A DNA stretch of 64,000 nucleotides from Polaribacter sp. WD7 (GTDB lineage Bacteria > Bacteroidota > Bacteroidia > Flavobacteriales > Flavobacteriaceae). Position 1 is the first letter of the stretch. Every line of letters starts with the position of its first letter. Location of the stretch: positions 248,001-312,000 of the forward strand of contig NZ_QPEJ01000015.1 of NCBI RefSeq assembly GCF_003335085.1, read 5' to 3'. Below are positions 1 through 64,000 of this stretch, piece by piece. The notes beneath the pieces are model-generated. The model saw nothing but the letters and a program-made list of their open reading frames with translations. It made no database searches and was not told the origin of the DNA. A program made the position numbers and the translations under genes.

Positions 1-497
1 GGGTATATGTACTTTTCTGATGAGGTATAATGGTATACCGCAATTTTTAAAAAGTCATGAGTTTCTGCCACTGAAACCAAATTATCCACAACATTATAAC
101 TTTGGTAATATTCTTGAAATAGTGTTATAAAATCTTTGTTTTTAGACTCTATAAAGGCCTTATCTTTTCCGCACAATACAATGTGTACACCTTCTATTTC
201 TCTTAAAATTGAAATTAGTTGTTTTATTTTTTCTGCCTCAAGAACATTCATTTTCAATACTTGAGTTCCTTTTTTTGCCATTCCACCATTTTCAGCAATA
301 ACAAAAATATCTTCTTTAATAGTGTCTAATTTGTGTACAATACTGTTGTATTGTCTTCCGCTAGCAGCAGTAAAATGAATGTTTTTTTCTTTTAATTGTT
401 TAAACAAATCAAAAAACAAATTACTTACTTCTCCTTTAGAGTTTAGTAATGTACCGTCCATATCAGAAACAACTAACTTTACTTTAGATAAATTCAT
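1..497 (-). CDS. Cof-type HAD-IIB family phosphatase (C-terminus cut off by window edge)
   Basis: This is a partial gene read from the start at 497 leftward off the window. The translation begins MNLSKVKLVVSDMDGTLLN, which carries the HAD motif I DxDGT with the nucleophile Asp near residue 12. Motif-II-like TAASGR follows near residue 45 and IAENGG near residue 69. That spacing is typical of Cof/SupH-like type IIB HAD hydrolases, which dephosphorylate sugar phosphates, FMN or similar small phosphates in the cytoplasm. About 165 residues are visible and the cap domain continues past the edge. It lies 45 bases downstream of a LacI-type regulator on the same strand, so co-transcription and sugar-linked control are plausible. 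The substrate cannot be told. Confidence 0.88.
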   Translation of the reverse strand, partial: MNLSKVKLVVSDMDGTLLNSKGEVSNLFFDLFKQLKEKNIHFTAASGRQYNSIVHKLDTIKEDIFVIAENGGMAKKGTQVLKMNVLEAEKIKQLISILREIEGVHIVLCGKDKAFIESKNKDFITLFQEYYQSYNVVDNLVSVAETHDFLKIAVYHYTSSEKYIY

Positions 498-542
498 AGA
501 TTTTTTTTTTGGCTTAAACATCAGGCGCTGCTGATAGTTGCA

Positions 543-1571
543 TTATAAAATGTTTTTGGTAGAATTTCTTTCTACTAAATCTGTCTTTATGACGATGGTT
601 TCTGCATTTTTTTTCTCTTCAGATTTGTTTTCTAAACGATTAATTAATCTTTCTGCAGCAGTTGCGCCCATAATTTCTCCATGTTGACTAACAGTAGTCA
701 TTCTTGGATTAGAATGTCTTGCTAAAATTCCGTTAGAAAAAGAAATTACAGAAAAATTTTCAGGCACTTTATGACCTAGTTTTTGGGCAACTTTCATTGC
801 TGCAATGGCACAAGATTCATCTGTAGCCAACACACTATTTACAGTATTATTTTTAAAAATAGGCTCTAGTATTTTTTCGTAGTTTTTATAATTATCATCA
901 ATATTTATAATTAAATCTTTATTTACTTTAATTTGATGATCTTCTAAGCCTTTTAAATAGCCTAATTGTCTTCTTCTTCCAATATCTAAATTAGCCATAG
1001 AAGAAACGAATGCAATGTTTTTATGACCCAATTTAACCAAATGCCCAACGGTACTTCTGGCACTATCAAAATTATCGGTAACTACTTTGTCACATTCTAA
1101 ATTTTCTGCAACCCTATCAAACATCACCACAGGTGTACCATTATGTATCACGTCTTTAAGGTGTTTGTAATCTTTTTTAGAAACGGTTTCTTCTGCAAGA
1201 GAAAGTATAAAACCGTCTATACTTCCGTTAGAAAGCATTTCTATAGTTTCTACTTCTTTGTCAAAAGACTCGTTAGAAATACAAGAAATAATTTTATAAC
1301 CTCTATCGTTAGCAACCTTTTCTACACCCTTAAATACCTGTGCAAAAAAATAGTTTAACATATTTGGTATAACAATACCAATTGTTTTCGTTTTTCTATT
1401 TTTTAAACTTAATGCATTAAAGTTGGGTTTGTAGTTGTTCTCTTTGGCATATTTCTGAATTTTTTCTTTAGTACTTACACTAATTTCATAGCTATCATTA
1501 AGAGCTTTAGAAACTGTAGATATAGAAACATTAAACTCTTTAGCAATATCTTTTATGGTAAGTCTTTTCAT
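543..1571 (-). CDS. LacI-family transcriptional regulator
   Basis: 342 residues, the normal length for the family. An N-terminal helix-turn-helix of LacI type occupies residues 4-50 (IKDIAKEFNVSISTVSKALN). The hinge follows, and then a periplasmic-binding-protein-like effector domain from about residue 62 (TIGIVIPN) to the end. It is a DNA-binding repressor or activator that should respond to a sugar or sugar phosphate. The downstream HAD phosphatase is the closest gene on the same strand. No transporter or glycosidase is adjacent on this side, so the regulon is unknown. Family assignment is firm; ligand and targets are not. Confidence 0.93.
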   Translation of the reverse strand: MKRLTIKDIAKEFNVSISTVSKALNDSYEISVSTKEKIQKYAKENNYKPNFNALSLKNRKTKTIGIVIPNMLNYFFAQVFKGVEKVANDRGYKIISCISNESFDKEVETIEMLSNGSIDGFILSLAEETVSKKDYKHLKDVIHNGTPVVMFDRVAENLECDKVVTDNFDSARSTVGHLVKLGHKNIAFVSSMANLDIGRRRQLGYLKGLEDHQIKVNKDLIINIDDNYKNYEKILEPIFKNNTVNSVLATDESCAIAAMKVAQKLGHKVPENFSVISFSNGILARHSNPRMTTVSQHGEIMGATAAERLINRLENKSEEKKNAETIVIKTDLVERNSTKNIL

Positions 1572-1638
1572 AAATTCAATAAAAAATTAAGGTCTAAAAT
1601 ACAAAAAACTATCAAAAGAAATCGATAAAATATTTATT

Positions 1639-3003
1639 TTACTGTTTTATAACACGCTTATTTTTTTTAATTTCAAATATTAGAAATCCGTATAAAATAA
1701 TATACTCTAAAGCAACAAAGTAAAGGTTTTCTCTCCATGGAAAATTTGCGTAGGCTTGGTAGCTTAAAATAATTACAAATGACCAAACTACAGGGAATTT
1801 ATACTTGGTAAATACACCCAAAATTAAAGGAGTTGCCAAATACCAAGGATGTACAGTTGTGGCTGTAAAATAGTAAAAACATAAACCAAATAATAGTGCG
1901 CTTATGGTTTGTGTAAAGTTTTTATTGTTTCTAAAAAAAGTAATGTAAATTAGAAAAAGAATGGTTAGAATAGGTGTTATTTTACCAATAATAGCAATTT
2001 CATTATATCCTCTAAATAAATAGCCAATTTCTCTAAAAATATAATAAAAACTAGCGTTAAATTCAAAATTTCTAAACCACAATCCAACAGAGTTGGCATA
2101 GTTAGCCATTAATTCTGATGAGTAAAAAGGAAGAAACAATACTACAATACTGGTTAAACAGATTAAGTAAAATAATCCTAGATTGATATAACTTTTTATA
2201 TAAAAACCAGATTTGTTATTTCGGTTTTTAACAAACCATTGAAAAAAGAGTGGTAAGAATAATAAAGGAATTAATTTTACAGAAACAGAGCAAGCTAATA
2301 ACACAGCTGCCCAAACCCATTTTTGTTGATGCAATTTGTAGAAGCTCCAGACTAAGAAAAACAACATTACAGGTTCAAAATGTAAATTACCTGTCATTTC
2401 TATAATGATAAACGGGTTTAAAGCGTACCAAAAAATATTTCTCACAGGTAACTGCAAGCGTTCTAATAACTTTTTGCCAAAATATAAAATACCAAGATCT
2501 GCAAGTGTAATGAGAGTTCTTAAAACTATAACAGAACCAAATATACTTTTGCTCGCAAATAGAGCTGCTATGAAAAAACAAAGTTGGTTTAAAGGAGGGT
2601 AATTGGTGTAATGACTGCCATTCATCTCTCCCATACCTTCATACAATTGATACGCTTCGGTAATGGGTTGTATACCTTGTTGAATAAATGTTTCGGGTAA
2701 TGATAAATAGGGATTAAAACCTGCTAAAATCATTCTTCCGTCCCAAATAAATCTGTAAAAATCTTGAGATAAGTTAGGTATGGCAAACAAAAATACCAAC
2801 CTAAAAACAATGGCTATTCCTATTAAATTTGCGGTAGTAAGCGTGCTACTTTTAATGACAACGTAGAAACAACCAAATAAAGAAACCCATAAAAGAAGCA
2901 GTGTATAAAATGCTGTTCTTTCTAAAAAGTAAGCAATTATAAAGTATAAAATAATACTTACAAATACACAAAGAATCTCTTTATATTTTGAGATAAAAGA
3001 CAT
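1639..3003 (-). CDS. Polytopic GT-C/GT87-like mannosyltransferase
   Basis: 454 residues with roughly ten to twelve hydrophobic membrane segments. Near residues 80-98 lies an acidic luminal-type loop (DFYRFIWDGR then GFNPY), a pattern seen in bacterial GT-C glycosyltransferases annotated as mannosyltransferase or GT87/DUF2029. Such enzymes take sugar from a polyprenyl-phosphate donor on the outer face of the inner membrane. The start ATG overlaps the stop of the upstream glycosyltransferase (TAATG), so translation is probably coupled. The DPM1-like enzyme two genes upstream could supply its lipid-linked donor. Sugar and acceptor are inferred from family only. Confidence 0.75.
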   Translation of the reverse strand: MSFISKYKEILCVFVSIILYFIIAYFLERTAFYTLLLLWVSLFGCFYVVIKSSTLTTANLIGIAIVFRLVFLFAIPNLSQDFYRFIWDGRMILAGFNPYLSLPETFIQQGIQPITEAYQLYEGMGEMNGSHYTNYPPLNQLCFFIAALFASKSIFGSVIVLRTLITLADLGILYFGKKLLERLQLPVRNIFWYALNPFIIIEMTGNLHFEPVMLFFLVWSFYKLHQQKWVWAAVLLACSVSVKLIPLLFLPLFFQWFVKNRNNKSGFYIKSYINLGLFYLICLTSIVVLFLPFYSSELMANYANSVGLWFRNFEFNASFYYIFREIGYLFRGYNEIAIIGKITPILTILFLIYITFFRNNKNFTQTISALLFGLCFYYFTATTVHPWYLATPLILGVFTKYKFPVVWSFVIILSYQAYANFPWRENLYFVALEYIILYGFLIFEIKKNKRVIKQ

Positions 3004-4493
3004 TAAGCTTTAGAAAATATTGATTTAAAAAATACGTAACTAAAACCAATAAAAAGCATTAAGTGAAAAGGAAATAATCCATAATCTCCACCTTGTGTTC
3101 CTACAATAGAAGCACTATACATACCAAAAGCAAAGTAAATGGCTAATAAGCCCTCTAAAATTACGTGTACAGATGGTTTCTTTTTAACGTATTTGTTGTT
3201 TTTCCATCCATCAGAAAGCTTTTTAATATTAAATTTTGGAGTTCTTACAAATTCACTTTTTTTACCAAAATGACCTTCCAACACTGCTATAGTATTGTGT
3301 AAAGAAAAGCCCATAGCTATTGAGAAAAACGTAAAGAAAGAACCAATATATTTGACGAAATTGACAAAACCACCACCGTAAATACTCTTAAACATATGCC
3401 AATAGCAAACAAAAAAGATGAGTGTACTAACAACAAAGAAACTCATTACTATAAAGTACGTTTTTAAGTGTTCGTATTCATTTTTGATGTACAACATAGG
3501 TATGCTTAAAATAGCTACTAAAAATATGCAGGTAAACATAGAGCTATTTAGCAAATGTAATAGGCTATGAATTTTTGTTTTAAATGTAACGTTTTTGCTT
3601 TTGATGACCCGTTTCATCATTTTTTGAAAATTCTCTGCTCCACCTTTGTTCCATCGAAATTGTTGGGATCTTGCCGCACTAATAACCACAGGTAATTCTG
3701 CAGGAGTTTCTACATCTACCAAATATTTAAATTCCCAATTTTTCAATTGTGCTCGGTAACTTAAATCTAAATCCTCAGTTAAGGTATCTCCTTCCCAATT
3801 ACCAGCATCGTAAATACATTCTTTTCTCCAAATTCCTGCAGTACCGTTAAAATTGATAAAATGACCTTTACTATTTCTACCCACTTGTTCTAAAGTAAAA
3901 TGGGCATCTAAGGCAAATGCCTGTATTTTAGTTAAGGTAGAGTAATTTCTATTAATATGCCCCCAACGAGTTTGGACTACCCCAATATTATCATTTTTAA
4001 AATAAGGAACGGTTTTGTACAACCAATCTGATTTGGGTAAAAAATCAGCATCAAAAATGGCAATAAAATCACCTTTTGCAATTTTTAAACCTTCTTTTAA
4101 AGCACCGGCTTTAAACCCTTGCCTGTTGCTTCTTCTAATGTGTTGAATGTTTATACCTTTCTTTTGGATTTTTTTGATTTCTACAGCTGTAGTTTCTATA
4201 GATTCGTCAGTAGAATCGTCTAAAACCTGAATTTCTAATTTATCTTTAGGGTATTCTAGTTTTGCAATGTTTTTTAACAAACGTTTCATTACATAAAGCT
4301 CGTTGTAAACGGGTAACTGAATGGTAACAAATGGAATTTCATCAGGCTTAGAAAAATCGAAAGTATCTGAGTTATCTTTTTGTTTTCTTGCTTTTAAATA
4401 ATTAAAGAGCAAGTTTAACTGAGCCAACGCATACATAAAAATAAGAAGCAACGAAATTGAGTAAATGACAATTATAATGTATTCTAAAACCAC
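3003..4493 (-). CDS. Cellulose-synthase-like membrane glycosyltransferase, GT2
   Basis: 496 residues. One N-terminal membrane helix (about 4-28) is followed by a cytoplasmic GT2 domain with all the processive-enzyme signatures: DDS near 91, DAD near 148, TEDLD near 239 and QQFRW near 277. Three to five membrane helices occupy the C-terminal third. This architecture matches bacterial CesA/Bcs-like, mannan synthase or ceramide glucosyltransferase-like proteins that polymerise or transfer NDP-sugars at the inner membrane. The start is GTG, overlapping the upstream TAG by one base (TAGTG). No BcsB, BcsC or PilZ domain is nearby, so a cellulose role is not supported. Confidence 0.85.
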   Translation of the reverse strand: MVLEYIIIVIYSISLLLIFMYALAQLNLLFNYLKARKQKDNSDTFDFSKPDEIPFVTIQLPVYNELYVMKRLLKNIAKLEYPKDKLEIQVLDDSTDESIETTAVEIKKIQKKGINIQHIRRSNRQGFKAGALKEGLKIAKGDFIAIFDADFLPKSDWLYKTVPYFKNDNIGVVQTRWGHINRNYSTLTKIQAFALDAHFTLEQVGRNSKGHFINFNGTAGIWRKECIYDAGNWEGDTLTEDLDLSYRAQLKNWEFKYLVDVETPAELPVVISAARSQQFRWNKGGAENFQKMMKRVIKSKNVTFKTKIHSLLHLLNSSMFTCIFLVAILSIPMLYIKNEYEHLKTYFIVMSFFVVSTLIFFVCYWHMFKSIYGGGFVNFVKYIGSFFTFFSIAMGFSLHNTIAVLEGHFGKKSEFVRTPKFNIKKLSDGWKNNKYVKKKPSVHVILEGLLAIYFAFGMYSASIVGTQGGDYGLFPFHLMLFIGFSYVFFKSIFSKA

Positions 4494-5185
4494 TATTTAA
4501 AACTATATTTAAAAATCCAACCTAAAATTTTCACACCCGCAAATATAGTTCCTTTTACGGTTCCTGAAACTTTTGACACACCAATTCTATTTCTATACTT
4601 CATAGGTACTTCTGTATAAGAGAGTTTTTGCTTTAGCGCTTTTAACTGCATTTCTACAGTCCAACCATAGGTTTTATCTTCCATTTGTAACTCTAAAAGT
4701 TTATGGTATTTGATTGCTCTAAAAGGACCTAGATCTGTAAATTTTGCTCCAAAAAAAACGTTCATTAAAAAAGTAGCTAACCAATTTCCGAAAACCTGTT
4801 GAGGTGTCATTGCACCCGCTTCTCTGTATTGTTTTACACGAGCACCAATAACAAAATCAATATCGTTTTCTATGATAGGTGCAACAATTTCAGTAAGTTG
4901 TTCTGGGTAGTCAGAATAATCTCCATCTAAAAAAACAATAATATCTGGTTTAATCTTTTGTTTTGCAATGTAATTCATACCTTTTAAGCAAGCATAGCCG
5001 TATCCTTTTCTGTTTTCAGATAAAACAGTTGCTCCTGCATTAGCGGCATTTTTTTCGGTAAAGTCTGTAGAGTTGTTGCTAACAACAATAACTTCGTTAA
5101 CATTTTTAGGAATATCAGCAATAACATTACCAATAGATTCTTGCTCATTATAAGCAGGAATAATTACTTTTATTATGGGTTTCAT
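4493..5185 (-). CDS. DPM1-like polyprenyl-phosphate glycosyltransferase, GT2
   Basis: 230 residues. A single GT-A domain begins with IPAYNEQESIGNVI and has the nucleotide-binding region VVSNNSTD and the metal-binding DGDYSD near residue 88. There is no long membrane domain at the C-terminus. This fits dolichol/undecaprenyl-phosphate mannose or glucose synthases, which charge a polyprenyl phosphate with one sugar from an NDP-sugar. The start overlaps the stop of the upstream MORN-like gene by four bases (ATGA). Its likely role is to make the lipid-linked donor for the GT-C enzyme encoded two genes downstream; that link is inference. Confidence 0.85.
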   Translation of the reverse strand: MKPIIKVIIPAYNEQESIGNVIADIPKNVNEVIVVSNNSTDFTEKNAANAGATVLSENRKGYGYACLKGMNYIAKQKIKPDIIVFLDGDYSDYPEQLTEIVAPIIENDIDFVIGARVKQYREAGAMTPQQVFGNWLATFLMNVFFGAKFTDLGPFRAIKYHKLLELQMEDKTYGWTVEMQLKALKQKLSYTEVPMKYRNRIGVSKVSGTVKGTIFAGVKILGWIFKYSFK

Positions 5186-5661
5186 TGTCTTAAGTCATTT
5201 AAATTATTCTCACTTTTAAATGAAGAAAAACTTGTCCATTCTTTAATCTTTACCCCTTGTTTAAATTTTGATGCTTTAATCAACTTATTGTCGCTATAAA
5301 TTAAACAATACCCATTTTTAAGGTTGTTTTCTAGTTGGCATTTATGAATTATTTCTCCCTTATTATTGTAAAATAACCACCAATTACTTCTACTTCCTTT
5401 AATGTAATGCCCTTCTTTTTCTTTATGCGAATTTCTGTAGTAAAAGTACCAATAATCTATTTCTAAATTCTCTTTAAAATGGCCTTCTTTTTTTAGATTG
5501 CCATTTTGATAATAAAATTTCCAGTATGCTGTTTTTTTATCATTCAATAACCAACCTTCTTGTTTTATTTGTCCGTTTTGGTAATATTCTTTATGATATT
5601 TTTTTTGAGCATGTAAAAGGCATGAAAAAAAGAGAAAAAAAGTAAAAAGGATAACTTTCAT
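5182..5661 (-). CDS. Secreted MORN-like repeat protein (YwqK-type repeats)
   Basis: 159 residues. A Sec signal peptide (MKVILFTFFLFFSCLLHAQ) is followed by repeats of about 22-24 residues rich in aromatic residues and glycine. The recurring pattern is YYQNGxLKxEGxxxxxxxxxxWxFYY, seen at about 27-48, 50-72 and 74-96, with degenerate copies after that. Such MORN-variant proteins are common in Bacteroidota and are often labelled YwqK-family antitoxin, but nothing here suggests a toxin partner. It is the first gene of the glycosyltransferase operon and may sit in the periplasm or outer membrane as a scaffold. Function unknown. Confidence 0.75.
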   Translation of the reverse strand: MKVILFTFFLFFSCLLHAQKKYHKEYYQNGQIKQEGWLLNDKKTAYWKFYYQNGNLKKEGHFKENLEIDYWYFYYRNSHKEKEGHYIKGSRSNWWLFYNNKGEIIHKCQLENNLKNGYCLIYSDNKLIKASKFKQGVKIKEWTSFSSFKSENNLNDLRQ

Positions 5662-5739
5662 TTAGATTGTTTACATAAAAAACACAGATGGTACCTATGA
5701 AATTATTTTATAAATACCATGTGCGTTTTTTTTAAAATT

Positions 5740-7362
5740 TTATTTTTTGTTTACCAATTGCATTAAATCTACATCATTACCCAATAAAACATCAGTAGGA
5801 TTAATTCTACCAGTTTCAGGACCATTCTCTAATTTTAATACGCCTCTTGGACAAACTGCAGAACAAATACCACAACCTACACAACTAGCACGAACAATGT
5901 TTTCTCCTTTTTGTGCATAAGAACGTACATCAATTCCTTGTTCACAGTAAGTAGAACAGTTTCCGCAAGAAATACATTGACCACCATTAGTAGTAATTCT
6001 AAATCTAGATTTAAAACGTTGTACTAATCCTAAATACGCAGCCAAAGGGCATCCAAATCTACACCATACTCTGTTTCCAAAAATTGGATAAAAACCAGTA
6101 CCAATTACACCCGCAAACCAAGCTCCAATTAAAAAACTATACGTATCTTTTATCCATTGCGATTTGATACCAATTAATGATTCTGTTCCAGAAAAATAAC
6201 AGTATAATGTTACAATGGTCATTACTAAAGAGAAAACTAAAACAGAGTGAATTAACCAACGTTCTAATTTCCAAGCATTCAAGCTTTTATTAGAATGTTG
6301 TCTGTAAGGATCTCCTAAAGTTTCTGCAAGACCACCACAACCACAAACCCAAGAGCAGTACCATCTTTTACCAAAGAAATACACCATAACAGGAACAATA
6401 ACTAAGGTTAACAGAATACCCCAAACTAAAATAAAAATTCCAATACCACCACTGTTGGTTAGGTTTTCTATATTCCAATCAAAGAAAAAATCATAGTCTA
6501 AAGGAAAAGCATTTTTAAAATCGTACCCAGGCATGTTTAAGCTGGTCATAATTTCTGGAATTAAAAACGCAAATACAATTTGGAAGAATAAAACAGAAGT
6601 TGTTCTAACTATTTGGTATTTGTTATGTCTATACTTAATGTACATTCTAACCCCCATAGTTAGCATAATGACACAGTATAAAAATCCGTAAACAAACCAT
6701 TGAGAAGCTTCCCCGCCATTTAATGCTTTACTAATTGGGTCTAAAATATACGTCCAATTTACTGCATAATCTGCCATAAAATATAGTACCAAATAGAAAG
6801 TAACAAGGTATACCAGTACCAACCAAGCAATAGCGCCTCTATTTGTTGCAGAGTTTAAGTAAATACCGTTGTTTTTTATACCAGGTTTACCCAGTAAAAT
6901 AACGTTAGGTAGTATAAATAGTAGTGCACCAATAATGCCCAAACCAAAGGTTAAAAACCACATAAGTCCTGCATTGTCTCTTACATAACCTTTTCCTGCT
7001 TTTTTAGCTAAGTTATAGCTTAAAGTATGTGGCTTACCATAAACTTTGTATTGGTATTGTTCTCCTTTTTTATCCCAATTTTTTTCTGCATCGTACTTTG
7101 CTATTAGTGCATCATAAAAATTGTTAGAAGTTTCAAAAGCACCTCTAACTCTAGATGAAAATTCGAAAATATTTAATGATTTATTGGTAACAACAGCGTT
7201 TTTAAGTTCTGTTTTTAAAATTTCGCTTTTGTATCCTTTTTCTTGAATATAATTGTCTAATTCTGTTTGGGTAAGACTAAAAGACCCTGTAAAAATTGTT
7301 CCTGTAAATATGGCTAATCCTATTAAAAATAATAGTAAACCTGTGTATTTTATTGCTTTCAT
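5740..7362 (-). CDS. Polytopic membrane 4Fe-4S ferredoxin-type electron carrier (NapH/NosR-like)
   Basis: 540 residues. One N-terminal helix (about 7-27) is followed by a hydrophilic loop of around 100 residues, then about six more membrane helices. Cysteine motifs occur in order: YCSWVCGCGG near 335, WCRFGCP near 433, and two ferredoxin clusters, CISCGNCSTYC near 463 and CVGCGICSAVCP near 493. This is the arrangement of NapH/NosR/NirI/YccM-type proteins that pass electrons across or along the inner membrane. It is encoded 6 bases downstream of an FAD oxidoreductase, its probable electron partner. The terminal acceptor is not visible; no nos, nap or nir genes are nearby. Confidence 0.85.
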   Translation of the reverse strand: MKAIKYTGLLLFLIGLAIFTGTIFTGSFSLTQTELDNYIQEKGYKSEILKTELKNAVVTNKSLNIFEFSSRVRGAFETSNNFYDALIAKYDAEKNWDKKGEQYQYKVYGKPHTLSYNLAKKAGKGYVRDNAGLMWFLTFGLGIIGALLFILPNVILLGKPGIKNNGIYLNSATNRGAIAWLVLVYLVTFYLVLYFMADYAVNWTYILDPISKALNGGEASQWFVYGFLYCVIMLTMGVRMYIKYRHNKYQIVRTTSVLFFQIVFAFLIPEIMTSLNMPGYDFKNAFPLDYDFFFDWNIENLTNSGGIGIFILVWGILLTLVIVPVMVYFFGKRWYCSWVCGCGGLAETLGDPYRQHSNKSLNAWKLERWLIHSVLVFSLVMTIVTLYCYFSGTESLIGIKSQWIKDTYSFLIGAWFAGVIGTGFYPIFGNRVWCRFGCPLAAYLGLVQRFKSRFRITTNGGQCISCGNCSTYCEQGIDVRSYAQKGENIVRASCVGCGICSAVCPRGVLKLENGPETGRINPTDVLLGNDVDLMQLVNKK

Positions 7363-7368
7363 GATCTT

Positions 7369-8718
7369 TTATGCTTTAGAAAAAATTCTTTTCCAACTTT
7401 TCTTTTGTAGTTTAATATTTGTTCCGTTTTCTTGATTGAATTTCTCCATAATTTCTCCTTCATGTAGTTTGTAAAATTCAGGATCAAAATTGGCATCTGC
7501 TAGGTGTTCTAAAACATATTCTATAGATTGGTTTTCAGTCAACCATTTGTCAAAAATTTCATGACGCATACGAATACCAAAGGTGTTAATACCTATAAAC
7601 TGTCTAGATTCTTTATGAAAAGAAATGGTAATACATTTGTAATCTTTAGGGTGTCTCCACTGAAAATAAGTTTCACCTTCTTTTAATCCTCGTTCACTAA
7701 ATACCCAACCATAAGTTTGATATTCAATATCTAAAAATTTAGCAGAATTAAACCAATGTCCAGGTTTGTATGCTGTTTTGTTACCACAGATGGTTTGGGC
7801 TAAGGTTTCTCCCATCATTCTTCCTGTATACCAAACTGCCTCTATATTTCTACGTTGGCCAATAGCATCGTGTTGTTCTGCACAATCACCAATTGCATAT
7901 ACATCTTTAACGTTAGTTTCTAAAAAACGATTTACCAAAACACCACGGTTGGTTGCTATACCACTTTCTTTTACAAAGTTGATGTTTGGAGAAACCCCTG
8001 CAGTTAAACCTACTACATTACAGAAAATTTCTTCACCTGTTTCTTCAATAATAATAGATTTTACCTTTCCGTTTTCATCAGCTTTTATCTCTTTAAGATT
8101 GGCACCTAAACGTAAATCTATATGATGGTCTTTAATATGTTCATTAATCATTTCAGATTCTTGAGCTGGTAACACACCATTCCAAAAACTAGATTCACGC
8201 ACTAAAAAAGTAACAGGAATATCTCTACTTCTTAGCATTTCTGCCAATTCTATTCCAATTAAACCACCACCAACAATTACAGCTCTCTTACAGGCTTCTT
8301 TATTAGGAGCGTATTTTTCTAAATTCTCTAAATCTTGTTTATGATACATACCCATAACACCCTCTAAATCTTGCCCTGGCCAACCAAATTTATTTGGCTT
8401 GGACCCAGATGCTATGATGAGTTTGTCATAAGAAAGATGTTCTCCGTTAGAAAAATCTAACACCTTCTTTTCAGTATTTATATTGGCTACAAAAGCTTCT
8501 TTTAAACTGATGTTGTTTTTCTCCCAAAACCAGTTTTCATAAGGTTGCGTATGCTCAAATTTCATATGCCCCATATAAATATACATTAAGGCAGTTCTAG
8601 AAAAGAAGTACTTGTTTTCTTTAGAAATGATAGTGATTTGTTTATCAGAGTTTTTTCTGATGTGTCTTGCTGCGGTAACTCCAGATATTCCGTTACCAAT
8701 AATTACAATATGTTCCAT
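7369..8718 (-). CDS. NAD(P)/FAD-dependent oxidoreductase
   Basis: 449 residues. The N-terminal FAD-binding Rossmann motif is IVIIGNGISGVTAA (residues 4-17). A second dinucleotide motif, VIVGGGLIGIELAE, lies near 148, and the FAD-contacting motif VYAIGDCAE lies near 272. This is the nitrite reductase large-subunit/rubredoxin reductase-like fold. The last 130 residues form a C-terminal domain with no cysteine cluster. The membrane iron-sulfur protein follows 6 bases downstream, so the pair probably forms one electron-transfer unit, with NAD(P)H as likely donor. Physiological substrate unknown. Confidence 0.88.
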   Translation of the reverse strand: MEHIVIIGNGISGVTAARHIRKNSDKQITIISKENKYFFSRTALMYIYMGHMKFEHTQPYENWFWEKNNISLKEAFVANINTEKKVLDFSNGEHLSYDKLIIASGSKPNKFGWPGQDLEGVMGMYHKQDLENLEKYAPNKEACKRAVIVGGGLIGIELAEMLRSRDIPVTFLVRESSFWNGVLPAQESEMINEHIKDHHIDLRLGANLKEIKADENGKVKSIIIEETGEEIFCNVVGLTAGVSPNINFVKESGIATNRGVLVNRFLETNVKDVYAIGDCAEQHDAIGQRRNIEAVWYTGRMMGETLAQTICGNKTAYKPGHWFNSAKFLDIEYQTYGWVFSERGLKEGETYFQWRHPKDYKCITISFHKESRQFIGINTFGIRMRHEIFDKWLTENQSIEYVLEHLADANFDPEFYKLHEGEIMEKFNQENGTNIKLQKKSWKRIFSKA

Positions 8719-8902
8719 AGTTGATTGATTGCTGACCTTTCAGTCGTAGGTAAAGTTAATAACTTAAAATGAAAAAATAATTTAGAATTATTTTAAATAG
8801 AGAATCTAAAAAAACTTTGTAAGTTGTTTAAAAAAGAAAAGACTGATGCTGTAGAAAATTGATCAATCATTAAAAAATAATAACACAATTAAAATACAAA
8901 AA

Positions 8903-9778
8903 ATGAAAACAATCAAAATAAAAAGTCTTTTTACTTTACTACTAATCATTAGCTTACAGTCTTTTGGGCAAGATAATAACGATACCCCTACAAGTAATAT
9001 TCAAACGTTTACTCCTTCTCGATTAATAAATAAAGGACAGTGGGATATTAAATTCTTTAACGGTTTATATACACAAGATAGAAGAACTGATGCAGGTTCT
9101 ACAGCGGTAGATATTCCAAGAGAAAATTTCTTTACCTCTACCTTAGAAATCTTTACAGGAGTTAGTGAAAACAATAGAATTAGTCTCGGTGTAATTTTTG
9201 AGTATAGGTCAAACACTTTTAATGGTAGAGATGCCTTATCGGTTTTTGAGTTTGATGGAAGATCTGGTTTATCTACAATAGCGCCAGCTATTAAATGGCA
9301 ACCTATAGAAAGTGTAGGTAACTTTTCAATTCAAACAGCATTGCATATTCCCACTCATGGAGAAGAGAGGGAAGGTTCTGAATTTTTAGATCAATCTGCA
9401 TGGGCTTTACAAAACAGGTTCTTTTATGATTACACTTTTCCAAGCAATAAATGGCAAATATTTACAGAATTAAATACGGAGTATAGTTTTGGTGCAGAAG
9501 AAAGTTTTGCAAATAATAGTTTGTTATTATCCCCAGGTGTATTTTTAAGTTATTTTCCAACTAATAAATCTACTGTATTGGTGTTCTCTCAACACCTACA
9601 AAGATTAGCTTTGGCAGAAGATGTGTTTACACAAAATGGTACCTCATTAGGTTTTGGAGGTAAATACCAATTGACTGATGTTACCAATATAGAAGTGTTG
9701 TATAATAAGTTTGTTAGAGGAACCAATTTTCAAGGTTTAGGTGCAACCTATAGTGTGGGACTTAGATTTTTATTTTAA
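8903..9778 (+). CDS. Outer-membrane beta-barrel protein, transporter-like
   Basis: 291 residues with a signal peptide ending near FGQ (residue 22). The mature part alternates polar and hydrophobic residues in strands separated by turns and ends in an aromatic residue (GLRFLF), as outer-membrane barrels do. It resembles uncharacterised Flavobacteriia proteins annotated only as transporter or hypothetical. It is divergent from the FAD oxidoreductase, across a 184-base spacer, and precedes the GH113-like lipoprotein by 59 bases. I can support location and fold, not the cargo. Confidence 0.65.
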   Translation: MKTIKIKSLFTLLLIISLQSFGQDNNDTPTSNIQTFTPSRLINKGQWDIKFFNGLYTQDRRTDAGSTAVDIPRENFFTSTLEIFTGVSENNRISLGVIFEYRSNTFNGRDALSVFEFDGRSGLSTIAPAIKWQPIESVGNFSIQTALHIPTHGEEREGSEFLDQSAWALQNRFFYDYTFPSNKWQIFTELNTEYSFGAEESFANNSLLLSPGVFLSYFPTNKSTVLVFSQHLQRLALAEDVFTQNGTSLGFGGKYQLTDVTNIEVLYNKFVRGTNFQGLGATYSVGLRFLF

Positions 9779-9837
9779 GTTTTAACATTGGTTTAAGAGC
9801 CTTGTTTTGGTAAACAAACTAATTTAGGAGTAGAATT

Positions 9838-10839
9838 ATGAAAATAACAAAACTCCTTTTTTTTGTACTATTTTTAGGTCAACTATCTTGTAATAGTCAG
9901 CAAAAAAAAATAAACGGAATCAGCTTTGTAGCCTCAAGAGAAGCTATAAATACAAAACATATTTCCCCAGTCCTTAAGGCGCAAAGCAATTATATTGCTT
10001 TGATGCCTTTTGGTTTTATTAGAGAATTGTCTTCACCAGAAATAGCTTACAATACTCAAAGGCAATGGTTTGGAGAAACACGAGCAGGTTTAGTGCAATA
10101 TGCCAAAATTTTTAAAGAGAAAAAATTAAAAATAATGGTAAAGCCACAAATTTGGGTTTGGAGAGGAGAGTATACGGGGTTTATAGAAATGGATTCTGAA
10201 GAAAAATGGACGGTTTTAGAGAATTCGTATACCGCTTTTATGCTTACCTATGCAAAAGCAGCGCAAGAGATAAATGCAGAAATTTTATGTATTGGTACAG
10301 AATTGGAAAAATTTGTTTTAAAAAGACCTGAATATTGGAAGGAATTGATACAAAAGATAAAAAAAGTGTATACAGGTAAACTTACCTATGCCGCTAATTG
10401 GGATGAATTTAAACGGGTACCTTTTTGGAGCGATTTAGATTTTATAGGTATAGATGCCTATTTTCCGTTAAGTAATGAAAAAACACCATCTGTTGCTGCT
10501 TTAGAAACAGGATGGCAACCACATAAGAAAGAAATTATACGCATTCAAAATCAGTACCAAAAACAAGTGCTGTTTACAGAGTATGGGTATAGAAGTGTAG
10601 ATTATAATGCTAAAGAACCTTGGAACTACAATAGAAATTCAGGAGCAGTAAACCTGCAAGCGCAAATAAATGGTTTGCAAGCCATTCATAATCAGTTTTG
10701 GAAAGAAGACTGGTTTGCTGGTGGTTTTTTATGGAAATGGTTTTCTAATCACAACAAAGTTGGAGGTAAAGAAAACACCATGTTTACTCCACAAAATAAA
10801 CCCGCAGAAGTAATTATTCAAAAATTACATCAGCAATAA
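9838..10839 (+). CDS. GH113-like glycoside hydrolase lipoprotein
   Basis: 333 residues. A lipoprotein signal ends in the lipobox LSCNS, so the enzyme should be lipid-anchored. The rest reads as a TIM barrel. GTELE (near residue 161) and FTEYGYRS (near residue 244) carry the candidate acid/base and nucleophile glutamates. KPQIWVWRG and DFIGIDAYFP are also conserved in GH113 (beta-mannanase and related enzymes). Family level is reasonably firm; substrate is not. There is no SusC/SusD pair or other glycosidase close by, so this is not a classical polysaccharide utilisation locus. A mannan or cell-surface glycan is a guess. Confidence 0.8.
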   Translation: MKITKLLFFVLFLGQLSCNSQQKKINGISFVASREAINTKHISPVLKAQSNYIALMPFGFIRELSSPEIAYNTQRQWFGETRAGLVQYAKIFKEKKLKIMVKPQIWVWRGEYTGFIEMDSEEKWTVLENSYTAFMLTYAKAAQEINAEILCIGTELEKFVLKRPEYWKELIQKIKKVYTGKLTYAANWDEFKRVPFWSDLDFIGIDAYFPLSNEKTPSVAALETGWQPHKKEIIRIQNQYQKQVLFTEYGYRSVDYNAKEPWNYNRNSGAVNLQAQINGLQAIHNQFWKEDWFAGGFLWKWFSNHNKVGGKENTMFTPQNKPAEVIIQKLHQQ

Positions 10840-10997
10840 TAAATATATAAAAACACGTTTTTTTTTTTAAGAAGAAACCTATACATGGCATAAAAATTGT
10901 GTTGTTATTTTAAATGAGAAATACTACATTTTTTTTAGTTTCAATAAAAGAAGTAAAAGCCTACATAATTTGTATATGTAAGCAAACAATTATCTTT

Positions 10998-11005
10998 TAT
11001 TTTTG
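10998..11005 (+). promoter_or_regulatory. Bacteroidota -7 promoter motif (TATTTTTG)
   Basis: A match to the TAnnTTTG consensus of the Bacteroidota primary sigma factor. It lies 71 bases upstream of the duplicated lipoprotein gene. The nearest TTG (10970) is about 25 bases upstream, longer than usual, so the -33 element is weak. Confidence 0.4.
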
Positions 11006-11076
11006 TAGTTAATTAAAATAAAATAGAGAAGATAGGTTGCTTTGTGCAAGCTTTAGGCTAATATGTTAATTAAATT

Positions 11077-12492
11077 ATGAAAAGTACGTTTATTCTACTT
11101 TTAGTATCTGTATTGTTTTTTGCTTGCGCAGAAGATACAGATATTACTGTACCTAGAAACCTCCAAGAATATATAGAGCTTACATCAAATGACGACTTAG
11201 GAGAAGTTATTGCTTGCGCGGGTAATGCTGCTGGCAATCAAAATTTAACCTTTGTATTTTACTATCCTGTTATTGGGGCTACAGATGTCCGTTATTATGA
11301 AGCAGATAGTTTAAATGTAGACCCTAACGATTTTACCAATTATAGAAGACTTAACCTGCCTAGTCAAAATGTTTTTGGAGGTAAGTTAAAACGTTTTTCT
11401 AGACAAAACTCAGAAGAAAGCTGGGGGTTAGTAACCTATGTTTTAGATGGTAGATTGCATAGATCTAACCCTATCCGTTTTAAAAATAGAACCAATTTAA
11501 CCACATGGACAAATCAGGTTAGCATAACTTACCCATCCATTACAGAGCCCAAATTCACATGGACAGATTTTGGAGAAGATAATGCTATTTATTTTCAAGC
11601 AATTAGTAATGAAGATGCAGAATTAGATGAAGATAAATTTATATCTGGCACCTATACCTTTGAAACCACATTTCAGTATTTTGATGATTCTAATGTAGTT
11701 TTAAGTATCAATGTTCCAGAAATTCCAAAAGATTTGATAGAAGATACAGCCTACAAATTTACAATGATGGCCGTTAGTGAAGACAATTGGGTAAACACGC
11801 TTGTAGAAGAAACCTTTGTGCCTAGAAATTTAAAAGAATACTTAACCATACATAATAACAAAACAGTAACTACAGCATTGGCATTTGGTGCAAGTGGTGT
11901 CTCTGATAAAAAATTAACTTACCTCTACTACCAACCTTTAGCAGGTGCAACAGATTTACGATATTATGAAACTGAAAATGCTGTGGTAGATCCTACAGAT
12001 TTTTCAAATTATAGAAGAAGAAAAATTGCTGATGAAGCTGTTTTTGGAGGTAAACTTAGACGATATATTAGAACAAACAGTACAGAAAGATGGGCTATTG
12101 CTACCTATATTATAGGAGATACTTTTTATAAATCAGATCCTGTTAGAATTAAAAATATAGAAAAACCAACTGAGTGGATTTCGGGTGAAACCGAAAAGCT
12201 TACTATAGATTTTTCAGCTAGCTTACAACCAAAATTTACATGGACAGATGGTAAAATAGAAGAAAATGAAACCTATTTACAAGTTTTTACAACTAATGAT
12301 AATAACTTTTTATCAGGTACTTTTACAACCTCCAAAACAGTTCAATATAGAAACTTCAATGGTTTGGCAACCCTAAATACAGAAACCCCGCCAGAATTAA
12401 TATTAGCAGAAACATATAAATTTGCTTTATTGGGGCTAAGTTCAGATAATTGGGTAAATTTGTTCATTCAAAAGTCATTTGAAGCAGAATAA
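11077..12492 (+). CDS. Lipoprotein made of two tandem ~220-residue repeats
   Basis: 471 residues. A lipoprotein signal peptide has its lipobox near FFACAE (Cys 17). The mature protein is an internal duplication: residues about 25-246 and 248-469 align along their length. Both copies open with VPRNLQEY or VPRNLKEY and share GATDxRYYE, VDPxDFxNYRR, VFGGKLxR, PKFTWTD, FxSGT and DNWVN. I do not recognise a named family. The stop codon overlaps the start of the Omp85-like gene by one base (TAATG), so the two products are probably made together and may interact at the outer membrane. Confidence 0.75.
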   Translation: MKSTFILLLVSVLFFACAEDTDITVPRNLQEYIELTSNDDLGEVIACAGNAAGNQNLTFVFYYPVIGATDVRYYEADSLNVDPNDFTNYRRLNLPSQNVFGGKLKRFSRQNSEESWGLVTYVLDGRLHRSNPIRFKNRTNLTTWTNQVSITYPSITEPKFTWTDFGEDNAIYFQAISNEDAELDEDKFISGTYTFETTFQYFDDSNVVLSINVPEIPKDLIEDTAYKFTMMAVSEDNWVNTLVEETFVPRNLKEYLTIHNNKTVTTALAFGASGVSDKKLTYLYYQPLAGATDLRYYETENAVVDPTDFSNYRRRKIADEAVFGGKLRRYIRTNSTERWAIATYIIGDTFYKSDPVRIKNIEKPTEWISGETEKLTIDFSASLQPKFTWTDGKIEENETYLQVFTTNDNNFLSGTFTTSKTVQYRNFNGLATLNTETPPELILAETYKFALLGLSSDNWVNLFIQKSFEAE

Positions 12493-13766
12493 TGAAACCC
12501 ACAAAACACTTAGTTTACTTTTTTCTATTTTTTGGTCTTAGTGTTTTTGCACAAAAAGCTACAATTAGCGAGGTTATCATTCAAGGAGCTCACAAAACTA
12601 GTCACAACTTAATAAGAAGTCTTATTAGTACCAAAAGCGGTATTGTTTTAGATTCTACAGCCATAGCAAAAGATGTTACTTTATTAAAAAGATTGCCGGC
12701 ATTTAACCATGTATATTATCAAGTAATAGCAGATAAAAATCAAGAATATATTGTAAAAATTGGTGTTGATGAAAACTTTACCATCATTCCAGATATAAAC
12801 GTTTGGACGACTACCAATGACGTTTTTTCATATAAATTAGGACTCTACGATTATAATTTTTTAGGCAAAAATATTGCTTTTGGTGGGTTTTACCAGTATA
12901 ACGGATTTGACTCTTATGGTATCAATTTTAGAGCTCCTAATTTATTTTCTAAAAAATGGGGATTGGCAGTAAATCATCAAAATTGGAAAAGTGAAGAACC
13001 TTTGTTTTTTGGTAATCAAACCGCTAACTATTTGTACAATAACATCTCATACGAGGCTTTGGCATTGTACCAAATCAATTTACAGCACGAAATAGATTTC
13101 GGAATTAACTATTTTTCTGAAAAATACTTATACTTATCTGGAGACACCTCTCCAGAAGTTCCTTTAGATTTAGACTTAGACAAAACACTGTTAAAGTTTG
13201 TCTATTCCTACAACAATTTAAAATATTACTACCAGTATGTTAACGGTTTTAAGAGTAAATTGTATGTGCAATACGTAACCACTACTAATGATTTTCAAAA
13301 CGATTTTTTAATAGCTTGGAACGATTTTTTCTATTACAAAAGGTTAGGAAAAAAAGGGAATTTTGCCAACAGATTGCGCCTAGGTTTAGCTTCTAATGAA
13401 GATAGCCCTTTTGCACCGTTTGCTTTAGATAACAATTTAAATTTAAGGGGTGTAGGTATTTTGGTAGACAGAGGAACAGGGGTTGTGGTTTTAAATAGTG
13501 AATACAGGCATACTGTTTACGATAAAAAATGGTTGGCTATACAAACCAATGTTTTTACAGATTTAGGTTCTTGGAGAAACCCTGGAGGCGAATTAAGTGA
13601 TATTATTCAAGGAGAAAACGTAAGAGCTTTTGCAGGTTTGGGGGTAAGAGTTATTAGTAAAAAAGTATACAACGCAACGTTTAGAATAGATTATGGGTTT
13701 AGTTTAGTTAACAAATTTAACGGTTCTAGAGGTGGTTTAGTTTTTGGTGTAGGGCAATATTTTTAA
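12492..13766 (+). CDS. Small BamA/TamA-like (Omp85) outer-membrane protein with one POTRA
   Basis: 424 residues. A signal peptide ends near VFAQ. One POTRA-like domain follows at about 22-100 (ISEVIIQGAHKTSHNLIRSLI opening), and then a beta-barrel region up to a terminal Phe (FGVGQYF), the usual C-terminal signal for barrel assembly. Canonical BamA has five POTRA domains and about 800 residues, so this is a reduced Omp85 relative. It is translationally coupled to the duplicated lipoprotein upstream and lies 70 bases before a phosphatase gene. A role in exporting or inserting the partner lipoprotein is inference. Confidence 0.75.
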   Translation: MKPTKHLVYFFLFFGLSVFAQKATISEVIIQGAHKTSHNLIRSLISTKSGIVLDSTAIAKDVTLLKRLPAFNHVYYQVIADKNQEYIVKIGVDENFTIIPDINVWTTTNDVFSYKLGLYDYNFLGKNIAFGGFYQYNGFDSYGINFRAPNLFSKKWGLAVNHQNWKSEEPLFFGNQTANYLYNNISYEALALYQINLQHEIDFGINYFSEKYLYLSGDTSPEVPLDLDLDKTLLKFVYSYNNLKYYYQYVNGFKSKLYVQYVTTTNDFQNDFLIAWNDFFYYKRLGKKGNFANRLRLGLASNEDSPFAPFALDNNLNLRGVGILVDRGTGVVVLNSEYRHTVYDKKWLAIQTNVFTDLGSWRNPGGELSDIIQGENVRAFAGLGVRVISKKVYNATFRIDYGFSLVNKFNGSRGGLVFGVGQYF

Positions 13767-13836
13767 TCTAAGAAATAACCCTAACACAGCATAATACTTG
13801 TCTAAAACTATTAGTTTTGCCAAAAAAACAACAGAG

Positions 13837-14568
13837 ATGAGAACATTTGCTATTGGTGATATTCATGGAGGCTTAAAAGCTGTTGTGCAAGTTTTAAATC
13901 AACTAGAAGTTACAGAACAAGATACCTTGATTTTTATGGGAGATTATGTAGATGGTTGGAGCGAATCTGCTCAGGTGGTAGCATTCTTAATAGATTTATC
14001 AGAAAAAATAAACTGTATTTTTATTAAAGGAAACCATGATGTGTGGTGTCAAAATTGGCTTGCAGACCATAATGATGTTAATCCTTCTTGGTTTTTACAC
14101 GGAGGTAAAGAGACTATGGAAAGCTATGAAAGTTTTTCAGCAGAAGAAAAAAAACAGCACCTCGCTTTTTTTGAAAGTATGCAAATGTATTACTTAGATG
14201 CTACTAATAGATTGTTTTTACATGCTGGTTTTACGTCTATGCATGGGGTAGCAAAAGAAACCTATACACATAAGTTTTGTACAGACAGAACTTTGTGGGA
14301 AATGGCTTTAGCTATGGATAAAAAAATAGGGCTAGACCATGCTTTATACCCTAAAAGGCTAAAGCATTACAAAGAAATTTACATAGGGCATACCCCAACT
14401 ACTAATTACAACGAGTCTACACCAATGAATGCTGTTAATGTTTGGAATATAGATACAGGTGCAGCATTTAAAGGAAGCGTTACCGCAATGAATATAGATA
14501 CCAAAGCGTTTTTTCAAAGCGATAGTTTACCAAGTTTGTATCCTAATGAAACAGGACGCAATAAGTAG
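13837..14568 (+). CDS. PPP-type metallophosphoesterase (serine/threonine phosphatase-like)
   Basis: 243 residues from the ATG at 13837. An in-frame TTG at 13798 would add 13 residues, but MRTFAIGDIHGG is the conserved family N-terminus. The metal-binding series is complete: GDIHG, GDYVDG, KGNHD, LHAGF and GHTPT. These enzymes hydrolyse phosphoprotein or dinucleoside polyphosphate (ApaH/PrpE-like) substrates with two metal ions. It follows the Omp85-like gene closely and may be in the same transcript. No signal peptide, so cytoplasmic. Substrate unknown. Confidence 0.85.
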   Translation: MRTFAIGDIHGGLKAVVQVLNQLEVTEQDTLIFMGDYVDGWSESAQVVAFLIDLSEKINCIFIKGNHDVWCQNWLADHNDVNPSWFLHGGKETMESYESFSAEEKKQHLAFFESMQMYYLDATNRLFLHAGFTSMHGVAKETYTHKFCTDRTLWEMALAMDKKIGLDHALYPKRLKHYKEIYIGHTPTTNYNESTPMNAVNVWNIDTGAAFKGSVTAMNIDTKAFFQSDSLPSLYPNETGRNK

Positions 14569-14686
14569 ATTAATTGCTAGTTGTTGATGTAATTTTGGGC
14601 GAAATGAAATGAACGCAAAAAATATCTCAAAAAAATGTGTTTTTGATACAATTTTATTATTTTTTAAAAATCACACCAATTTACAA

Positions 14687-15574
14687 TTACTTGTTTTTAC
14701 CTAAAGGATACATTTCTTGTCTAATAAAATCTTTCGGAAAATCTTCATCACCATTAAAACCCAACTCAATATCTTTACCAGAATATGGTATGTAATTGGT
14801 GTTAAAGAGATAATCCCAAACACTTAAGGTCAATCCAAAATTTACTCCAAATCTTCTTTCTTTTGGTAAGTCTTTGGCATGGTGCCAAATGTGCATTTTA
14901 GGGTTGTTTAATACGTATTTTAACCAACCGTAATCCCAATTAATATTGGCATGATTTAGATGCCCAATGGTAATGTTAAAAAAGTGTACAATGGCAACAT
15001 CTTGGGCAGAAAATCCGCCAATAATAGCTAAAGGTACGTATCGTAATGAATTATAGACCACAGGCTCCATCCAATGGTAACGCAAATGCGCTGCAAACCC
15101 CATTTGTTTTACAGAGTGGTGTACCTTATGAAAATTCCAAAGAAATTCTACCCGATGTAACAATCTATGTGTCCACCATTGGGTAAAATCTACCACAATA
15201 AAAAAGATAAAAATTCTAGCCGGAAAACTAAGCGCATTCAATTCTAAAATTTGAAAACTAGATACAGATAAACCAACAAAACCTAAAATATCATCAAAGA
15301 AAACAGCAGCAGTATTAGATAAAGCAGTTAAGACAATTAAGTTGAGTAAAAAGAAATTAAAAAACATGTAAAAGGTATCTAACCAAAAATCTTTTCTAAA
15401 TAAAGATTGGTGTTTGCGCCAAGGAAAAAGCGCCTCTAACCCCCAAACTACAAAAGAAATAAGAAGCAAACCATAAAAATAATTCTCCCAATTCAATTCC
15501 ATCAAAATAGATTGTTTTATGTAATTCCAATACTCTGCATACGAGGTTTTTATGATGTCTATATACTTTTGCAT
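14687..15574 (-). CDS. Sterol desaturase / fatty acid hydroxylase superfamily membrane enzyme
   Basis: 295 residues with about five hydrophobic segments. The histidine clusters that bind the di-iron centre are present in order: HRLLHR near 145, HKVHHS near 158, HLNHAN near 221 and HIWHHAKD near 244. Members hydroxylate or desaturate lipids or cleave alkyl-glycerol ethers. The gene is last in a tight run with an IMPase-like gene (4-base gap) and a kinase, on the same strand as the arsenosugar genes. That invites a lipid-modifying role in arsenolipid formation, but the sequence alone does not show it. Confidence 0.87.
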   Translation of the reverse strand: MQKYIDIIKTSYAEYWNYIKQSILMELNWENYFYGLLLISFVVWGLEALFPWRKHQSLFRKDFWLDTFYMFFNFFLLNLIVLTALSNTAAVFFDDILGFVGLSVSSFQILELNALSFPARIFIFFIVVDFTQWWTHRLLHRVEFLWNFHKVHHSVKQMGFAAHLRYHWMEPVVYNSLRYVPLAIIGGFSAQDVAIVHFFNITIGHLNHANINWDYGWLKYVLNNPKMHIWHHAKDLPKERRFGVNFGLTLSVWDYLFNTNYIPYSGKDIELGFNGDEDFPKDFIRQEMYPLGKNK

Positions 15575-15578
15575 GATG

Positions 15579-16439
15579 TTACAAATTTACGAAACTATTT
15601 GTCACTTTATCAATCCTTTTTATACTATAGTAGTAAATACCTTTATCATTCATAAAAGTAGTATGTTTATTATTTAAATCTAATTTATTGCCTTTAAAAG
15701 TAGTAGCTTGCACCCCTAATTCTTTACAAATACAAGCAGTGGCTGCAAAGTCCCAAAGGCTACCACAACCTTTTTCTTTTTTAGGGAGTTTTACAAAAAT
15801 TGCAGGGGCGTTTTCAGCTACCAAAATAGCATTTAACACAGCCCCAGCACCTGAAATTTCTTGATAATCTTGTAGCCCTAATTCCATTCCTTTTTTGTGT
15901 AAAATATCTTTTATTTTATTTTGATTTGGGGTATCTGCTAATTTTTTATCGGTAACATAAGTTAGGTAATTGTTTTGAGATGTTGTAACCCAAGGTATAC
16001 CATTTTTAAAAGCCCCTTTGGTATGTATGGCATGATACACTGTTGCACTAATTGGGTCATAAACTACGCCAATTTTTGGAGTGCCATCTTTAGCAACCAA
16101 CGCAATAGCAACAGAAAACCCAGGACGTTTGTTAATGAAGGCTAATGTACCATCCAAAGGGTCTACACACCAAAAAAACGCTTTGTCAAATCGGCTTTTG
16201 TTGTCTTCTGTCTCTTCTGTTAACAGCCCTAAATCATAGGATGTGCAAGTTGGTGTTAGGTGTTTTAAAATAACCTCTTCACACGCTTTATCAACTTTAG
16301 TAACTATCTGAGAGGCATAGGTGTTGCCACCAATTTTTTTTTCTATATTAATATTTTTATGAATGTTGTTATGAATAATTTTTCCTGCTTTTAATGCCGC
16401 ATGTATTGCAATTTGTGTAAGTTCTTCTAAAGGAATCAT
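15579..16439 (-). CDS. Inositol monophosphatase / CysQ-like phosphatase
   Basis: 286 residues. IMPase superfamily signatures are LTEETED near 73, the metal-binding DPLDGT near 93 and GSLWDFAA near 227. These are Mg-dependent, Li-sensitive phosphatases acting on inositol phosphates, fructose-bisphosphate or 3'-phosphoadenosine phosphates. The start overlaps the stop of the upstream kinase-like gene by four bases (ATGA), and the hydroxylase begins 4 bases downstream. A kinase and a phosphatase in one unit suggests handling of a phosphorylated small molecule. CysQ-type PAP hydrolysis is the alternative. Confidence 0.85.
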
Positions 16440-17386
16440 GATAAATTGTTGATTACAGATTTGGTAATTCTTTCGCTATAACTATTAATTTTCCAATGTT
16501 CTGGACTCCATCCTTTTAAAAAACGATGAAAATCTGCCCAAGCCACATAGTACAAATTGCGCCATTCTTTTTCTAGAGCTTCGTTTTTATTCCCTAAAGC
16601 CAAGTGTAGCTCTTTAAAGTAAGTGTCTAAGATTTTAGACTCTAAACGCTCGCAATCTTCTTCGTGCAAACAACTTCCAATAAAATAAGCAACATCTTTC
16701 ATTCCGCAACCGCCACCAACATATTGAAAATCTACACCAGCAACCTGTCCTTCTTTAGAAAAACAGAAGTTTGCTAATTTAGCATCTCCATGAACTAAGG
16801 TTTTGAATTGACAATTGTTTAATTGCGCATCAATTTTTGAAGCAGCATCTTTAAGAATTATATCATTTAAAACATCCCATTCTTGAGGTCTAGTTGCTAA
16901 GTGCCAATAGGTGCCAATTTCCCAGAGCCCATGCGGATGTTTATTTAAATAACTTGCATGAAATTTAGCCAACCATTGTAAACAGGTTTTAATATGGCTC
17001 CATACTACAGCACTTTTTCGAATAGGGTAACCAGCCATATCTAAATCTTCTAAAATGATGAGTACTTCATCGTCTTTTTGTGCAACTCCAAAACATTTTG
17101 GCAAACGAGCTTTACTTTGCGTGCTGTACTGTTGATACCAATTGGTTTCTACTTGATAAGATTTTAGTTTTCTTTGATGCCCGATATTAGAATGCCAACC
17201 TCTTGGATGGTGTTTTTTTTTAGGAAGTTGTACGTTTTTAACAACAATACTCTTAAGCTCAGAACCCTGTAAAGCAATACGAATTATATTGCCATAACCA
17301 CTCCACAATTTTTGAATAACCTCTTTTTCTTGTAAAGATGTCGCATGCGTTTTTTGTAGAATATAAGAGACAAAATAATCTTTCAT
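16436..17386 (-). CDS. CHK/aminoglycoside-phosphotransferase-like small-molecule kinase
   Basis: 316 residues. The protein-kinase-like fold of the ecdysteroid kinase/APH group is shown by the catalytic loop [11 protein letters not shown] near residue 198 and the metal-binding VDFQYVGGG near 218, followed by [11 protein letters not shown]. Related enzymes phosphorylate hydroxyl groups of small molecules such as choline, sugars or sterols. It starts a three-gene overlapping unit with the IMPase-like and hydroxylase genes. The purine nucleoside phosphorylase lies 135 bases upstream on the same strand, across a long hairpin (17441-17472). Substrate unknown. Confidence 0.8.
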
Positions 17387-17440
17387 AAAGGCGAAGTCTT
17401 AGTTATAATTGATGATAGACAGTTTATTTTTCAAACGTAC

Positions 17441-17472
17441 AAATCCTTCAGATTATGAAATCTGGAGGATTT
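17441..17472. repeat. Intergenic palindrome (14-base arms), dispersed-repeat-like
   Basis: An inverted repeat, AAATCCTTCAGATT facing AATCTGGAGGATTT with a 4-base spacer and one wobble pair. No T-run follows on the minus strand, so it is not a classical terminator. It looks like the small palindromic elements scattered in flavobacterial intergenic DNA. Confidence 0.6.
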
Positions 17473-17521
17473 GGTATATCAATCTAAATATAATTTCATT
17501 GCAATTATTTTCTGATAGCAC

Positions 17522-18340
17522 CTAAAGTGATTCAATCACCTCTTTAAACAAAGCAATCATTTTAGGTTCTGCTTTACCAGCAATGGCAATAATTTCTTCA
17601 ATATTTATAGGTTGTAAGTGTTTAGGGTCGCACTCATCAGTCAATACAGAAATAGCAGCACAAGGCAGGTTAAGTTGTTTGGCTACAATAACTTCTGGTA
17701 CGGTACTCATACCTACAGCATCGGTTTCTAAAATTTGTAGCATTCTATATTCTGCCCTAGTTTCTAGCTGAGGACCTAATACACTTGCGTAAACTCCCTC
17801 ATGCAATTTTATGTGTTGCTGTTTGGCAATACGTGCTATTTTTGTATTGAGTTCTTTTGAGTAAGGAGCCAACATATCTGCAAAAATATTTCCAAAAGAT
17901 TTGGCTTCTTTAAAAGCTAGTGGAGATTGTCCTTGCAAGTTAATATGGTCTTCAATCAACATTAAATCACCTTTTTTATAGCTAAGGTTTATGGCTCCTG
18001 CTGCATTAGAAATGAATAAGTTTTGAATTCCTAAACCATGCATTGTTCTAATGCCATATGTAACTTCCCAAGCAGTATAGCCTTCATACAGATGAAAACG
18101 ACCAGACATGACAAGTACAGTTTTTCCTGATAACTCTCCGTAAATCAACCTTCCAGAATGAAATTCTACTGTAGCTTCAGGAAAATGAGGAATTTGTGCA
18201 TACGGAATTTCTGTAATGATGTTAATTTCTGCTACTAACTTTCCTAAACCAGTCCCCAAAACAATACCAACTTGCGAATTGGTAATGCCTTTATCTTTTA
18301 AAAATTGAATCGTTTCTTGTAGTTGCTTTTGTTTTTCCAT
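17522..18340 (-). CDS. Purine nucleoside phosphorylase, trimeric PNP-I type
   Basis: 272 residues. The trimeric PNP family is shown by GIVLGTGLGKL near 26, FHSGRLIYGE near 60, FISNAAGAIN near 109 and GMSTVPEVIVA near 209. The enzyme splits purine nucleosides with phosphate to give ribose-1-phosphate and free base. It lies at the downstream end of the arsenosugar genes on the same strand, 124 bases after the DM13 gene. Proposed arsenosugar routes need removal of adenine from a dimethylarsinoyl-adenosine intermediate, so a pathway role is attractive. Ordinary purine salvage is an equally valid reading from sequence alone. Confidence 0.92.
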   Translation of the reverse strand: MEKQKQLQETIQFLKDKGITNSQVGIVLGTGLGKLVAEINIITEIPYAQIPHFPEATVEFHSGRLIYGELSGKTVLVMSGRFHLYEGYTAWEVTYGIRTMHGLGIQNLFISNAAGAINLSYKKGDLMLIEDHINLQGQSPLAFKEAKSFGNIFADMLAPYSKELNTKIARIAKQQHIKLHEGVYASVLGPQLETRAEYRMLQILETDAVGMSTVPEVIVAKQLNLPCAAISVLTDECDPKHLQPINIEEIIAIAGKAEPKMIALFKEVIESL

Positions 18341-18464
18341 ACGTTGTAAGTTCGCTTTTTTTTGAGTATTAAGTATGCGATTTTAAAACGACAAGATACG
18401 TTTTATTTGTTTTTGAGAAAGGAAAAAATAAAGACTGATTTTTACTTTTGAATAGCTTTTAAGA

Positions 18465-19166
18465 TTATTCTATTACCAATTTTTGTGTTTTAGATCTTCC
18501 ATCAGCATTGATGGTAAGCATATATATTCCGCTATTTAAATTAGAAATATCTATGGTTTGATTGCTAATATTAGACTGTTGCAGCACTTGTTTACCTAAG
18601 ACATTGTAAATACGGATTTCTCCATTAATATTTTCTGTATTTGAAATAGTTAAGTTGCTTTTTGCTGGGTTAGGATAAAAGCTGACAGTGTCTAGAATAA
18701 AATTTTCTGTATTTAAAACTGCACAACTAGAAGAAGTAAAGGCTGTGTATGTTCCTATGTCCCAAAATGCGTTAAATTGCAAACAATAAAATAAGACAAC
18801 CCCATAATCTGATATAGAAACGTCATCTGGTATTGCTTGTGTAAAACTTTGTGCCCCTCTTGCATTGGTTAAACCAAACTCAATATTTGTTAAATTGGCG
18901 ATTCTAGTATTTTTTACCTGATCTATAGATCTGCCTTCTGGATTTACCAAATACACTCTAACATCAGGACCAGAAGCAGTACTAAAATTACTACCCAAAT
19001 TAATAGTAACGGTATCATCTGTATTTAAGGTAACAGAAATATCTCCAGAAACGTTGTAAGAAGGAATGTTACTGTTGTTTCCAAAATTAGAGGCAGTCTC
19101 AGTACATTGTGCATTAATTTGGTAAAAACAAAAACTTAAAAACGTAAAAAGTAGTATTTTTTTCAT
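18465..19166 (-). CDS. T9SS-exported DM13 domain protein
   Basis: 233 residues. A signal peptide ends near INAQ. A DM13-like domain at about 30-150 has DVRVYLVNPEG, a stretch reading SDYGVVLFYC, and the paired FN..W region. The C-terminal T9SS type A sorting domain runs from about 158 to 233 (FYPNPAKSNLTIS, GEIRIYNVLGKQV, LNSGIYMLTI), so the protein should cross the outer membrane. DM13 has been proposed to be a redox domain because of its conserved cysteine. The gene starts 6 bases after the TIGR04282 glycosyltransferase, which places it inside the arsenosugar operon. Role unknown. Confidence 0.75.
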   Translation of the reverse strand: MKKILLFTFLSFCFYQINAQCTETASNFGNNSNIPSYNVSGDISVTLNTDDTVTINLGSNFSTASGPDVRVYLVNPEGRSIDQVKNTRIANLTNIEFGLTNARGAQSFTQAIPDDVSISDYGVVLFYCLQFNAFWDIGTYTAFTSSSCAVLNTENFILDTVSFYPNPAKSNLTISNTENINGEIRIYNVLGKQVLQQSNISNQTIDISNLNSGIYMLTINADGRSKTQKLVIE

Positions 19167-19172
19167 TGTAAA

Positions 19173-19787
19173 TTATTTAGTATTGATAAAGGTTTCCATG
19201 ATTTCAGGGATATCTACAATATCCTCATATACATCTATGTCGTTCTTTTCTACTAATAATTTCACTTTTTTACCAATTAAATCATCCAACGTATCTTTTC
19301 TTACGGTTTCTGTGCCCCAGTCTTTGTTTTTAAACACTTTAGCATGTAGTTTGCTCATACCTAATAGGTAATATCCGCCATCTATTGCAGGCCCAATAAC
19401 AACGTCGCTACTTTCTAACTCTGTAAAAGCGTTGTCTATTTCTTTGGATGATAAATCATACAAATCACTTCCAATAATAATGATGTTTTCATAGCCTTTA
19501 TCAAAACCATTTTGAAAAGCGTTGTACATTCTAGCACCTAAATCTTCTCCTTTTTGTTGGTGTTTTTGAAAGATAGATGCGTCCCAAATATCATTTTTTC
19601 TAATTTTTACCGAGTAGTAAACGGCCTTATCTGCAGAAACGGAAGTAGAAATTTCTTTGGTTTTTTGAAGTAAAAACGTATAGATTTCTAGAGCAATTAC
19701 ATCACCCACTGTTTTTGCCAAACGCGTTTTTGCCTTACCCAATTCTGGATTTCTAGTAAAAATGAGCAAAAGATTTTTTGATTGCAC
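19173..19787 (-). CDS. TIGR04282-family arsenosugar biosynthesis glycosyltransferase
   Basis: 204 residues. A small GT-A nucleotide-sugar transferase fold: it opens with LLLIFTRNPELGKAKTRLAKTVG, then has IIGSDLYDLS near 109 and VIGPAIDGGYYLLG near 132. These are marks of the family found next to radical SAM ArsS genes (formerly rSAM/selenodomain-associated transferase 1). It is thought to transfer the arsenic-bearing ribosyl group or its activated form. The companion TIGR04283 transferase often found in such clusters is not visible here. It sits 36 bases after the rhodanese gene and 6 before the DM13 gene. Confidence 0.88.
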   Translation of the reverse strand: MQSKNLLLIFTRNPELGKAKTRLAKTVGDVIALEIYTFLLQKTKEISTSVSADKAVYYSVKIRKNDIWDASIFQKHQQKGEDLGARMYNAFQNGFDKGYENIIIIGSDLYDLSSKEIDNAFTELESSDVVIGPAIDGGYYLLGMSKLHAKVFKNKDWGTETVRKDTLDDLIGKKVKLLVEKNDIDVYEDIVDIPEIMETFINTK

Positions 19788-19823
19788 TAAAAACGATATT
19801 TATAATTTTATTTTAACGAAAAA

Positions 19824-20315
19824 CTAAAACACCTTTTGTCCTTTTTCTAACCACCTGCCCCAATCTTTATTAAAAGAGTGTACTTTTTCTGTAGGTTTAC
19901 CTAGTGTATCTACAACTTGAAAAGCTGAATTTTTCCATTTAAAAATTCCGCCATACAAATTAAAAACATTGGTATATCCTGCTTTTATAAGTTTATGAGC
20001 AACGGTTTCAGACCGAATACCTAGAGAACAATACACAACAATTTTTGCGTTTTTATCTTTGGGTAATTTTTTTATAGTTTCTTCTAATTTAAATTTATGA
20101 TACCCTACGTAAATGGCATCTTCTAGATGGCTTACTTCATACTCTTTTTTTTCTCTAGCATCTAACAAAATTGCATTGGTTTTAGGTAATGCTAGTGTTT
20201 CTACAGAAATATAAGGTACATTTCTTGTATTCCATTTGTCTAGTAGTTTGTCTAGCTTTTCTTGCCCAAAACCAAGAGAACTTATTAGTGTAAAGAGAAT
20301 AACAAGATGTTTCAT
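19824..20315 (-). CDS. Exported rhodanese-like protein
   Basis: 163 residues. A signal peptide (MKHLVILFTLISSLGFGQ) places it in the periplasm. A single rhodanese domain covers about 35-140, with the active-site loop VVYCSLGIRSE (Cys near 97) and the preceding LLDAREKKEYEVSHL. Rhodaneses move sulfur from thiosulfate or persulfide donors, and some relatives reduce arsenate. The gene lies between arsM (152 bases upstream, with an inverted repeat in the gap) and the glycosyltransferase. Thiolation of arsenosugars is possible but is inference. Confidence 0.85.
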   Translation of the reverse strand: MKHLVILFTLISSLGFGQEKLDKLLDKWNTRNVPYISVETLALPKTNAILLDAREKKEYEVSHLEDAIYVGYHKFKLEETIKKLPKDKNAKIVVYCSLGIRSETVAHKLIKAGYTNVFNLYGGIFKWKNSAFQVVDTLGKPTEKVHSFNKDWGRWLEKGQKVF

Positions 20316-20414
20316 AAATTAAAATAATATTGTGATATAATGCGTTCAAACAAGAAACCTTACATACAAAACAGAGGTGCTTAGCCTTATTTTATTTCTT
20401 TTAAAATGACAAGG

Positions 20415-20451
20415 TAATAATTGTTAATCAACTAAAAGTTAACAACTATTA
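20415..20451. repeat. 13-base inverted repeat between arsM and rhodanese genes
   Basis: Arms TAATAATTGTTAA and TTAACAACTATTA are separated by 11 bases with one mismatch (G:T in RNA). It could be an operator, an RNA hairpin that sets expression of the downstream genes, or a processing site. Confidence 0.5.
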
Positions 20452-20467
20452 ACTAAAAAAAATTAAA

Positions 20468-21436
20468 TTAGCAACAGCCACCACCATCATAATGATAAGT
20501 AGAAGGTGAAAAGAAAATGTCATTTCTACCCAATGCTTCTAACGCAGCAGCAGTTTTGTCGCAAATTGCTAAGGGTTGATTTTTTAATAAGGTATGCCCT
20601 TTACCATCATCAAAATAATCTTCATCTCCATAATATATGGCAGCTTTTCCTGTAAAAATACAAGGACCATCTTCTGGCATAGGATCTTTTATTGCAGCAA
20701 CCTCAATAGATTCTATATAAATTAGTTCTTCTGTCGGATAATTTTTAGGGTCTAAAATTCTATATGGTTTTCTTGCTCTAATTTCTATAGTTCCAAAACC
20801 AGCATCGGTTAATGCTTTTACATAATCTGCAATTGATAAACTACCGCTTAAACATAACGCACGTAAACGCTCGTCATTACGTAATTCATCATTCATTTCT
20901 TGTTCACAAGTAGGGTCGCTCATAACCAAACGTCCATGAGGTTTTAACACTCTGTACATTTCTGAAATGGCTTTTTTCAAATCATCAGACTTAAAAATAT
21001 TAAACAGACAGTTTTGAGCAGCTACATCTATAGAGTTATCTTCTACAGGTAAATTCATAGCATCACCTTTACGTAAGTCTACAAAATCGCTTTTAAACCA
21101 ATCGTTTTGCTCTTCGGCTACTTTAAAGTTTTTACGAGAAGCTTCTAACATTTCATCTACAACATCTAGCCCAATAACACCACCTTTGTTTCTGTTAAAG
21201 TATGCAAATTGAAGTAACTCCATACCTCCACCAACACCAACATATAACATTTTTGGGTTGTTGGTTAAATCACGAGCATGCACAGTAGAACCACAACCGT
21301 AATTCATTTCTTGCATAATTCTAGGTATCTTTAACCCTGGTAATTCCCAAATTGGATTTGTAGTGCAACACAGTCCAACATCTGGTGTTAATGCTGCCTC
21401 TTTATATACATCGTGTGTGGTATCTAAATAACTCAT
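20468..21436 (-). CDS. arsM: Arsenosugar biosynthesis arsenite S-adenosylmethyltransferase ArsM
   Basis: 322 residues. The SAM-binding motif I is YVGVGGGMELLQ near 67, followed by VIGLDVVDEML. Cysteines expected to bind As(III) lie at DVGLCCTTN (near 20-24), NYGCGST (near 47) and AAQNCLF. The C-terminus is glycine-cysteine rich (DGGGCC). The long C-terminal half and the neighbouring ArsS distinguish the arsenosugar type of ArsM from detoxification-only enzymes. It methylates arsenite to dimethylarsenite with SAM. It is encoded 24 bases downstream of arsS and almost certainly in the same transcript. Confidence 0.92.
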   Translation of the reverse strand: MSYLDTTHDVYKEAALTPDVGLCCTTNPIWELPGLKIPRIMQEMNYGCGSTVHARDLTNNPKMLYVGVGGGMELLQFAYFNRNKGGVIGLDVVDEMLEASRKNFKVAEEQNDWFKSDFVDLRKGDAMNLPVEDNSIDVAAQNCLFNIFKSDDLKKAISEMYRVLKPHGRLVMSDPTCEQEMNDELRNDERLRALCLSGSLSIADYVKALTDAGFGTIEIRARKPYRILDPKNYPTEELIYIESIEVAAIKDPMPEDGPCIFTGKAAIYYGDEDYFDDGKGHTLLKNQPLAICDKTAAALEALGRNDIFFSPSTYHYDGGGCC

Positions 21437-21460
21437 AATTTTATTTTTATTGATTTTTTG

Positions 21461-22516
21461 TTAGGCTACAGTTCCTTGGCAACTACTTCCTGCACCAGCT
21501 GTACAACCATAACAATGTTGATTGATAATTATATTTCTATTTTGTAGTAATTCCTCGTTATAATCTGCTATATGTTTTACTTTACTGGCTACTTTTAGAT
21601 TTAACATTTGGTTAAAATCACAATCGTATAACCAGCCATCCCAACTTACAGAGATTGTGTTAGTACACATTACATTGGCAACTGCAGCAGGATTGTAGGC
21701 ATCAACCAAAGCAACCATATAATCTTCATAATTTTCTGAGGCTATCAAATAGTCTAAAAAACGACTAATAGGTAAATTGGTAATGGCAAAAAGATGATGA
21801 AAATCAATATTGAAATCTTCTTTTAATGCCTTTTTAAAATCTCTTTCTAAGCCCATTTGATCTCCAGGCAAAAAAGCACCAGAAGGATTGTAAACCAAAT
21901 CTAATTTTAAATTAGAACCCTCTTTACCATAACCTACAGCATTTAATTCTTGTAACGCTTTGATAGATTTGTCAAAAACACCATCACCACGCTGTTTATC
22001 CGTTTTTCCACGTGTCCAATGCGGCATTGAAGAAACCACATGTACGTTGTGTTTTTTAAAAAACTCTGGTAAATCGTAATATTTTTTATTAGCTCTAATA
22101 ATAGTCAGGTTAGATCGTACAATAAAATCTGTAATACCTGCTTTAGAAGCTTCTTCTACAAACCACCTAAAATTAGGATTCATTTCTGGAGCACCACCCG
22201 TTAAATCTAAGGTATGTGCCTCAGTTTTTTTTATGACATCTAAACACTGCTGCATAGTCTCTATCGTCATAATTTCTTTACGATCTGGTCCTGCATCTAC
22301 GTGGCAATGTTCGCAAACCTGATTACACATATAGCCCAAGTTAATTTGTAAAATTTCCAACTTTTTAGGACGTAATGGAAATTGATTAGTTTCTTTCAGT
22401 TTTTTTGCAAAAGTAGGTAACTCTCCATCAGCAAATATTCCGTTTGAAAGAATATCCATTTGACGTTGCGTGTTTGCAATATCGTTATTTCTTGCTTTTA
22501 ATGATTTTGTAGCCAT
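21461..22516 (-). CDS. arsS: Arsenosugar biosynthesis radical SAM protein ArsS
   Basis: 351 residues. The radical SAM cluster motif CxxxCxxC lies near residue 58 (CNQVCEHCHVDAGPDRKE), and LDLTGGAPEMNP follows near 100. The C-terminal half is the DUF3641-type extension ending CYGCTAGAGSSCQGTVA. Some homologues have selenocysteine in that tail; here all positions are ordinary Cys codons and the stop is TAG. ArsS joins dimethylarsenite to the 5'-deoxyadenosyl group to give a dimethylarsinoyl-adenosine. It is encoded directly before arsM, and the carboxymuconolactone-decarboxylase-like gene lies 117 bases upstream. Confidence 0.93.
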   Translation of the reverse strand: MATKSLKARNNDIANTQRQMDILSNGIFADGELPTFAKKLKETNQFPLRPKKLEILQINLGYMCNQVCEHCHVDAGPDRKEIMTIETMQQCLDVIKKTEAHTLDLTGGAPEMNPNFRWFVEEASKAGITDFIVRSNLTIIRANKKYYDLPEFFKKHNVHVVSSMPHWTRGKTDKQRGDGVFDKSIKALQELNAVGYGKEGSNLKLDLVYNPSGAFLPGDQMGLERDFKKALKEDFNIDFHHLFAITNLPISRFLDYLIASENYEDYMVALVDAYNPAAVANVMCTNTISVSWDGWLYDCDFNQMLNLKVASKVKHIADYNEELLQNRNIIINQHCYGCTAGAGSSCQGTVA

Positions 22517-22633
22517 TAATATCTGTTGATTTTTAGTATTTACGAAGAAACTTAGAATATGGTTTTTTAAACTTCTCTTTTAATGTAGTTGCTATAAACT
22601 TTTTCTGTAAAATATTAGAAAATAGCTATTTGA

Positions 22634-22969
22634 CTACATTTCTAGTTTATTAACCTTATTCATCATTTGAACTCCATGAACTAAAGTTGCACCACTTTTT
22701 ATAGCTGCACCTACGTGTATGGCTTCCATCATTTCTTCTTTTGTAATTCCTTTTTGTAATCCATCTTTGGTGTAAGCATCTATACAATAAGGACATTGCT
22801 CTGTATGTGCTACAGCTAAAGCAATAAGACTTTTTTCTCGAGCAGTCAAAGCCCCCTCTTCAAAAACTTTTCCATAATAGTCAAAGAACTTGTTTCCAAG
22901 TTCTTCGCTCCATTCTGTAATTTTTCCGAACTTTCTTAAATCGGAAGCATCATAATATGGTTTTGACAT
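22634..22969 (-). CDS. Arsenosugar-associated peroxidase-like (AhpD/CMD family) protein
   Basis: 111 residues, a single carboxymuconolactone decarboxylase/AhpD-like helical domain with the redox pair CPYC near residue 55 (HTEQCPYCIDAY). Members next to arsS are described as peroxidase-like, and some carry selenocysteine in place of the first Cys. The CxxC suggests thiol redox chemistry, perhaps keeping arsenic trivalent or recycling ArsM thiols; that is inference. It is encoded between the DUF547 gene and arsS on the same strand. Confidence 0.85.
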   Translation of the reverse strand: MSKPYYDASDLRKFGKITEWSEELGNKFFDYYGKVFEEGALTAREKSLIALAVAHTEQCPYCIDAYTKDGLQKGITKEEMMEAIHVGAAIKSGATLVHGVQMMNKVNKLEM

Positions 22970-23044
22970 ATGTCTATATATTTTTAGAATTTAAAGATAC
23001 AAATTGTTTCTAAAAGAGGATTGTTTTTGTAAAAGTTCCTTGAC

Positions 23045-23755
23045 TTATTTTCCGTTTAAAGACCAATCATATTTCAAATAAGATATTCTAGCTTTAGGGC
23101 TAATTTCTGTATCGGCATATTTATTTAAATAGTCTACAACAGAACCGTTCTTAGTAAAATCTTCTTTAAACCAATCAAATATAGATGATATTTGCACTTT
23201 TTTTGTACTTAACTTATTTCTATTTGTATCATTTACAAAGGCCTTCATTAATTTTGTTAATTCTGCCTCTACATTACTTTCTGTAAAAGCCATATTTCCT
23301 AATTTAGGACAAGATCCAGATGCACAATTTACACCCACATGAATTTTTGGATCAAACAATGTTTTACGAAGAATTTCGTGCTCTATATGGTCTAAGGTAT
23401 ATGTTTTACCCCCCACGTTTACAAACGGAATTTTCCAAGCGGTTTTTCCTTTTTCTTTAATGTCTAAAATACTTTTTAAAGGATAGTTTTTTAAGATTAA
23501 TTTAATAGTGTATGCGTTGTATGCATTAATCCAAAATGCTTTTTTCTTATTGTCAGACCAAGAACTACTTGGAGTTGTTTTTTGTAAATACGAAATAAAG
23601 GTATCTAATTTTGCTTCATCTGCTTTAAAAGATGTGTAATCTACAACACCTTCATTAGAAACGTATTTTTGAAGTAGGTCATTAAAAACTGATGTTTGAG
23701 CATTTACTTGTGATAAAGTAAGAATGGTTACGATGGCTATAATTATTTTTTTCAT
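23045..23755 (-). CDS. Exported DUF547 protein
   Basis: 236 residues. A signal peptide (MKKIIIAIVTILTLSQVNAQ) is followed by the DUF547 domain with WINAYNAYTIKLIL near 73 and the cysteine-histidine signature IHVGVNCASGSCPKLG near 138. The Asn-Ala-Tyr-Asn and Cys/His residues suggest a papain- or transglutaminase-like fold, but no activity is established to my knowledge. DUF547 genes recur beside arsenosugar genes in Bacteroidota and Proteobacteria. It lies 75 bases upstream of the peroxidase-like gene. Confidence 0.85.
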   Translation of the reverse strand: MKKIIIAIVTILTLSQVNAQTSVFNDLLQKYVSNEGVVDYTSFKADEAKLDTFISYLQKTTPSSSWSDNKKKAFWINAYNAYTIKLILKNYPLKSILDIKEKGKTAWKIPFVNVGGKTYTLDHIEHEILRKTLFDPKIHVGVNCASGSCPKLGNMAFTESNVEAELTKLMKAFVNDTNRNKLSTKKVQISSIFDWFKEDFTKNGSVVDYLNKYADTEISPKARISYLKYDWSLNGK

Positions 23756-23811
23756 TTTATTATTTAATTTCTGTTTTTTTAGACGAAACCTTTTTCTATA
23801 GTTTACAAAAT

Positions 23812-24570
23812 CTACTTTAAATTTTTTGTACCAATGTCAGTAATCTCATTATCAAGACCAATTAATGTATTGTCATTTATTTCATCATTACAGTTTAAAC
23901 GGAATCTTGTTCTAAAACTGTGCACTACAATGTATAAGATAGGAGTGTCTAAAGCAGCAATAAGTATCTTAAAAAGTACACCGCTAATTAAAAGTCCCCA
24001 AAAGTTTTCCCATTTTATAATGTTAAAAACACAAAGCAATATCAAAACCGTTAAGGTATCTATAAATTGAGAAGAAAAGGTAGAAAAGTTGTTTCTTAGC
24101 CATAAATGCTTGCCTTTTGTAAATGTTTTCCAGAAATGATATACTTTTATGTCTATAAATTGAGCAAATAAATAGGCTAACATAGAAGCAAAAACAGCTA
24201 GAGGTGTTGCACCAAAAACTTCAGAAAAGGTGCCGTCATTAACAGAAGACCAAGATGTAGCAGGTACATTTTGGGATACATAAATGATACATAACGAAAA
24301 AAAAGAAGCAAAAATACCAGCAATAACAGCTTCGTTTGCTTTTTTCTTACCATAGATTTCAGATAAAATATCTGTAATTAAAAAAGTAATAGGGTAAGGA
24401 AGTAAACCTACTGAAACCTCAAATAGTTTAACATCAAAAACCTCCAGATGAAAAGGATACCAATAAAAAAATTTTTGAAAAATAAGATTTGAGGTTACTA
24501 ATGAAGCAACAAATAAGGCAATAAGAACTAAATAAATTCGATTGGCTAGTATTTTGTCTTTATAAGTCAT
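23812..24570 (-). CDS. Queuosine precursor transporter (VUT/YhhQ family)
   Basis: 252 residues with about six membrane helices. Family signatures are LVTSNLIFQK near 20 and LPYPITFLITDILSEIYGKKKANE near 56-80. VUT proteins import queuosine precursors (preQ0/preQ1 or queuine-type bases) through the inner membrane. It is first on the minus strand after the divergent fabD promoter region and lies 56 bases before the DUF547 gene, so read-through into the arsenosugar genes is possible. A purine-like transporter beside an adenine-releasing pathway may be coincidence. Confidence 0.87.
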   Translation of the reverse strand: MTYKDKILANRIYLVLIALFVASLVTSNLIFQKFFYWYPFHLEVFDVKLFEVSVGLLPYPITFLITDILSEIYGKKKANEAVIAGIFASFFSLCIIYVSQNVPATSWSSVNDGTFSEVFGATPLAVFASMLAYLFAQFIDIKVYHFWKTFTKGKHLWLRNNFSTFSSQFIDTLTVLILLCVFNIIKWENFWGLLISGVLFKILIAALDTPILYIVVHSFRTRFRLNCNDEINDNTLIGLDNEITDIGTKNLK

Positions 24571-24744
24571 AAAACGAAGTTACACATTTTTAAGATTTGC
24601 AGCCATAACTAACTGATGTACTTTCTGTTTTTTATAATATTTTTTTTGCGTTTTAATCATTTGAAATATAGTTGTTTAAATTTATTTTTTTAATTGATGC
24701 AAAAGTTTTGTGAAAAGAAAGTTACATGTTTTTTTGTATTAATC

Positions 24745-24764
24745 ACCGACAACGAGTTATCGGT
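24745..24764. promoter_or_regulatory. 20-base near-perfect palindrome, candidate operator
   Basis: ACCGACAAC-GA-GTTATCGGT: 9-base arms with one mismatch. It is GC-richer than its surroundings and lies in the 276-base divergent region between the VUT transporter (minus) and fabD (plus), about 33 bases before the fabD -7 motif. It fits a dimeric regulator site. Confidence 0.5.
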
Positions 24765-24796
24765 AAAATGAGAGAAATGCTTCAAGTAAAAATTAG

Positions 24797-24804
24797 TATT
24801 TTTG
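24797..24804 (+). promoter_or_regulatory. fabD -7 promoter motif (TATTTTTG)
   Basis: A TAnnTTTG match 42 bases upstream of the fabD ATG. No clear TTG at -33. The palindrome at 24745-24764 lies just upstream. Confidence 0.55.
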
Positions 24805-24846
24805 CCGAAATTAAACAGTTAAATAATTTAACGATTATACAATACG

Positions 24847-25731
24847 ATGAAAGCATATATTTTCCCAGGTCAAGGAGCACAATTTACAGGTATGGGATTG
24901 GATTTATACGAAAAATCTCCTTTAGCTCAAGAATACTTTGAAAAAGCAAATAAAATTTTAGAGTTCTCTATTACAGATATTATGTTTGAGGGATCAGCAG
25001 AACAATTAAAAGAAACTAAGGTTACACAACCAGCAATATTTTTACATTCTGTAATTTTAGCAAAGGTTCTTGGAGAATCTTTTCAGCCAGAAATGGTAGC
25101 AGGTCATTCTTTAGGAGAATTGTCTGCGTTGGTTGCAAACGGTGTACTTACTTTTGAAGATGGGTTGCAACTTGTTTCTAAAAGAGCTTTAGCAATGCAA
25201 AAAGCCTGTGAGGTTCAAGAGTCTACCATGGCAGCTGTTTTAGGACTAGAAGATGAGGTTGTAGAAGCGGTTTGTGATTCTATAGATGGTGTAGTTGTTG
25301 CTGCAAATTACAACTGTCCAGGGCAGTTGGTGATTTCTGGAGAAATAGAAGCCGTAAAAAAAGCCTGTGAAGTTCTTACAGAAAAAGGAGCCAAAAGAGC
25401 TTTGTTATTACCTGTTGGTGGTGCTTTTCATTCGCCAATGATGGAACCTGCTAGAGAGGAATTGGCTGCTGCTATTAAAGCGACCGAATTTAGTAAGCCA
25501 ACTTGTGCTATCTATCAAAATGTGGTGGCAAAAGCAGTTACAAACCCTGAAGAAATTAAAGAGAATTTAATTGCGCAATTAACTGCTCCTGTAAAATGGA
25601 CGCAATGTGTACAAGCAATGATAGCAGATGGTGGAACTGAATTTATAGAAGTTGGACCAGGAAAAGTTTTGCAAGGTTTAATGCGTAAAATAGATAGAAG
25701 TGTTGCTGCTAATGGTGCAAGTTTTGAATAA
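24847..25731 (+). CDS. fabD: Malonyl-CoA:ACP transacylase FabD
   Basis: 294 residues, normal length. It opens with FPGQGAQFTGMG and has the catalytic serine in GHSLGE near residue 88, the arginine region SKRALAMQ near 115 and the histidine in GAFHSPMM near 198. The enzyme moves malonyl from CoA to acyl carrier protein, the first committed step of type II fatty acid synthesis. The gene stands alone here, with its own promoter motif and a strong terminator (25745-25782), rather than with fabH/fabG/acpP. An overlapping out-of-frame reading frame upstream was ignored. Confidence 0.97.
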   Translation: MKAYIFPGQGAQFTGMGLDLYEKSPLAQEYFEKANKILEFSITDIMFEGSAEQLKETKVTQPAIFLHSVILAKVLGESFQPEMVAGHSLGELSALVANGVLTFEDGLQLVSKRALAMQKACEVQESTMAAVLGLEDEVVEAVCDSIDGVVVAANYNCPGQLVISGEIEAVKKACEVLTEKGAKRALLLPVGGAFHSPMMEPAREELAAAIKATEFSKPTCAIYQNVVAKAVTNPEEIKENLIAQLTAPVKWTQCVQAMIADGGTEFIEVGPGKVLQGLMRKIDRSVAANGASFE

Positions 25732-25744
25732 AGAATATACAAGT

Positions 25745-25782
25745 AAAAAAAACCTGAATTTTTAAAATTCAGGTTTTTTTTA
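25745..25782. terminator. Bidirectional rho-independent terminator between fabD and galE
   Basis: A hairpin with AACCTGAATTTT and its complement, flanked by an A-run on one side and a T-run on the other. It serves both convergent genes. Confidence 0.85.
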
Positions 25783-25800
25783 TTTCGTAAATACGTTTTA

Positions 25801-26832
25801 CTATTGCTGCTGCTGCTGTTTTAATTGTTGTTTTTGTTGCCATTTCCAAGCAGATTCTAATGCTTCTTCTAAAGATTTTTCTGTTTTCCAACCCAATTCT
25901 TTATTCGCAATAGTTGTGTCTGCATAAGCAGCAGTTATATCTCCTGCTCTTCTAGCAACAATTTTATAATTTAGTTTTAAGTTATTTACCTTTTCAAAAG
26001 TTTTAATGATTTCTAAAACAGAACTTCCTGTTCCAGTACCTACATTAAAAAATTCAAAAGAAGCTTTATTGTTCTTATAAATTAATCTTTTTAGAGCGGC
26101 TATATGTGCTTTGGCCAAATCTACAACGTGAATGTAATCACGAACGGCAGTTCCGTCAGGAGTATCATAATCATCACCAAAAACAGACAATTCTTTACGT
26201 ATACCTGCAGCAGTTTGTGTAATAAAAGGAATTAAATTTTGAGGAACCCCTAAAGGTAACTCGCCAATTTTTATAGAATCATGAGCTCCTATAGGATTAA
26301 AGTAACGTAAGGCAATTGCATTCAAATTGTACGCATTGCTAGCGTCTTTTAAAATTTCTTCTCCAATTTGTTTGGTGTTGCCATAAACAGATTCTGCAGT
26401 TTTTACAGGTGCTTTTTCTGTAATTGGTAACTCATCAGCTTGTCCATATACAGTGCAAGAAGAAGAAAAAATAAAGTTGTTTAATTGATGGTTTCTCATT
26501 TCTTGAAGCAAGTACACGAGTGTTCCTAAATTGTTTTCGTAATAATCTAAAGGTTTGTGCATGCTTTCTCCAACAGCTTTAAAGGCTGCGAAATGTATGA
26601 TTCCGTCAACAGTATTATTGCTAAAAAACTCCTGTACATCACCTTTGTTTCTTAAATCTATTTGATGAAAATCTGGGGTAATACCAGTAATATCTGCAAT
26701 ACTTGTTAAAACATTTATAGAGGTGTTAGATAAATTGTCTATAATAACAACTTCAAACCCTTCATTTTGTAATTCAACAACGGTATGTGCTCCTATAAAC
26801 CCTAAGCCTCCAGTAACTAAAATTTTTTTCAT
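25801..26832 (-). CDS. galE: UDP-glucose 4-epimerase GalE
   Basis: 343 residues from the ATG at 26832 (MKKILVTGG). An upstream in-frame ATG at 26853 would add 7 atypical residues. Extended SDR features: TGGLGFIGAH for NAD binding, FSSSCTVYG, and the YGNTK catalytic Tyr-Lys. It interconverts UDP-glucose and UDP-galactose, supplying sugars for surface polysaccharide. The C-terminus is unusual, ending in a glutamine-rich tail (KQQLKQQQQQ) encoded by CAA/CAG repeats. It lies 10 bases downstream of the DegT aminotransferase stop at 26843, so the two likely share a transcript. Confidence 0.95.
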   Translation of the reverse strand: MKKILVTGGLGFIGAHTVVELQNEGFEVVIIDNLSNTSINVLTSIADITGITPDFHQIDLRNKGDVQEFFSNNTVDGIIHFAAFKAVGESMHKPLDYYENNLGTLVYLLQEMRNHQLNNFIFSSSCTVYGQADELPITEKAPVKTAESVYGNTKQIGEEILKDASNAYNLNAIALRYFNPIGAHDSIKIGELPLGVPQNLIPFITQTAAGIRKELSVFGDDYDTPDGTAVRDYIHVVDLAKAHIAALKRLIYKNNKASFEFFNVGTGTGSSVLEIIKTFEKVNNLKLNYKIVARRAGDITAAYADTTIANKELGWKTEKSLEEALESAWKWQQKQQLKQQQQQ

Positions 26833-26842
26833 ATTTGATTGA

Positions 26843-28009
26843 TTAGTTCGCAAGAAAATTTAAAATTGTTTGTGTTATAAAAGTCAATTGTTCTTCTGTT
26901 AACTCTGTATGCATGGGTAATGAAATAACTGTTTTTATCAACGCGTTGGTTATAGGAAAATCACTTTCTTTATAGCGAGAATCTTTATATGCTTTTTGGG
27001 CATGCAAAGCAACTGGGTAATAAATGGCATTCGGAATTTCTTTGTCTAGCAAGTGCTGGTGCAAATCGTCTCTCTTGCCATTGGTTATTTGCAATGTATA
27101 TTGATGAAAAACATGGCAATCACAAACCGCACAAATTTCTCCGCAGTTAGAAGTGTTATAAGATGTAGCAGTTGGCGTAATAATATTAGAATGGTTTGCA
27201 AAGGCTTTATTGTAAAAACGAGCAGCATTTCTTCTTGCATTACAATAGCTGTCTAAATGTGGTAGTTTTGCTTTTAAAACCCCAGCCTGAATAGAATCTA
27301 ATCTAGAATTTACGCCTACAACATCATGGTAATAACGTTTGTACATTCCGTGATTTACAATCCCTCTTATGGTATGTGCTAAATCATCATCATTCGTAAA
27401 AATAGCACCTCCATCTCCATAACAACCTAAGTTTTTAGAAGGAAAGAAAGAAGTAGTACCCACATTGCCTATAGTACCCGCCTTTTGTTTTTTACCATTT
27501 TTAAAGGTGTAATTGGCACCTATGGCTTGTGCATTGTCTTCAATAACAAACAAATTGTGTTCTTTTGCAATTTCTAAAATAGCATCCATATTGGCAACTT
27601 GTCCAAACAAATGCACCGGAACAATGGCTTTCGTTTTTGGGGTAATGGCCTTTTGTACAGCATCAATATCTATATTAAATGTTTTTGCATCCACATCAAC
27701 CAAAACTGGTGTTAATTTTAGCAAAGCAATTACTTCTACGGTAGCGGCAAACGTAAAATCTGCAGTAATAACTTCATCACCTTGTTCTAAACCTAAGCCC
27801 ATCATTGCAATTTGCAATGCATCTGTACCATTGGCACATGGTATTACGTGTTTTACGTCTAAGTAATTTTCTAAATCGGTTTGAAACTCTCTAACCAACG
27901 GTCCGTTTATGTATGCAGAAGAATTTAGCACCTGATCTATAGAAGAGTTTACTTCTTCTTTTATATGTTGGTATTGACTTTGCAAGTCAACCATTTGAAT
28001 TTTTTTCAT
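26843..28009 (-). CDS. DegT/DnrJ/EryC1/StrS-family sugar aminotransferase
   Basis: 388 residues from the ATG at 28009, chosen because MKKIQMVDLQSQY matches the family N-terminus; a longer frame to 28066 would add 19 atypical residues. PLP-enzyme signatures: PCANGTDALQIAM near 60, VIEDNAQAIGA near 158, and the lysine region TTSFFPSKNLGCYGDGG near 187. Such enzymes aminate keto-sugar nucleotides for O-antigen or capsule. An odd Cys-rich stretch (NCGEICAVCDCH, near residue 290) is not typical. It is encoded just before galE and divergent from the penicillin-acylase gene. Confidence 0.92.
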   Translation of the reverse strand: MKKIQMVDLQSQYQHIKEEVNSSIDQVLNSSAYINGPLVREFQTDLENYLDVKHVIPCANGTDALQIAMMGLGLEQGDEVITADFTFAATVEVIALLKLTPVLVDVDAKTFNIDIDAVQKAITPKTKAIVPVHLFGQVANMDAILEIAKEHNLFVIEDNAQAIGANYTFKNGKKQKAGTIGNVGTTSFFPSKNLGCYGDGGAIFTNDDDLAHTIRGIVNHGMYKRYYHDVVGVNSRLDSIQAGVLKAKLPHLDSYCNARRNAARFYNKAFANHSNIITPTATSYNTSNCGEICAVCDCHVFHQYTLQITNGKRDDLHQHLLDKEIPNAIYYPVALHAQKAYKDSRYKESDFPITNALIKTVISLPMHTELTEEQLTFITQTILNFLAN

Positions 28010-28027
28010 GAAAGAAATTTTGCTTTT

Positions 28028-28035
28028 CAAAAATA
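28028..28035 (-). promoter_or_regulatory. -7 promoter motif for the aminotransferase-galE unit
   Basis: CAAAAATA on the plus strand is TATTTTTG on the minus strand, 18 bases upstream of the DegT start. It is paired with the opposite promoter at 28086. Confidence 0.55.
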
Positions 28036-28085
28036 CAAACTTCAGACCATTTAGAATGTGTTTCAAAGAAAATATATAATTCTAG

Positions 28086-28093
28086 TATCTTTG
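28086..28093 (+). promoter_or_regulatory. -7 promoter motif for the penicillin-acylase gene (TATCTTTG)
   Basis: A perfect TAnnTTTG match ending 15 bases before the ATG at 28109. It supports that start over the longer frame beginning at 28058. Confidence 0.6.
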
Positions 28094-28108
28094 ATAAAAA
28101 TCAATTTT

Positions 28109-30493
28109 ATGAAGATTTTAAAACGGTTTCTAAAAATAGTTGTAGCGCTTCTAATATGCATTGTCATTTTTGGCTGGCTATATACAAGGTATGCAGCTCC
28201 AACATACTCAGGAGAACTAGATATTAAAAACATTGCCCAAAAAGTAACTGTTTACTTCGATGAAAATGGTGTGCCTCATATTAATGCTCAAAGTCAAAAA
28301 GATGCGTACGTGGCTTTAGGGTATGTGCATGCGCAAGATAGATTGTGGCAAATGGAGTTGATGCGAAGAATTGCCGCTGGAAGATTATCAGAAATTTTTG
28401 GAAAAGATTTGGTTAAAGTAGATCAGTTTTTTGGAGGTTTAGGAATAGAGGAAGCTGCTGAGAAAACCATTAGAAATTTAGATAAAACCTCTCAAGCTTA
28501 TCAATTGACGCAAGCATATTTAGATGGTGTCAATCAATTTTTAGACAACGGAAAAACACCTGTTGAGTTTTACATGGTAGGTGTAAAAAAAGAACACTAT
28601 ACTTTAAAAGACATCTATAATGTGTTTGGTTATATGGCTTTTAGTTTTGCCGTGGCGCATAAAACAGATCCTTTGTTAACCGAAATAAAAGAGAAATTAG
28701 GAGAAGAATATGTAGGGGAATTAATAGGCGCCTACAAGAAAAATGTAACTATAAATAAAACACATTACAGGCCAAAAATAGAAGCTACATTTTCTAAAAC
28801 GGTAAGTGTTATAGTAGATGATTTGCCAGTTGCTCCTTTTATTGGAAGCAATTCTTGGGTGCTTGGGCCCGAGAAAACAAAAAATGGCAAAGTAATTTTT
28901 GCAAACGATCCTCATATTGGTTTTTCGCAACCCTCTGTATGGTATCAAAATCATATTAAAACTCCAGATTACGAAATTTACGGTTTCAATATTGCTTTGA
29001 TGCCCTTTCCATTATTAGGGCATAATCGCAAATATGCTTATGGTTTAACAATGTTGGCAAATGATGATTTAAATTTTTATGTAGAAGAAGAAAATCCAGA
29101 AAACGCATTGGAATATACGACTGTCAACGGATTTGAAAGGTATGAAATTAGAAACAAAACGATTAAAATAAAGGAGGCTCTAGATACCACTTTTCAGGTA
29201 AAAGTGAGTAGACACGGACCGATTATGAATGGATTGATAACGCATATTATAGATGAACGACCAATTGCAATGAATTGGATTTACACGCAGTTGCCTAATC
29301 AATTATTAGATGTTAGTTATGGTATTTCGCATTCAACATCAATAGAAACTTTTCAAAGCGCTGTGGCTAAAATTCATGCACCTGGTTTAAATGTAATGTA
29401 TGGTGATGCAAAAGATAATATTGCTTGGTTTTCTTCTGCACAACTCTATGAACTAAGAGATAGTGTTTCTTCAAAAACGTATTTAGATGGGGCGTCTGGC
29501 AAAGACGAAATTTTAGCATATTTACCTTTTGAAGAAAATCCGAAAGCTGTTAATCCTCCTTGGAATTATGTATATTCTGCAAATAATCAGCCAGATTCTG
29601 TAAGAGGTAAACTGTATCCAGGGTATTATCAACCGCAAGATAGAGCCAAAAGAATTGTAAAAATACTGGCTCCAAAAAATGATTTTACAAAAACAGATGT
29701 GGCAAATATGATGAGTGATGTAACTTCTGCGACAGTGCCAGAAATTATTCAAAATTTATTGTTTCATGTAGAATTGTCAGAGTTGTCTGTTTCGGGTAGA
29801 AAGGCTTATTCCGTATTAGAAAAGTGGGATGGAACCTATTTAAAATCATCAATAGGAGCAACCTTGTACAATCGATTTTTATACGAGTTTTTAAAAGCAA
29901 CATATAAAGATGAGTTAGGGGGTAGTTTTGAGTTGTTTATCAATTCTCAACTGCAAGACCAAGTACTTTTCAATCAAATTAAAAATAAATATTCTGTTTG
30001 GTGGGATAATATTGATACGGATGATAACAGAGAATCTAGGCAAGAAATTATACAAGAAGCTTTTGAAAATACAATTGGATTTTTACAAAACCAGTTAGGA
30101 GAAAATATTGAGAATTGGTTTTGGGAACGTGTAATTTCTGTTGAACATGAACATGCAATTGGTAAAGCTGGTGGTGTATTACGTACACTATTTAACGTAG
30201 GACCTTTTAAAACTGTTGGAGGAAATGAGGTGCTTAACAATCAAATTTTTGATTTGGATAGTACAGGTGTCTATAAGGTAAAAGCGGGTCCTTCAACCAG
30301 AAGAGTCATCGATTTTTCTGATGTAGAAAACAGTTGGTCTATAATCCCGACAGGACAATCTGGAAACGTTTTTAGCGATTACTACAAAGATCAAGCCCAG
30401 AAATTTCTTAATGGAGAATTTATAAAGATGAAACTAAATCAGCAAGAAATTGAGCAAAGTAAAAATGTATTGATTTTGATACCTGAAAAATAG
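28109..30493 (+). CDS. Penicillin acylase family (Ntn-hydrolase) protein
   Basis: 794 residues from the ATG at 28109. An N-terminal membrane anchor or signal (about 8-28) is followed by the alpha-subunit region. The predicted self-cleavage site is G-Ser at about residue 247 (FIGSNSWVLGP), where the serine becomes the N-terminal nucleophile of the beta chain. KVIFANDPHIGF just after is the usual metal/substrate region. Family members hydrolyse amide bonds in beta-lactams, acyl-homoserine lactones or acylated amino acids, usually in the periplasm. The stop codon lies next to that of the convergent gene at 30495. Confidence 0.92.
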   Translation: MKILKRFLKIVVALLICIVIFGWLYTRYAAPTYSGELDIKNIAQKVTVYFDENGVPHINAQSQKDAYVALGYVHAQDRLWQMELMRRIAAGRLSEIFGKDLVKVDQFFGGLGIEEAAEKTIRNLDKTSQAYQLTQAYLDGVNQFLDNGKTPVEFYMVGVKKEHYTLKDIYNVFGYMAFSFAVAHKTDPLLTEIKEKLGEEYVGELIGAYKKNVTINKTHYRPKIEATFSKTVSVIVDDLPVAPFIGSNSWVLGPEKTKNGKVIFANDPHIGFSQPSVWYQNHIKTPDYEIYGFNIALMPFPLLGHNRKYAYGLTMLANDDLNFYVEEENPENALEYTTVNGFERYEIRNKTIKIKEALDTTFQVKVSRHGPIMNGLITHIIDERPIAMNWIYTQLPNQLLDVSYGISHSTSIETFQSAVAKIHAPGLNVMYGDAKDNIAWFSSAQLYELRDSVSSKTYLDGASGKDEILAYLPFEENPKAVNPPWNYVYSANNQPDSVRGKLYPGYYQPQDRAKRIVKILAPKNDFTKTDVANMMSDVTSATVPEIIQNLLFHVELSELSVSGRKAYSVLEKWDGTYLKSSIGATLYNRFLYEFLKATYKDELGGSFELFINSQLQDQVLFNQIKNKYSVWWDNIDTDDNRESRQEIIQEAFENTIGFLQNQLGENIENWFWERVISVEHEHAIGKAGGVLRTLFNVGPFKTVGGNEVLNNQIFDLDSTGVYKVKAGPSTRRVIDFSDVENSWSIIPTGQSGNVFSDYYKDQAQKFLNGEFIKMKLNQQEIEQSKNVLILIPEK

Positions 30494-30494
30494 T

Positions 30495-31142
30495 TTAATT
30501 TTCAGGAATTTCAACTAGTTTTAAGTTTTTAGGTTTTATAAAAATAGTGTCATTTAAACTTTTTCTTTCTATAGCGGTTAATTTAAGGTAGTTTCTACTG
30601 CTTTCTGTGTCGGAAATAGAAATAAGAGATAATGCTCCTCCTGTTTTATTTGTAAAGAAACTCCACAATCCTAACTTGTGATTTTTATAATTTTCTTTAT
30701 CAGATTTAAAATCTTTATTAAAATAATATTGATGATAACCTTTGTTTGTTTTTACCTCTAACAACTCACATTGGTAACCAAGAACTATAGAATCTGTTTC
30801 TTTAAATACATAAGAAATTACTTTTTCTTTTTCTTTTTCTTTACTGGTTATTGTGTATAGAAGATTGTCAGCACCATTTATCTTTGTAAAAAGAGTATCT
30901 TTTCCTTCATGGTAATTTATTATTTTTAAAATTCCATCTAGCTCAGATTTGTATTTTTTTCCTTTTAAATAATAGATTTGTTTTGTTCCCATAAACATTT
31001 TAGATTGCTCGTCTGACATCTTACCTGTTTTATCTTGAATTTTAATCTTAAATTTTAAGATGCCTTCAAAATTTTCTTGAGAAAATAAAGAAAAATGAAA
31101 CAATAAAGTAATTGATATGAACGCTATTTGTATTTTTTTCAT
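30495..31142 (-). CDS. Secreted hypothetical protein (DUF4412-like)
   Basis: 215 residues. A signal peptide ends near LFSQ, followed by an all-beta-looking soluble domain (ENFEGILKFKI opening, QIYYLKGKKYKSEL, GYQCELLEVKT). The pattern of a lipid-binding-like beta sheet with a YQC motif is common in Bacteroidota proteins annotated DUF4412 or GLPGLI, but I cannot fix the family. A Lys/Glu run (KEKEKEK) occurs near residue 100. It stands alone on the minus strand, with one base between its stop and that of the convergent acylase gene. Confidence 0.6.
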   Translation of the reverse strand: MKKIQIAFISITLLFHFSLFSQENFEGILKFKIKIQDKTGKMSDEQSKMFMGTKQIYYLKGKKYKSELDGILKIINYHEGKDTLFTKINGADNLLYTITSKEKEKEKVISYVFKETDSIVLGYQCELLEVKTNKGYHQYYFNKDFKSDKENYKNHKLGLWSFFTNKTGGALSLISISDTESSRNYLKLTAIERKSLNDTIFIKPKNLKLVEIPEN

Positions 31143-31192
31143 TGTAATTGTTTAACAGAAAAGTTTTACTATTTGTTTTTATTAGGGGCTAA

Positions 31193-31930
31193 TTATAGTT
31201 CTTTATACACTTCATTAAAAGGGATTCTAAAACGCTTGCCATAAACTCCTTTTTCAGTTCTAATTCCGCAAGAAACAATCATGTTAATTTCAGCGCCATA
31301 GGGTAGTTTTAAAAGTTTTTTTATGCGTAATGTGTCAGAGCCCTCCATGGGGCAAGTGTCTAATCCTTTTGCGGCCATAGAAATCATAAAATTTTCTGCC
31401 GCTAAACCACAAGTTTTATGGGTAACTATACGCATATCACTCTTTCGTACCTGCCTGTAAATAGGTTTAAAAATACCAATAACAGATACCATTAGAAATT
31501 TGAAAAAACCAAAAATTCCTAAAAATTCAGCATAGGCAAAAGGAATGATTTTTCCGTAGTAATTGCGAGCAACTTTTTCTCTATTACTTTGTTCTGCTTT
31601 TGCTGTATGTTTACCAAAAACTGTGTCTAAATAGGTTAAATTAGCCTTTGCTCTTTTTTTCCACAAGTCTTTTCTAACCACAAATACAACCAATTGTTGT
31701 GCTGTTTTTGCCGCGTTTTGATTAAAACATAACGGCGTAATTTTATCAATAATACTTTTAGAAGTAATATGATAGAATTCCCACAATTGCATGTTGCTAC
31801 TGTTAGGGGCAAGAGCGGCTTGTTCTAAGCATTCTTTTACAACTTTTGGGTCTATGTTTTTTTTGGCATCATAGATTCTAACAGAACGCCTATATGTAAT
31901 AGCTTCTGAAACTGTTTTTTCTTTGTGCAT
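31193..31930 (-). CDS. Nitroreductase family protein
   Basis: 245 residues. The FMN-binding nitroreductase fold is shown by YRRSVRIYD near 13, LAPNSSNMQLWEF near 36 and AAKGLDTCPMEG near 188, then VSCGIRTEKG. These are NAD(P)H-dependent flavoproteins that reduce nitro groups, quinones or ene bonds. A hydrophobic stretch near 130-150 (FLGIFGFFKFLMVSVIGIF) is unusual and could mark membrane association. It lies 31 bases downstream of the pseudouridine synthase gene on the same strand. Confidence 0.87.
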   Translation of the reverse strand: MHKEKTVSEAITYRRSVRIYDAKKNIDPKVVKECLEQAALAPNSSNMQLWEFYHITSKSIIDKITPLCFNQNAAKTAQQLVVFVVRKDLWKKRAKANLTYLDTVFGKHTAKAEQSNREKVARNYYGKIIPFAYAEFLGIFGFFKFLMVSVIGIFKPIYRQVRKSDMRIVTHKTCGLAAENFMISMAAKGLDTCPMEGSDTLRIKKLLKLPYGAEINMIVSCGIRTEKGVYGKRFRIPFNEVYKEL

Positions 31931-31961
31931 TCTGGTGTAGAAATTTTTTTAAAGATACCAA

Positions 31962-32648
31962 TTAGTTACAAGCGTTCCAAATTACATCATTGGGGGTGGG
32001 TGCAGTTAGTTGTATTTTTTCTTTAGTAACAGGGTGTAAAAAAGTGATTTTTCTAGCATGTAAATGTATACTACCGTCTTTATTGCTCCTTGCAAAACCA
32101 TATTTTAAATCTCCTTTTATCGGACAGCTAATACTTGATAATTGGGTTCTTATTTGATGGTGTCTGCCTGTTTCTAAGTCGATTTCAAGTAGTGTGTAAT
32201 TTTCTAATTTTTGAATTATCGTATAATGTAAAACGGCTTTTTTACTTCCAGGAACTTCTTTTGGGAAAGCAGTAGATTTATTGTTTTTAGGGTTTTTTTT
32301 AAGGTAATTTACCAGCGTACCCTTTTCTTTTTTAGGTTTATTTTTTATGATTGCCCAATATGTTTTTTGAATGTTTTTTTCACGTAACATCTTGTTTAGA
32401 CGTTCTAACGCTTTAGACGTTCTTGCAAAAATAATAATACCAGAAGTGGGTCTGTCTAATCTATGTACAACACCTAAGTATACATTGCCAGGTTTGTTAT
32501 ATTTATGTTTAATATATTCTTTAACAATTTCGCTTAAAGGTTTGTCACCAGTTTTATCGCCTTGGGTAATGTCTCCTGCTTTTTTGTTTACAATTAAAAG
32601 ATGATTGTCTTCAAATAAAACCTGTAAGTTGTTTCTAGTAGATTGCAT
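31962..32648 (-). CDS. RluA-family pseudouridine synthase
   Basis: 228 residues from the ATG at 32648; an in-frame ATG at 32663 would add 5 residues. The catalytic aspartate lies in VVHRLDRPTSGI near residue 68. LFEDNHLLIVNKKAGD is the N-terminal signature, and ETGRHHQIRTQL near 162 is the RNA-binding motif. It isomerises specific uridines in rRNA or tRNA. No S4 domain is present, as in the short RluA/TruC-like members. It follows engB after about 28 bases, so a ribosome-biogenesis unit is likely. Exact target uridine unknown. Confidence 0.9.
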   Translation of the reverse strand: MQSTRNNLQVLFEDNHLLIVNKKAGDITQGDKTGDKPLSEIVKEYIKHKYNKPGNVYLGVVHRLDRPTSGIIIFARTSKALERLNKMLREKNIQKTYWAIIKNKPKKEKGTLVNYLKKNPKNNKSTAFPKEVPGSKKAVLHYTIIQKLENYTLLEIDLETGRHHQIRTQLSSISCPIKGDLKYGFARSNKDGSIHLHARKITFLHPVTKEKIQLTAPTPNDVIWNACN

Positions 32649-32676
32649 TTTTAGTGATTTCAATCTAGCGTATGAG

Positions 32677-33288
32677 TTATTTAAAATTATCTTTTACATC
32701 TTCATTAACACCATCAATAAAATTTAAAAACTCATCTCTTCCAAAACCTGTAGAAGATGAAGTTACAAAAGATGTAGGTAAAGATTCCCAATATTGTAAA
32801 AGTTTCTTTTTGTAAGAAGTAATTTGCTTGTTTAGTTTAGAGCTTCCCAATTTGTCTACTTTTGTAAAAACAATACAAAAAGGAATTTGTTGTTCTCCTA
32901 AAAACTGCATAAAGTCTAAATCTATTTTTTGAGGGTCGTGTCTAGAATCTATTAAAATAAAAGTACAAACAAGTTGTTCTCTTTCTTTAAAATAATTTTC
33001 TATAAAGTATTGAAAAATAACTCTTTTCTTTTTAGATACTTGGGCGTAACCATATCCAGGCAAATCTACTAAAAACCAAGAGTCATTAATTTTAAAATGA
33101 TTGATGAGTTGCGTTTTTCCTGGTTTTCCAGAAATTTTAGCTAAATCTTTGCGTTGCATTAGCATGTTAATAAGCGAAGATTTACCTACGTTAGAACGCC
33201 CAATAAAGGCATATTCTGGAATTCTATCTTTAGGCGCTTTTGTAACATTACTATTGCTCATTACAAATTCTGCCGAAGTAATTTTCAT
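32677..33288 (-). CDS. engB: Ribosome biogenesis GTPase EngB/YihA/YsxC
   Basis: 203 residues, the usual length. GTPase motifs in order: G1 GRSNVGKSS near 32, G2-region GKPGKTQLIN, G3 DLPGYGYA near 74, G4 TKVDK near 142 and G5 TSSSTGFG. EngB assists assembly of the large ribosomal subunit. The start MKITSAEFVMSNS is typical. It is encoded 6 bases after the alpha/beta hydrolase stop; this hydrolase-engB order upstream of mraZ looks characteristic of Flavobacteriia. Confidence 0.96.
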   Translation of the reverse strand: MKITSAEFVMSNSNVTKAPKDRIPEYAFIGRSNVGKSSLINMLMQRKDLAKISGKPGKTQLINHFKINDSWFLVDLPGYGYAQVSKKKRVIFQYFIENYFKEREQLVCTFILIDSRHDPQKIDLDFMQFLGEQQIPFCIVFTKVDKLGSSKLNKQITSYKKKLLQYWESLPTSFVTSSSTGFGRDEFLNFIDGVNEDVKDNFK

Positions 33289-33294
33289 AAAAAT

Positions 33295-34059
33295 TTAGAT
33301 TTTTCTTGAAATAAACCAATCATGAAGAGTTTTGTTAAATTCTTCAGGTTTTTCCATCATAGCAGCATGCCCGCATTTGTCTAGCCAAAATAAATCAGCA
33401 TCTGGTAAAAGTTTATGAAAATCTTCTGCAACCTCTGGTGGTGTTACATTGTCTTGTTTTCCCCAGATTAAACAAGTAGGTTGTTGCATTTCTATAAGAT
33501 CATTTTTCATATTATGGCGTATTGCACTTTTTGCTATAGAAAGCGTTTTTAGGGCTTTAATTCTATCGTTTACAGTGCTGTATACGTCGTCAACCAATTC
33601 CTTAGTGGCTACTGCAGGGTCATAAAAAACATCTTTTGCCTTTTGCTCTATGTATTCGTAGTTACCTCTTTTAGGAAAACTGTCTCCCATGGCTTTTTCG
33701 TATAAACCGGAACTTCCTGTAAGTACAAGTGCATTTACCTTTTCAGGAAAATGTTTGGTAAAGTATAATGAGATATGTCCACCTAAAGAATTGCCTAATA
33801 AAATGGCATTTTCTAGTTTTTTATGTTGCATGAATTCTTCTAAAAAACTTGTCAGGTTTTTGACATTAGTTTTTATAAGAGGCAATGTGTATAGGGGTAA
33901 TTCTGGAATTAAAACTTTATACCCATTTTTAGAGAAGTATTCAAAAGTGCTTCCAAAATTACTTAAAGCACCCATTAGTCCATGCAAAACAATGATTGCA
34001 GGTCCTTCTCCAGCCTCTGCATACGTAAATTTTCCTTCCGTTATTAACTTGTCAGTCAT
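33295..34059 (-). CDS. Alpha/beta-fold hydrolase
   Basis: 254 residues. It opens with GPAIIVLHGLMG (oxyanion region, HG). The nucleophile serine lies in LLGNSLGGHISL near 93, the acid is probably in WGKQDNVTPP near 203, and the histidine lies in CGHAAMMEKP near 231, so the triad is complete. The fold fits esterases, C-C bond hydrolases or BioH/MhpC-like enzymes. Substrate unknown. It is divergent from mraZ across a 201-base region and followed 6 bases later by engB. Confidence 0.88.
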   Translation of the reverse strand: MTDKLITEGKFTYAEAGEGPAIIVLHGLMGALSNFGSTFEYFSKNGYKVLIPELPLYTLPLIKTNVKNLTSFLEEFMQHKKLENAILLGNSLGGHISLYFTKHFPEKVNALVLTGSSGLYEKAMGDSFPKRGNYEYIEQKAKDVFYDPAVATKELVDDVYSTVNDRIKALKTLSIAKSAIRHNMKNDLIEMQQPTCLIWGKQDNVTPPEVAEDFHKLLPDADLFWLDKCGHAAMMEKPEEFNKTLHDWFISRKI

Positions 34060-34191
34060 TGATTTTTCATTTCACTTGTTAGCAAATGTAATTCTTTTTT
34101 GTCAAATACAAATTCTTTTCGAGGTCTAGTAATTTTTTACAAAAATACATTTTGAGGTAATTAATTGTTAATAAAAACATTATTTATTAAC

Positions 34192-34218
34192 AAAGTGTCA
34201 AAAAGTGGTAAAAAGTGG
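34192..34218 (+). promoter_or_regulatory. MraZ operator: three AAAGTG(T/G) boxes at 10-base spacing
   Basis: AAAGTGT at 34192, AAAGTGG at 34202 and AAAGTGG at 34212 give an exact one-helical-turn period. Direct repeats of this kind upstream of mraZ are the known MraZ binding sites. They end 12 bases before the -7 motif, so bound MraZ would cover the -33 region. Confidence 0.85.
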
Positions 34219-34229
34219 TAAAATTTATA

Positions 34230-34237
34230 TATTTTTG
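34230..34237 (+). promoter_or_regulatory. dcw operon -7 promoter motif (TATTTTTG)
   Basis: A TAnnTTTG match 24 bases before the mraZ GTG start and directly downstream of the MraZ boxes. Confidence 0.65.
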
Positions 34238-34260
34238 ATATCAACAAATTTCTTTTTAGA

Positions 34261-34728
34261 GTGATAAACTTGATTGGTACACACGAATGTAAAGCTGATG
34301 CTAAAGGAAGGTTGATGTTTCCGTCAGCTTACAAAAAGCAATTGGCTGCTGTGTTGCAAGAGGGTTTTGTTGTAAAGAGAGCGGTTTTTCAACCTTGTTT
34401 GGAGTTGTATCCAATGAAAGAGTGGAATCTGCAAATGGGTAAAGTAGGTAAGCTGAATAGGTTTAAGAAAAAAAACAATGATTTCATTAGAAAGTTTACA
34501 GCTGGCGTAAAATTGGTAGAAATGGATGCTTCTGGTAGAATTTTGATTCCGAAAGATTTGATTGTTTTTGCAAACATTAAAAAGCAAGTGGTCATGTCTT
34601 CGTCCATCAATATAATTGAAATTTGGGATAAAGATTTGTATGAAAAAGTGTTGGATGATTCGGCGGAAGATTTTCCAGATTTGGCTGAAGAAGTAATGGG
34701 AAATACAGAATTTGATGAGTTATCATAA
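34261..34728 (+). CDS. mraZ: Transcriptional regulator MraZ
   Basis: 155 residues from a GTG start (MINLIGTHECKADAKGR). Two SpoVT/AbrB-like half-domains lie at about 7-53 and 83-126, each with the DxxGR signature (DAKGRLMFP and DASGRILIP). MraZ binds direct repeats in its own promoter and represses the division and cell-wall cluster. The repeats are visible at 34192-34218. Its stop overlaps the start of rsmH by 14 bases. Confidence 0.96.
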   Translation: MINLIGTHECKADAKGRLMFPSAYKKQLAAVLQEGFVVKRAVFQPCLELYPMKEWNLQMGKVGKLNRFKKKNNDFIRKFTAGVKLVEMDASGRILIPKDLIVFANIKKQVVMSSSINIIEIWDKDLYEKVLDDSAEDFPDLAEEVMGNTEFDELS

Positions 34729-35629
34729 TCCGGTGTTACTGCATCAAAGTGTAGATGCGTTGGCTATAAAAGAAGATGGAGTTTATGTAGATGTGACCTT
34801 TGGAGGAGGTGGGCATTCTAAAGAGATTCTAAGTAGGTTAGGTGTTAATGGGAGGTTGTTTGCTTTTGATCAAGATCCTGATGCTCAAGATAATGTAATT
34901 GATGATGTTCGTTTTGTTTTGATTCCTGAAAACTTTAGGTATATCTCAAGATTTCTTAGGTTTCATGGGGTTAAAAAAGTAGATGGAGTTTTGGCTGACT
35001 TAGGGGTTTCTTCACATCAATTTAATGAGGTAGAGAGAGGGTTTTCAATTCGGTTTGATGGAGATTTGGATATGAGGATGAATCAAAAATCAAAAATTTC
35101 TGCAAAAGAAATTGTGAATACATATTCTGAAGAGAAATTGGCGGAAATATTGTTTTTGTATGGTGAGTTAAGAAATTCAAGAAGTATTGCAAAAACAATA
35201 ATCGAAAAAAGAGAAGTACAAAAAATTGAGACAAGTTTTCAGTTAAAAGAAGTTTTGCAACGCTATTTGCCTAAAGCCAAAGAGCATAAAATACTAGCTC
35301 AAATATTTCAGGCATTCCGAATAGAAGTAAATGAAGAGTTGGAAGTTTTGAAAGAATTTTTGCTTCAAATTCCGAGTTTGCTAACTCAAGAGGGTAGGTT
35401 GAGTGTGATTTCTTATCACTCGTTAGAAGATAGGTTGGTAAAGCGATTTATAAGAACGGGTTTGTTTAGTGGTGAGCCAGAAAAAGATGTTTTTGGTCGT
35501 AGCAACGAGCCGTTGCAAAAAGTGGGAAAATTAATTGTGCCTACTATCCAAGAGATAAAAGAGAACAATAGGGCGCGGAGTGCAAAATTAAGAATAGCAA
35601 CCCTTAAAGTTGATAGGAAGAAGGGGTAG
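34715..35629 (+). CDS. rsmH: 16S rRNA (cytosine1402-N4)-methyltransferase RsmH
   Basis: 304 residues from the ATG at 34715; a TTG one codon earlier is less likely. Signatures are HNPVLLHQSVDAL, the SAM motif VDVTFGGGGHS near 27, GVLADLGVSS near 94, DMRM and VISYHSLEDRLVKRF. It methylates N4 of C1402 in 16S rRNA near the P site. It overlaps mraZ and is followed by ftsL after 51 bases, the conserved dcw order. Confidence 0.97.
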   Translation: MSYHNPVLLHQSVDALAIKEDGVYVDVTFGGGGHSKEILSRLGVNGRLFAFDQDPDAQDNVIDDVRFVLIPENFRYISRFLRFHGVKKVDGVLADLGVSSHQFNEVERGFSIRFDGDLDMRMNQKSKISAKEIVNTYSEEKLAEILFLYGELRNSRSIAKTIIEKREVQKIETSFQLKEVLQRYLPKAKEHKILAQIFQAFRIEVNEELEVLKEFLLQIPSLLTQEGRLSVISYHSLEDRLVKRFIRTGLFSGEPEKDVFGRSNEPLQKVGKLIVPTIQEIKENNRARSAKLRIATLKVDRKKG

Positions 35630-35680
35630 TTCTTATGTATTTGTATTTAGTTCATGAAATAAAATCATTGTTTATACAGG

Positions 35681-36007
35681 ATGTCAAAAGTTAAAAAAGG
35701 TGTTTATGATTTTTTAAGAGGTAGTTTCCTTACGGATGAATCTGCTTTTAGAAATTGGCGAATTATCATTTTTGTCGTCGTTTTGTTGTTGATAATGATT
35801 TCTAGTGCGCATAAGGCAGATAAAAAAGTAATTAAAATATCAGAATTAAATAAAAAGAAAAGAGAGCTAAGAGCAGAATATGTAGATACGGGTACCATTT
35901 TAATGAGAATGAAAATGGAATCCAATATCAGAGAAAAAGCAAAAGTTAGAGGTTTAAAACCTTCCTTGATACCCCCAAAAAAAATTAAAGTAATCATTAA
36001 AGAATAA
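35681..36007 (+). CDS. ftsL: Cell division protein FtsL-like
   Basis: 108 residues. A short cytoplasmic N-terminus is followed by one membrane helix at about 27-44 (WRIIIFVVVLLLIMISS), then a Lys/Glu-rich coiled-coil segment of about 60 residues with heptad character. Size, topology and position between rsmH and the division transpeptidase identify FtsL, part of the FtsQLB subcomplex. Sequence conservation of FtsL is low, so context carries the call. Confidence 0.88.
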   Translation: MSKVKKGVYDFLRGSFLTDESAFRNWRIIIFVVVLLLIMISSAHKADKKVIKISELNKKKRELRAEYVDTGTILMRMKMESNIREKAKVRGLKPSLIPPKKIKVIIKE

Positions 36008-36012
36008 TAAAA

Positions 36013-37998
36013 TTGGCAACTCATAAAAAAAGCATACTCAAAAAATTCTACTTGGTAGGTGCTTTTATGACGCTTTTTTTGATGGCTATTGTATTACGTA
36101 TATTTAATATTCAATACAAAGAAGGTGAGAAGTATAGAAAACTTTCTACAGAATTAACTATCAAGCAAGATACTATATACGCTAATAAAGGAAATGTTTA
36201 TGCATCTGATGGGAATTTGTTAGCAACATCAATGTCTAAGTTTACCATTAGAATGGATGTTATGGCAGCAGTAATTAACGGAATTTTCGAAAAAAATGTA
36301 GCTGCTTTGTCAAGAGAATTGTCTAAAATGTTTGGCAAGTCGCAACAATACTATCAAAATAAACTAAGAAGGGCTAAGAATAAGAGAAATAGGTATCTGC
36401 TTATTGCAAGAAATGTAGGTTACGTAGATTATTTAAAAATAAAGCAATTTCCAATCTTTAAAGAAGGTGTGTATAAAGGAGGGTTCATTGCAATTCAAAA
36501 AACGGTTCGTGCACATCCTATTGGTAAAATAGCAGAACGAACTATTGGTTATGATGATTATAGGGGTGAAGCTGGTATAGAGGGTGCTTTTGCAGAATTT
36601 ATGCAAGGCGAAAACGGTTTGCGATGGAAACAAAAGATTGCAAAAAACCAATGGAAACCTATTAATGATATCAACGAAAAAGAACCTGTAGATGGACATG
36701 ATATCATTACAACTATAGATGTAAATATTCAAGACATCACACATCATGCATTGTTGGGAAGTTTAGAGTATTTTGAAGCAGATCATGGTTGCGCTGTGGT
36801 TATGGAGACTGCAACAGGAGAGGTAAAAGCAATTTCTAATTTAGGAAGAACTTCTAAAGGTACGTATTATGAAAAGAGAAATTATGCGGTTTGGGAGAGT
36901 CATGAGCCTGGTTCTACATTCAAGCTAGCCAGCTTAATGATCGCTTTAGATGATAAAAAAATAGATACATCTACCATTGTTGATACGGAGAAAGGACGAA
37001 TTTTTATACATAAAAAGAAAGTAGAAGACTCTAGAAGAGGTGGCTATGGTAAAATTTCTGCGGCAAGGGTTTTTGAGGTGTCATCCAACGTAGGTATTGT
37101 AAAACTCATAAGAAAACATTATGACAATCAACCAGAAAAATTTATTTCTAAGTTAGAATCGTATGGTTTTACAAAGCCAATCGGTTTTCAAATTAAAGGA
37201 GAAGGAAAGCCATACGTGCCAAATCCTAAAGATAAAAGTTGGAGTAAAATTTCTTTAGAATGGATGTCTTGGGGTTATGGGGTTTCTGTTACACCAATGC
37301 AAACACTAATGTTTTACAATGCTGTAGCAAATAATGGAATTATGGTAAAGCCAAGATTTATAAAAGAGTTGAGACGAGAAAATAAAACTGAAAAAATCTT
37401 TGAAACAGAAGTTGTAAACCCTCAAATAGCCTCAGACGAAACGTTGAGAAAAATTAGAAAAGTGATGGAAAATGTGGTTGTTAAAGGAACAGCAGATAAT
37501 ATTTACTCTCCAAACTTTTCTATGGCAGGAAAAACGGGTACTGCCAAAAAAGTTGTAAACGGTATTTATTCTACTAAACATTATGTGGCTTCATTTGCAG
37601 GTTTTTTTCCAGCTGAAAACCCTAAATACTCTTGTATTGTTGTGGTTCATGACCCTAAAAAAGAAAAAGGATATTACGGTGCTACAGTTGCAGCGCCTGT
37701 ATTTAAAGAAATTGCTCAAAAAATATACACCACAACCCCTATAGATAAACAATCTGTAGATGATAAAGTGGAGTTTGCTGTCTTAGAAAATCGATATAAA
37801 GAGTTTGATGAAATTATTCAAAAGACGTACAATAAAATTCCAGATGTAGTGGGTATGTCTGCAATGGATGCGTTGTCTTTGTTAGAAAATATAGGGCTAA
37901 AGGTAAAACTTTATGGAGTAGGAAAAGTGAAGTCTCAATCACTTAAAAAAGGAGAGCAACTCATTAAAGGAAAAACAATTATTTTAAAACTTTCGTAA
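36013..37998 (+). CDS. ftsI: Division-specific penicillin-binding protein (FtsI/PBP3 type) with PASTA
   Basis: 661 residues from a TTG start 5 bases after the ftsL stop; no ATG is available upstream in frame. One N-terminal membrane helix (about 12-30), a dimerisation domain, then the transpeptidase domain with SxxK in PGSTFKLAS (Ser near 299), SxN in VSSNVG and KTG in AGKTGTAKK. A C-terminal PASTA domain starts near 611 (IPDVVGMSAMDAL). It crosslinks septal peptidoglycan together with FtsW. Confidence 0.95.
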   Translation: MATHKKSILKKFYLVGAFMTLFLMAIVLRIFNIQYKEGEKYRKLSTELTIKQDTIYANKGNVYASDGNLLATSMSKFTIRMDVMAAVINGIFEKNVAALSRELSKMFGKSQQYYQNKLRRAKNKRNRYLLIARNVGYVDYLKIKQFPIFKEGVYKGGFIAIQKTVRAHPIGKIAERTIGYDDYRGEAGIEGAFAEFMQGENGLRWKQKIAKNQWKPINDINEKEPVDGHDIITTIDVNIQDITHHALLGSLEYFEADHGCAVVMETATGEVKAISNLGRTSKGTYYEKRNYAVWESHEPGSTFKLASLMIALDDKKIDTSTIVDTEKGRIFIHKKKVEDSRRGGYGKISAARVFEVSSNVGIVKLIRKHYDNQPEKFISKLESYGFTKPIGFQIKGEGKPYVPNPKDKSWSKISLEWMSWGYGVSVTPMQTLMFYNAVANNGIMVKPRFIKELRRENKTEKIFETEVVNPQIASDETLRKIRKVMENVVVKGTADNIYSPNFSMAGKTGTAKKVVNGIYSTKHYVASFAGFFPAENPKYSCIVVVHDPKKEKGYYGATVAAPVFKEIAQKIYTTTPIDKQSVDDKVEFAVLENRYKEFDEIIQKTYNKIPDVVGMSAMDALSLLENIGLKVKLYGVGKVKSQSLKKGEQLIKGKTIILKLS

Positions 37999-37999
37999 G

Positions 38000-39466
38000 C
38001 TGAAAAATTTAAAAGACATATTGTATCAAGTTGGCATTCAACAAGTGTTTGGAGTAACAAATATAGCTGTTAATTCTGTAGTTTTTGATTCTAGAAAAGT
38101 AGCTAAGAACGATGTTTTTGTTGCTCAAAAAGGGGTAACTGTAGATGGTCATTTATATATTGATAAAGCAATTGGTTTGGGTGCTATAGCTATTGTTTGT
38201 GAAGATTTCCCAAAAGACAAAAAAACAGGTGTTACCTATATACAGGTGTCAGATGCAAATGTTGCATTGGCAGTTTTGGCATCAAATTTTTATGACAACC
38301 CTTCTTCTAAATTACCATTGATTGGGGTGACAGGAACCAATGGTAAAACAACCGTTACATCACTGTTGTATCAATTATTTAAAAAAGCAGGATATAAAGT
38401 TGGCTTATTGTCTACGGTAAAAATTTTGGTTGACCAAGAAGAGTTTAAAGCAACACATACCACACCAGATTCACTAACAATAAACAGATACCTAGATAAA
38501 ATGGTAGAGGCTGGTGTAGATTATTGTTTTATGGAGGTTAGTTCACATGGTATTCATCAAAAAAGAACAGGTGGTTTAACATTTACTGGTGGAATATTTA
38601 CCAACCTTACTCACGATCATTTGGATTATCATAAAACATTTGCTGAATATAGAAATGTTAAAAAATATTTTTTTGACAATTTACCAAAATCCGCTTTTGC
38701 GTTAACTAATATTGATGATAAAAACGGCGATTTTATGTTGCAAAACACAAGAGCTAAAAAATATAGCTATGCCGCAAAAACAATAGCAGATTACAAAGTT
38801 AAAATTTTAGAAAAACAATTTTCAGGAAGCTTATTAAAGTTGAATGATATTGAGGTTTGGACAAAATTAATAGGCGGTTTTAATGCCTATAATTTACTTG
38901 CAATATACGCAACAGCAGAATTGTTAGGTTTAGAAAAATTAGAAATCCTTAGAATTATAAGTCAGTTAGAAAATGTAAGTGGTCGTTTTGAGTATGTGGT
39001 TTCAAATGATAATATTACGGCTATCGTAGATTATGCACATACACCAGATGCTTTAAAAAATGTGTTGGAAACCATCAATTCTATACGAACTGGTAACGAA
39101 AAATTAATCACAGTTGTGGGTTGCGGAGGAGATAGAGATAAAACCAAAAGGGCTAAAATGGCAAATATTGCTTCCCAATTAAGTAATCAAGCCATTTTTA
39201 CCTCAGATAATCCAAGAACTGAAAACCCGCAAGCCATTATTGACGAAATGGAAAATGGGGTGCCTGCTGAAAACTATAAAAAAACAATATCCATTTTAGA
39301 TAGAAGACAAGCAATAAAAACGGCTTGTAAATTTTCTGAAAGCGGAGATATTATTCTAATTGCTGGAAAAGGACATGAAAATTATCAAGAAGTAAATGGG
39401 GTGCGTTTTCATTTTGATGATTTAGAAGAAGTAACTCATTGTTTCAATCAACTAAAAAACACCTAA
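38000..39466 (+). CDS. murE: UDP-N-acetylmuramoyl-tripeptide synthetase MurE
   Basis: 488 residues if started at CTG 38000. There is no ATG or GTG between the in-frame stop at 37985 and the TTG at 38021. The TTG start would drop seven residues (KNLKDI region) that belong to the usual flavobacterial MurE N-terminus, so CTG is preferred. Motifs: [15 protein letters not shown] (ATP P-loop), [27 protein letters not shown] and DNPRTENP, the last being the meso-diaminopimelate specificity loop (DNPR). It adds the third amino acid to UDP-MurNAc-L-Ala-D-Glu. Confidence 0.95.
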
Positions 39467-39467
39467 A

Positions 39468-40694
39468 ATGCTGTATTATTTATTCGAATATCTAGAAAGT
39501 CAATTTAGTTTCCCAGGAGCTAGTGTATTTCAATTTATCACGTTTAGGGCAGCTGCAGCATTTGTTCTATCAATACTGATTTCTGCTATCTATGGTAAAA
39601 GAATAATCAATTTTTTAAGAAAACAACAAGTAGGAGAAACTGTTCGTGATTTAGGTTTAGAGGGTCAAAAACAAAAAACAGGTACACCAACAATGGGTGG
39701 AATAATAATTATTCTAGCAACCTTAATTCCTGTTATACTGCTTACTAAATTAGATAATATTTACATAATACTGTTAATTATTACAACAGTTTGGATGGGG
39801 TTAATTGGGTTTTTAGATGATTATATAAAAGTATTTAAAAAAGACAAAGAAGGTTTAAAGGGTAAATTTAAGGTTTTAGGGCAAGTGGGGTTAGGTGTAA
39901 TTGTTGGGTCTTTATTGTATTTTAATGAAGGTGTAACTATAAAAGAGCAACTTCCTGCAGAACAGCAGATTTTTCAGGAAAATGGACGAAAAAAAGTTTT
40001 TGGAGAAGCTCATAAATCTACCAAAACAACAGTTCCTTTTTTTAAAAATAACGAGTTAGAATACGCAAAAGTACTAAGTTTTTTAGGTGATGGATATGAA
40101 AAGTATGGATGGATTGTTTTCATTTTTATAACGGTATTTATTGTAACAGGTATCTCAAATGGTGCCAATTTAACAGACGGTATAGATGGTTTGGCAGCAG
40201 GGTCTTCAGCTATAATGGTAGTCACATTGGCTGTTTTTGCGTGGGTGTCTGGTAATATCATATTTGCAGATTATTTAGATGTAATGTACATACCAGATTC
40301 AGGAGAAATGACGGTTTTTATTCTTGCTTTTGCGGGGGCTTTAATAGGTTTTTTATGGTATAACACATACCCAGCTCAAGTGTTTATGGGAGATACAGGA
40401 AGTTTAACTATTGGCGGTATTATTGCTGTAATAGCTATTGCTATTCGTAAAGAGTTGTTATTGCCTATTCTAGCAGGAATTTTTGTGGTAGAAAATTTAT
40501 CGGTAATTCTTCAGGTTTCTTGGTTTAAATACACAAAAAAGAAATTTGGAGAAGGAAGACGAATTTTTAAGATGTCGCCCTTACATCATCATTATCAGAA
40601 ATTAAGTTATCATGAAAGTAAAATTGTAGTTCGTTTTTGGATTGTCGGTATTTTACTAGCGGTAGTTTCTATAGCAACATTGAAATTGAGGTAA
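39468..40694 (+). CDS. mraY: Phospho-N-acetylmuramoyl-pentapeptide-transferase MraY
   Basis: 408 residues with about ten membrane helices. Conserved elements: [11 protein letters not shown] near 70, [16 protein letters not shown] (the DD metal site) near 118, [12 protein letters not shown] near 231 and [11 protein letters not shown] near 305, then the MSPLHHHYQ histidines near 365. An extra hydrophilic insert of about 60 residues (about 160-215) is longer than in E. coli MraY but looks usual for this class. It makes lipid I at the inner membrane. It starts 1 base after murE and ends directly at murD. Confidence 0.97.
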
Positions 40695-42029
40695 ATGAAA
40701 CGATTGGTAATTCTTGGAGGAGGAGAAAGCGGTGTAGGTACAGCCATTTTGGGTAAACAAAAAGGTTATGAAGTTTTTGTGTCTGATAAAGGAGAAATAG
40801 CATCAAACTATAAAAAAGTTCTTATACATAATGAAATAGATTTTGAGGAAAAACAACACACAGAAAGCAAAATCATAAACGCAGATGTGGTCATGAAAAG
40901 TCCTGGTATTCCAGAGAAAGTTCCTTTAGTTGTTATGTTAAAAAGATTAGCTATACCTGTAATTTCAGAAATAGAATTTGCTGCAAAGTATACAGATGCT
41001 ACACTTATAACAATTACAGGCTCTAACGGAAAAACAACTACAACACTGCTAACGCATCATATTTTAAAAAATGCAGGGTTAAATGTTGGTATTGCAGGTA
41101 ATATAGGGGTAAGTTTTGCGCAACAAGTTGCTGAACAAACCTATAAAAACTATGTTTTAGAGATAAGTAGTTTTCAGTTAGATGGTATTAAAGAGTTTAA
41201 CAGCCATATTGCAATTTTAACCAATATTACACCAGACCATTTAGATAGATATGAATATGATTTTAACAAATATGTAGCTTCAAAATTTAACATTACTAAA
41301 AATCAAAAACCAACCGATTATTTAATTTATGATGCAGATGATGAAGTAATTAATACTTGGTTACAAACAAATAAAACAACAGCAAAATTAGTTCCTTTTT
41401 CAATTGAAAAAGAATTGAAATTTGGAGCTTACGTAAAAGACAACAATATAATAATCAACATAAACAAAGAAAAAATAATTATGCCACTATCCACCTTATC
41501 AGTAAAAGGAAAACACAATACAAAAAATGCTATGGCAGCTACAATGGCTGCGCAATTATTAAAAGTTCGAAAAGAATCTATCAAAGAAAGTTTGTCAAGT
41601 TTTGAAGGTGCAGAACACCGTCTTGAAAATGTTGTAAAATTAAGAGATGTTCAATACATAAACGATTCTAAAGCTACCAATGTTAATGCAACTTTTTATG
41701 CTTTAGAATGTATGGATAGGCCAACTGTTTGGATAGTAGGAGGTGTAGATAAAGGAAATGATTATAATGATTTGCTAGCTTTAGTAAGAGAGAAGGTAAA
41801 AGCAATTGTGTGTTTGGGTACAGATAATGACAAAATAAAAAACACATTTGGTAATGTGGTAGATATTATAGTTGAAACAGCAGGAGCAGAAGAGGCTGTA
41901 AAAGTATCTCATAAACTAGCAGAAAAAGGAGATGCTGTTCTGTTATCACCTGCGTGTGCAAGTTTTGATTTGTTCGAGAATTATGAGGATAGAGGACGTC
42001 AGTTCAAAAAAGCAGTAAGAAATTTATAG
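40695..42029 (+). CDS. murD: UDP-N-acetylmuramoylalanine-D-glutamate ligase MurD
   Basis: 444 residues. The N-terminal nucleotide-binding motif is LGGGESGVGTA. The Mur ligase P-loop ITGSNGKTTTT lies near 113, EISSFQLDG near 156, TNITPDHLDRY near 176, NDSKATN near 319 and SPACASFDLFENYEDRG near 417. It adds D-glutamate to UDP-MurNAc-L-alanine. The ATG follows the mraY stop with no gap. A 90-base gap with a small palindrome separates it from ftsW, the largest gap inside the cluster. Confidence 0.97.
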   Translation: MKRLVILGGGESGVGTAILGKQKGYEVFVSDKGEIASNYKKVLIHNEIDFEEKQHTESKIINADVVMKSPGIPEKVPLVVMLKRLAIPVISEIEFAAKYTDATLITITGSNGKTTTTLLTHHILKNAGLNVGIAGNIGVSFAQQVAEQTYKNYVLEISSFQLDGIKEFNSHIAILTNITPDHLDRYEYDFNKYVASKFNITKNQKPTDYLIYDADDEVINTWLQTNKTTAKLVPFSIEKELKFGAYVKDNNIIININKEKIIMPLSTLSVKGKHNTKNAMAATMAAQLLKVRKESIKESLSSFEGAEHRLENVVKLRDVQYINDSKATNVNATFYALECMDRPTVWIVGGVDKGNDYNDLLALVREKVKAIVCLGTDNDKIKNTFGNVVDIIVETAGAEEAVKVSHKLAEKGDAVLLSPACASFDLFENYEDRGRQFKKAVRNL

Positions 42030-42087
42030 TATATTATGATTTCTGCTTAGGTAAGATATAATCATTAAAAAGAAATATATTAATATA

Positions 42088-42107
42088 ATTCCTGTTTTCA
42101 CAGGAAT
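42088..42107. repeat. Small palindromic element between murD and ftsW
   Basis: ATTCCTG-6 bases-CAGGAAT, a perfect 7-base stem, followed by GACA. It resembles the TTCCTGnnnnnnCAGGAATGAC-type palindromes dispersed in many bacterial genomes, including Flavobacteriia. Confidence 0.55.
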
Positions 42108-42119
42108 GACAAAAAAGAA

Positions 42120-43346
42120 ATGAAAACCATATTTCAACATATAAAAGGAGATAAAACTATTTGGGCAATAGTGGCTATTTTGGCAATATTCTCGTTTATG
42201 CCAGTGTATAGCGCAAGCACAAACCTGGTGTATGTTGTGGGATTTGGTTCTACTTTTGGCCATTTGATTAAGCATATTGTCTTACTGTTTTTTGGTTTTT
42301 TAATAATCTATGGTGTACATAAAATTCCGTATAGATATTTCTCTGGCGGATCAGTTATAATGCTTCCTGTAGTTATTATTTTATTGATATTTACTTTGGC
42401 ACAAGGAACAACAATAGGAGGCGCAAATGCAAGTAGATGGATTAGGATAGGTGGTATTGGTTTTCAACCTTCTACATTAGCTAGTTTGGTTTTAATGGCT
42501 TATGTGGCTAGGTATTTGGCAAAAAATAAGGAAAAAGAAATTAATTTTAAAGAAAGTATGTGGCAATTGTGGTTGCCTGTATCAATGGTTTTGTTATTAA
42601 TTTTGCCAGCAAACTTTTCTACAGCAGCTATCATTTTTATGATGATTTTGGTTGTTGCTTTTTTAGGAGGATATCCGTTGAAGTACTTAGGTTTTATTTT
42701 AGGATCTGGCATAGTGGCATTGTCTATCTTTATTTTAATTGCTAAAGCTTTTCCAGATGCAATGCCTAATAGGGTACAAACTTGGGAAAATAGAATTTCT
42801 AGATTTTTTCCTTCAAAAGAAGAAGAGAGCCAAAAAAAAGGAACGCAGCATAATATAAAAAGAACTGAAAATTATCAGGTAGAAAAAGCAAAAATAGCTA
42901 TTGCTACTGGTGGAGTTTTAGGGCTTGGTCCAGGAAAAAGTATACAAAAAAACTTCTTATATGCATCAGAGTCTGATTTTATTTTTGCCATTATAGTTGA
43001 AGAATATGGTTTGGTTGGTGGCTTTTTAATTGTCTCTATTTACTTTATTTTACTATTTAGAATTTTTGTGGTCGTAAAAAAAACAACTACAATTTTTGGA
43101 ACATTGTTGGTGCTTGGTTTAGGAATTCCAATTATTGCTCAAGCAACTATAAATATGGCAGTTGCAACTAATTTGTTTCCTGTGACGGGGCAGACATTAC
43201 CGTTAATTAGTAGTGGAGGAACGTCCATTTGGATGACCTGTGTAGCACTTGGAATTATTTTGAGCGTTAGTACATCTAAACAAGAAACAGAAGAAGATAT
43301 TTTAGATGATAACCCTTTAGACATATTGCATGAAACAATCGATTAA
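42120..43346 (+). CDS. ftsW: Septal peptidoglycan glycosyltransferase FtsW
   Basis: 408 residues with about ten membrane helices of the SEDS family. Recognisable segments: [13 protein letters not shown] near 101, [18 protein letters not shown] near 160 with the catalytic Asp position replaced in my reading by Asn-Phe-Ser, [14 protein letters not shown] near 263 and [10 protein letters not shown] near 358. FtsW polymerises lipid II at the septum with FtsI. The C-terminal 17 bases overlap murG. Confidence 0.95.
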
Positions 43347-44424
43347 CATACTAATTTCTGGAGGTGGAACAGGGGGGCATATTTACCCTGCTATCGCCAT
43401 TGCAAACGAATTGAAATTGCGTTTCCCTGATGCCAATTTTTTATTTGTTGGTGCAAAAGATAAAATGGAGATGGAAAAAGTGCCTCAAGCAGGTTATGAA
43501 ATTAAAGGATTGTGGATTTCAGGAATTCAACGAAAAGCAATTATAGATAATTTTTCATTTCCTTTTAAAATGATAAATAGTTTGTCTAAAGCAGCAAAAA
43601 TAATTAGACAATTTAAACCAGACGTTGCTATAGGTACTGGAGGTTTTGCAAGTGGACCAACATTAATTATGGCAAATAGAAAAGGAATTCCCACTCTAAT
43701 TCAAGAACAAAATTCTTATCCAGGAATAACCAATAAATTACTTGGAAAAAGAGCGCATAAAATCTGTGTGGCTTATGATCATTTAGAACGTTTTTTTCCG
43801 GCCAACAAAATTGTAAAAACAGGAAACCCTGTTCGTCAAGACTTGTTGTCTATTCACTCTAAAACAGAAGAAGGCAAGTTGTTCTTTGATTTAGGAAGAG
43901 ATACAAAAACATTGTTGATTTTAGGGGGTAGTTTAGGAGCTAAAGCAATAAACCAGTTGATAGAAAAAAATTTAGAATTTTTTAAAAAACAAGATGTACA
44001 GATAATTTGGCAGTGCGGAAAATCGTATTATCAAGAGTATAAAAAATATAATGATTTAGAACATGTGCAAGTTCACGAATTTTTAAATAGAATGGATTTG
44101 GCTTATGCCGCTGCAGATATTATTGTTTCTAGGTCTGGTGCAAGTTCTGTTTCTGAATTATGTATAGTTGGTAAACCAGTAATCTTTATCCCTTCACCTA
44201 ACGTGGCAGAAGATCATCAAACTAAAAATGCCAAAGCAATAGCAGATCAGCATGGGGCATTACTGTTAAAAGAAAGTGAGTTAGGTACCTTTCCAATTGT
44301 ATTTGAAACTTTACTAAAAGATAAAGGAAAACAAGAGCACCTTTCAGAAAATATACACGAATTGGCGCTACCAGGAGCAACAACTGATATTGTAAACGAA
44401 ATCGAAAAGCTATTAAAAAATTGA
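43330..44424 (+). CDS. murG: UDP-GlcNAc:lipid I N-acetylglucosaminyltransferase MurG
   Basis: 364 residues. It opens with [19 protein letters not shown] (lipid-binding glycine loop) and has GTGGFASGP near 99, [11 protein letters not shown] near 121, [11 protein letters not shown] near 198 and the UDP-GlcNAc site [11 protein letters not shown] near 261. GT28 family; it adds GlcNAc to lipid I on the inner membrane. It overlaps ftsW at its start and murC at its end (TTGA). Confidence 0.97.
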
Positions 44425-45773
44425 AATTAAACAGCATACATACTATTTATTTTTTAGGCATTGGAGGTATAGGAATGAGTGCAATTGCTCGTTATTTTAT
44501 AGCGAATGGAAAACAGGTTTCGGGTTATGATAAAACAGCTTCTCCTATAACCAAAGATTTAGAAAAATTGGGGGTGGTAGTTCATTTTGATGAAGCCTTA
44601 GCTAGTATTCCTATATCATATTTAAATAATAAAAAAACACTGGTTGTGTACACACCTGCTATTTCAAAAGAAAATACGGCGTTGACATATTTTATAGACA
44701 ACAATTTTACCGTGCTAAAAAGAGCTGACATTCTTGGAGAAATTACCAAAACAACGTTTTGTTTGGCAGTTGCAGGTACACACGGTAAAACTACCACGTC
44801 ATCTATTTTAGGCCATATAATGGTTCAAGAAAAGGCTACTTCATTTTTAGGAGGAATAGCAGAGAATTACAATTCTAATCTAATTTTGGGAGAAGATAAA
44901 GTTAGCGTTGTAGAGGCTGATGAATTTGATCGTTCGTTTTTAAAACTAAATCCAGATATAGCATGTGTAACGTCTATGGATGACGATCATTTGGATATTT
45001 ACGGAGAACCAGAAGCCCTTAAAGAGTCTTTTATAGCTTTTGCAAACAAGGTTTCTAATACGCTAGTTGTAGCTAAAGGGTTGCCGCTTAAAGGGCTTAC
45101 TTATGCTGTTGAAGAAGCAGCGGATTATGAAGCTTTTAATGTTAAAATAGAAAAAGGAAAATATGTTTTTGATGTAAAAACACCAACATCACAAATACAA
45201 AATATTCAATTTCATTTGCCAGGTAAGCATAATGTAATGAATGCTTTGGCTGCCTTAGCTATGGCAGATGTTTATGGTGTTTCTTTAGAAAAGATAAAAA
45301 ATAGTTTAGCTACTTTTAAAGGTGTAATGCGTCGTTTTTCATATAAAATTAAAACAGATGATTTTGTTTTGATAGACGATTATGCACATCATCCAACAGA
45401 AATTAATGCCGTAGAAAATGCTGTGAGAGAAATGTATCCTAATAAAAAGGTTATGGTAGTTTTTCAACCACATTTGTTTTCTAGAACACAAGATTTTATT
45501 GATGATTTTGCTACTGCTTTATCAAAGTTTGATGAGGTAGTTTTATTAGATATTTACCCAGCTAGAGAACAACCGATAAAAGGTGTGAGTTCTAACTGGT
45601 TGTTACAGAGGATGGATCATCAACATAAAAAATTAAGTCAAAAAGAAAATATTGTAAAAGATATTAAGAACTCTAGAGCAGAAGTAGTTGTAATGTTAGG
45701 AGCAGGAGATATAGGAGTGTTGATTAATGAGGTTACTCAAGAACTTTTAAAAACAAAGGTAAATGAAGTTTAA
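44421..45773 (+). CDS. murC: UDP-N-acetylmuramate-L-alanine ligase MurC
   Basis: 450 residues from a TTG start that overlaps the murG TGA. Signatures: [18 protein letters not shown]-loop [13 protein letters not shown] near 117, [11 protein letters not shown] near 164, [10 protein letters not shown] near 320 and [10 protein letters not shown] near 347. It joins L-alanine to UDP-MurNAc. It overlaps ftsQ by 11 bases downstream. Confidence 0.97.
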
Positions 45774-46488
45774 AAAGACCTTAAAATACATAACATTCCT
45801 TTTGATGATAATAGGTTTGACGTTTTTGTATAGTTTTTCGGTAAAGCGAAATGCAGCAAAAAAAATTGAGAAAATAGTAGTGGAATTTGAAGCAGGAGTC
45901 AACAATTTTTTAACGCATGAGATGGTTAATAAATTGTTAATACAAAATGATACAACCTTGAAAAACCAAGCAAAAACTGTAATAGATTTATATAGTTTAG
46001 AGAACAACGTGCTTAAAAATCCATATGTAGAAAATGCATCTGTTTTTTTAACCATAGATGGTACACTAAAATCAATAATAAAACAACGTACACCTATTGC
46101 AAGAATTATGAGTAATAATTCTTCGTATTATATTGATAAAGAAGGGGTAAAGGTGCCTTTGTCAGATTTGCATTCTGCAAGAGTATTGTTGATTACAGGA
46201 GTAAATATGAGTGAAGATATTAAAGAGATATTACCATTGTTAGCTATCATTTTAGAAGATAATTTTCTAAAAAAAGAAGTAGTGGGTATTCATAAAAAGG
46301 AAGGAGAAGAGTATCAATTTTCCGTTAGAAGTGGAGATTATAAAATTGATTTTGGAACGTTGGCAGAAATTGAAGTAAAATTTAAAAAATTAAAAGCGTT
46401 TTATAACAAAGCATTTTTAGACAAAACGATAGAAAATTATAAAACGATTAATGTAAAATATCACAACCAAGTTGTGTGCACAAAATAA
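45763..46488 (+). CDS. ftsQ: Cell division protein FtsQ/DivIB
   Basis: 241 residues. A short cytoplasmic tail, one membrane helix at about 9-27 (ITFLLMIIGLTFLYSFSV), then a periplasmic part. That part has a POTRA-like region from about 35 to 105 (VVEFEAGVNNFLTHEMVNKLL) and a beta domain containing YYIDKEGVKVPLS. It bridges FtsL/B and the Z-ring machinery. Identity rests on topology, YIDxxG motif and position between murC and ftsA. Confidence 0.92.
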   Translation: MKFKKTLKYITFLLMIIGLTFLYSFSVKRNAAKKIEKIVVEFEAGVNNFLTHEMVNKLLIQNDTTLKNQAKTVIDLYSLENNVLKNPYVENASVFLTIDGTLKSIIKQRTPIARIMSNNSSYYIDKEGVKVPLSDLHSARVLLITGVNMSEDIKEILPLLAIILEDNFLKKEVVGIHKKEGEEYQFSVRSGDYKIDFGTLAEIEVKFKKLKAFYNKAFLDKTIENYKTINVKYHNQVVCTK

Positions 46489-46494
46489 ATCAAA

Positions 46495-47829
46495 ATGGAA
46501 AATAACAAAATAGCTGTTGGTTTAGATATTGGTACCACCAAAATTGTTGCAATGATTGGTCGTAAAAACGAATACGATAAAATAGAGGTTGTTGGTATTG
46601 GTAAAGCAAAAAGTTTAGGGGTAAAGAGAGGAGTTGTAAGTAACATTACACAAACCATACAATCTATTCAACAAGCAGTAGATGAGGCAGAAAGTGTATC
46701 TGGTATTAAAATAGAAGAAGTTGTAGTAGGTATTGCAGGACAACACATTAGAAGTTTACACCATAGTGATTACATTACTAGAAATAATGCAGATGAAGTT
46801 ATTGAAGACTCAGATATAGACGATTTGGTAAACCAAGTTCATAAATTGGTAATGCTACCAGGAGAAGAAATTATTCATGTATTACCACAAGAGTTTAAAG
46901 TAGATTCTCAGGCAGATATTAAAGAACCTATAGGAATGTACGGAGGGCGTTTGGAGGCTAACTTTCATGTAGTGGTCGGTCAAGTCTCTTCTATCAGAAA
47001 TATTGGACGTTGCGTAAAAAGTGCAGGTTTAGGTTTAAATGAAATTACATTAGAGCCCTTGGCATCTGCATCTGCAGTACTAAGTCAAGAAGAAAAAGAA
47101 GCTGGAGTAGCATTGATAGATATAGGAGGAGGTACAACAGACTTGGCAATTTTTAAAGACGGCATTATTAGACATACGGCGGTAATTCCTTTTGGAGGAA
47201 ATGTAATTACAGATGATATTAAAGAAGGATGCTCTATTATAGAAAAGCAAGCAGAATTGTTGAAAATTAAATTTGGTTCTGCGTGGCCAGGAGAAAATAA
47301 AGAAACAGAAATTGTTTCTATTCCTGGATTAAGAGGTAGAGAGCCCAAAGAAATTACTTTAAAAAATTTATCAAAAATTATACATGCAAGAGTTCAAGAA
47401 ATTATAGAACATGTGTATTTAGAAATAAAAAATTACGGACATGAAACTGCAAAAGGAAAGTTAATTGCAGGTATCGTGTTAACAGGAGGAGGCTCTCAAT
47501 TAAAGCATCTAAGACAATTAGTAGAATACATTACAGGTATGGATGCAAGAATTGGTTTTCCTAATGAACATTTGGCTGGCGATTCTGATGAGACACTGTC
47601 TAGCCCCTCTTACGCAACAGCTGTAGGTTTGTTAATGGAAGGTTTAGAAAGGTATACTAAAGATGAAATAGAAGAAGAGGTAGTGGAGGCCGAAGAAACA
47701 TCAGAAAACATAGAAGAAGAGTCTATAGAAGAAACACCTGTAGTAGAAGAAAAACCAAAACGAAAAAAGAAATCGTTTTTTGAAAAGTTTACAGAAGGTC
47801 TTAAAGACTTTTTAGACAACGCAGAATAA
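46495..47829 (+). CDS. ftsA: Cell division protein FtsA
   Basis: 444 residues. Actin-fold elements: GLDIGTTKIVAMIG at 9-22, the 1C subdomain around 80-165, ALIDIGGGTTDLAIF near 204, and GIVLTGGGSQLKHLRQL near 325. After about 390 there is a Glu-rich linker and then a C-terminal amphipathic helix (KKSFFEKFTEGLKDFL) that anchors FtsZ filaments to the membrane. It starts 6 bases after ftsQ and ends 48 bases before ftsZ. Confidence 0.97.
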   Translation: MENNKIAVGLDIGTTKIVAMIGRKNEYDKIEVVGIGKAKSLGVKRGVVSNITQTIQSIQQAVDEAESVSGIKIEEVVVGIAGQHIRSLHHSDYITRNNADEVIEDSDIDDLVNQVHKLVMLPGEEIIHVLPQEFKVDSQADIKEPIGMYGGRLEANFHVVVGQVSSIRNIGRCVKSAGLGLNEITLEPLASASAVLSQEEKEAGVALIDIGGGTTDLAIFKDGIIRHTAVIPFGGNVITDDIKEGCSIIEKQAELLKIKFGSAWPGENKETEIVSIPGLRGREPKEITLKNLSKIIHARVQEIIEHVYLEIKNYGHETAKGKLIAGIVLTGGGSQLKHLRQLVEYITGMDARIGFPNEHLAGDSDETLSSPSYATAVGLLMEGLERYTKDEIEEEVVEAEETSENIEEESIEETPVVEEKPKRKKKSFFEKFTEGLKDFLDNAE

Positions 47830-47877
47830 GAAAAATAAAAAAATATATAACAATCATTAAAAAAGATAAACGTTATT

Positions 47878-49758
47878 ATGAGCGCAGAATTTGATAACAT
47901 TTTATTTGATATGCCAAAAACACAATCTAATACTATTAAAGTAATTGGTGTTGGAGGTGGAGGTAGTAATGCTGTAAATCACATGTTTAAACAGCATATT
48001 AAGGGCGTAGATTTTGTAATCTGTAATACAGATGCACAAGCTTTAGAAAACAGTCCTATTCCAAACAAAATTCAACTAGGAGCAAACTTGACTTCTGGAT
48101 TAGGTGCAGGTGCAAATCCAGAAATTGGAGCACAAGCGGCCAAAGAAAGTATGCAAGAAATTCAGCAGATGTTAAATACCCAAACTAAAATGGTATTTAT
48201 TACAGCTGGTATGGGAGGAGGTACAGGTACAGGAGCAGCCCCAATTATAGCAAAAATAGCTAAAGATATGGATATTCTTACCGTAGGAATTGTAACCATG
48301 CCTTTTGCATTTGAAGGAAGAATGCGCTCTAAACAAGCTCAACTAGGAATCGACCAACTGCGCCAAAATGTAGATTCTTTAATTGTAATTAACAATAATA
48401 AATTACGAGAAGTTTATGGTAACCTTGGGTTTAAAGCCGGTTTTTCTAAAGCTGATGAAGTTTTGTCTACTGCGTCTAAAGGTATTGCAGAAGTTATTAC
48501 GCATCACTATAAGCAAAACATTGACTTGCATGATGCAAAAACTGTTTTATCTAATAGCGGAACAGCCATTATGGGGTCTGCAAGAGAAGAAGGTCAAAAT
48601 AGAGCAAAAAATGCAATTGTAAAGGCTTTAGATTCTCCTTTATTAAATGACAATAAGATTACAGGAGCAAAAAACGTATTGTTGCTAATCGTATCTGGAA
48701 CCAATGAAGTTACTTTAGATGAAATTGGAGAAATTAATGATTTTATACAAGATGAAGCTGGTTATGATGCTAACATCATTATGGGTATAGGAGAAGATGA
48801 GGAATTGGGTGATGCAATTGCTGTAACAGTGGTGGCTACTGGTTTTGCTGCAGATCAACAAAGTACAATAACTAATACAGAGGTAAAGAAAATAGTACAC
48901 ACTTTAGAAGACGAGCAAAAAGCTACATACAATTTTGGTGAGCAAAAAGTTACAAAATCGCCCGCTTTAGATCAGCCATTAACAATTCAAAAAGAAGAAA
49001 AAATTGTACACACTTTAGAAGATATAACAGAAGATGTTAAACCAAAAACAACTGAAGCAATAGAAGACTTAAGTGTAATTTTTGATGAAGTAGTGGTCGA
49101 GAATGTTTCTGAGGATGACTTTGTCATTACAGATATGACACCTGAAAAAGTAGAGGAAGTTCAAGAAGAACAAACTCACGTTCAAGCAGATTTGATGTTT
49201 GATTTACCATTACATTCAGAAAATGAAGTAAAAGAGAACGAAGTTCGTTATAATTTATCAGACAAAGAAGATTTAAATAATATAGAAGTTCATCAACCAG
49301 AAGAAATTACTTTAGAGACCAAAGAGATAGAAACTCGTTATGTTTTAGAAGATTTTGATGCTAAACCTACTATAGGTAAAAGCTCTAGTATCTCAGCACA
49401 AAAAAAAGATATAGAAGATGAGATTCAATTTGAACTAAAAAGTACAGTAAGAGATACAGAAACACAAGACGTTGATACTTATAAAAGTGATGAGGTTTCG
49501 CCTTTGGATTTAACGATTAGTGAATTGCAAAAAAGAGCAGAAGAGCGTCGTAAAAAAATGAAGGGATTCAACTACAAGTTTAATGATCAGCTTAACAAAA
49601 ATATTGATGAGATTGAGCGCCAACCAGCATATAAACGTTTGGGTGTAGACCTAGAAGCTAATGCAGCAATAAGTAAAGCTAAAACATCCATTCAAAAAGA
49701 CACTGATGATTTGGGGCTAAAATCAAACAATTCATTTTTGCATGATAATGTAGATTAA
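47878..49758 (+). CDS. ftsZ: Cell division protein FtsZ with long C-terminal extension
   Basis: 626 residues, much longer than the E. coli protein (383). The GTPase core runs from about 20 to 330: [15 protein letters not shown] near 22, the tubulin signature [10 protein letters not shown] near 110 and NIDLHDAK. The remaining 290 residues are acidic and low in complexity. They contain short motifs that repeat (IVHTLED twice, then RYNLSD and RYVLED). Two basic segments near the end ([12 protein letters not shown] and [12 protein letters not shown]) resemble the C-terminal interaction region of Bacteroidota FtsZ. A strong terminator follows. Confidence 0.96.
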
Positions 49759-49780
49759 TAAAAAAAGTAGTAAAAGTATA

Positions 49781-49813
49781 AAAAAGCCACATCAATTTTG
49801 ATGTGGCTTTTTT
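49781..49813 (+). terminator. Rho-independent terminator of the dcw cluster
   Basis: AAAAAGCCACATCAA paired with TTGATGTGGCTTTTT, 23 bases after the ftsZ stop. Confidence 0.9.
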
Positions 49814-49905
49814 GTGTAAAACGGTTTATCGAATAAACCAGTACCATTAGTCGATACTTAAAAGTCAAGAAGCAAAATACAAGAAATTAACTTCTTTTCT
49901 AATCT

Positions 49906-49913
49906 TACATTTG
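49906..49913 (+). promoter_or_regulatory. -7 promoter motif (TACATTTG) for the large T9SS protein
   Basis: A perfect TAnnTTTG match 16 bases before the ATG at 49930. A 17-base palindrome (GGTTTAT-3 bases-ATAAACC) at 49823-49839 lies between the ftsZ terminator and this motif. Confidence 0.55.
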
Positions 49914-49929
49914 TCTAAAATCTAAAAAA

Positions 49930-52536
49930 ATGAAACTAAAAGTACAAGACAGAAAGACAGCTACGATATCTATTTTTATACTATTAATAGGGTTGTTTAA
50001 TTATGCTCAAGAAGCTCCATTCAATTGCGATTATAACGCATATTTATTTCAATACAATGATATTTACGCTTTAGATCTCGCTTCAGGAAATTCATATTTA
50101 GTTAAAGAAAATGTAACTACTGGAAACGTAAATGCTGTTGGATATAATCCTGCAGATGGTTACATCTGGGGTTCGTTATCAACGCCATCAAGATCTATAG
50201 TAAGAATAGGAAAAAATTTTAATACACAAGTATTTTACATTCCAGAGCTTCCAACAAGTAATAGATATGTGGGAGATGTAAGAGAAGATGGTATATACTA
50301 TTTAAAACCAGGAGGAAGTACCTATTATTTGGTAGATATAAATCCCAACTCTTCAAATTATGGTAAATTCCAAGAAACCAAAACCTTAACGCAAAATTTA
50401 AATATTCATGATTGGGCATTTAATGCGGTAGACGGAATGTTGTATACTGTTGAAAAGAAAACCAATAACTTATATAGAATAGACCCAGAATCTGGAGATG
50501 TTTTAAATTTAGGAATTGTACCTATTTTGGAAGGCTTGAATTATACTTTCGGAGCTGTATATTTTGATGTAGAAGGTAGGTTTTATGTATCTGCAAATCA
50601 AACAGGAACAGTGTATGTAATTAATGATGTTCAAAACTTAGAATTGGGTTCTTCTATAGTTTCTAATTTATTTGCTTTTGGACCATCTAGTAGTTTAAAT
50701 GACGGAGCAAGATGTCCTACAGCACCTGTACCTCAAGAAGATTGTGTAAATGGTATTGATGATGATGGAGATGGCTTAACAGATTGTGATGACCCAGCAT
50801 GTTCTGGTATTGCAGAATGTCCTACAATAGATTTAGAAGTTTCTACAGGAAATGATGGAGGTTTGGAGAGTAATGATAGGCTATCCAGCTTAATTAATAA
50901 AAGAAATTATTTAAGAAGTAAATCTAACTATACATTTAACAAAGCTCACGCAAAAAAAGTCGTGAAGACTAAAAGCTATAAAAAAACAGCATCAAAGTCA
51001 TCAGAATTTACCTTAAAAGATTTAATTCCTTTAGATATTATACCTGGTACAGAAGCAATAGAATCATCTCCTGCAGATTTATTAACAATTACAAATGCCA
51101 CAGAACTTTTTTCGGTAGATTATGTAAAAGAAGACAAAACCATTGCTGTTATTTTGGCGACCAAAACAGAAAACGGAGTTTATGAACATACAAAATATAT
51201 TTGTGATCGTTTATTAGGTGCAGAATTACTATCGGTTTCTACTATAGAAATAAAAGGACAAACGTTTATAAAGTCTATCATTAAAAATAGAGATGGCTCT
51301 AAAGAATTTGTGTTGAGTTTTTCAGGAAGATTGTCTCAAGACAATAATAATTTTTTAATAGAAAGCCATTGGAACATTGATAAATACACAGCCAACCAAA
51401 CGTTTTATAATTTTCAAATATGGACAAATAAAGTAGATGACTTAATTACACTTGGTGCAGAAGCGTTAGAATTATTTGAAACCCAAAAAACGATTACAGC
51501 ATATCATATTTCTACTCCACCACCAGTTTTTGTAAAGAAAGGAAAGTATGTAGACGGAGCTTTAGAGTTAGAAATTATAAACACAAATAAAACGCAAAAT
51601 ATTGTTTTTGATGCTGGTTTTAAAAGAACAGAATCTTCACAAACAGAGTACTCAAACAAAACTATTGCTCTTGATGGAAATTATATTACGACGTTAAGAA
51701 TTAATACAGGAAACATTTTTGATATCGGTTTTAGAATTGAAAATGACAAAAACCAAACTCCAGATGATTTGTTTATGTCTGATGGACCTTGGGGTGTAGA
51801 TGATTCCTCTGAAGATACCACAATTGATGCTTTTTTAATCTCTCAAAATGAGCAATTGTATGCTGGAAACGGTTATAGAGTAGAAAGAAACATTGCACTT
51901 AAAGCTACTACAAAATCTTATGTAGCTGCTTACAGAGCATTTACACCTAGATTTAAAGCTGTAGACTTATCTGATTTTGATGTATTAGAATTTGATGCTA
52001 GCGGAACAGGAACTATAGAAATCACTATCATAAAAGAAACTATTGCTGAATGGAAAAATCAATTTAAAACAACGGTAACATTGGATGATAATGAAAGTCA
52101 TTACGCTATTCCTCTAGCGCATTTTAAGTCTTCGTTGATAGATAATATAGACTTAAAAGATGCAGTAAGTATTGTGTTTACAATGTCATCAAACGGAGTT
52201 GATGTAGTAAGCAAAGAAATGAACTTAAAAAATATTGATTTTTATAAACAAGTATTAAGTACTGGTGATGCTGTTTTTAATGAGAACGAAACAATAGTAT
52301 ATCCTAATCCTTTACAAATGAGTTCAGAATTGAGTTTTTATTCAGAAATAGCCACTACTTCAACATTAGAAATTTACAATTTAGCAGGAGTTTTAATAAA
52401 GAGTATAGTTGTAGAAGTAGAAATTGGAAATAACAGTATTCAGATATTTAGAGATAATTTAAAATCAGGATTGTATTTGATGAAGCTTTCTAACAAGTTT
52501 AGAAATTATACTGTTAAAAAATTGGTGGTAAATTAA
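49930..52536 (+). CDS. Large T9SS-exported protein with beta-propeller-like N-terminus
   Basis: 868 residues. A signal peptide ends near FNYAQ. Residues about 30-270 read as a beta-propeller-like DUF6923 region (DLASGNSYLVKEN, GYNPADGYIWG, FNAVDGMLYTVEKK). A calcium-binding-like segment, CVNGIDDDGDGLTDCDDPAC, lies at about 276-295. A linker of about 80 residues follows, then a jelly-roll-like domain around 650-780 (FTPRFKAVDLSDFDVLEFD). The C-terminal 80 residues are a T9SS type A sorting domain (VYPNPLQMSSELSFYS, LKSGLYLMKLS). It should be a surface or secreted protein; ligand unknown. Monocistronic. Confidence 0.82.
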   Translation: MKLKVQDRKTATISIFILLIGLFNYAQEAPFNCDYNAYLFQYNDIYALDLASGNSYLVKENVTTGNVNAVGYNPADGYIWGSLSTPSRSIVRIGKNFNTQVFYIPELPTSNRYVGDVREDGIYYLKPGGSTYYLVDINPNSSNYGKFQETKTLTQNLNIHDWAFNAVDGMLYTVEKKTNNLYRIDPESGDVLNLGIVPILEGLNYTFGAVYFDVEGRFYVSANQTGTVYVINDVQNLELGSSIVSNLFAFGPSSSLNDGARCPTAPVPQEDCVNGIDDDGDGLTDCDDPACSGIAECPTIDLEVSTGNDGGLESNDRLSSLINKRNYLRSKSNYTFNKAHAKKVVKTKSYKKTASKSSEFTLKDLIPLDIIPGTEAIESSPADLLTITNATELFSVDYVKEDKTIAVILATKTENGVYEHTKYICDRLLGAELLSVSTIEIKGQTFIKSIIKNRDGSKEFVLSFSGRLSQDNNNFLIESHWNIDKYTANQTFYNFQIWTNKVDDLITLGAEALELFETQKTITAYHISTPPPVFVKKGKYVDGALELEIINTNKTQNIVFDAGFKRTESSQTEYSNKTIALDGNYITTLRINTGNIFDIGFRIENDKNQTPDDLFMSDGPWGVDDSSEDTTIDAFLISQNEQLYAGNGYRVERNIALKATTKSYVAAYRAFTPRFKAVDLSDFDVLEFDASGTGTIEITIIKETIAEWKNQFKTTVTLDDNESHYAIPLAHFKSSLIDNIDLKDAVSIVFTMSSNGVDVVSKEMNLKNIDFYKQVLSTGDAVFNENETIVYPNPLQMSSELSFYSEIATTSTLEIYNLAGVLIKSIVVEVEIGNNSIQIFRDNLKSGLYLMKLSNKFRNYTVKKLVVN

Positions 52537-52571
52537 TAGTTGCTTTATTTTTTGAGTTTATGGTTTTATAT

Positions 52572-52609
52572 AAAAGCTGACAATTTTATTGTTGGCTTTT
52601 ATTTTTTTT
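52572..52609 (+). terminator. Rho-independent terminator after the T9SS protein
   Basis: A stem AAAAGCTGACAAT / ATTGTTGGCTTTT with two G:T pairs and a 3-base loop, followed by a run of eight T. Confidence 0.7.
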
Positions 52610-52727
52610 CTCCTTCTCGTAAACCATGAATACTGTAAATTGTTGTTTTATAGAGAGTTTGTGAATTTTAGTTGTGTAACATTTTGAAATGGGTGTCGTC
52701 TACTTTATATAATCAATAAAACCAAAC

Positions 52728-52943
52728 ATGATGACATATTTACAAAAACAACCAGTAATTGAAAGAGGAATTCTAACATCTTCTTACAAAAGAGAAATCA
52801 AATATCAATCTCACAAAATTAAATCTAAATCTATTTCTCAAATGAAATCGATGATATTTAATCAACCCAATTTAGAAAGTCAAACAGGAACAATCTTAAG
52901 AGTTTCATTGTTTTTGGCTGCAATTATTATGATGATATCATAA
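52728..52943 (+). CDS. Small single-pass membrane protein of unknown function
   Basis: 71 residues, not recognised. The N-terminal 50 residues are strongly basic (Lys/Arg, Ser, Gln). A hydrophobic segment lies at about 56-70 (TILRVSLFLAAIIMMIS) at the very C-terminus, as in tail-anchored or small inner-membrane proteins. It lies alone between the T9SS protein and the convergent aminotransferase. A terminator stem begins at its last base, which supports a real transcript. Confidence 0.6.
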   Translation: MMTYLQKQPVIERGILTSSYKREIKYQSHKIKSKSISQMKSMIFNQPNLESQTGTILRVSLFLAAIIMMIS

Positions 52944-52974
52944 AAAATCCCAAAGCATTGGCTTTGGGATTTTT
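52943..52974. terminator. Bidirectional terminator
   Basis: AAAAATCCCAAAGC-ATTG-GCTTTGGGATTTTT, a perfect 14-base stem with A and T flanks, shared by the small membrane protein gene and the convergent aminotransferase. Confidence 0.9.
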
Positions 52975-52998
52975 AAAATAGTAGATAAAGCAATAAGG

Positions 52999-54186
52999 TT
53001 AACTCAATGCTTCTTTTATTCTTTTAATAGCTTCTCTAATTTGTAATTCTGAGGCTGCATAAGAAATTCTAATACAATCAGGAGCACCAAAAGCTTCACC
53101 GGTAACAGTAGCTACGTTTGCTTTTTCTAATAAAAATAAAGAAAAATCGCTTGCGTTATTTATGGTAATGCCATCGATAGTTTTTCCGAAGAATGCAGAT
53201 ACATCAGGAAAAACATAAAAAGCCCCATCAGGTACATTTACTTTAAAGCCATCAATTTCTCTAAGTAAATCAATAACAATACCTCTTCTGGTTTTAAATT
53301 CGTCAACCATATATTGTATTTTACTAACAGGTGCTAAAACAGCAGTAATTGCAGCTCTTTGTGCAATACAGTTTGTACCCGAAGTAATTTGTCCTTGCAT
53401 TTTAGTACACGCTTTCGCTATCCATTCAGGAGCTCCTATATATCCAATTCTCCATCCTGTCATTGCAAATGCTTTTGCCAAACCGTTTACAGTAATGGTT
53501 CTATCATATAAACTATCAATAGCAGCTAAACTAAAAGGTTTTGTTTCATAGTTGATGTGCTCATAAATTTCATCAGACATGATGTAAATTTGAGGGTGTT
53601 TTTCTAAAACAGCAGCTAGTGCTTGATACTCTTCTTTTGTATAAATAACACCACTTGGGTTATTTGGAGAGTTAAATAAAATTAACTTTGTTTTAGGAGT
53701 AATTGCAGCTTCTAGTTGTGCTGGAGTAATTTTAAAGTTAGCTTCTATGGATGAAGGAATTTCTATGGATTTTGCTTCACAAAGTGTAGCAATAGCAGAG
53801 TAACTAACCCAGTAAGGACAAGGTAATAAAACTTCATCTCCGGGGTTAAGCAATACCTGCATTACGTTTGCAATAGATTGTTTAGCTCCTGTAGATACTA
53901 CAATTTGGCTAGGTTTGTACTCAATAGCATTATCTCTTTTAAATTTTGTACAAATAGCTTCTTTTAATTCTAAATAACCATCTACAGGTGTATAAGAATT
54001 GTAATCTTGATGAATTGCTTCTACTGCAGCCTCTTTAATAAAATCTGGTGTATTAAAATCAGGTTCTCCTAAGCTTAAGCCAATGATATCTTTACCTTCT
54101 GCTCTTAATTCTCTTGCTTTTGCAGCCATTGCCAAGGTTTGAGACGCTGGCAAACTGTTAATTCTGTCCGATAATGGATGTGACAT
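52999..54186 (-). CDS. PLP-dependent aminotransferase, aspartate aminotransferase class I
   Basis: 395 residues. Class I fold: LSLGEPDFNTP near 38, VSTGAKQSIAN near 101, NSPNNPSGVIY near 171, the PLP lysine in TVNGLAKAFAMTGWRIGY (Lys near 236), and the substrate arginine in DCIRISYA near 374. It moves amino groups between aspartate or aromatic amino acids and 2-oxoglutarate. It is encoded on the minus strand, 26 bases after the desaturase stop region. Confidence 0.95.
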   Translation of the reverse strand: MSHPLSDRINSLPASQTLAMAAKARELRAEGKDIIGLSLGEPDFNTPDFIKEAAVEAIHQDYNSYTPVDGYLELKEAICTKFKRDNAIEYKPSQIVVSTGAKQSIANVMQVLLNPGDEVLLPCPYWVSYSAIATLCEAKSIEIPSSIEANFKITPAQLEAAITPKTKLILFNSPNNPSGVIYTKEEYQALAAVLEKHPQIYIMSDEIYEHINYETKPFSLAAIDSLYDRTITVNGLAKAFAMTGWRIGYIGAPEWIAKACTKMQGQITSGTNCIAQRAAITAVLAPVSKIQYMVDEFKTRRGIVIDLLREIDGFKVNVPDGAFYVFPDVSAFFGKTIDGITINNASDFSLFLLEKANVATVTGEAFGAPDCIRISYAASELQIREAIKRIKEALS

Positions 54187-54212
54187 TTTTTATAAATTGT
54201 TGTTATTTGTGT

Positions 54213-55307
54213 TTATTGTGCTAATTCTGGTTTTTTTCCTAAAACGCCTAAGTGTCTAAAGTGTTCTATAATTGCTCTACGTGTAGTTTTGTATTCATTA
54301 TAGGGTAAATTAAACTCTTTTGCGGTTTCTTTTACAATTTTAGCCAATTTACTATAATGAACGTGAGAAATATGCGGAAAAATATGATGTTCAACTTGAT
54401 GGTTTAGACCTCCTGTATAGAAATTTACTAACCAATTACTAGGGGCAAAGTTAGATGTTGTGTATAGTTGATGGACTGCCCAAGTGTGTTCTAAGTTTCC
54501 GTTTTTATCTGGTACAGGCATTTCAGTTTTTGGTACAATATGAGCCAATTGAAAAACCAAGCTCAAAATCATACCAGCTGTATAATGCATTACAAAAAAA
54601 CCTATAAGAACTTTCCACCAGGAAATATCTAAAACTAATATTGGCAAAACAATCCAAAGAAAATAATATGCAATTTTAGAAACCACTAGTTTTGTCCATT
54701 CTGTAGCAGGGTTCGGAAACTCTCCATAAGACAGCTTACGCTTTAAATACCTGCGCATTTGTTTAATGTCTGTAGTAATTGCCCAATTTATAGTTAATAA
54801 ACCGTATAGAAATACCGAATAATATTTTTGAAATTTGTGAAAATTAAACCACTTTGAGTGTTGTGAAAAACGAATAATTCTTCCGGCATCAATATCTTCA
54901 TCATGATCTTTTATATTGGTAAATGTATGGTGTAATACGTTGTGTTGTACTTTCCAATTGTAAACGTTACCTGCTAAAATGTAAATACTTCCGCCCATTA
55001 GTTTGTTAACCCATTTTCTTTTAGAAAAAGATTCGTGGTTTGCATCATGCATAACGTTCATTCCAACACCAGCCATTCCTATTCCTGTAAGTACCATTAA
55101 TAAAACCATTATCCATTGTGGCATAGTAACGGTTAAAATGAGTGCAAAAGGAATTAAAAATAATGAAAACATAATAACGGCTTTGGTGTATAACTTCCAA
55201 TTACCAGTTCTTTTAATATCGTTTTCTTTAAAGTAAGAGTTCACTCTTTTGTTTAAAGTTCTAAAAAACTTTGCTTTGTCTACTCTAGAGAAATTTAATG
55301 TCTTCAT
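54213..55307 (-). CDS. Membrane fatty acid desaturase (acyl-lipid/acyl-CoA type)
   Basis: 364 residues with four or more membrane helices. The three histidine boxes are HDANHE near 89, HNVLHHTFTN near 124 and HQVEHHIFPHI near 306. The QxxHH form of the third box is that of front-end (delta-6-like) and linoleoyl-type desaturases, though no cytochrome b5 domain is present. It introduces double bonds into membrane fatty acids with a di-iron centre, useful in cold marine life. It is divergent from rsmG and precedes the aminotransferase on the same strand. Confidence 0.92.
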   Translation of the reverse strand: MKTLNFSRVDKAKFFRTLNKRVNSYFKENDIKRTGNWKLYTKAVIMFSLFLIPFALILTVTMPQWIMVLLMVLTGIGMAGVGMNVMHDANHESFSKRKWVNKLMGGSIYILAGNVYNWKVQHNVLHHTFTNIKDHDEDIDAGRIIRFSQHSKWFNFHKFQKYYSVFLYGLLTINWAITTDIKQMRRYLKRKLSYGEFPNPATEWTKLVVSKIAYYFLWIVLPILVLDISWWKVLIGFFVMHYTAGMILSLVFQLAHIVPKTEMPVPDKNGNLEHTWAVHQLYTTSNFAPSNWLVNFYTGGLNHQVEHHIFPHISHVHYSKLAKIVKETAKEFNLPYNEYKTTRRAIIEHFRHLGVLGKKPELAQ

Positions 55308-55325
55308 GAATTAATTTAATGTTTG

Positions 55326-55333
55326 CAAAAATA
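55326..55333 (-). promoter_or_regulatory. -7 promoter motif of the desaturase gene
   Basis: CAAAAATA on the plus strand reads TATTTTTG on the minus strand, 18 bases before the desaturase ATG. Confidence 0.55.
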
Positions 55334-55399
55334 GTTTATTTAAAATAGCTTTATATGATAAACGTCAGTTTTTGTTAAGAATTGTTTGTTTCAAAAGCC

Positions 55400-55407
55400 T
55401 ATTTTTG
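55400..55407 (+). promoter_or_regulatory. -7 promoter motif of rsmG
   Basis: TATTTTTG ends 18 bases before the ATG at 55426. It lies inside the longer open frame that starts at 55372, which argues for the shorter gene. Confidence 0.55.
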
Positions 55408-55425
55408 CATCAATATTTTACACAT

Positions 55426-56061
55426 ATGCAGATAATACACAAATATTTTAAAAATTTAACAGAAAACCAAATAGCACAATTTGCAAAACTGCAAGAGTTG
55501 TATAAAGATTGGAATTTAAAAATAAACGTGGTTTCTAGAAAAGATATAGATGAGTTGTATTTAAGACACGTGTTACACTCTTTAGGAATAGCTAAAGTAA
55601 TGCAATTTAAGCCAAATACAAAAGTAATGGATGTTGGAACAGGAGGGGGGTTTCCTGGTATTCCACTAGCCATCTTATTTCCAGAAACAGAATTTCATTT
55701 GGTAGATTCTATTGGAAAAAAAATAAAAGTGGTAAATGAAGTTGTTGCTGGTTTGGGGCTAGAAAACGTAAAAACAACCCACGGAAGAGTAGAAGAAGTA
55801 AAAGAAACTTATGATTTTATAGTAAGTAGAGCTGTGGCACAAATGGAAACTTTTGTAAGATGGACAAAAGGTAAAATTTCTAAAAAACAACACCACGATT
55901 TAAAAAATGGTATTCTATATTTAAAAGGAGGAGATCTCACAGAAGAACTACAAAAATATACATCAGCTACGATTTACGATTTGCCAAATTATTTTGATGA
56001 ACCATTTTTTGAAACTAAAAAAGTAGTACACCTGGGTATGAAATATGTGGGCGGAAAGTAA
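55426..56061 (+). CDS. rsmG: 16S rRNA (guanine527-N7)-methyltransferase RsmG
   Basis: 211 residues from the ATG at 55426. A TTG-started frame from 55372 would run through the promoter motif. Signatures: WNLKINVVSRKD, HVLHSLGIAK, the SAM motif VMDVGTGGGFPGIPLAI near 67 and VSRAVAQMETFVRW near 128. It makes m7G527 in 16S rRNA. Divergent from the desaturase gene. The next gene on the strand is PAP2, whose coding frame probably begins soon after this stop. Confidence 0.95.
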   Translation: MQIIHKYFKNLTENQIAQFAKLQELYKDWNLKINVVSRKDIDELYLRHVLHSLGIAKVMQFKPNTKVMDVGTGGGFPGIPLAILFPETEFHLVDSIGKKIKVVNEVVAGLGLENVKTTHGRVEEVKETYDFIVSRAVAQMETFVRWTKGKISKKQHHDLKNGILYLKGGDLTEELQKYTSATIYDLPNYFDEPFFETKKVVHLGMKYVGGK

Positions 56062-56207
56062 AATTTCATTATTTTTATATACTAATTCAAAAAAAAACGA
56101 CTATCAAAAATTATAAGCATACATTTATACTCTTCTTTTTCTTAGGAGTTTATACCGTATTTTCACAAAATATAACACCGTCTTTACGTTTAGATAAAGA
56201 CAGAGAT

Positions 56208-56969
56208 ATGTGGCAAAAATTTACCTATGATTTAGGAAACATAGCAAAATCTATGGGGCATGCATACTCTAGACCTTTGCACTGGAAAAAAGATCAGTTT
56301 TTAAATTTAGGATACATAACAGCAGGAACAGCGGCTTTATATATAATAGATGATAACGTTGATAATTGGGCTGATGGCTGGAGAAACGATGTACCACGTT
56401 GGGTTACCGATTATGGTAACGATATTGGTGGACCCAACAGAAATTTTGCACTTACAGGAGCTGTATATTTAACAGGATTGTTTACACAAAACCCAAAGTT
56501 AAGAAGAACAGGAGTTTTACTAATTTCTTCTGCAGCTGCTTCAGGGTTATTGCAGCAAATTTCTAAACGAATTATTGGAAGAGCAAGACCAAAAGCCAAT
56601 GTAGGTAAAGATAAGTTTGATCCATTTCATTTAGATAGAGTATTTAATTACGATTCTTTTCCGTCAGGTCATACCATGTTGGGTTTTACCAATGCGTATG
56701 CAATTGCAAAACATTTTGATAGCCCTTGGGTAAAAGCAGGTTTGTATACCATTGGTTCTATTCCTGGTATTAGTAGAATTATAGACCGTTTTCATTGGTT
56801 GAGTGATGTTGCTTTCTCTACAGCAATTAGTATTTTTATTGTAGAAGCCATAGATAAGTTTTTAGATACTAAATACGATCAAAAATACAACGATAAAAGA
56901 GTTGAAAAAAAAGTAGTTTGGGACTTGCAAGTTACACCGCAGCGTTTTGGTATTACAATGAATTTTTAA
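56208..56969 (+). CDS. PAP2-family phosphatase (start probably further upstream)
   Basis: 253 residues from the first ATG. Acid phosphatase motifs: KRIIGRARPK (KxxxxxxRP) near 122, the SGH motif in DSFPSGHTM near 148, and SRIIDRFHWLSDV near 194 with the catalytic His and Asp. It dephosphorylates lipid or isoprenyl phosphates. The open frame continues upstream without an ATG, GTG or TTG start, and translates to a convincing signal peptide (IKNYKHTFILFFFLGVYTVFSQ at about 56103-56168). Start candidates are ATT 56085 or ATC 56103. A lost start codon is the other possibility. The gene is convergent with the methyltransferase, 8 bases apart. Confidence 0.87.
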   Translation: MWQKFTYDLGNIAKSMGHAYSRPLHWKKDQFLNLGYITAGTAALYIIDDNVDNWADGWRNDVPRWVTDYGNDIGGPNRNFALTGAVYLTGLFTQNPKLRRTGVLLISSAAASGLLQQISKRIIGRARPKANVGKDKFDPFHLDRVFNYDSFPSGHTMLGFTNAYAIAKHFDSPWVKAGLYTIGSIPGISRIIDRFHWLSDVAFSTAISIFIVEAIDKFLDTKYDQKYNDKRVEKKVVWDLQVTPQRFGITMNF

Positions 56970-56977
56970 GTTGTTAA

Positions 56978-57796
56978 CTATTTCTTTGCAGCCAGCATAA
57001 TATGAGGGCTAAAGGGGAGTAGGTATTCATCATTCTGCGTAAGTTTTTGTAATTTGTTTAATGTTTTTGATTTCTGTTTGTCTATCATATTTGCAAAATA
57101 TTGATGATCTAACCAAACCAAACCTTCTACGGCAAATAGATTGATAAACTCTAAGTCTTGTTCTAAAAACTCTTTTTTTAATTGTTCTGGTTTATGGTAA
57201 AAAGCATCAGCCAACAAAAAAGGAAAATCTTTTGGTGCGTTGTGTATTCCTGTAGTCAATTCTTCTTTACACATTTCAAAAAAAGAATTCGCATGAATCA
57301 TTCCGTTCATTAAACCAACCACAGTAGATGCAGTAGCATTTATAGCAAAACCTAAGACTACACCTCCTTTTCTTAATACTCTTTTGGCTTCTAGAATGGC
57401 TGCAACTCTATCTTCTTTATTTTGCAGATGATATAAAGGACCATGTAAAATTACTAAATCTGCACTATTATTTTTGTAAGGAAGTTTTTGTGCTTTTCCT
57501 TGAGTAATAGTAAAGCTGTTTTTAAGTTTTTTTGCTCTTTTTTCTGCGAGTTTAATATGTTTTAGAACAGGCTCTAGTAAGTGAACTGTATTTCCGTTTT
57601 TCGCTAACCATTCGCTATATTTTCCTGTACCACCACCAACATCTATTATTGTCGCATTGGGATGGTAGAGATGAAGTGATATAAGTTCTTTTATGCGCTC
57701 AAACTCAAAAATACCCATTCCTTTTTCTAAACGGGTTTCTTCTGAAGCAGTATTGTAAAAATCTTCTAATTCTTTAGAAATATAGCCCTTTTTCAT
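56978..57796 (-). CDS. Class I SAM-dependent methyltransferase
   Basis: 272 residues. The SAM motif I is IIDVGGGTGKYSEWLA near 50, motif II LLEPVLKHIKLA near 74, then LVILHGPLYHL near 113. The methyltransferase domain covers the first 160 residues; the C-terminal 110 residues are specific and unknown. Small-molecule or isoprenoid-quinone-like substrates are possible, but none can be chosen. It follows the PAS protein by 33 bases on the same strand. Confidence 0.87.
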   Translation of the reverse strand: MKKGYISKELEDFYNTASEETRLEKGMGIFEFERIKELISLHLYHPNATIIDVGGGTGKYSEWLAKNGNTVHLLEPVLKHIKLAEKRAKKLKNSFTITQGKAQKLPYKNNSADLVILHGPLYHLQNKEDRVAAILEAKRVLRKGGVVLGFAINATASTVVGLMNGMIHANSFFEMCKEELTTGIHNAPKDFPFLLADAFYHKPEQLKKEFLEQDLEFINLFAVEGLVWLDHQYFANMIDKQKSKTLNKLQKLTQNDEYLLPFSPHIMLAAKK

Positions 57797-57829
57797 AAAG
57801 TTCTATTAAAAAAATAATGATATTTTAAA

Positions 57830-58396
57830 CTAAATAGCTCTTTCTAAAGCAATATAATGTGTTGTTTCTAAATAAGATAAAGGGTATACCTTTATTTCAC
57901 ATTTATAAGGAGTTTTATCTTTCTTATAATTTAAAACAATTTCTTTAAAAGGTTCATTTTTTTGAAGTTTCTTTCTAATTCTAGATTTTGTTGTTTGGCA
58001 AGTATTAGTTCCTTGTAAGAAAGAAGGTGTTTTGTGTAAACTATCATTTTTATTGTAACCGGTCATTTTTTTAAATCCGTTATTTACCCATAAAATTTCT
58101 TGCTTACTATTGGTGATTACTATAGCTTCGAAACGTTCATTTTCAAATATTTCGTCTACATTGTTTTCCCATTTGTGTTTTTTAGCAAAATGTTTTACCA
58201 TATTGATGTCATTTTTTCTGTTCAATTTTTGAATTTCAGAACTAAAATTATCAATAAAAAAATTGAAACTGAGTATAGGTAACTGTATACTATTAGAAGG
58301 TATAAGTAAGTGTTTTATAGCATCGTAATTTTGTTGGCTTTGAGACGCAACAAAAAAATCCAGACACTTCATATTTACTAAATTATTTTTCATCAA
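57830..58396 (-). CDS. PAS domain protein, LOV-like without photoactive cysteine
   Basis: 188 residues. The N-terminal 80 residues are not recognised. A single PAS domain lies at about 85-188 (AIVITNSKQEILWVNNGFKKMTGYN), with TPSFLQGTNT where LOV photoreceptors have NCRFLQG. The photoreactive Cys position is therefore replaced, and no kinase, GGDEF or HTH output domain is present. It probably senses a small ligand or mediates protein contacts. It is encoded on the minus strand between the acyl-CoA mutase and the methyltransferase genes. Confidence 0.82.
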   Translation of the reverse strand: MMKNNLVNMKCLDFFVASQSQQNYDAIKHLLIPSNSIQLPILSFNFFIDNFSSEIQKLNRKNDINMVKHFAKKHKWENNVDEIFENERFEAIVITNSKQEILWVNNGFKKMTGYNKNDSLHKTPSFLQGTNTCQTTKSRIRKKLQKNEPFKEIVLNYKKDKTPYKCEIKVYPLSYLETTHYIALERAI

Positions 58397-58476
58397 ATAG
58401 GTATTTGTTTAAAGTGGTAAAATTAAGCAAATTAGATTAGCTATTGTGTTAAAGTAATAAGTTTAAAGGTATATTT

Positions 58477-61400
58477 TTACATGTTTCTGCGGTATTGTCC
58501 GCCAACCTTAAATAATGCTTCTGTAATTTGCCCTAAAGAACAGGTTTTGGTAGCCTCCATTAGTTTGTCAAATAAGTTTTCATTTTGAACAGCTGCCTCT
58601 TGCAAAATTTTAATTTGTTTTTTTGAATGATTTCTTTGTGCTTGTTCCAGATTTTCTTTGGTTTGTATTTGGTTTTGTTTTTCTTCTTCCGTAGCACGTA
58701 TAACTTCTGCAGGTAAAACGGTTGGAGAACCTTTAGAACTCAAAAAAGTATTAACTCCAATAATTGGGAATTCTCCATTGTGTTTTAGTGTTTCATAATA
58801 CAAACTTTCTTCTTGAATTTTAGAGCGCTGATACATGGTTTCCATAGCACCTAAAACACCGCCTCTTTCGGTTATTCTATCAAATTCCTCTAAAACAGCT
58901 TCTTCAACTAAATCTGTCAATTCTTCAATAATAAAAGAACCTTGAATAGGGTTTTCGTTTTTAGTTAAACCTAATTCTTTGTTGATAATCAGTTGAATGG
59001 CCATAGCTCTTCTTACAGATTCTTCTGTTGGGGTGGTTATGGCTTCATCATAGGCATTTGTGTGCAGAGAGTTACAGTTGTCATATATTGCATATAGAGC
59101 CTGTAATGTTGTTCTAATATCATTAAAATCAATTTCTTGCGCGTGTAAAGAACGTCCAGAAGTCTGAATATGATACTTTAGCATTTGTGCTCTCTCATTT
59201 GCACCATATTTTAATTTCATCGCTTTTGCCCAAATTTTTCGAGCAACTCTACCAATTACCGCATATTCAGGGTCAATTCCGTTTGAAAAGAAAAACGACA
59301 AGTTAGGTCCAAATTTATTGATATCCATTCCTCGTGACAAATAATACTCAACGTAAGTAAAACCATTGGCTAACGTTAGCGCTAATTGTGTAATTGGGTT
59401 TGCGCCAGCTTCTGCAATATGATATCCAGAGATAGAAACCGAATAAAAATTTCGTACCTGTTTTTCTATAAAATACTCTTGTACATCACCCATTAATCGA
59501 AGCGCAAATTCTGTAGAAAAAATACAAGTATTTTGTGCTTGATCTTCTTTTAAAATATCTGCTTGTACTGTACCCCTAACTTTAGTTAATGTGTCTTTTT
59601 TTATCTGTTGATACACCTCAGAAGGTAAAACCATATCACCAGTAATACCTAACAATAACAATCCTAAGCCATTGTTTCCTTCAGGTAAATCGCCATGATA
59701 TTTAGGTCTTTTTAAGCCATTATTATCATAAGTTTCTGAAAGTTTATCTTCTACAACATATTCAAGATTATGTTGTTTGATGTATTTTTCACAATTTTGA
59801 TCAATAGCTGCATTCATAAAAAAACCAAGCAACATGGGCGCGGGTCCATTAATCGTCATAGAAACAGAGGTCATAGTATGGCTTAAATCGAAACCAGAAT
59901 ACAATTTTTTAGCATCATCTAAACAACAAATAGAAACACCAGCATTTCCTATTTTTCCATAAATATCTGGTCTGTTTCTAGGGTCATTCCCATATAAGGT
60001 TACACTATCAAAAGCGGTAGATAAACGTTTTGCATCCATACCTAAACTTACATAGTGAAAACGTCGGTTGGTTCTTTCTGGACCACCTTCTCCAGCAAAC
60101 ATTCTTGTTGGGTCTTCACCTGTTCTTTTAAAAGGATATAATCCTGAAGTATACGGGAATTCTCCAGGTACGTTCTCTTGTAAGTTCCATTTCAATAGAT
60201 CACCCCATGCTTGGTATTTGGGTAAACTTACCTTAGGAATTTTTGAATGCGAGAGAGATTCACTATGCGTTTCTATATTGATTTCTTTATCTCTAACTTT
60301 AAATGTATAGATTGGATTTTTATATTGCTGAACTTTTGTATTCCAATTTAAAATGATTTCCCAATTATAAGGGTTTAAGTTGAGTTTTACTTTGTCAAAT
60401 TGAGCAATTAGTAATTTGATGAAAACGATATCGTCATTCTGAACTTGTTTTAGAATCTTATCATTGTCAAGTCCGTTTTTTGAAAGAAAAGATTCTTTCA
60501 CTGCGTTCGGAATCACAGATAAAATAGTTTGTTGAATGCCATATAATTTTTGTGCAACTACCACCTGTTTTTCAACGTTATCATCATAAGACCTGTTGCT
60601 TTCTGCAATTTCTGATAAATAGCGAACTCTTTTTGGAGGAATGACGTAAATTTTTTCAGACATTGCTACAGAAATTTCCATCTTAGATTCAAGGTTAGCA
60701 CCTGTTTTTTCTACCAATTTATCCATAATCGCTTTGTAAAGCGAGTTCATTCCAGGATCGTTAAATTGAGAAGCAATTGTACCAAAAACTGGCATGTCAT
60801 CCATATGAACATGCCATAAATTATTGTTACGCATGTATGTTTTTTTAACATCACGAATAGCGTCTAAAGCACCTCTTTTATCAAATTTATTAATGGCAAC
60901 TAAATCTGCAAAATCTAGCATGTCAATTTTCTCTAATTGAGTGGCGGCACCAAATTCTGGGGTCATTACATAAAGAGAAGTATCAGAATGCTCTATAATT
61001 TCGGTATCAGATTGCCCTATGCCAGATGTTTCTAAAATAATCAAATCAAACTCAGCAGCTTTAAGAACTTCTACGGCTTCATTCACATGTTTGGATAATG
61101 CCAAATTAGATTGACGAGTAGCCAGAGATCGCATATAAACACGTTTATTATTAATAGCATTCATGCGAATTCTATCACCTAAAAGTGCACCTCCTGTTTT
61201 TCTCTTAGAAGGGTCTACAGAAATTAAACCTACGGTTTTTTGAGGAAAATCAATTAAGAAACGTCTTACTAGCTCATCTACCAAAGAAGATTTTCCAGCA
61301 CCACCTGTACCAGTGATTCCTAAAACAGGTGTTTTTGAGTTTTTGTTTTTTATATGAATGTTGTCTAAAGTAGGTTTTGCGATTTCAGGAAAGTTTTCTG

Positions 61401-61917
61401 CGGCAGAAATGACTCTAGCTATTTTACCCGAATCTTTTTTAGGTAAATCATTAACCTTTATATCTACAGCGTTTCCTATTGCAAAGTCAGATTTTTCTAC
61501 CAAATCGTTAATCATTCCTTGTAAGCCTAATTCTCTTCCATCATCTGGAGAATAAATACGAGTAATTCCGTAATTCATTAACTCTTTGATTTCTTCTGGT
61601 AAAATAACTCCACCTCCGCCTCCAAAAATTTTAATATGACTTGCATTTTTTTCTTTTAGCAAATCGTACATGTATTTAAAATATTCATTATGACCTCCTT
61701 GATAAGAGGTCATTGCTATAGCATTTGCGTCTTCTTGTATAGCACAATTTACAACTTCTTCAACACTTCTGTCGTGGCCCAAATGAATTACTTCAACTCC
61801 TGTAGATTGTATTATTCTACGCATAATGTTTATAGCAGCATCGTGTCCATCAAATAATGAAGCAGCAGTCACAATACGTACTTTATATTTAGGTTTGTAA
61901 GGAGTTGTTTGTAGCAT
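58477..61917 (-). CDS. icmF: Fused acyl-CoA mutase IcmF (B12 domain, MeaB-like GTPase, mutase)
   Basis: 1146 residues with three domains in IcmF order. The cobalamin-binding domain is at about 10-140, with the B12 histidine in [10 protein letters not shown]. The MeaB/G3E GTPase domain runs from about 195 to 430, with P-loop [12 protein letters not shown]. The mutase barrel runs from about 570 to 1110 ([42 protein letters not shown]). It rearranges isobutyryl-CoA and butyryl-CoA or related acyl-CoAs, with a built-in chaperone. Residues about 466-496 ([22 protein letters not shown]) are encoded by a dispersed-repeat sequence inserted in frame between GTPase and mutase domains. It stands alone, divergent from the DUF4136 gene. 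Confidence 0.93.
60431..60520. repeat. Dispersed palindromic repeat inserted in frame in icmF
   Basis: Two half-elements, GTCATTCTGAACTTGTTTTA and GATTCTTTCACTGCGTTCGG (the second bounded by GATTC and GAATC), lie 38 bases apart. They match intergenic repeats I recognise from many Bacteroidota genomes. They keep the reading frame and encode about 30 residues of the IcmF linker. Confidence 0.65.
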
Positions 61918-62075
61918 TTGTAAAAATTATGATTTAAAACGGGTGTAATTTAAGAAAAACGTAAAAAAATACCATATTTATTAGTGTTATAAAAATCAAA
62001 AAACTATTACTTGATTTGATATTTAGAAATATTTATAATTTATCAGGGCAAATATTAAGAAAAAAGCCCTCTTTT

Positions 62076-62090
62076 TGGCACATTTATTGC
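62076..62090 (+). promoter_or_regulatory. Sigma-54 (RpoN) promoter -24/-12 element
   Basis: TGGCAC-5 bases-TTGC, an exact match to the -24/-12 consensus spacing. The transcript would start near 62102, leaving a leader of about 110 bases before the DUF4136 gene. Confidence 0.65.
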
Positions 62091-62112
62091 TCAATATTGT
62101 TGAGTAACTCTC

Positions 62113-62155
62113 TAAAAACCATCTGATTTATCTAGATGAAATTGCATGGTTTTTA
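62113..62155 (+). promoter_or_regulatory. Stem-loop in the leader of the DUF4136 gene
   Basis: TAAAAACCAT and ATGGTTTTTA form a perfect 10-base stem around a 23-base loop. An alternative inner pairing is CATCT with AGATG. Little T-run follows, so a regulatory leader structure or regulator site is more likely than a terminator. Confidence 0.45.
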
Positions 62156-62210
62156 AATTATAAGGCTAAGAAAGGGAAATCGTATTAACTTAATAATTAA
62201 AACATTTATC

Positions 62211-62753
62211 ATGAAAAACATATTTTTAATATCACTAATCTCTCTTCTTGTATTCTCTTCATGTAACTCATTACAAGTTTTTACAGATTATGATGACAAA
62301 ATAGATTTTAGCAAATACAAAACCTTTGCTTTTTACAAACCAGAAATAGATAAGGCAGAAATTTCTGATTTAGATAAAAAAAGAATTTTAAGAGCCATAG
62401 AGTCTGAACTTACAGCAATGGGTATGGTAAAATCTGAAAAACCAGATATGCTAGTTGGTATTTTCACAAAATCTAGAGAACGAGTAGATGTAAATCAGAA
62501 TAACAATATTGGATTTGGTTGGGGCTGGGGCTTTAACCCTTGGTTTGGTGGTGGTATTAATAATGTTAACGTAAGCCAATATACAGAAGGAACATTATTT
62601 ATAGATTTTATAGACAAAGAAAAAAAAGAATTGATTTGGCAAGGTGTAGGAAGTGGTGCTCTTCGTCTTCAAAGTAAAGAGAAAAAAGAAGCGAGGATAA
62701 AAGAATTCGTTAAAGAAATTATAGATAGGTTTCCCCCAGAACAAAAAAAGTAA
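62211..62753 (+). CDS. DUF4136 lipoprotein
   Basis: 180 residues. A lipoprotein signal has its lipobox at FSSCNS (Cys near 19). The DUF4136 domain follows: DYDDKIDFSKYKTFAF, a helix LDKKRILRAIESEL, a Gly/Trp-rich segment (GFGWGWGFNPWFGGG) near 104-118, and TEGTLFIDFIDKEKKELIWQGVGSG. This is typical of Bacteroidota outer-membrane lipoproteins of unknown function. It is preceded by a sigma-54 promoter and a structured leader and followed by a strong terminator, so it is a single-gene unit probably induced under a specific stress or starvation signal. Confidence 0.85.
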   Translation: MKNIFLISLISLLVFSSCNSLQVFTDYDDKIDFSKYKTFAFYKPEIDKAEISDLDKKRILRAIESELTAMGMVKSEKPDMLVGIFTKSRERVDVNQNNNIGFGWGWGFNPWFGGGINNVNVSQYTEGTLFIDFIDKEKKELIWQGVGSGALRLQSKEKKEARIKEFVKEIIDRFPPEQKK

Positions 62754-62756
62754 AAC

Positions 62757-62787
62757 AAAAAAAGCGTTCATTAGAACGCTTTTTTTA
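62757..62787 (+). terminator. Rho-independent terminator after the DUF4136 gene
   Basis: A-run plus GCGTTC-ATTA-GAACGC plus T-run, 3 bases after the stop. Confidence 0.9.
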
Positions 62788-62812
62788 TGAATTAAAGTAA
62801 TATTTTTGCAGT

Positions 62813-62977
62813 ATGTATAACCAAAAAACACCCTTAGAAGCGGGAGATTTTTATGTAAACGAACAAGGATATAAGGTTTTTACAGAAAAATATCACTTTA
62901 AAAGAGGGTATTGCTGTAAAAGTGGTTGTAAACATTGCCCTTATGGATATGATAAAAAAACAGACTCCTTTATATAA
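62813..62977 (+). CDS. DUF5522 small Cys-rich protein
   Basis: 54 residues. The whole protein is the DUF5522 motif: EAGDFYVNEQGYKVFTEKYH followed by KRGYCCKSGCKHCPYGY, with four cysteines in a CCxxxCxxC pattern. It is presumably a small metal-binding (Zn or Fe-S) protein of the cytoplasm. Such proteins occur widely in Bacteroidota, often as short stand-alone genes. It begins 25 bases after the preceding terminator and precedes the DUF4197 gene by 48 bases, so those two may share a transcript. Confidence 0.85.
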   Translation: MYNQKTPLEAGDFYVNEQGYKVFTEKYHFKRGYCCKSGCKHCPYGYDKKTDSFI

Positions 62978-63025
62978 AGGTGACTTTTTTGGGTAGTTTG
63001 TTTCTAAAAAGTATAACAGATAATT

Positions 63026-63736
63026 ATGATAAAAAGAATTTTAATTTTAGTGGTGGCAATACAATTTGCAGGATGTGCAGAGTTGCAAAAAGTAGTAAAC
63101 AATTTACCTAATGGAGGTGCATTAACTCAAGATCAAATAGGTAAAGGATTAAGAGAGGCATTAAATAATGGTATAGAACACCAAGTTACTAAATTAACGA
63201 CAAAAGATGGTTTTTATAAAAATAGTTTAGTAAAAATACTATTACCAGAAGAATTACAAAAAGTAGACAAAGGGCTTAGAAATATTGGTTTAGGTAAATT
63301 AGCAGACGAAGGAATTAAAGGTTTAAATAGAGCTGCAGAAGATGCGGTAAAAACGGCAACACCAATTTTTGTAGATGCTGTTAAAGAAATTACATTTAAT
63401 GATGCAAAAGATATTTTGCTAGGAAATCAAAATGCAGCAACAACATATTTAAAATCTAAAACTACAGAAAATTTATATGCAAGTTTTAGTCCTGTAATTC
63501 AAAATTCTTTTTCAAAAGTAGGAGCAGATAAAATTTGGAGTAATTTAATTAACAGATACAATAGTATTCCTTTTGTTAATAAAGTAAATCCAGACTTAAC
63601 TCAGTATGTTACAAATCAAGCATTGCAAGGTGTATTTACAATGATAGCTGTAGAAGAAAAAGGAATTCGTGAAAAAGTAGGTTTACGTGATACTCCTTTA
63701 TTAAAACAAGTTTTTGCTTTACAAGATAAAAAGTAA
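63026..63736 (+). CDS. DUF4197 lipoprotein
   Basis: 236 residues. A lipoprotein signal has its lipobox at FAGCAEL (Cys near 17). The DUF4197 domain covers the remainder: LTQDQIGKGLREALNNGIEHQV near 34, YKNSLVKILLPEELQKV, FNDAKDILLGNQNAATTYLKSKT near 126, and LTQYVTNQALQGVF near 194. It is mostly helical and predicted periplasmic, facing from the membrane it is anchored to. Function unknown. A strong bidirectional terminator follows, separating it from the convergent pyrF gene. Confidence 0.9.
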   Translation: MIKRILILVVAIQFAGCAELQKVVNNLPNGGALTQDQIGKGLREALNNGIEHQVTKLTTKDGFYKNSLVKILLPEELQKVDKGLRNIGLGKLADEGIKGLNRAAEDAVKTATPIFVDAVKEITFNDAKDILLGNQNAATTYLKSKTTENLYASFSPVIQNSFSKVGADKIWSNLINRYNSIPFVNKVNPDLTQYVTNQALQGVFTMIAVEEKGIREKVGLRDTPLLKQVFALQDKK

Positions 63737-63747
63737 ATGAATCTTAT

Positions 63748-63790
63748 AAAAAAAAGAGCCTGTATCAAAATGATACAGGCTCTTTTTTTT
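63748..63790. terminator. Bidirectional terminator between DUF4197 gene and pyrF
   Basis: A perfect 17-base stem, AAAAAGAGCCTGTATCA / TGATACAGGCTCTTTTT, with a 3-base loop and A/T flanks on both sides. Confidence 0.92.
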
Positions 63791-63792
63791 TC

Positions 63793-64000
63793 TTATTTTA
63801 AAATCGTAGCCATTTCTAGTTGTAATTCTTTAGCTTTTAAAGCAGATTTTTCAGCAAAATCAATTTCTTTAGAGGCATAAATAATTCCTCTAGAAGAATT
63901 GATAAGTAAACCAATGTTGTTTGATAAACCATATTTACAAACATCTTGCAAATTACCACCTTGAGCGCCAACTCCTGGAACTAATAAAAAAGAATCAGGA
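63793..64000 (-). CDS. pyrF: Orotidine 5'-phosphate decarboxylase, C-terminal part
   Basis: Only the last 69 codons are in the window; the gene continues past the right edge. The visible translation contains [12 protein letters not shown] and [12 protein letters not shown], the phosphate-binding GAQGG and NSSRGI motifs of the long (type 2) bacterial PyrF. It decarboxylates OMP to UMP, the last step of pyrimidine synthesis. The stop codon lies just past the bidirectional terminator shared with the DUF4197 gene. Confidence 0.9.

Follow-up and report, generated by a model that had tools for sequence, protein, structure and literature searches.

The icmF locus

The window, by which we mean the whole 64-kb stretch of DNA that was analysed, carries on its minus strand a gene for a fused isobutyryl-CoA mutase and MeaB-type GTPase (IcmF). 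The protein matches the NCBIfam equivalog NF045497 at 1733.3 bits against a cut-off of 1500, and its closest named relatives come from Polaribacter and Tenacibaculum. Within the gene lie two REP units and a spacer, in frame, which together encode 29 residues (468–496). The MeaB GTPase match ends upstream of this segment, at residue 409, and the alignment to the IcmF of Cupriavidus picks up again past it, at residue 514; the initial annotation, which had placed an in-frame repeat of about 30 residues between the GTPase and mutase domains, was thus right on this point. From the sequence, we infer that the REP-encoded stretch is translated into protein. The features are as follows.

58477–61917, minus strand: icmF, fused isobutyryl-CoA mutase/MeaB-type GTPase, 1146 amino acids
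60425–60525, minus strand: joint hairpin of both REP units; in the mRNA sense −23.3 kcal/mol, z −2.29, with 3 of 200 shuffles as good
60430–60459, plus strand: REP unit 2, type A (profile alignment 60432–60461, CGTCATTCTGAACTTGTTTTAGAATCTTAT), with an 8-bp stem and a 5-nt loop; its minus-strand reading gives 10 residues, 487–496
60460–60486, minus strand: spacer between the REP units, 27 bp, encoding LSKNGLDND (residues 478–486) and containing an L-x-K-x-G core
60487–60516, minus strand: REP unit 1, type N, GTGATTCCGAACGCAGTGAAAGAATCTTTT, encoding 10 residues (468–477), in the orientation opposite to unit 2

As single-stranded DNA, the plus strand of the REP pair has a fold that is not unusual (z −1.20).

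Identity of the two units

CGTC-tagged REPs were defined by Di Nocera, De Gregorio and Rocco in 2013, with Bacteroidetes among the phyla that carry them; in the portion of that survey drawn on here, their traits are an unpaired CGTC or TGTC tag, a stem of 8–9 bp starting with AT, a loop of 4–5 nt and a 3-nt tail fitting CCA (PMC3733652). Unit 2 starts with a CGTC tag at 60432, and unit 1 has TGTG, a degenerate tag. We built profiles from repeat copies outside icmF (42 sequences for type A, 37 for type K and 27 for type S), the consensuses of which all start with TGTC, and unit 2 scores 44.6 bits with the type-A profile so made. Among 528 kb of non-icmF loci, the best outside match is 27 of 30 for unit 2 (60 shuffles reached at most 24, the reversed sequence 20) and 26 of 30, in locus L155, for unit 1 (shuffles at most 23, reversed 21); since these loci were picked for containing repeats, the match tests likeness to the REP family rather than abundance.

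Type A has the stem ATTCTGAA/TTCAGAAT around the loop CTTGT, and 96.1% of stem cells are paired in the 42 outside copies. These copies hold seven double-change cells, where shuffles have 0.8 and at most 5, and their five further pair types are within shuffles (maximum 7). The copy in the window forms all eight stem pairs, one of them G–T. The 3′ end of type A outside icmF is CTCAT, compared with the CCA tail of the CGTC-tagged REPs, and by eye types S and N fit the CGTC stem and loop scheme less neatly, with a bulge or a longer loop. The two icmF units are inverted with their tags outward, as are some outside pairs (L164, L172 and L210). The segment had been read as two half-elements of an intergenic repeat: the repeat origin stands, but each unit is a whole hairpin monomer and the two together are an inverted pair.

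Copies in the window, the genome and the genus

At a cut-off of 12 bits, icmF is the only place in the window that the A, K and S profiles match, with no second copy; the icmF element is absent from the 20 largest families of a repeat scan of the same 64 kb, which has no Rfam match at gathering thresholds and no tRNAs. The sequence GTCATTCNGAAC is present at only four places in the genome. When three mismatches are allowed, five type-A copies are found there: one in icmF, one in bioF and three not in long ORFs. By pattern, the genome holds five A, two S, no K and four E copies. Four of the five type-A pattern copies cluster at C4:72667–90924 around the biotin genes, and the profile gives further, weaker type-A copies in the 26 kb around these genes (the scan covered G000:C4:70001–96000, loci L008 and L009). 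For unit 1, a second copy was not found in the genome, and a 150-bp query matched elsewhere on the unit-2 side only.

Across 57 genomes, the patterns match 501 S, 276 K and 181 A copies, with reversed-pattern controls of 0 each, and 187 E copies, with a control of 26. Type E is the least specific pattern, since four of its loci (L141, L167, L176 and L185) match only by chance, in a protein that contains GHSELEE. We considered mobilisation of the icmF repeats by a RAYT and rejected it: Y1 transposases are present in 30 of the 57 genomes, yet the window's genome gave no Y1 match, and of 20 Y1-transposase loci in the genus not one is close to A, S or K repeats.

REP units in the icmF linkers of relatives

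We collected 160 icmF genes from relatives, encoding 157 distinct proteins, of which 153 were kept after 3 identical proteins and 4 without anchors had been set aside; the linker alignment left out three duplicate loci of the genome itself. In a phylum-level outgroup set, 30 of 40 loci were readable, the other 10 having no single frame.

At 14 bits or more on both strands, the profiles match 63 times in the linkers (33.5 kb) and not once in the other 498 kb of the 153 genes; this threshold was chosen after the counts had been seen, and at 12 bits type A has two matches outside linkers and types K and S none. At least one match is found in 48 of the 153 genes, some of them weak (L089 at 15.8 bits in an odd frame, L136 at 14.0 and L339 at 14.4), and 105 are without one; because the repeat types were picked after the linkers had been seen, 48 of 153 is descriptive rather than an unbiased frequency, and the contrast along the gene is unaffected. 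On the coding strand there are 20 S units (17 at site 1 and 3 at site 2) and 5 K units, and on the non-coding strand 27 A units and 11 S units (10 at site 2 and 1 at site 1). Sixty of the 63 stand in the frame usual for their type; on the non-coding strand these are 26 of 27 A and 10 of 11 S, and on the coding strand 19 of 20 S and all 5 K. The combinations at the two sites are S+A, S+S, K+S, K+A and N+A.

Type N at 24 of 30 or better is present in seven linkers including that of the window (one of the other six, L014, is K-like) and nowhere else in icmF genes; at 20 of 30 or better it is found 20 times inside and 20 times outside linkers. Type B references did not usefully separate linkers from background. 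In 130 icmF genes, all 41 matches of four overlapping patterns fall within the linker. From the genus totals of S, K, A and E, 0.006–0.018 copies per type would be expected in 6477 bp of linker, compared with 11 S, 2 K, 5 A and 7 E observed; the genes are related, so that the events are not independent. In loci L137 and L139, the linker has an additional stretch past ILKQVQND (KSNVIPTERGTNDEESETY in L137), as if an extra unit had been added in frame.

Linker length and the native core

From anchor to anchor, the linker of the window's IcmF has 102 residues. The median is 99 in 82 genes with the core and no profile match and 104.5 in the 48 repeat-bearing genes, so the claim that the enzyme is correspondingly longer does not hold. 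Among the 23 genes scored without the core, the linker has 72–85 residues in 17 and 99–112 in five, and that of L031, at 53, probably has a misplaced anchor; the core was scored with a loose pattern, which the outgroup genes L324 and L330 seem to fit by chance. In the alignment, by eye, the L-x-K-x-G core is common to IcmF of the Flavobacteriaceae with or without repeats. It was not seen in linkers of other families among the 30 of 40 readable outgroup loci, and the outgroup linkers are mostly shorter. The IcmF of Cupriavidus metallidurans (PDB 4XC6) has the same domain order and linker position as that of the window, with 31 residues where the latter has 56, about 25 fewer. On this sequence comparison, the roughly 25 extra residues are a feature of the whole family Flavobacteriaceae.

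These lengths bear on another account, in which one REP pair of about 85 bp was cleanly inserted in the lineage of the window. The unit order and outward tags do match a pair outside long ORFs (for example that of L164), and repeat-bearing linkers are somewhat longer in the median; but the core is also present in repeat-free genes, whose linkers are nearly as long, and the spacer between the units carries that core and is IcmF's own sequence. Alignment with relatives, from which the initial annotation had expected a clean insertion to emerge, therefore does not support one, and we regard this account as largely contradicted and very unlikely.

In four loci of another Bacteroidota family (L346–L349), icmF appears as two open frames split at the linker with other frames between them, which is perhaps a natural unfused IcmF. 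Large frames there that resembled linker insertions of about 490 residues turned out to be distinct, with further open frames lying in between.

DNA stem and encoded peptide

Among the S copies in icmF, 11 stem cells are changed on both sides; shuffles give 3.1, and not one of 500 comes as high. The set holds 12 distinct copies, 8 of the 20 on the coding strand having been left out (2 identical rows, 3 at site 2 and 3 below 25 bits). Stem pairs with a double change number 3 against 1.8 (101 of 500 shuffles as high) and further pair types 7 against 6.0 (183 of 500), both within shuffles. The type-A copies in icmF (12 of 27 left out, 10 below 25 bits and 2 as identical rows) hold 5 compensating cells compared with 1.3 in shuffles; here too, double-change pairs (42 of 500 shuffles as high) and further pair types (500 of 500) are within shuffles. 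All of these counts are subject to the caveat that related sequences can exceed shuffles.

In one stem pair, a silent third base is matched by the second base of a later codon, so that the residue there is K, M, T or R with the stem variants ACT...AAG, ACA...ATG, ACG...ACG and ACC...AGG, respectively. Such compensation across codons is what a sampling of REP stem variants would be expected to leave. The opposite situation, which had been named as fatal to a repeat origin and in which a conserved protein sequence would lie over unrelated DNA, was not seen; the stem tends to be kept while the residues change.

Turnover of repeat types at one site

We made a FastTree tree of the IcmF proteins with the linker excluded and compared the repeat-type labels on it with 200 shuffles. 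The coding-strand labels require 21 changes on the tree (25 labelled tips; shuffles mean 24.0, minimum 21) and the non-coding-strand labels 33 (38 labelled tips; mean 35.9, minimum 32). As these counts lie near the shuffled values, the labels are close to random on the tree, with some noise from the thresholds, from type N, which was not included, and from a few units at the other site. The linker has the lowest DNA identity in 10 of 12 close pairs, and the other two pairs (L018/L020 and L137/L139) have the same linker type. Between L080 and L119, the middle of the linker is 53% identical and the flanks 83–95%.

The variability of the linker in these pairs is also what ordinary fast evolution, with chance resemblance to repeats, would produce. 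Such an explanation is already refuted by the 63-to-0 distribution of profile matches, the shuffles of the two units and the compensating cells, and we consider it exceedingly improbable.

A more serious alternative is that the REP types change mainly through the swapping of entire linker alleles between species, by homologous recombination in the conserved domains on either side, the REPs being passengers that rarely move themselves. L018 and L011 look much as this would predict, with DNA identities of 83–97% in the flanking blocks and 63% in the middle of the linker, and with protein identities of 98–100% in most flanking blocks and 48% in the middle linker block, all three linker blocks being reduced. 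The small phylogenetic signal in the labels points the same way, as does the N+A pair of the window, which recurs in L337, L021 and L026, whereas the nearest tree tip, L040, is without the N unit. Against it, the separate combinations at the two sites and a chimera of S core and A tail need change within the linker too, and the compensating stem variants look like a sampling of the REP population. We consider exchange of whole alleles as the main process to be possible, at somewhat under even odds.

The chimera just mentioned, GTCGAGAGACAGRATC, has nine matches in the 57 genomes with one mismatch allowed, compared with two for the reversed control; seven have the S core and all seven of these are in icmF, and the other two are without the S core. 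This suggests, on sequence grounds, that an S unit has partly replaced an A unit in icmF, and the seven chimeras may stem from one event followed by descent or transfer. Copies of at least 25 bits were also compared with their flanks. On the coding strand, S copies match each other no better than their flanks do (78.4 vs 79.4%), and in all 3 K pairs the copies match less well than the flanks, both of which count against recent homogenisation; on the non-coding strand, the copies are more alike than their flanks in 101 of 136 A pairs and 40 of 55 S pairs.

REP units in other genes

The bioF gene of the same genome contains an in-frame REP stretch encoding FRQAQNDRERHSELDSESHQ, just ahead of the conserved ESVFSMDGD motif.

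G000:C4:86231–87433 (L008:16228–17433), minus strand: bioF, with the in-frame REP

At this place the protein has 31 residues, compared with 8 in E. coli BioF, and it is thus 23 longer there. By eye, related bioF genes have REP-like peptides at the same spot in L351, L353, L359, L363 and L364, with 8 of the 24 loci having no readable frame. By an ORF criterion, 12 of 121 non-icmF copies lie within open frames of at least 200 amino acids, in fetched loci that are not a random sample. The expectation that the same peptide would turn up in unrelated proteins is thereby borne out in kind. Next to the biotin genes, a weaker type-A match lies in frame within a beta-ketoacyl synthase gene (L009:1042–1071, 17.8 bits, EKILHQTKNDN). 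Together, bioF, the beta-ketoacyl synthase gene and the 12 copies in open frames indicate that intragenic REPs are not unique to icmF; it is the repeated occupation of one site that stands out. Loci L211 and L212 both have an S-type REP at one and the same place in a gene (DEILCHFERSREIFDW) that probably encodes a monooxygenase.

Structure and folding of the linker

The full-length IcmF model was poor (mean pLDDT 56), and for this reason only a model of the linker was used. This model, of 156 residues, has a mean pLDDT of 72, with values of 76–90 over the REP segment; in it, a long helix runs to residue 468 and is followed by a loop, a short helix at 485–491 and a further helix from 494. The REP-encoded residues are accordingly predicted to sit at the tip of a helical hairpin that connects the GTPase and mutase domains.

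At the linker, the RNA folding z has a mean of −1.07 and a median of −0.59 in repeat-bearing genes (n = 47) compared with a mean of −0.30 in the others (n = 77), and 600 nt upstream the two groups are alike (−0.31 and −0.38). An RNA structure conserved in all relatives was considered and discarded, as the linkers that have no profile match show ordinary folding. The folding difference could also be taken to mean that the hairpin is kept for a function, whether as a translation pause, as mRNA structure at the domain boundary or through a peptide that tunes GTPase–mutase coupling; the location suits this, the linker being described, in the part of the report drawn on here, as lying between domains that must communicate (PMC10481361). 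But the stronger folding follows from the hairpins themselves, and with 105 of 153 genes having no profile match the hairpin is not required. We therefore think a function of this kind unlikely.

Origin of the REP-encoded segment

The reading that we prefer, with a probability of about 70%, is that an inverted pair of CGTC/TGTC-type REPs became coding sequence of icmF at a tolerant loop and that REP types have since replaced each other there. The loop, at the tip of the helical hairpin, would be little constrained in length and sequence. Since the core is family-wide and missing in other families, an older insertion in the Flavobacteriaceae, of about 17–25 residues by comparison with other Bacteroidota, seems to have made this loop, and the REPs occupy both sides of it. 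On the same comparative grounds, REP units would then have occupied two positions flanking the conserved L-x-K-x-G core, and different types would have replaced each other at both. The replacement may have involved recombination of the resident hairpin with REPs that have the same ends, or template switching between them, with exchange of linker alleles between species probably mixed in, and the REP stretch would be tolerated rather than selected.

The REP origin, the frame, the fixed sites and the change of types are supported by the sequences compared. The change of types may reflect replacement in place, transfer of whole alleles or both. As a whole, the observation in the initial annotation is partly confirmed and its interpretation partly supported.

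A further proposal, which we put forward only tentatively, is that the IcmF linker is a standing dock for CGTC REPs across the Flavobacteriaceae, with hairpins still being exchanged between genomic copies and icmF. If this were true, a selfish repeat population would keep supplying variants of the linker that joins a chaperone GTPase to its client mutase, and CGTC REPs would be still recombining rather than dying relics. Where a single orthologous site in coding DNA differs so much in REP type between close relatives, it also offers a natural record of CGTC REP spread. The locus is in any case a clear one in which DNA of an intergenic repeat type supplies part of a central enzyme, at the loop that joins a metallochaperone GTPase to its client.

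Comparison with known systems

GTAG REPs, which are mobilised by RAYTs, and REPINs are short hairpins in inverted pairs. The icmF units resemble them in being inverted hairpin pairs, but differ in their tag, which is CGTC/TGTC, and in having no RAYT association in the 20 Y1 loci.

Palindromic elements of Rickettsia were reportedly described by Ogata et al. in 2000 and 2002. Like the REPs in icmF and bioF, RPE-1, RPE-4 and RPE-6 are palindromic DNA lying in frame inside conserved proteins. In the portion of the literature on them used here, the insertions include one in a guanylate kinase that is still active with changed affinity (PMC2229807). As described there, the Rickettsia elements are longer (105–146 bp), whereas in icmF two short REPs flank a native core and the types are replaced at one site. 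The parallel with Rickettsia that had been proposed for this locus is nevertheless apt: in the sections of the CGTC survey drawn on, RPE-6 of R. conorii is equated with CGTC-1 REPs and RPE-4 with CGTC-4 REPs, and some CGTC REPs lie inside genes, where they encode 20–30 residues (PMC3733652).

The same sections describe CGTC REPs as mostly intergenic, with inverted (HH) pairs predominant and no transposase gene flanked by CGTC units, and suggest that they may be heading for extinction or be mobilised by other enzymes (PMC3733652). The part consulted of another REP analysis, whose table includes two Flavobacterium genomes, states that REPs seldom overlap coding regions (PMC12306157). In the titles and abstracts of the openly available papers among the matches listed, we found nothing on REPs in IcmF or on coding REPs in Flavobacteriaceae. 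The icmF repeats share with the CGTC REPs the tag, an AT-initial 8-bp stem, a 5-nt loop (in type A), the inverted pairs, a mainly intergenic location, the lack of a linked transposase and the occurrence of some units inside genes. A comparable shared site in the survey, as far as its cited portion goes, is recB of two Xanthomonas species, with stress laid on genes of DNA synthesis and repair (PMC3733652). Here, by contrast, a single site in one central metabolic enzyme carries different REP types across many species of one family. REPs inside genes are thus a known phenomenon, of which icmF is a real and well-supported case; what is unusual in it, and seems to be new, is that repeat types turn over at a single coding site in many members of a family.
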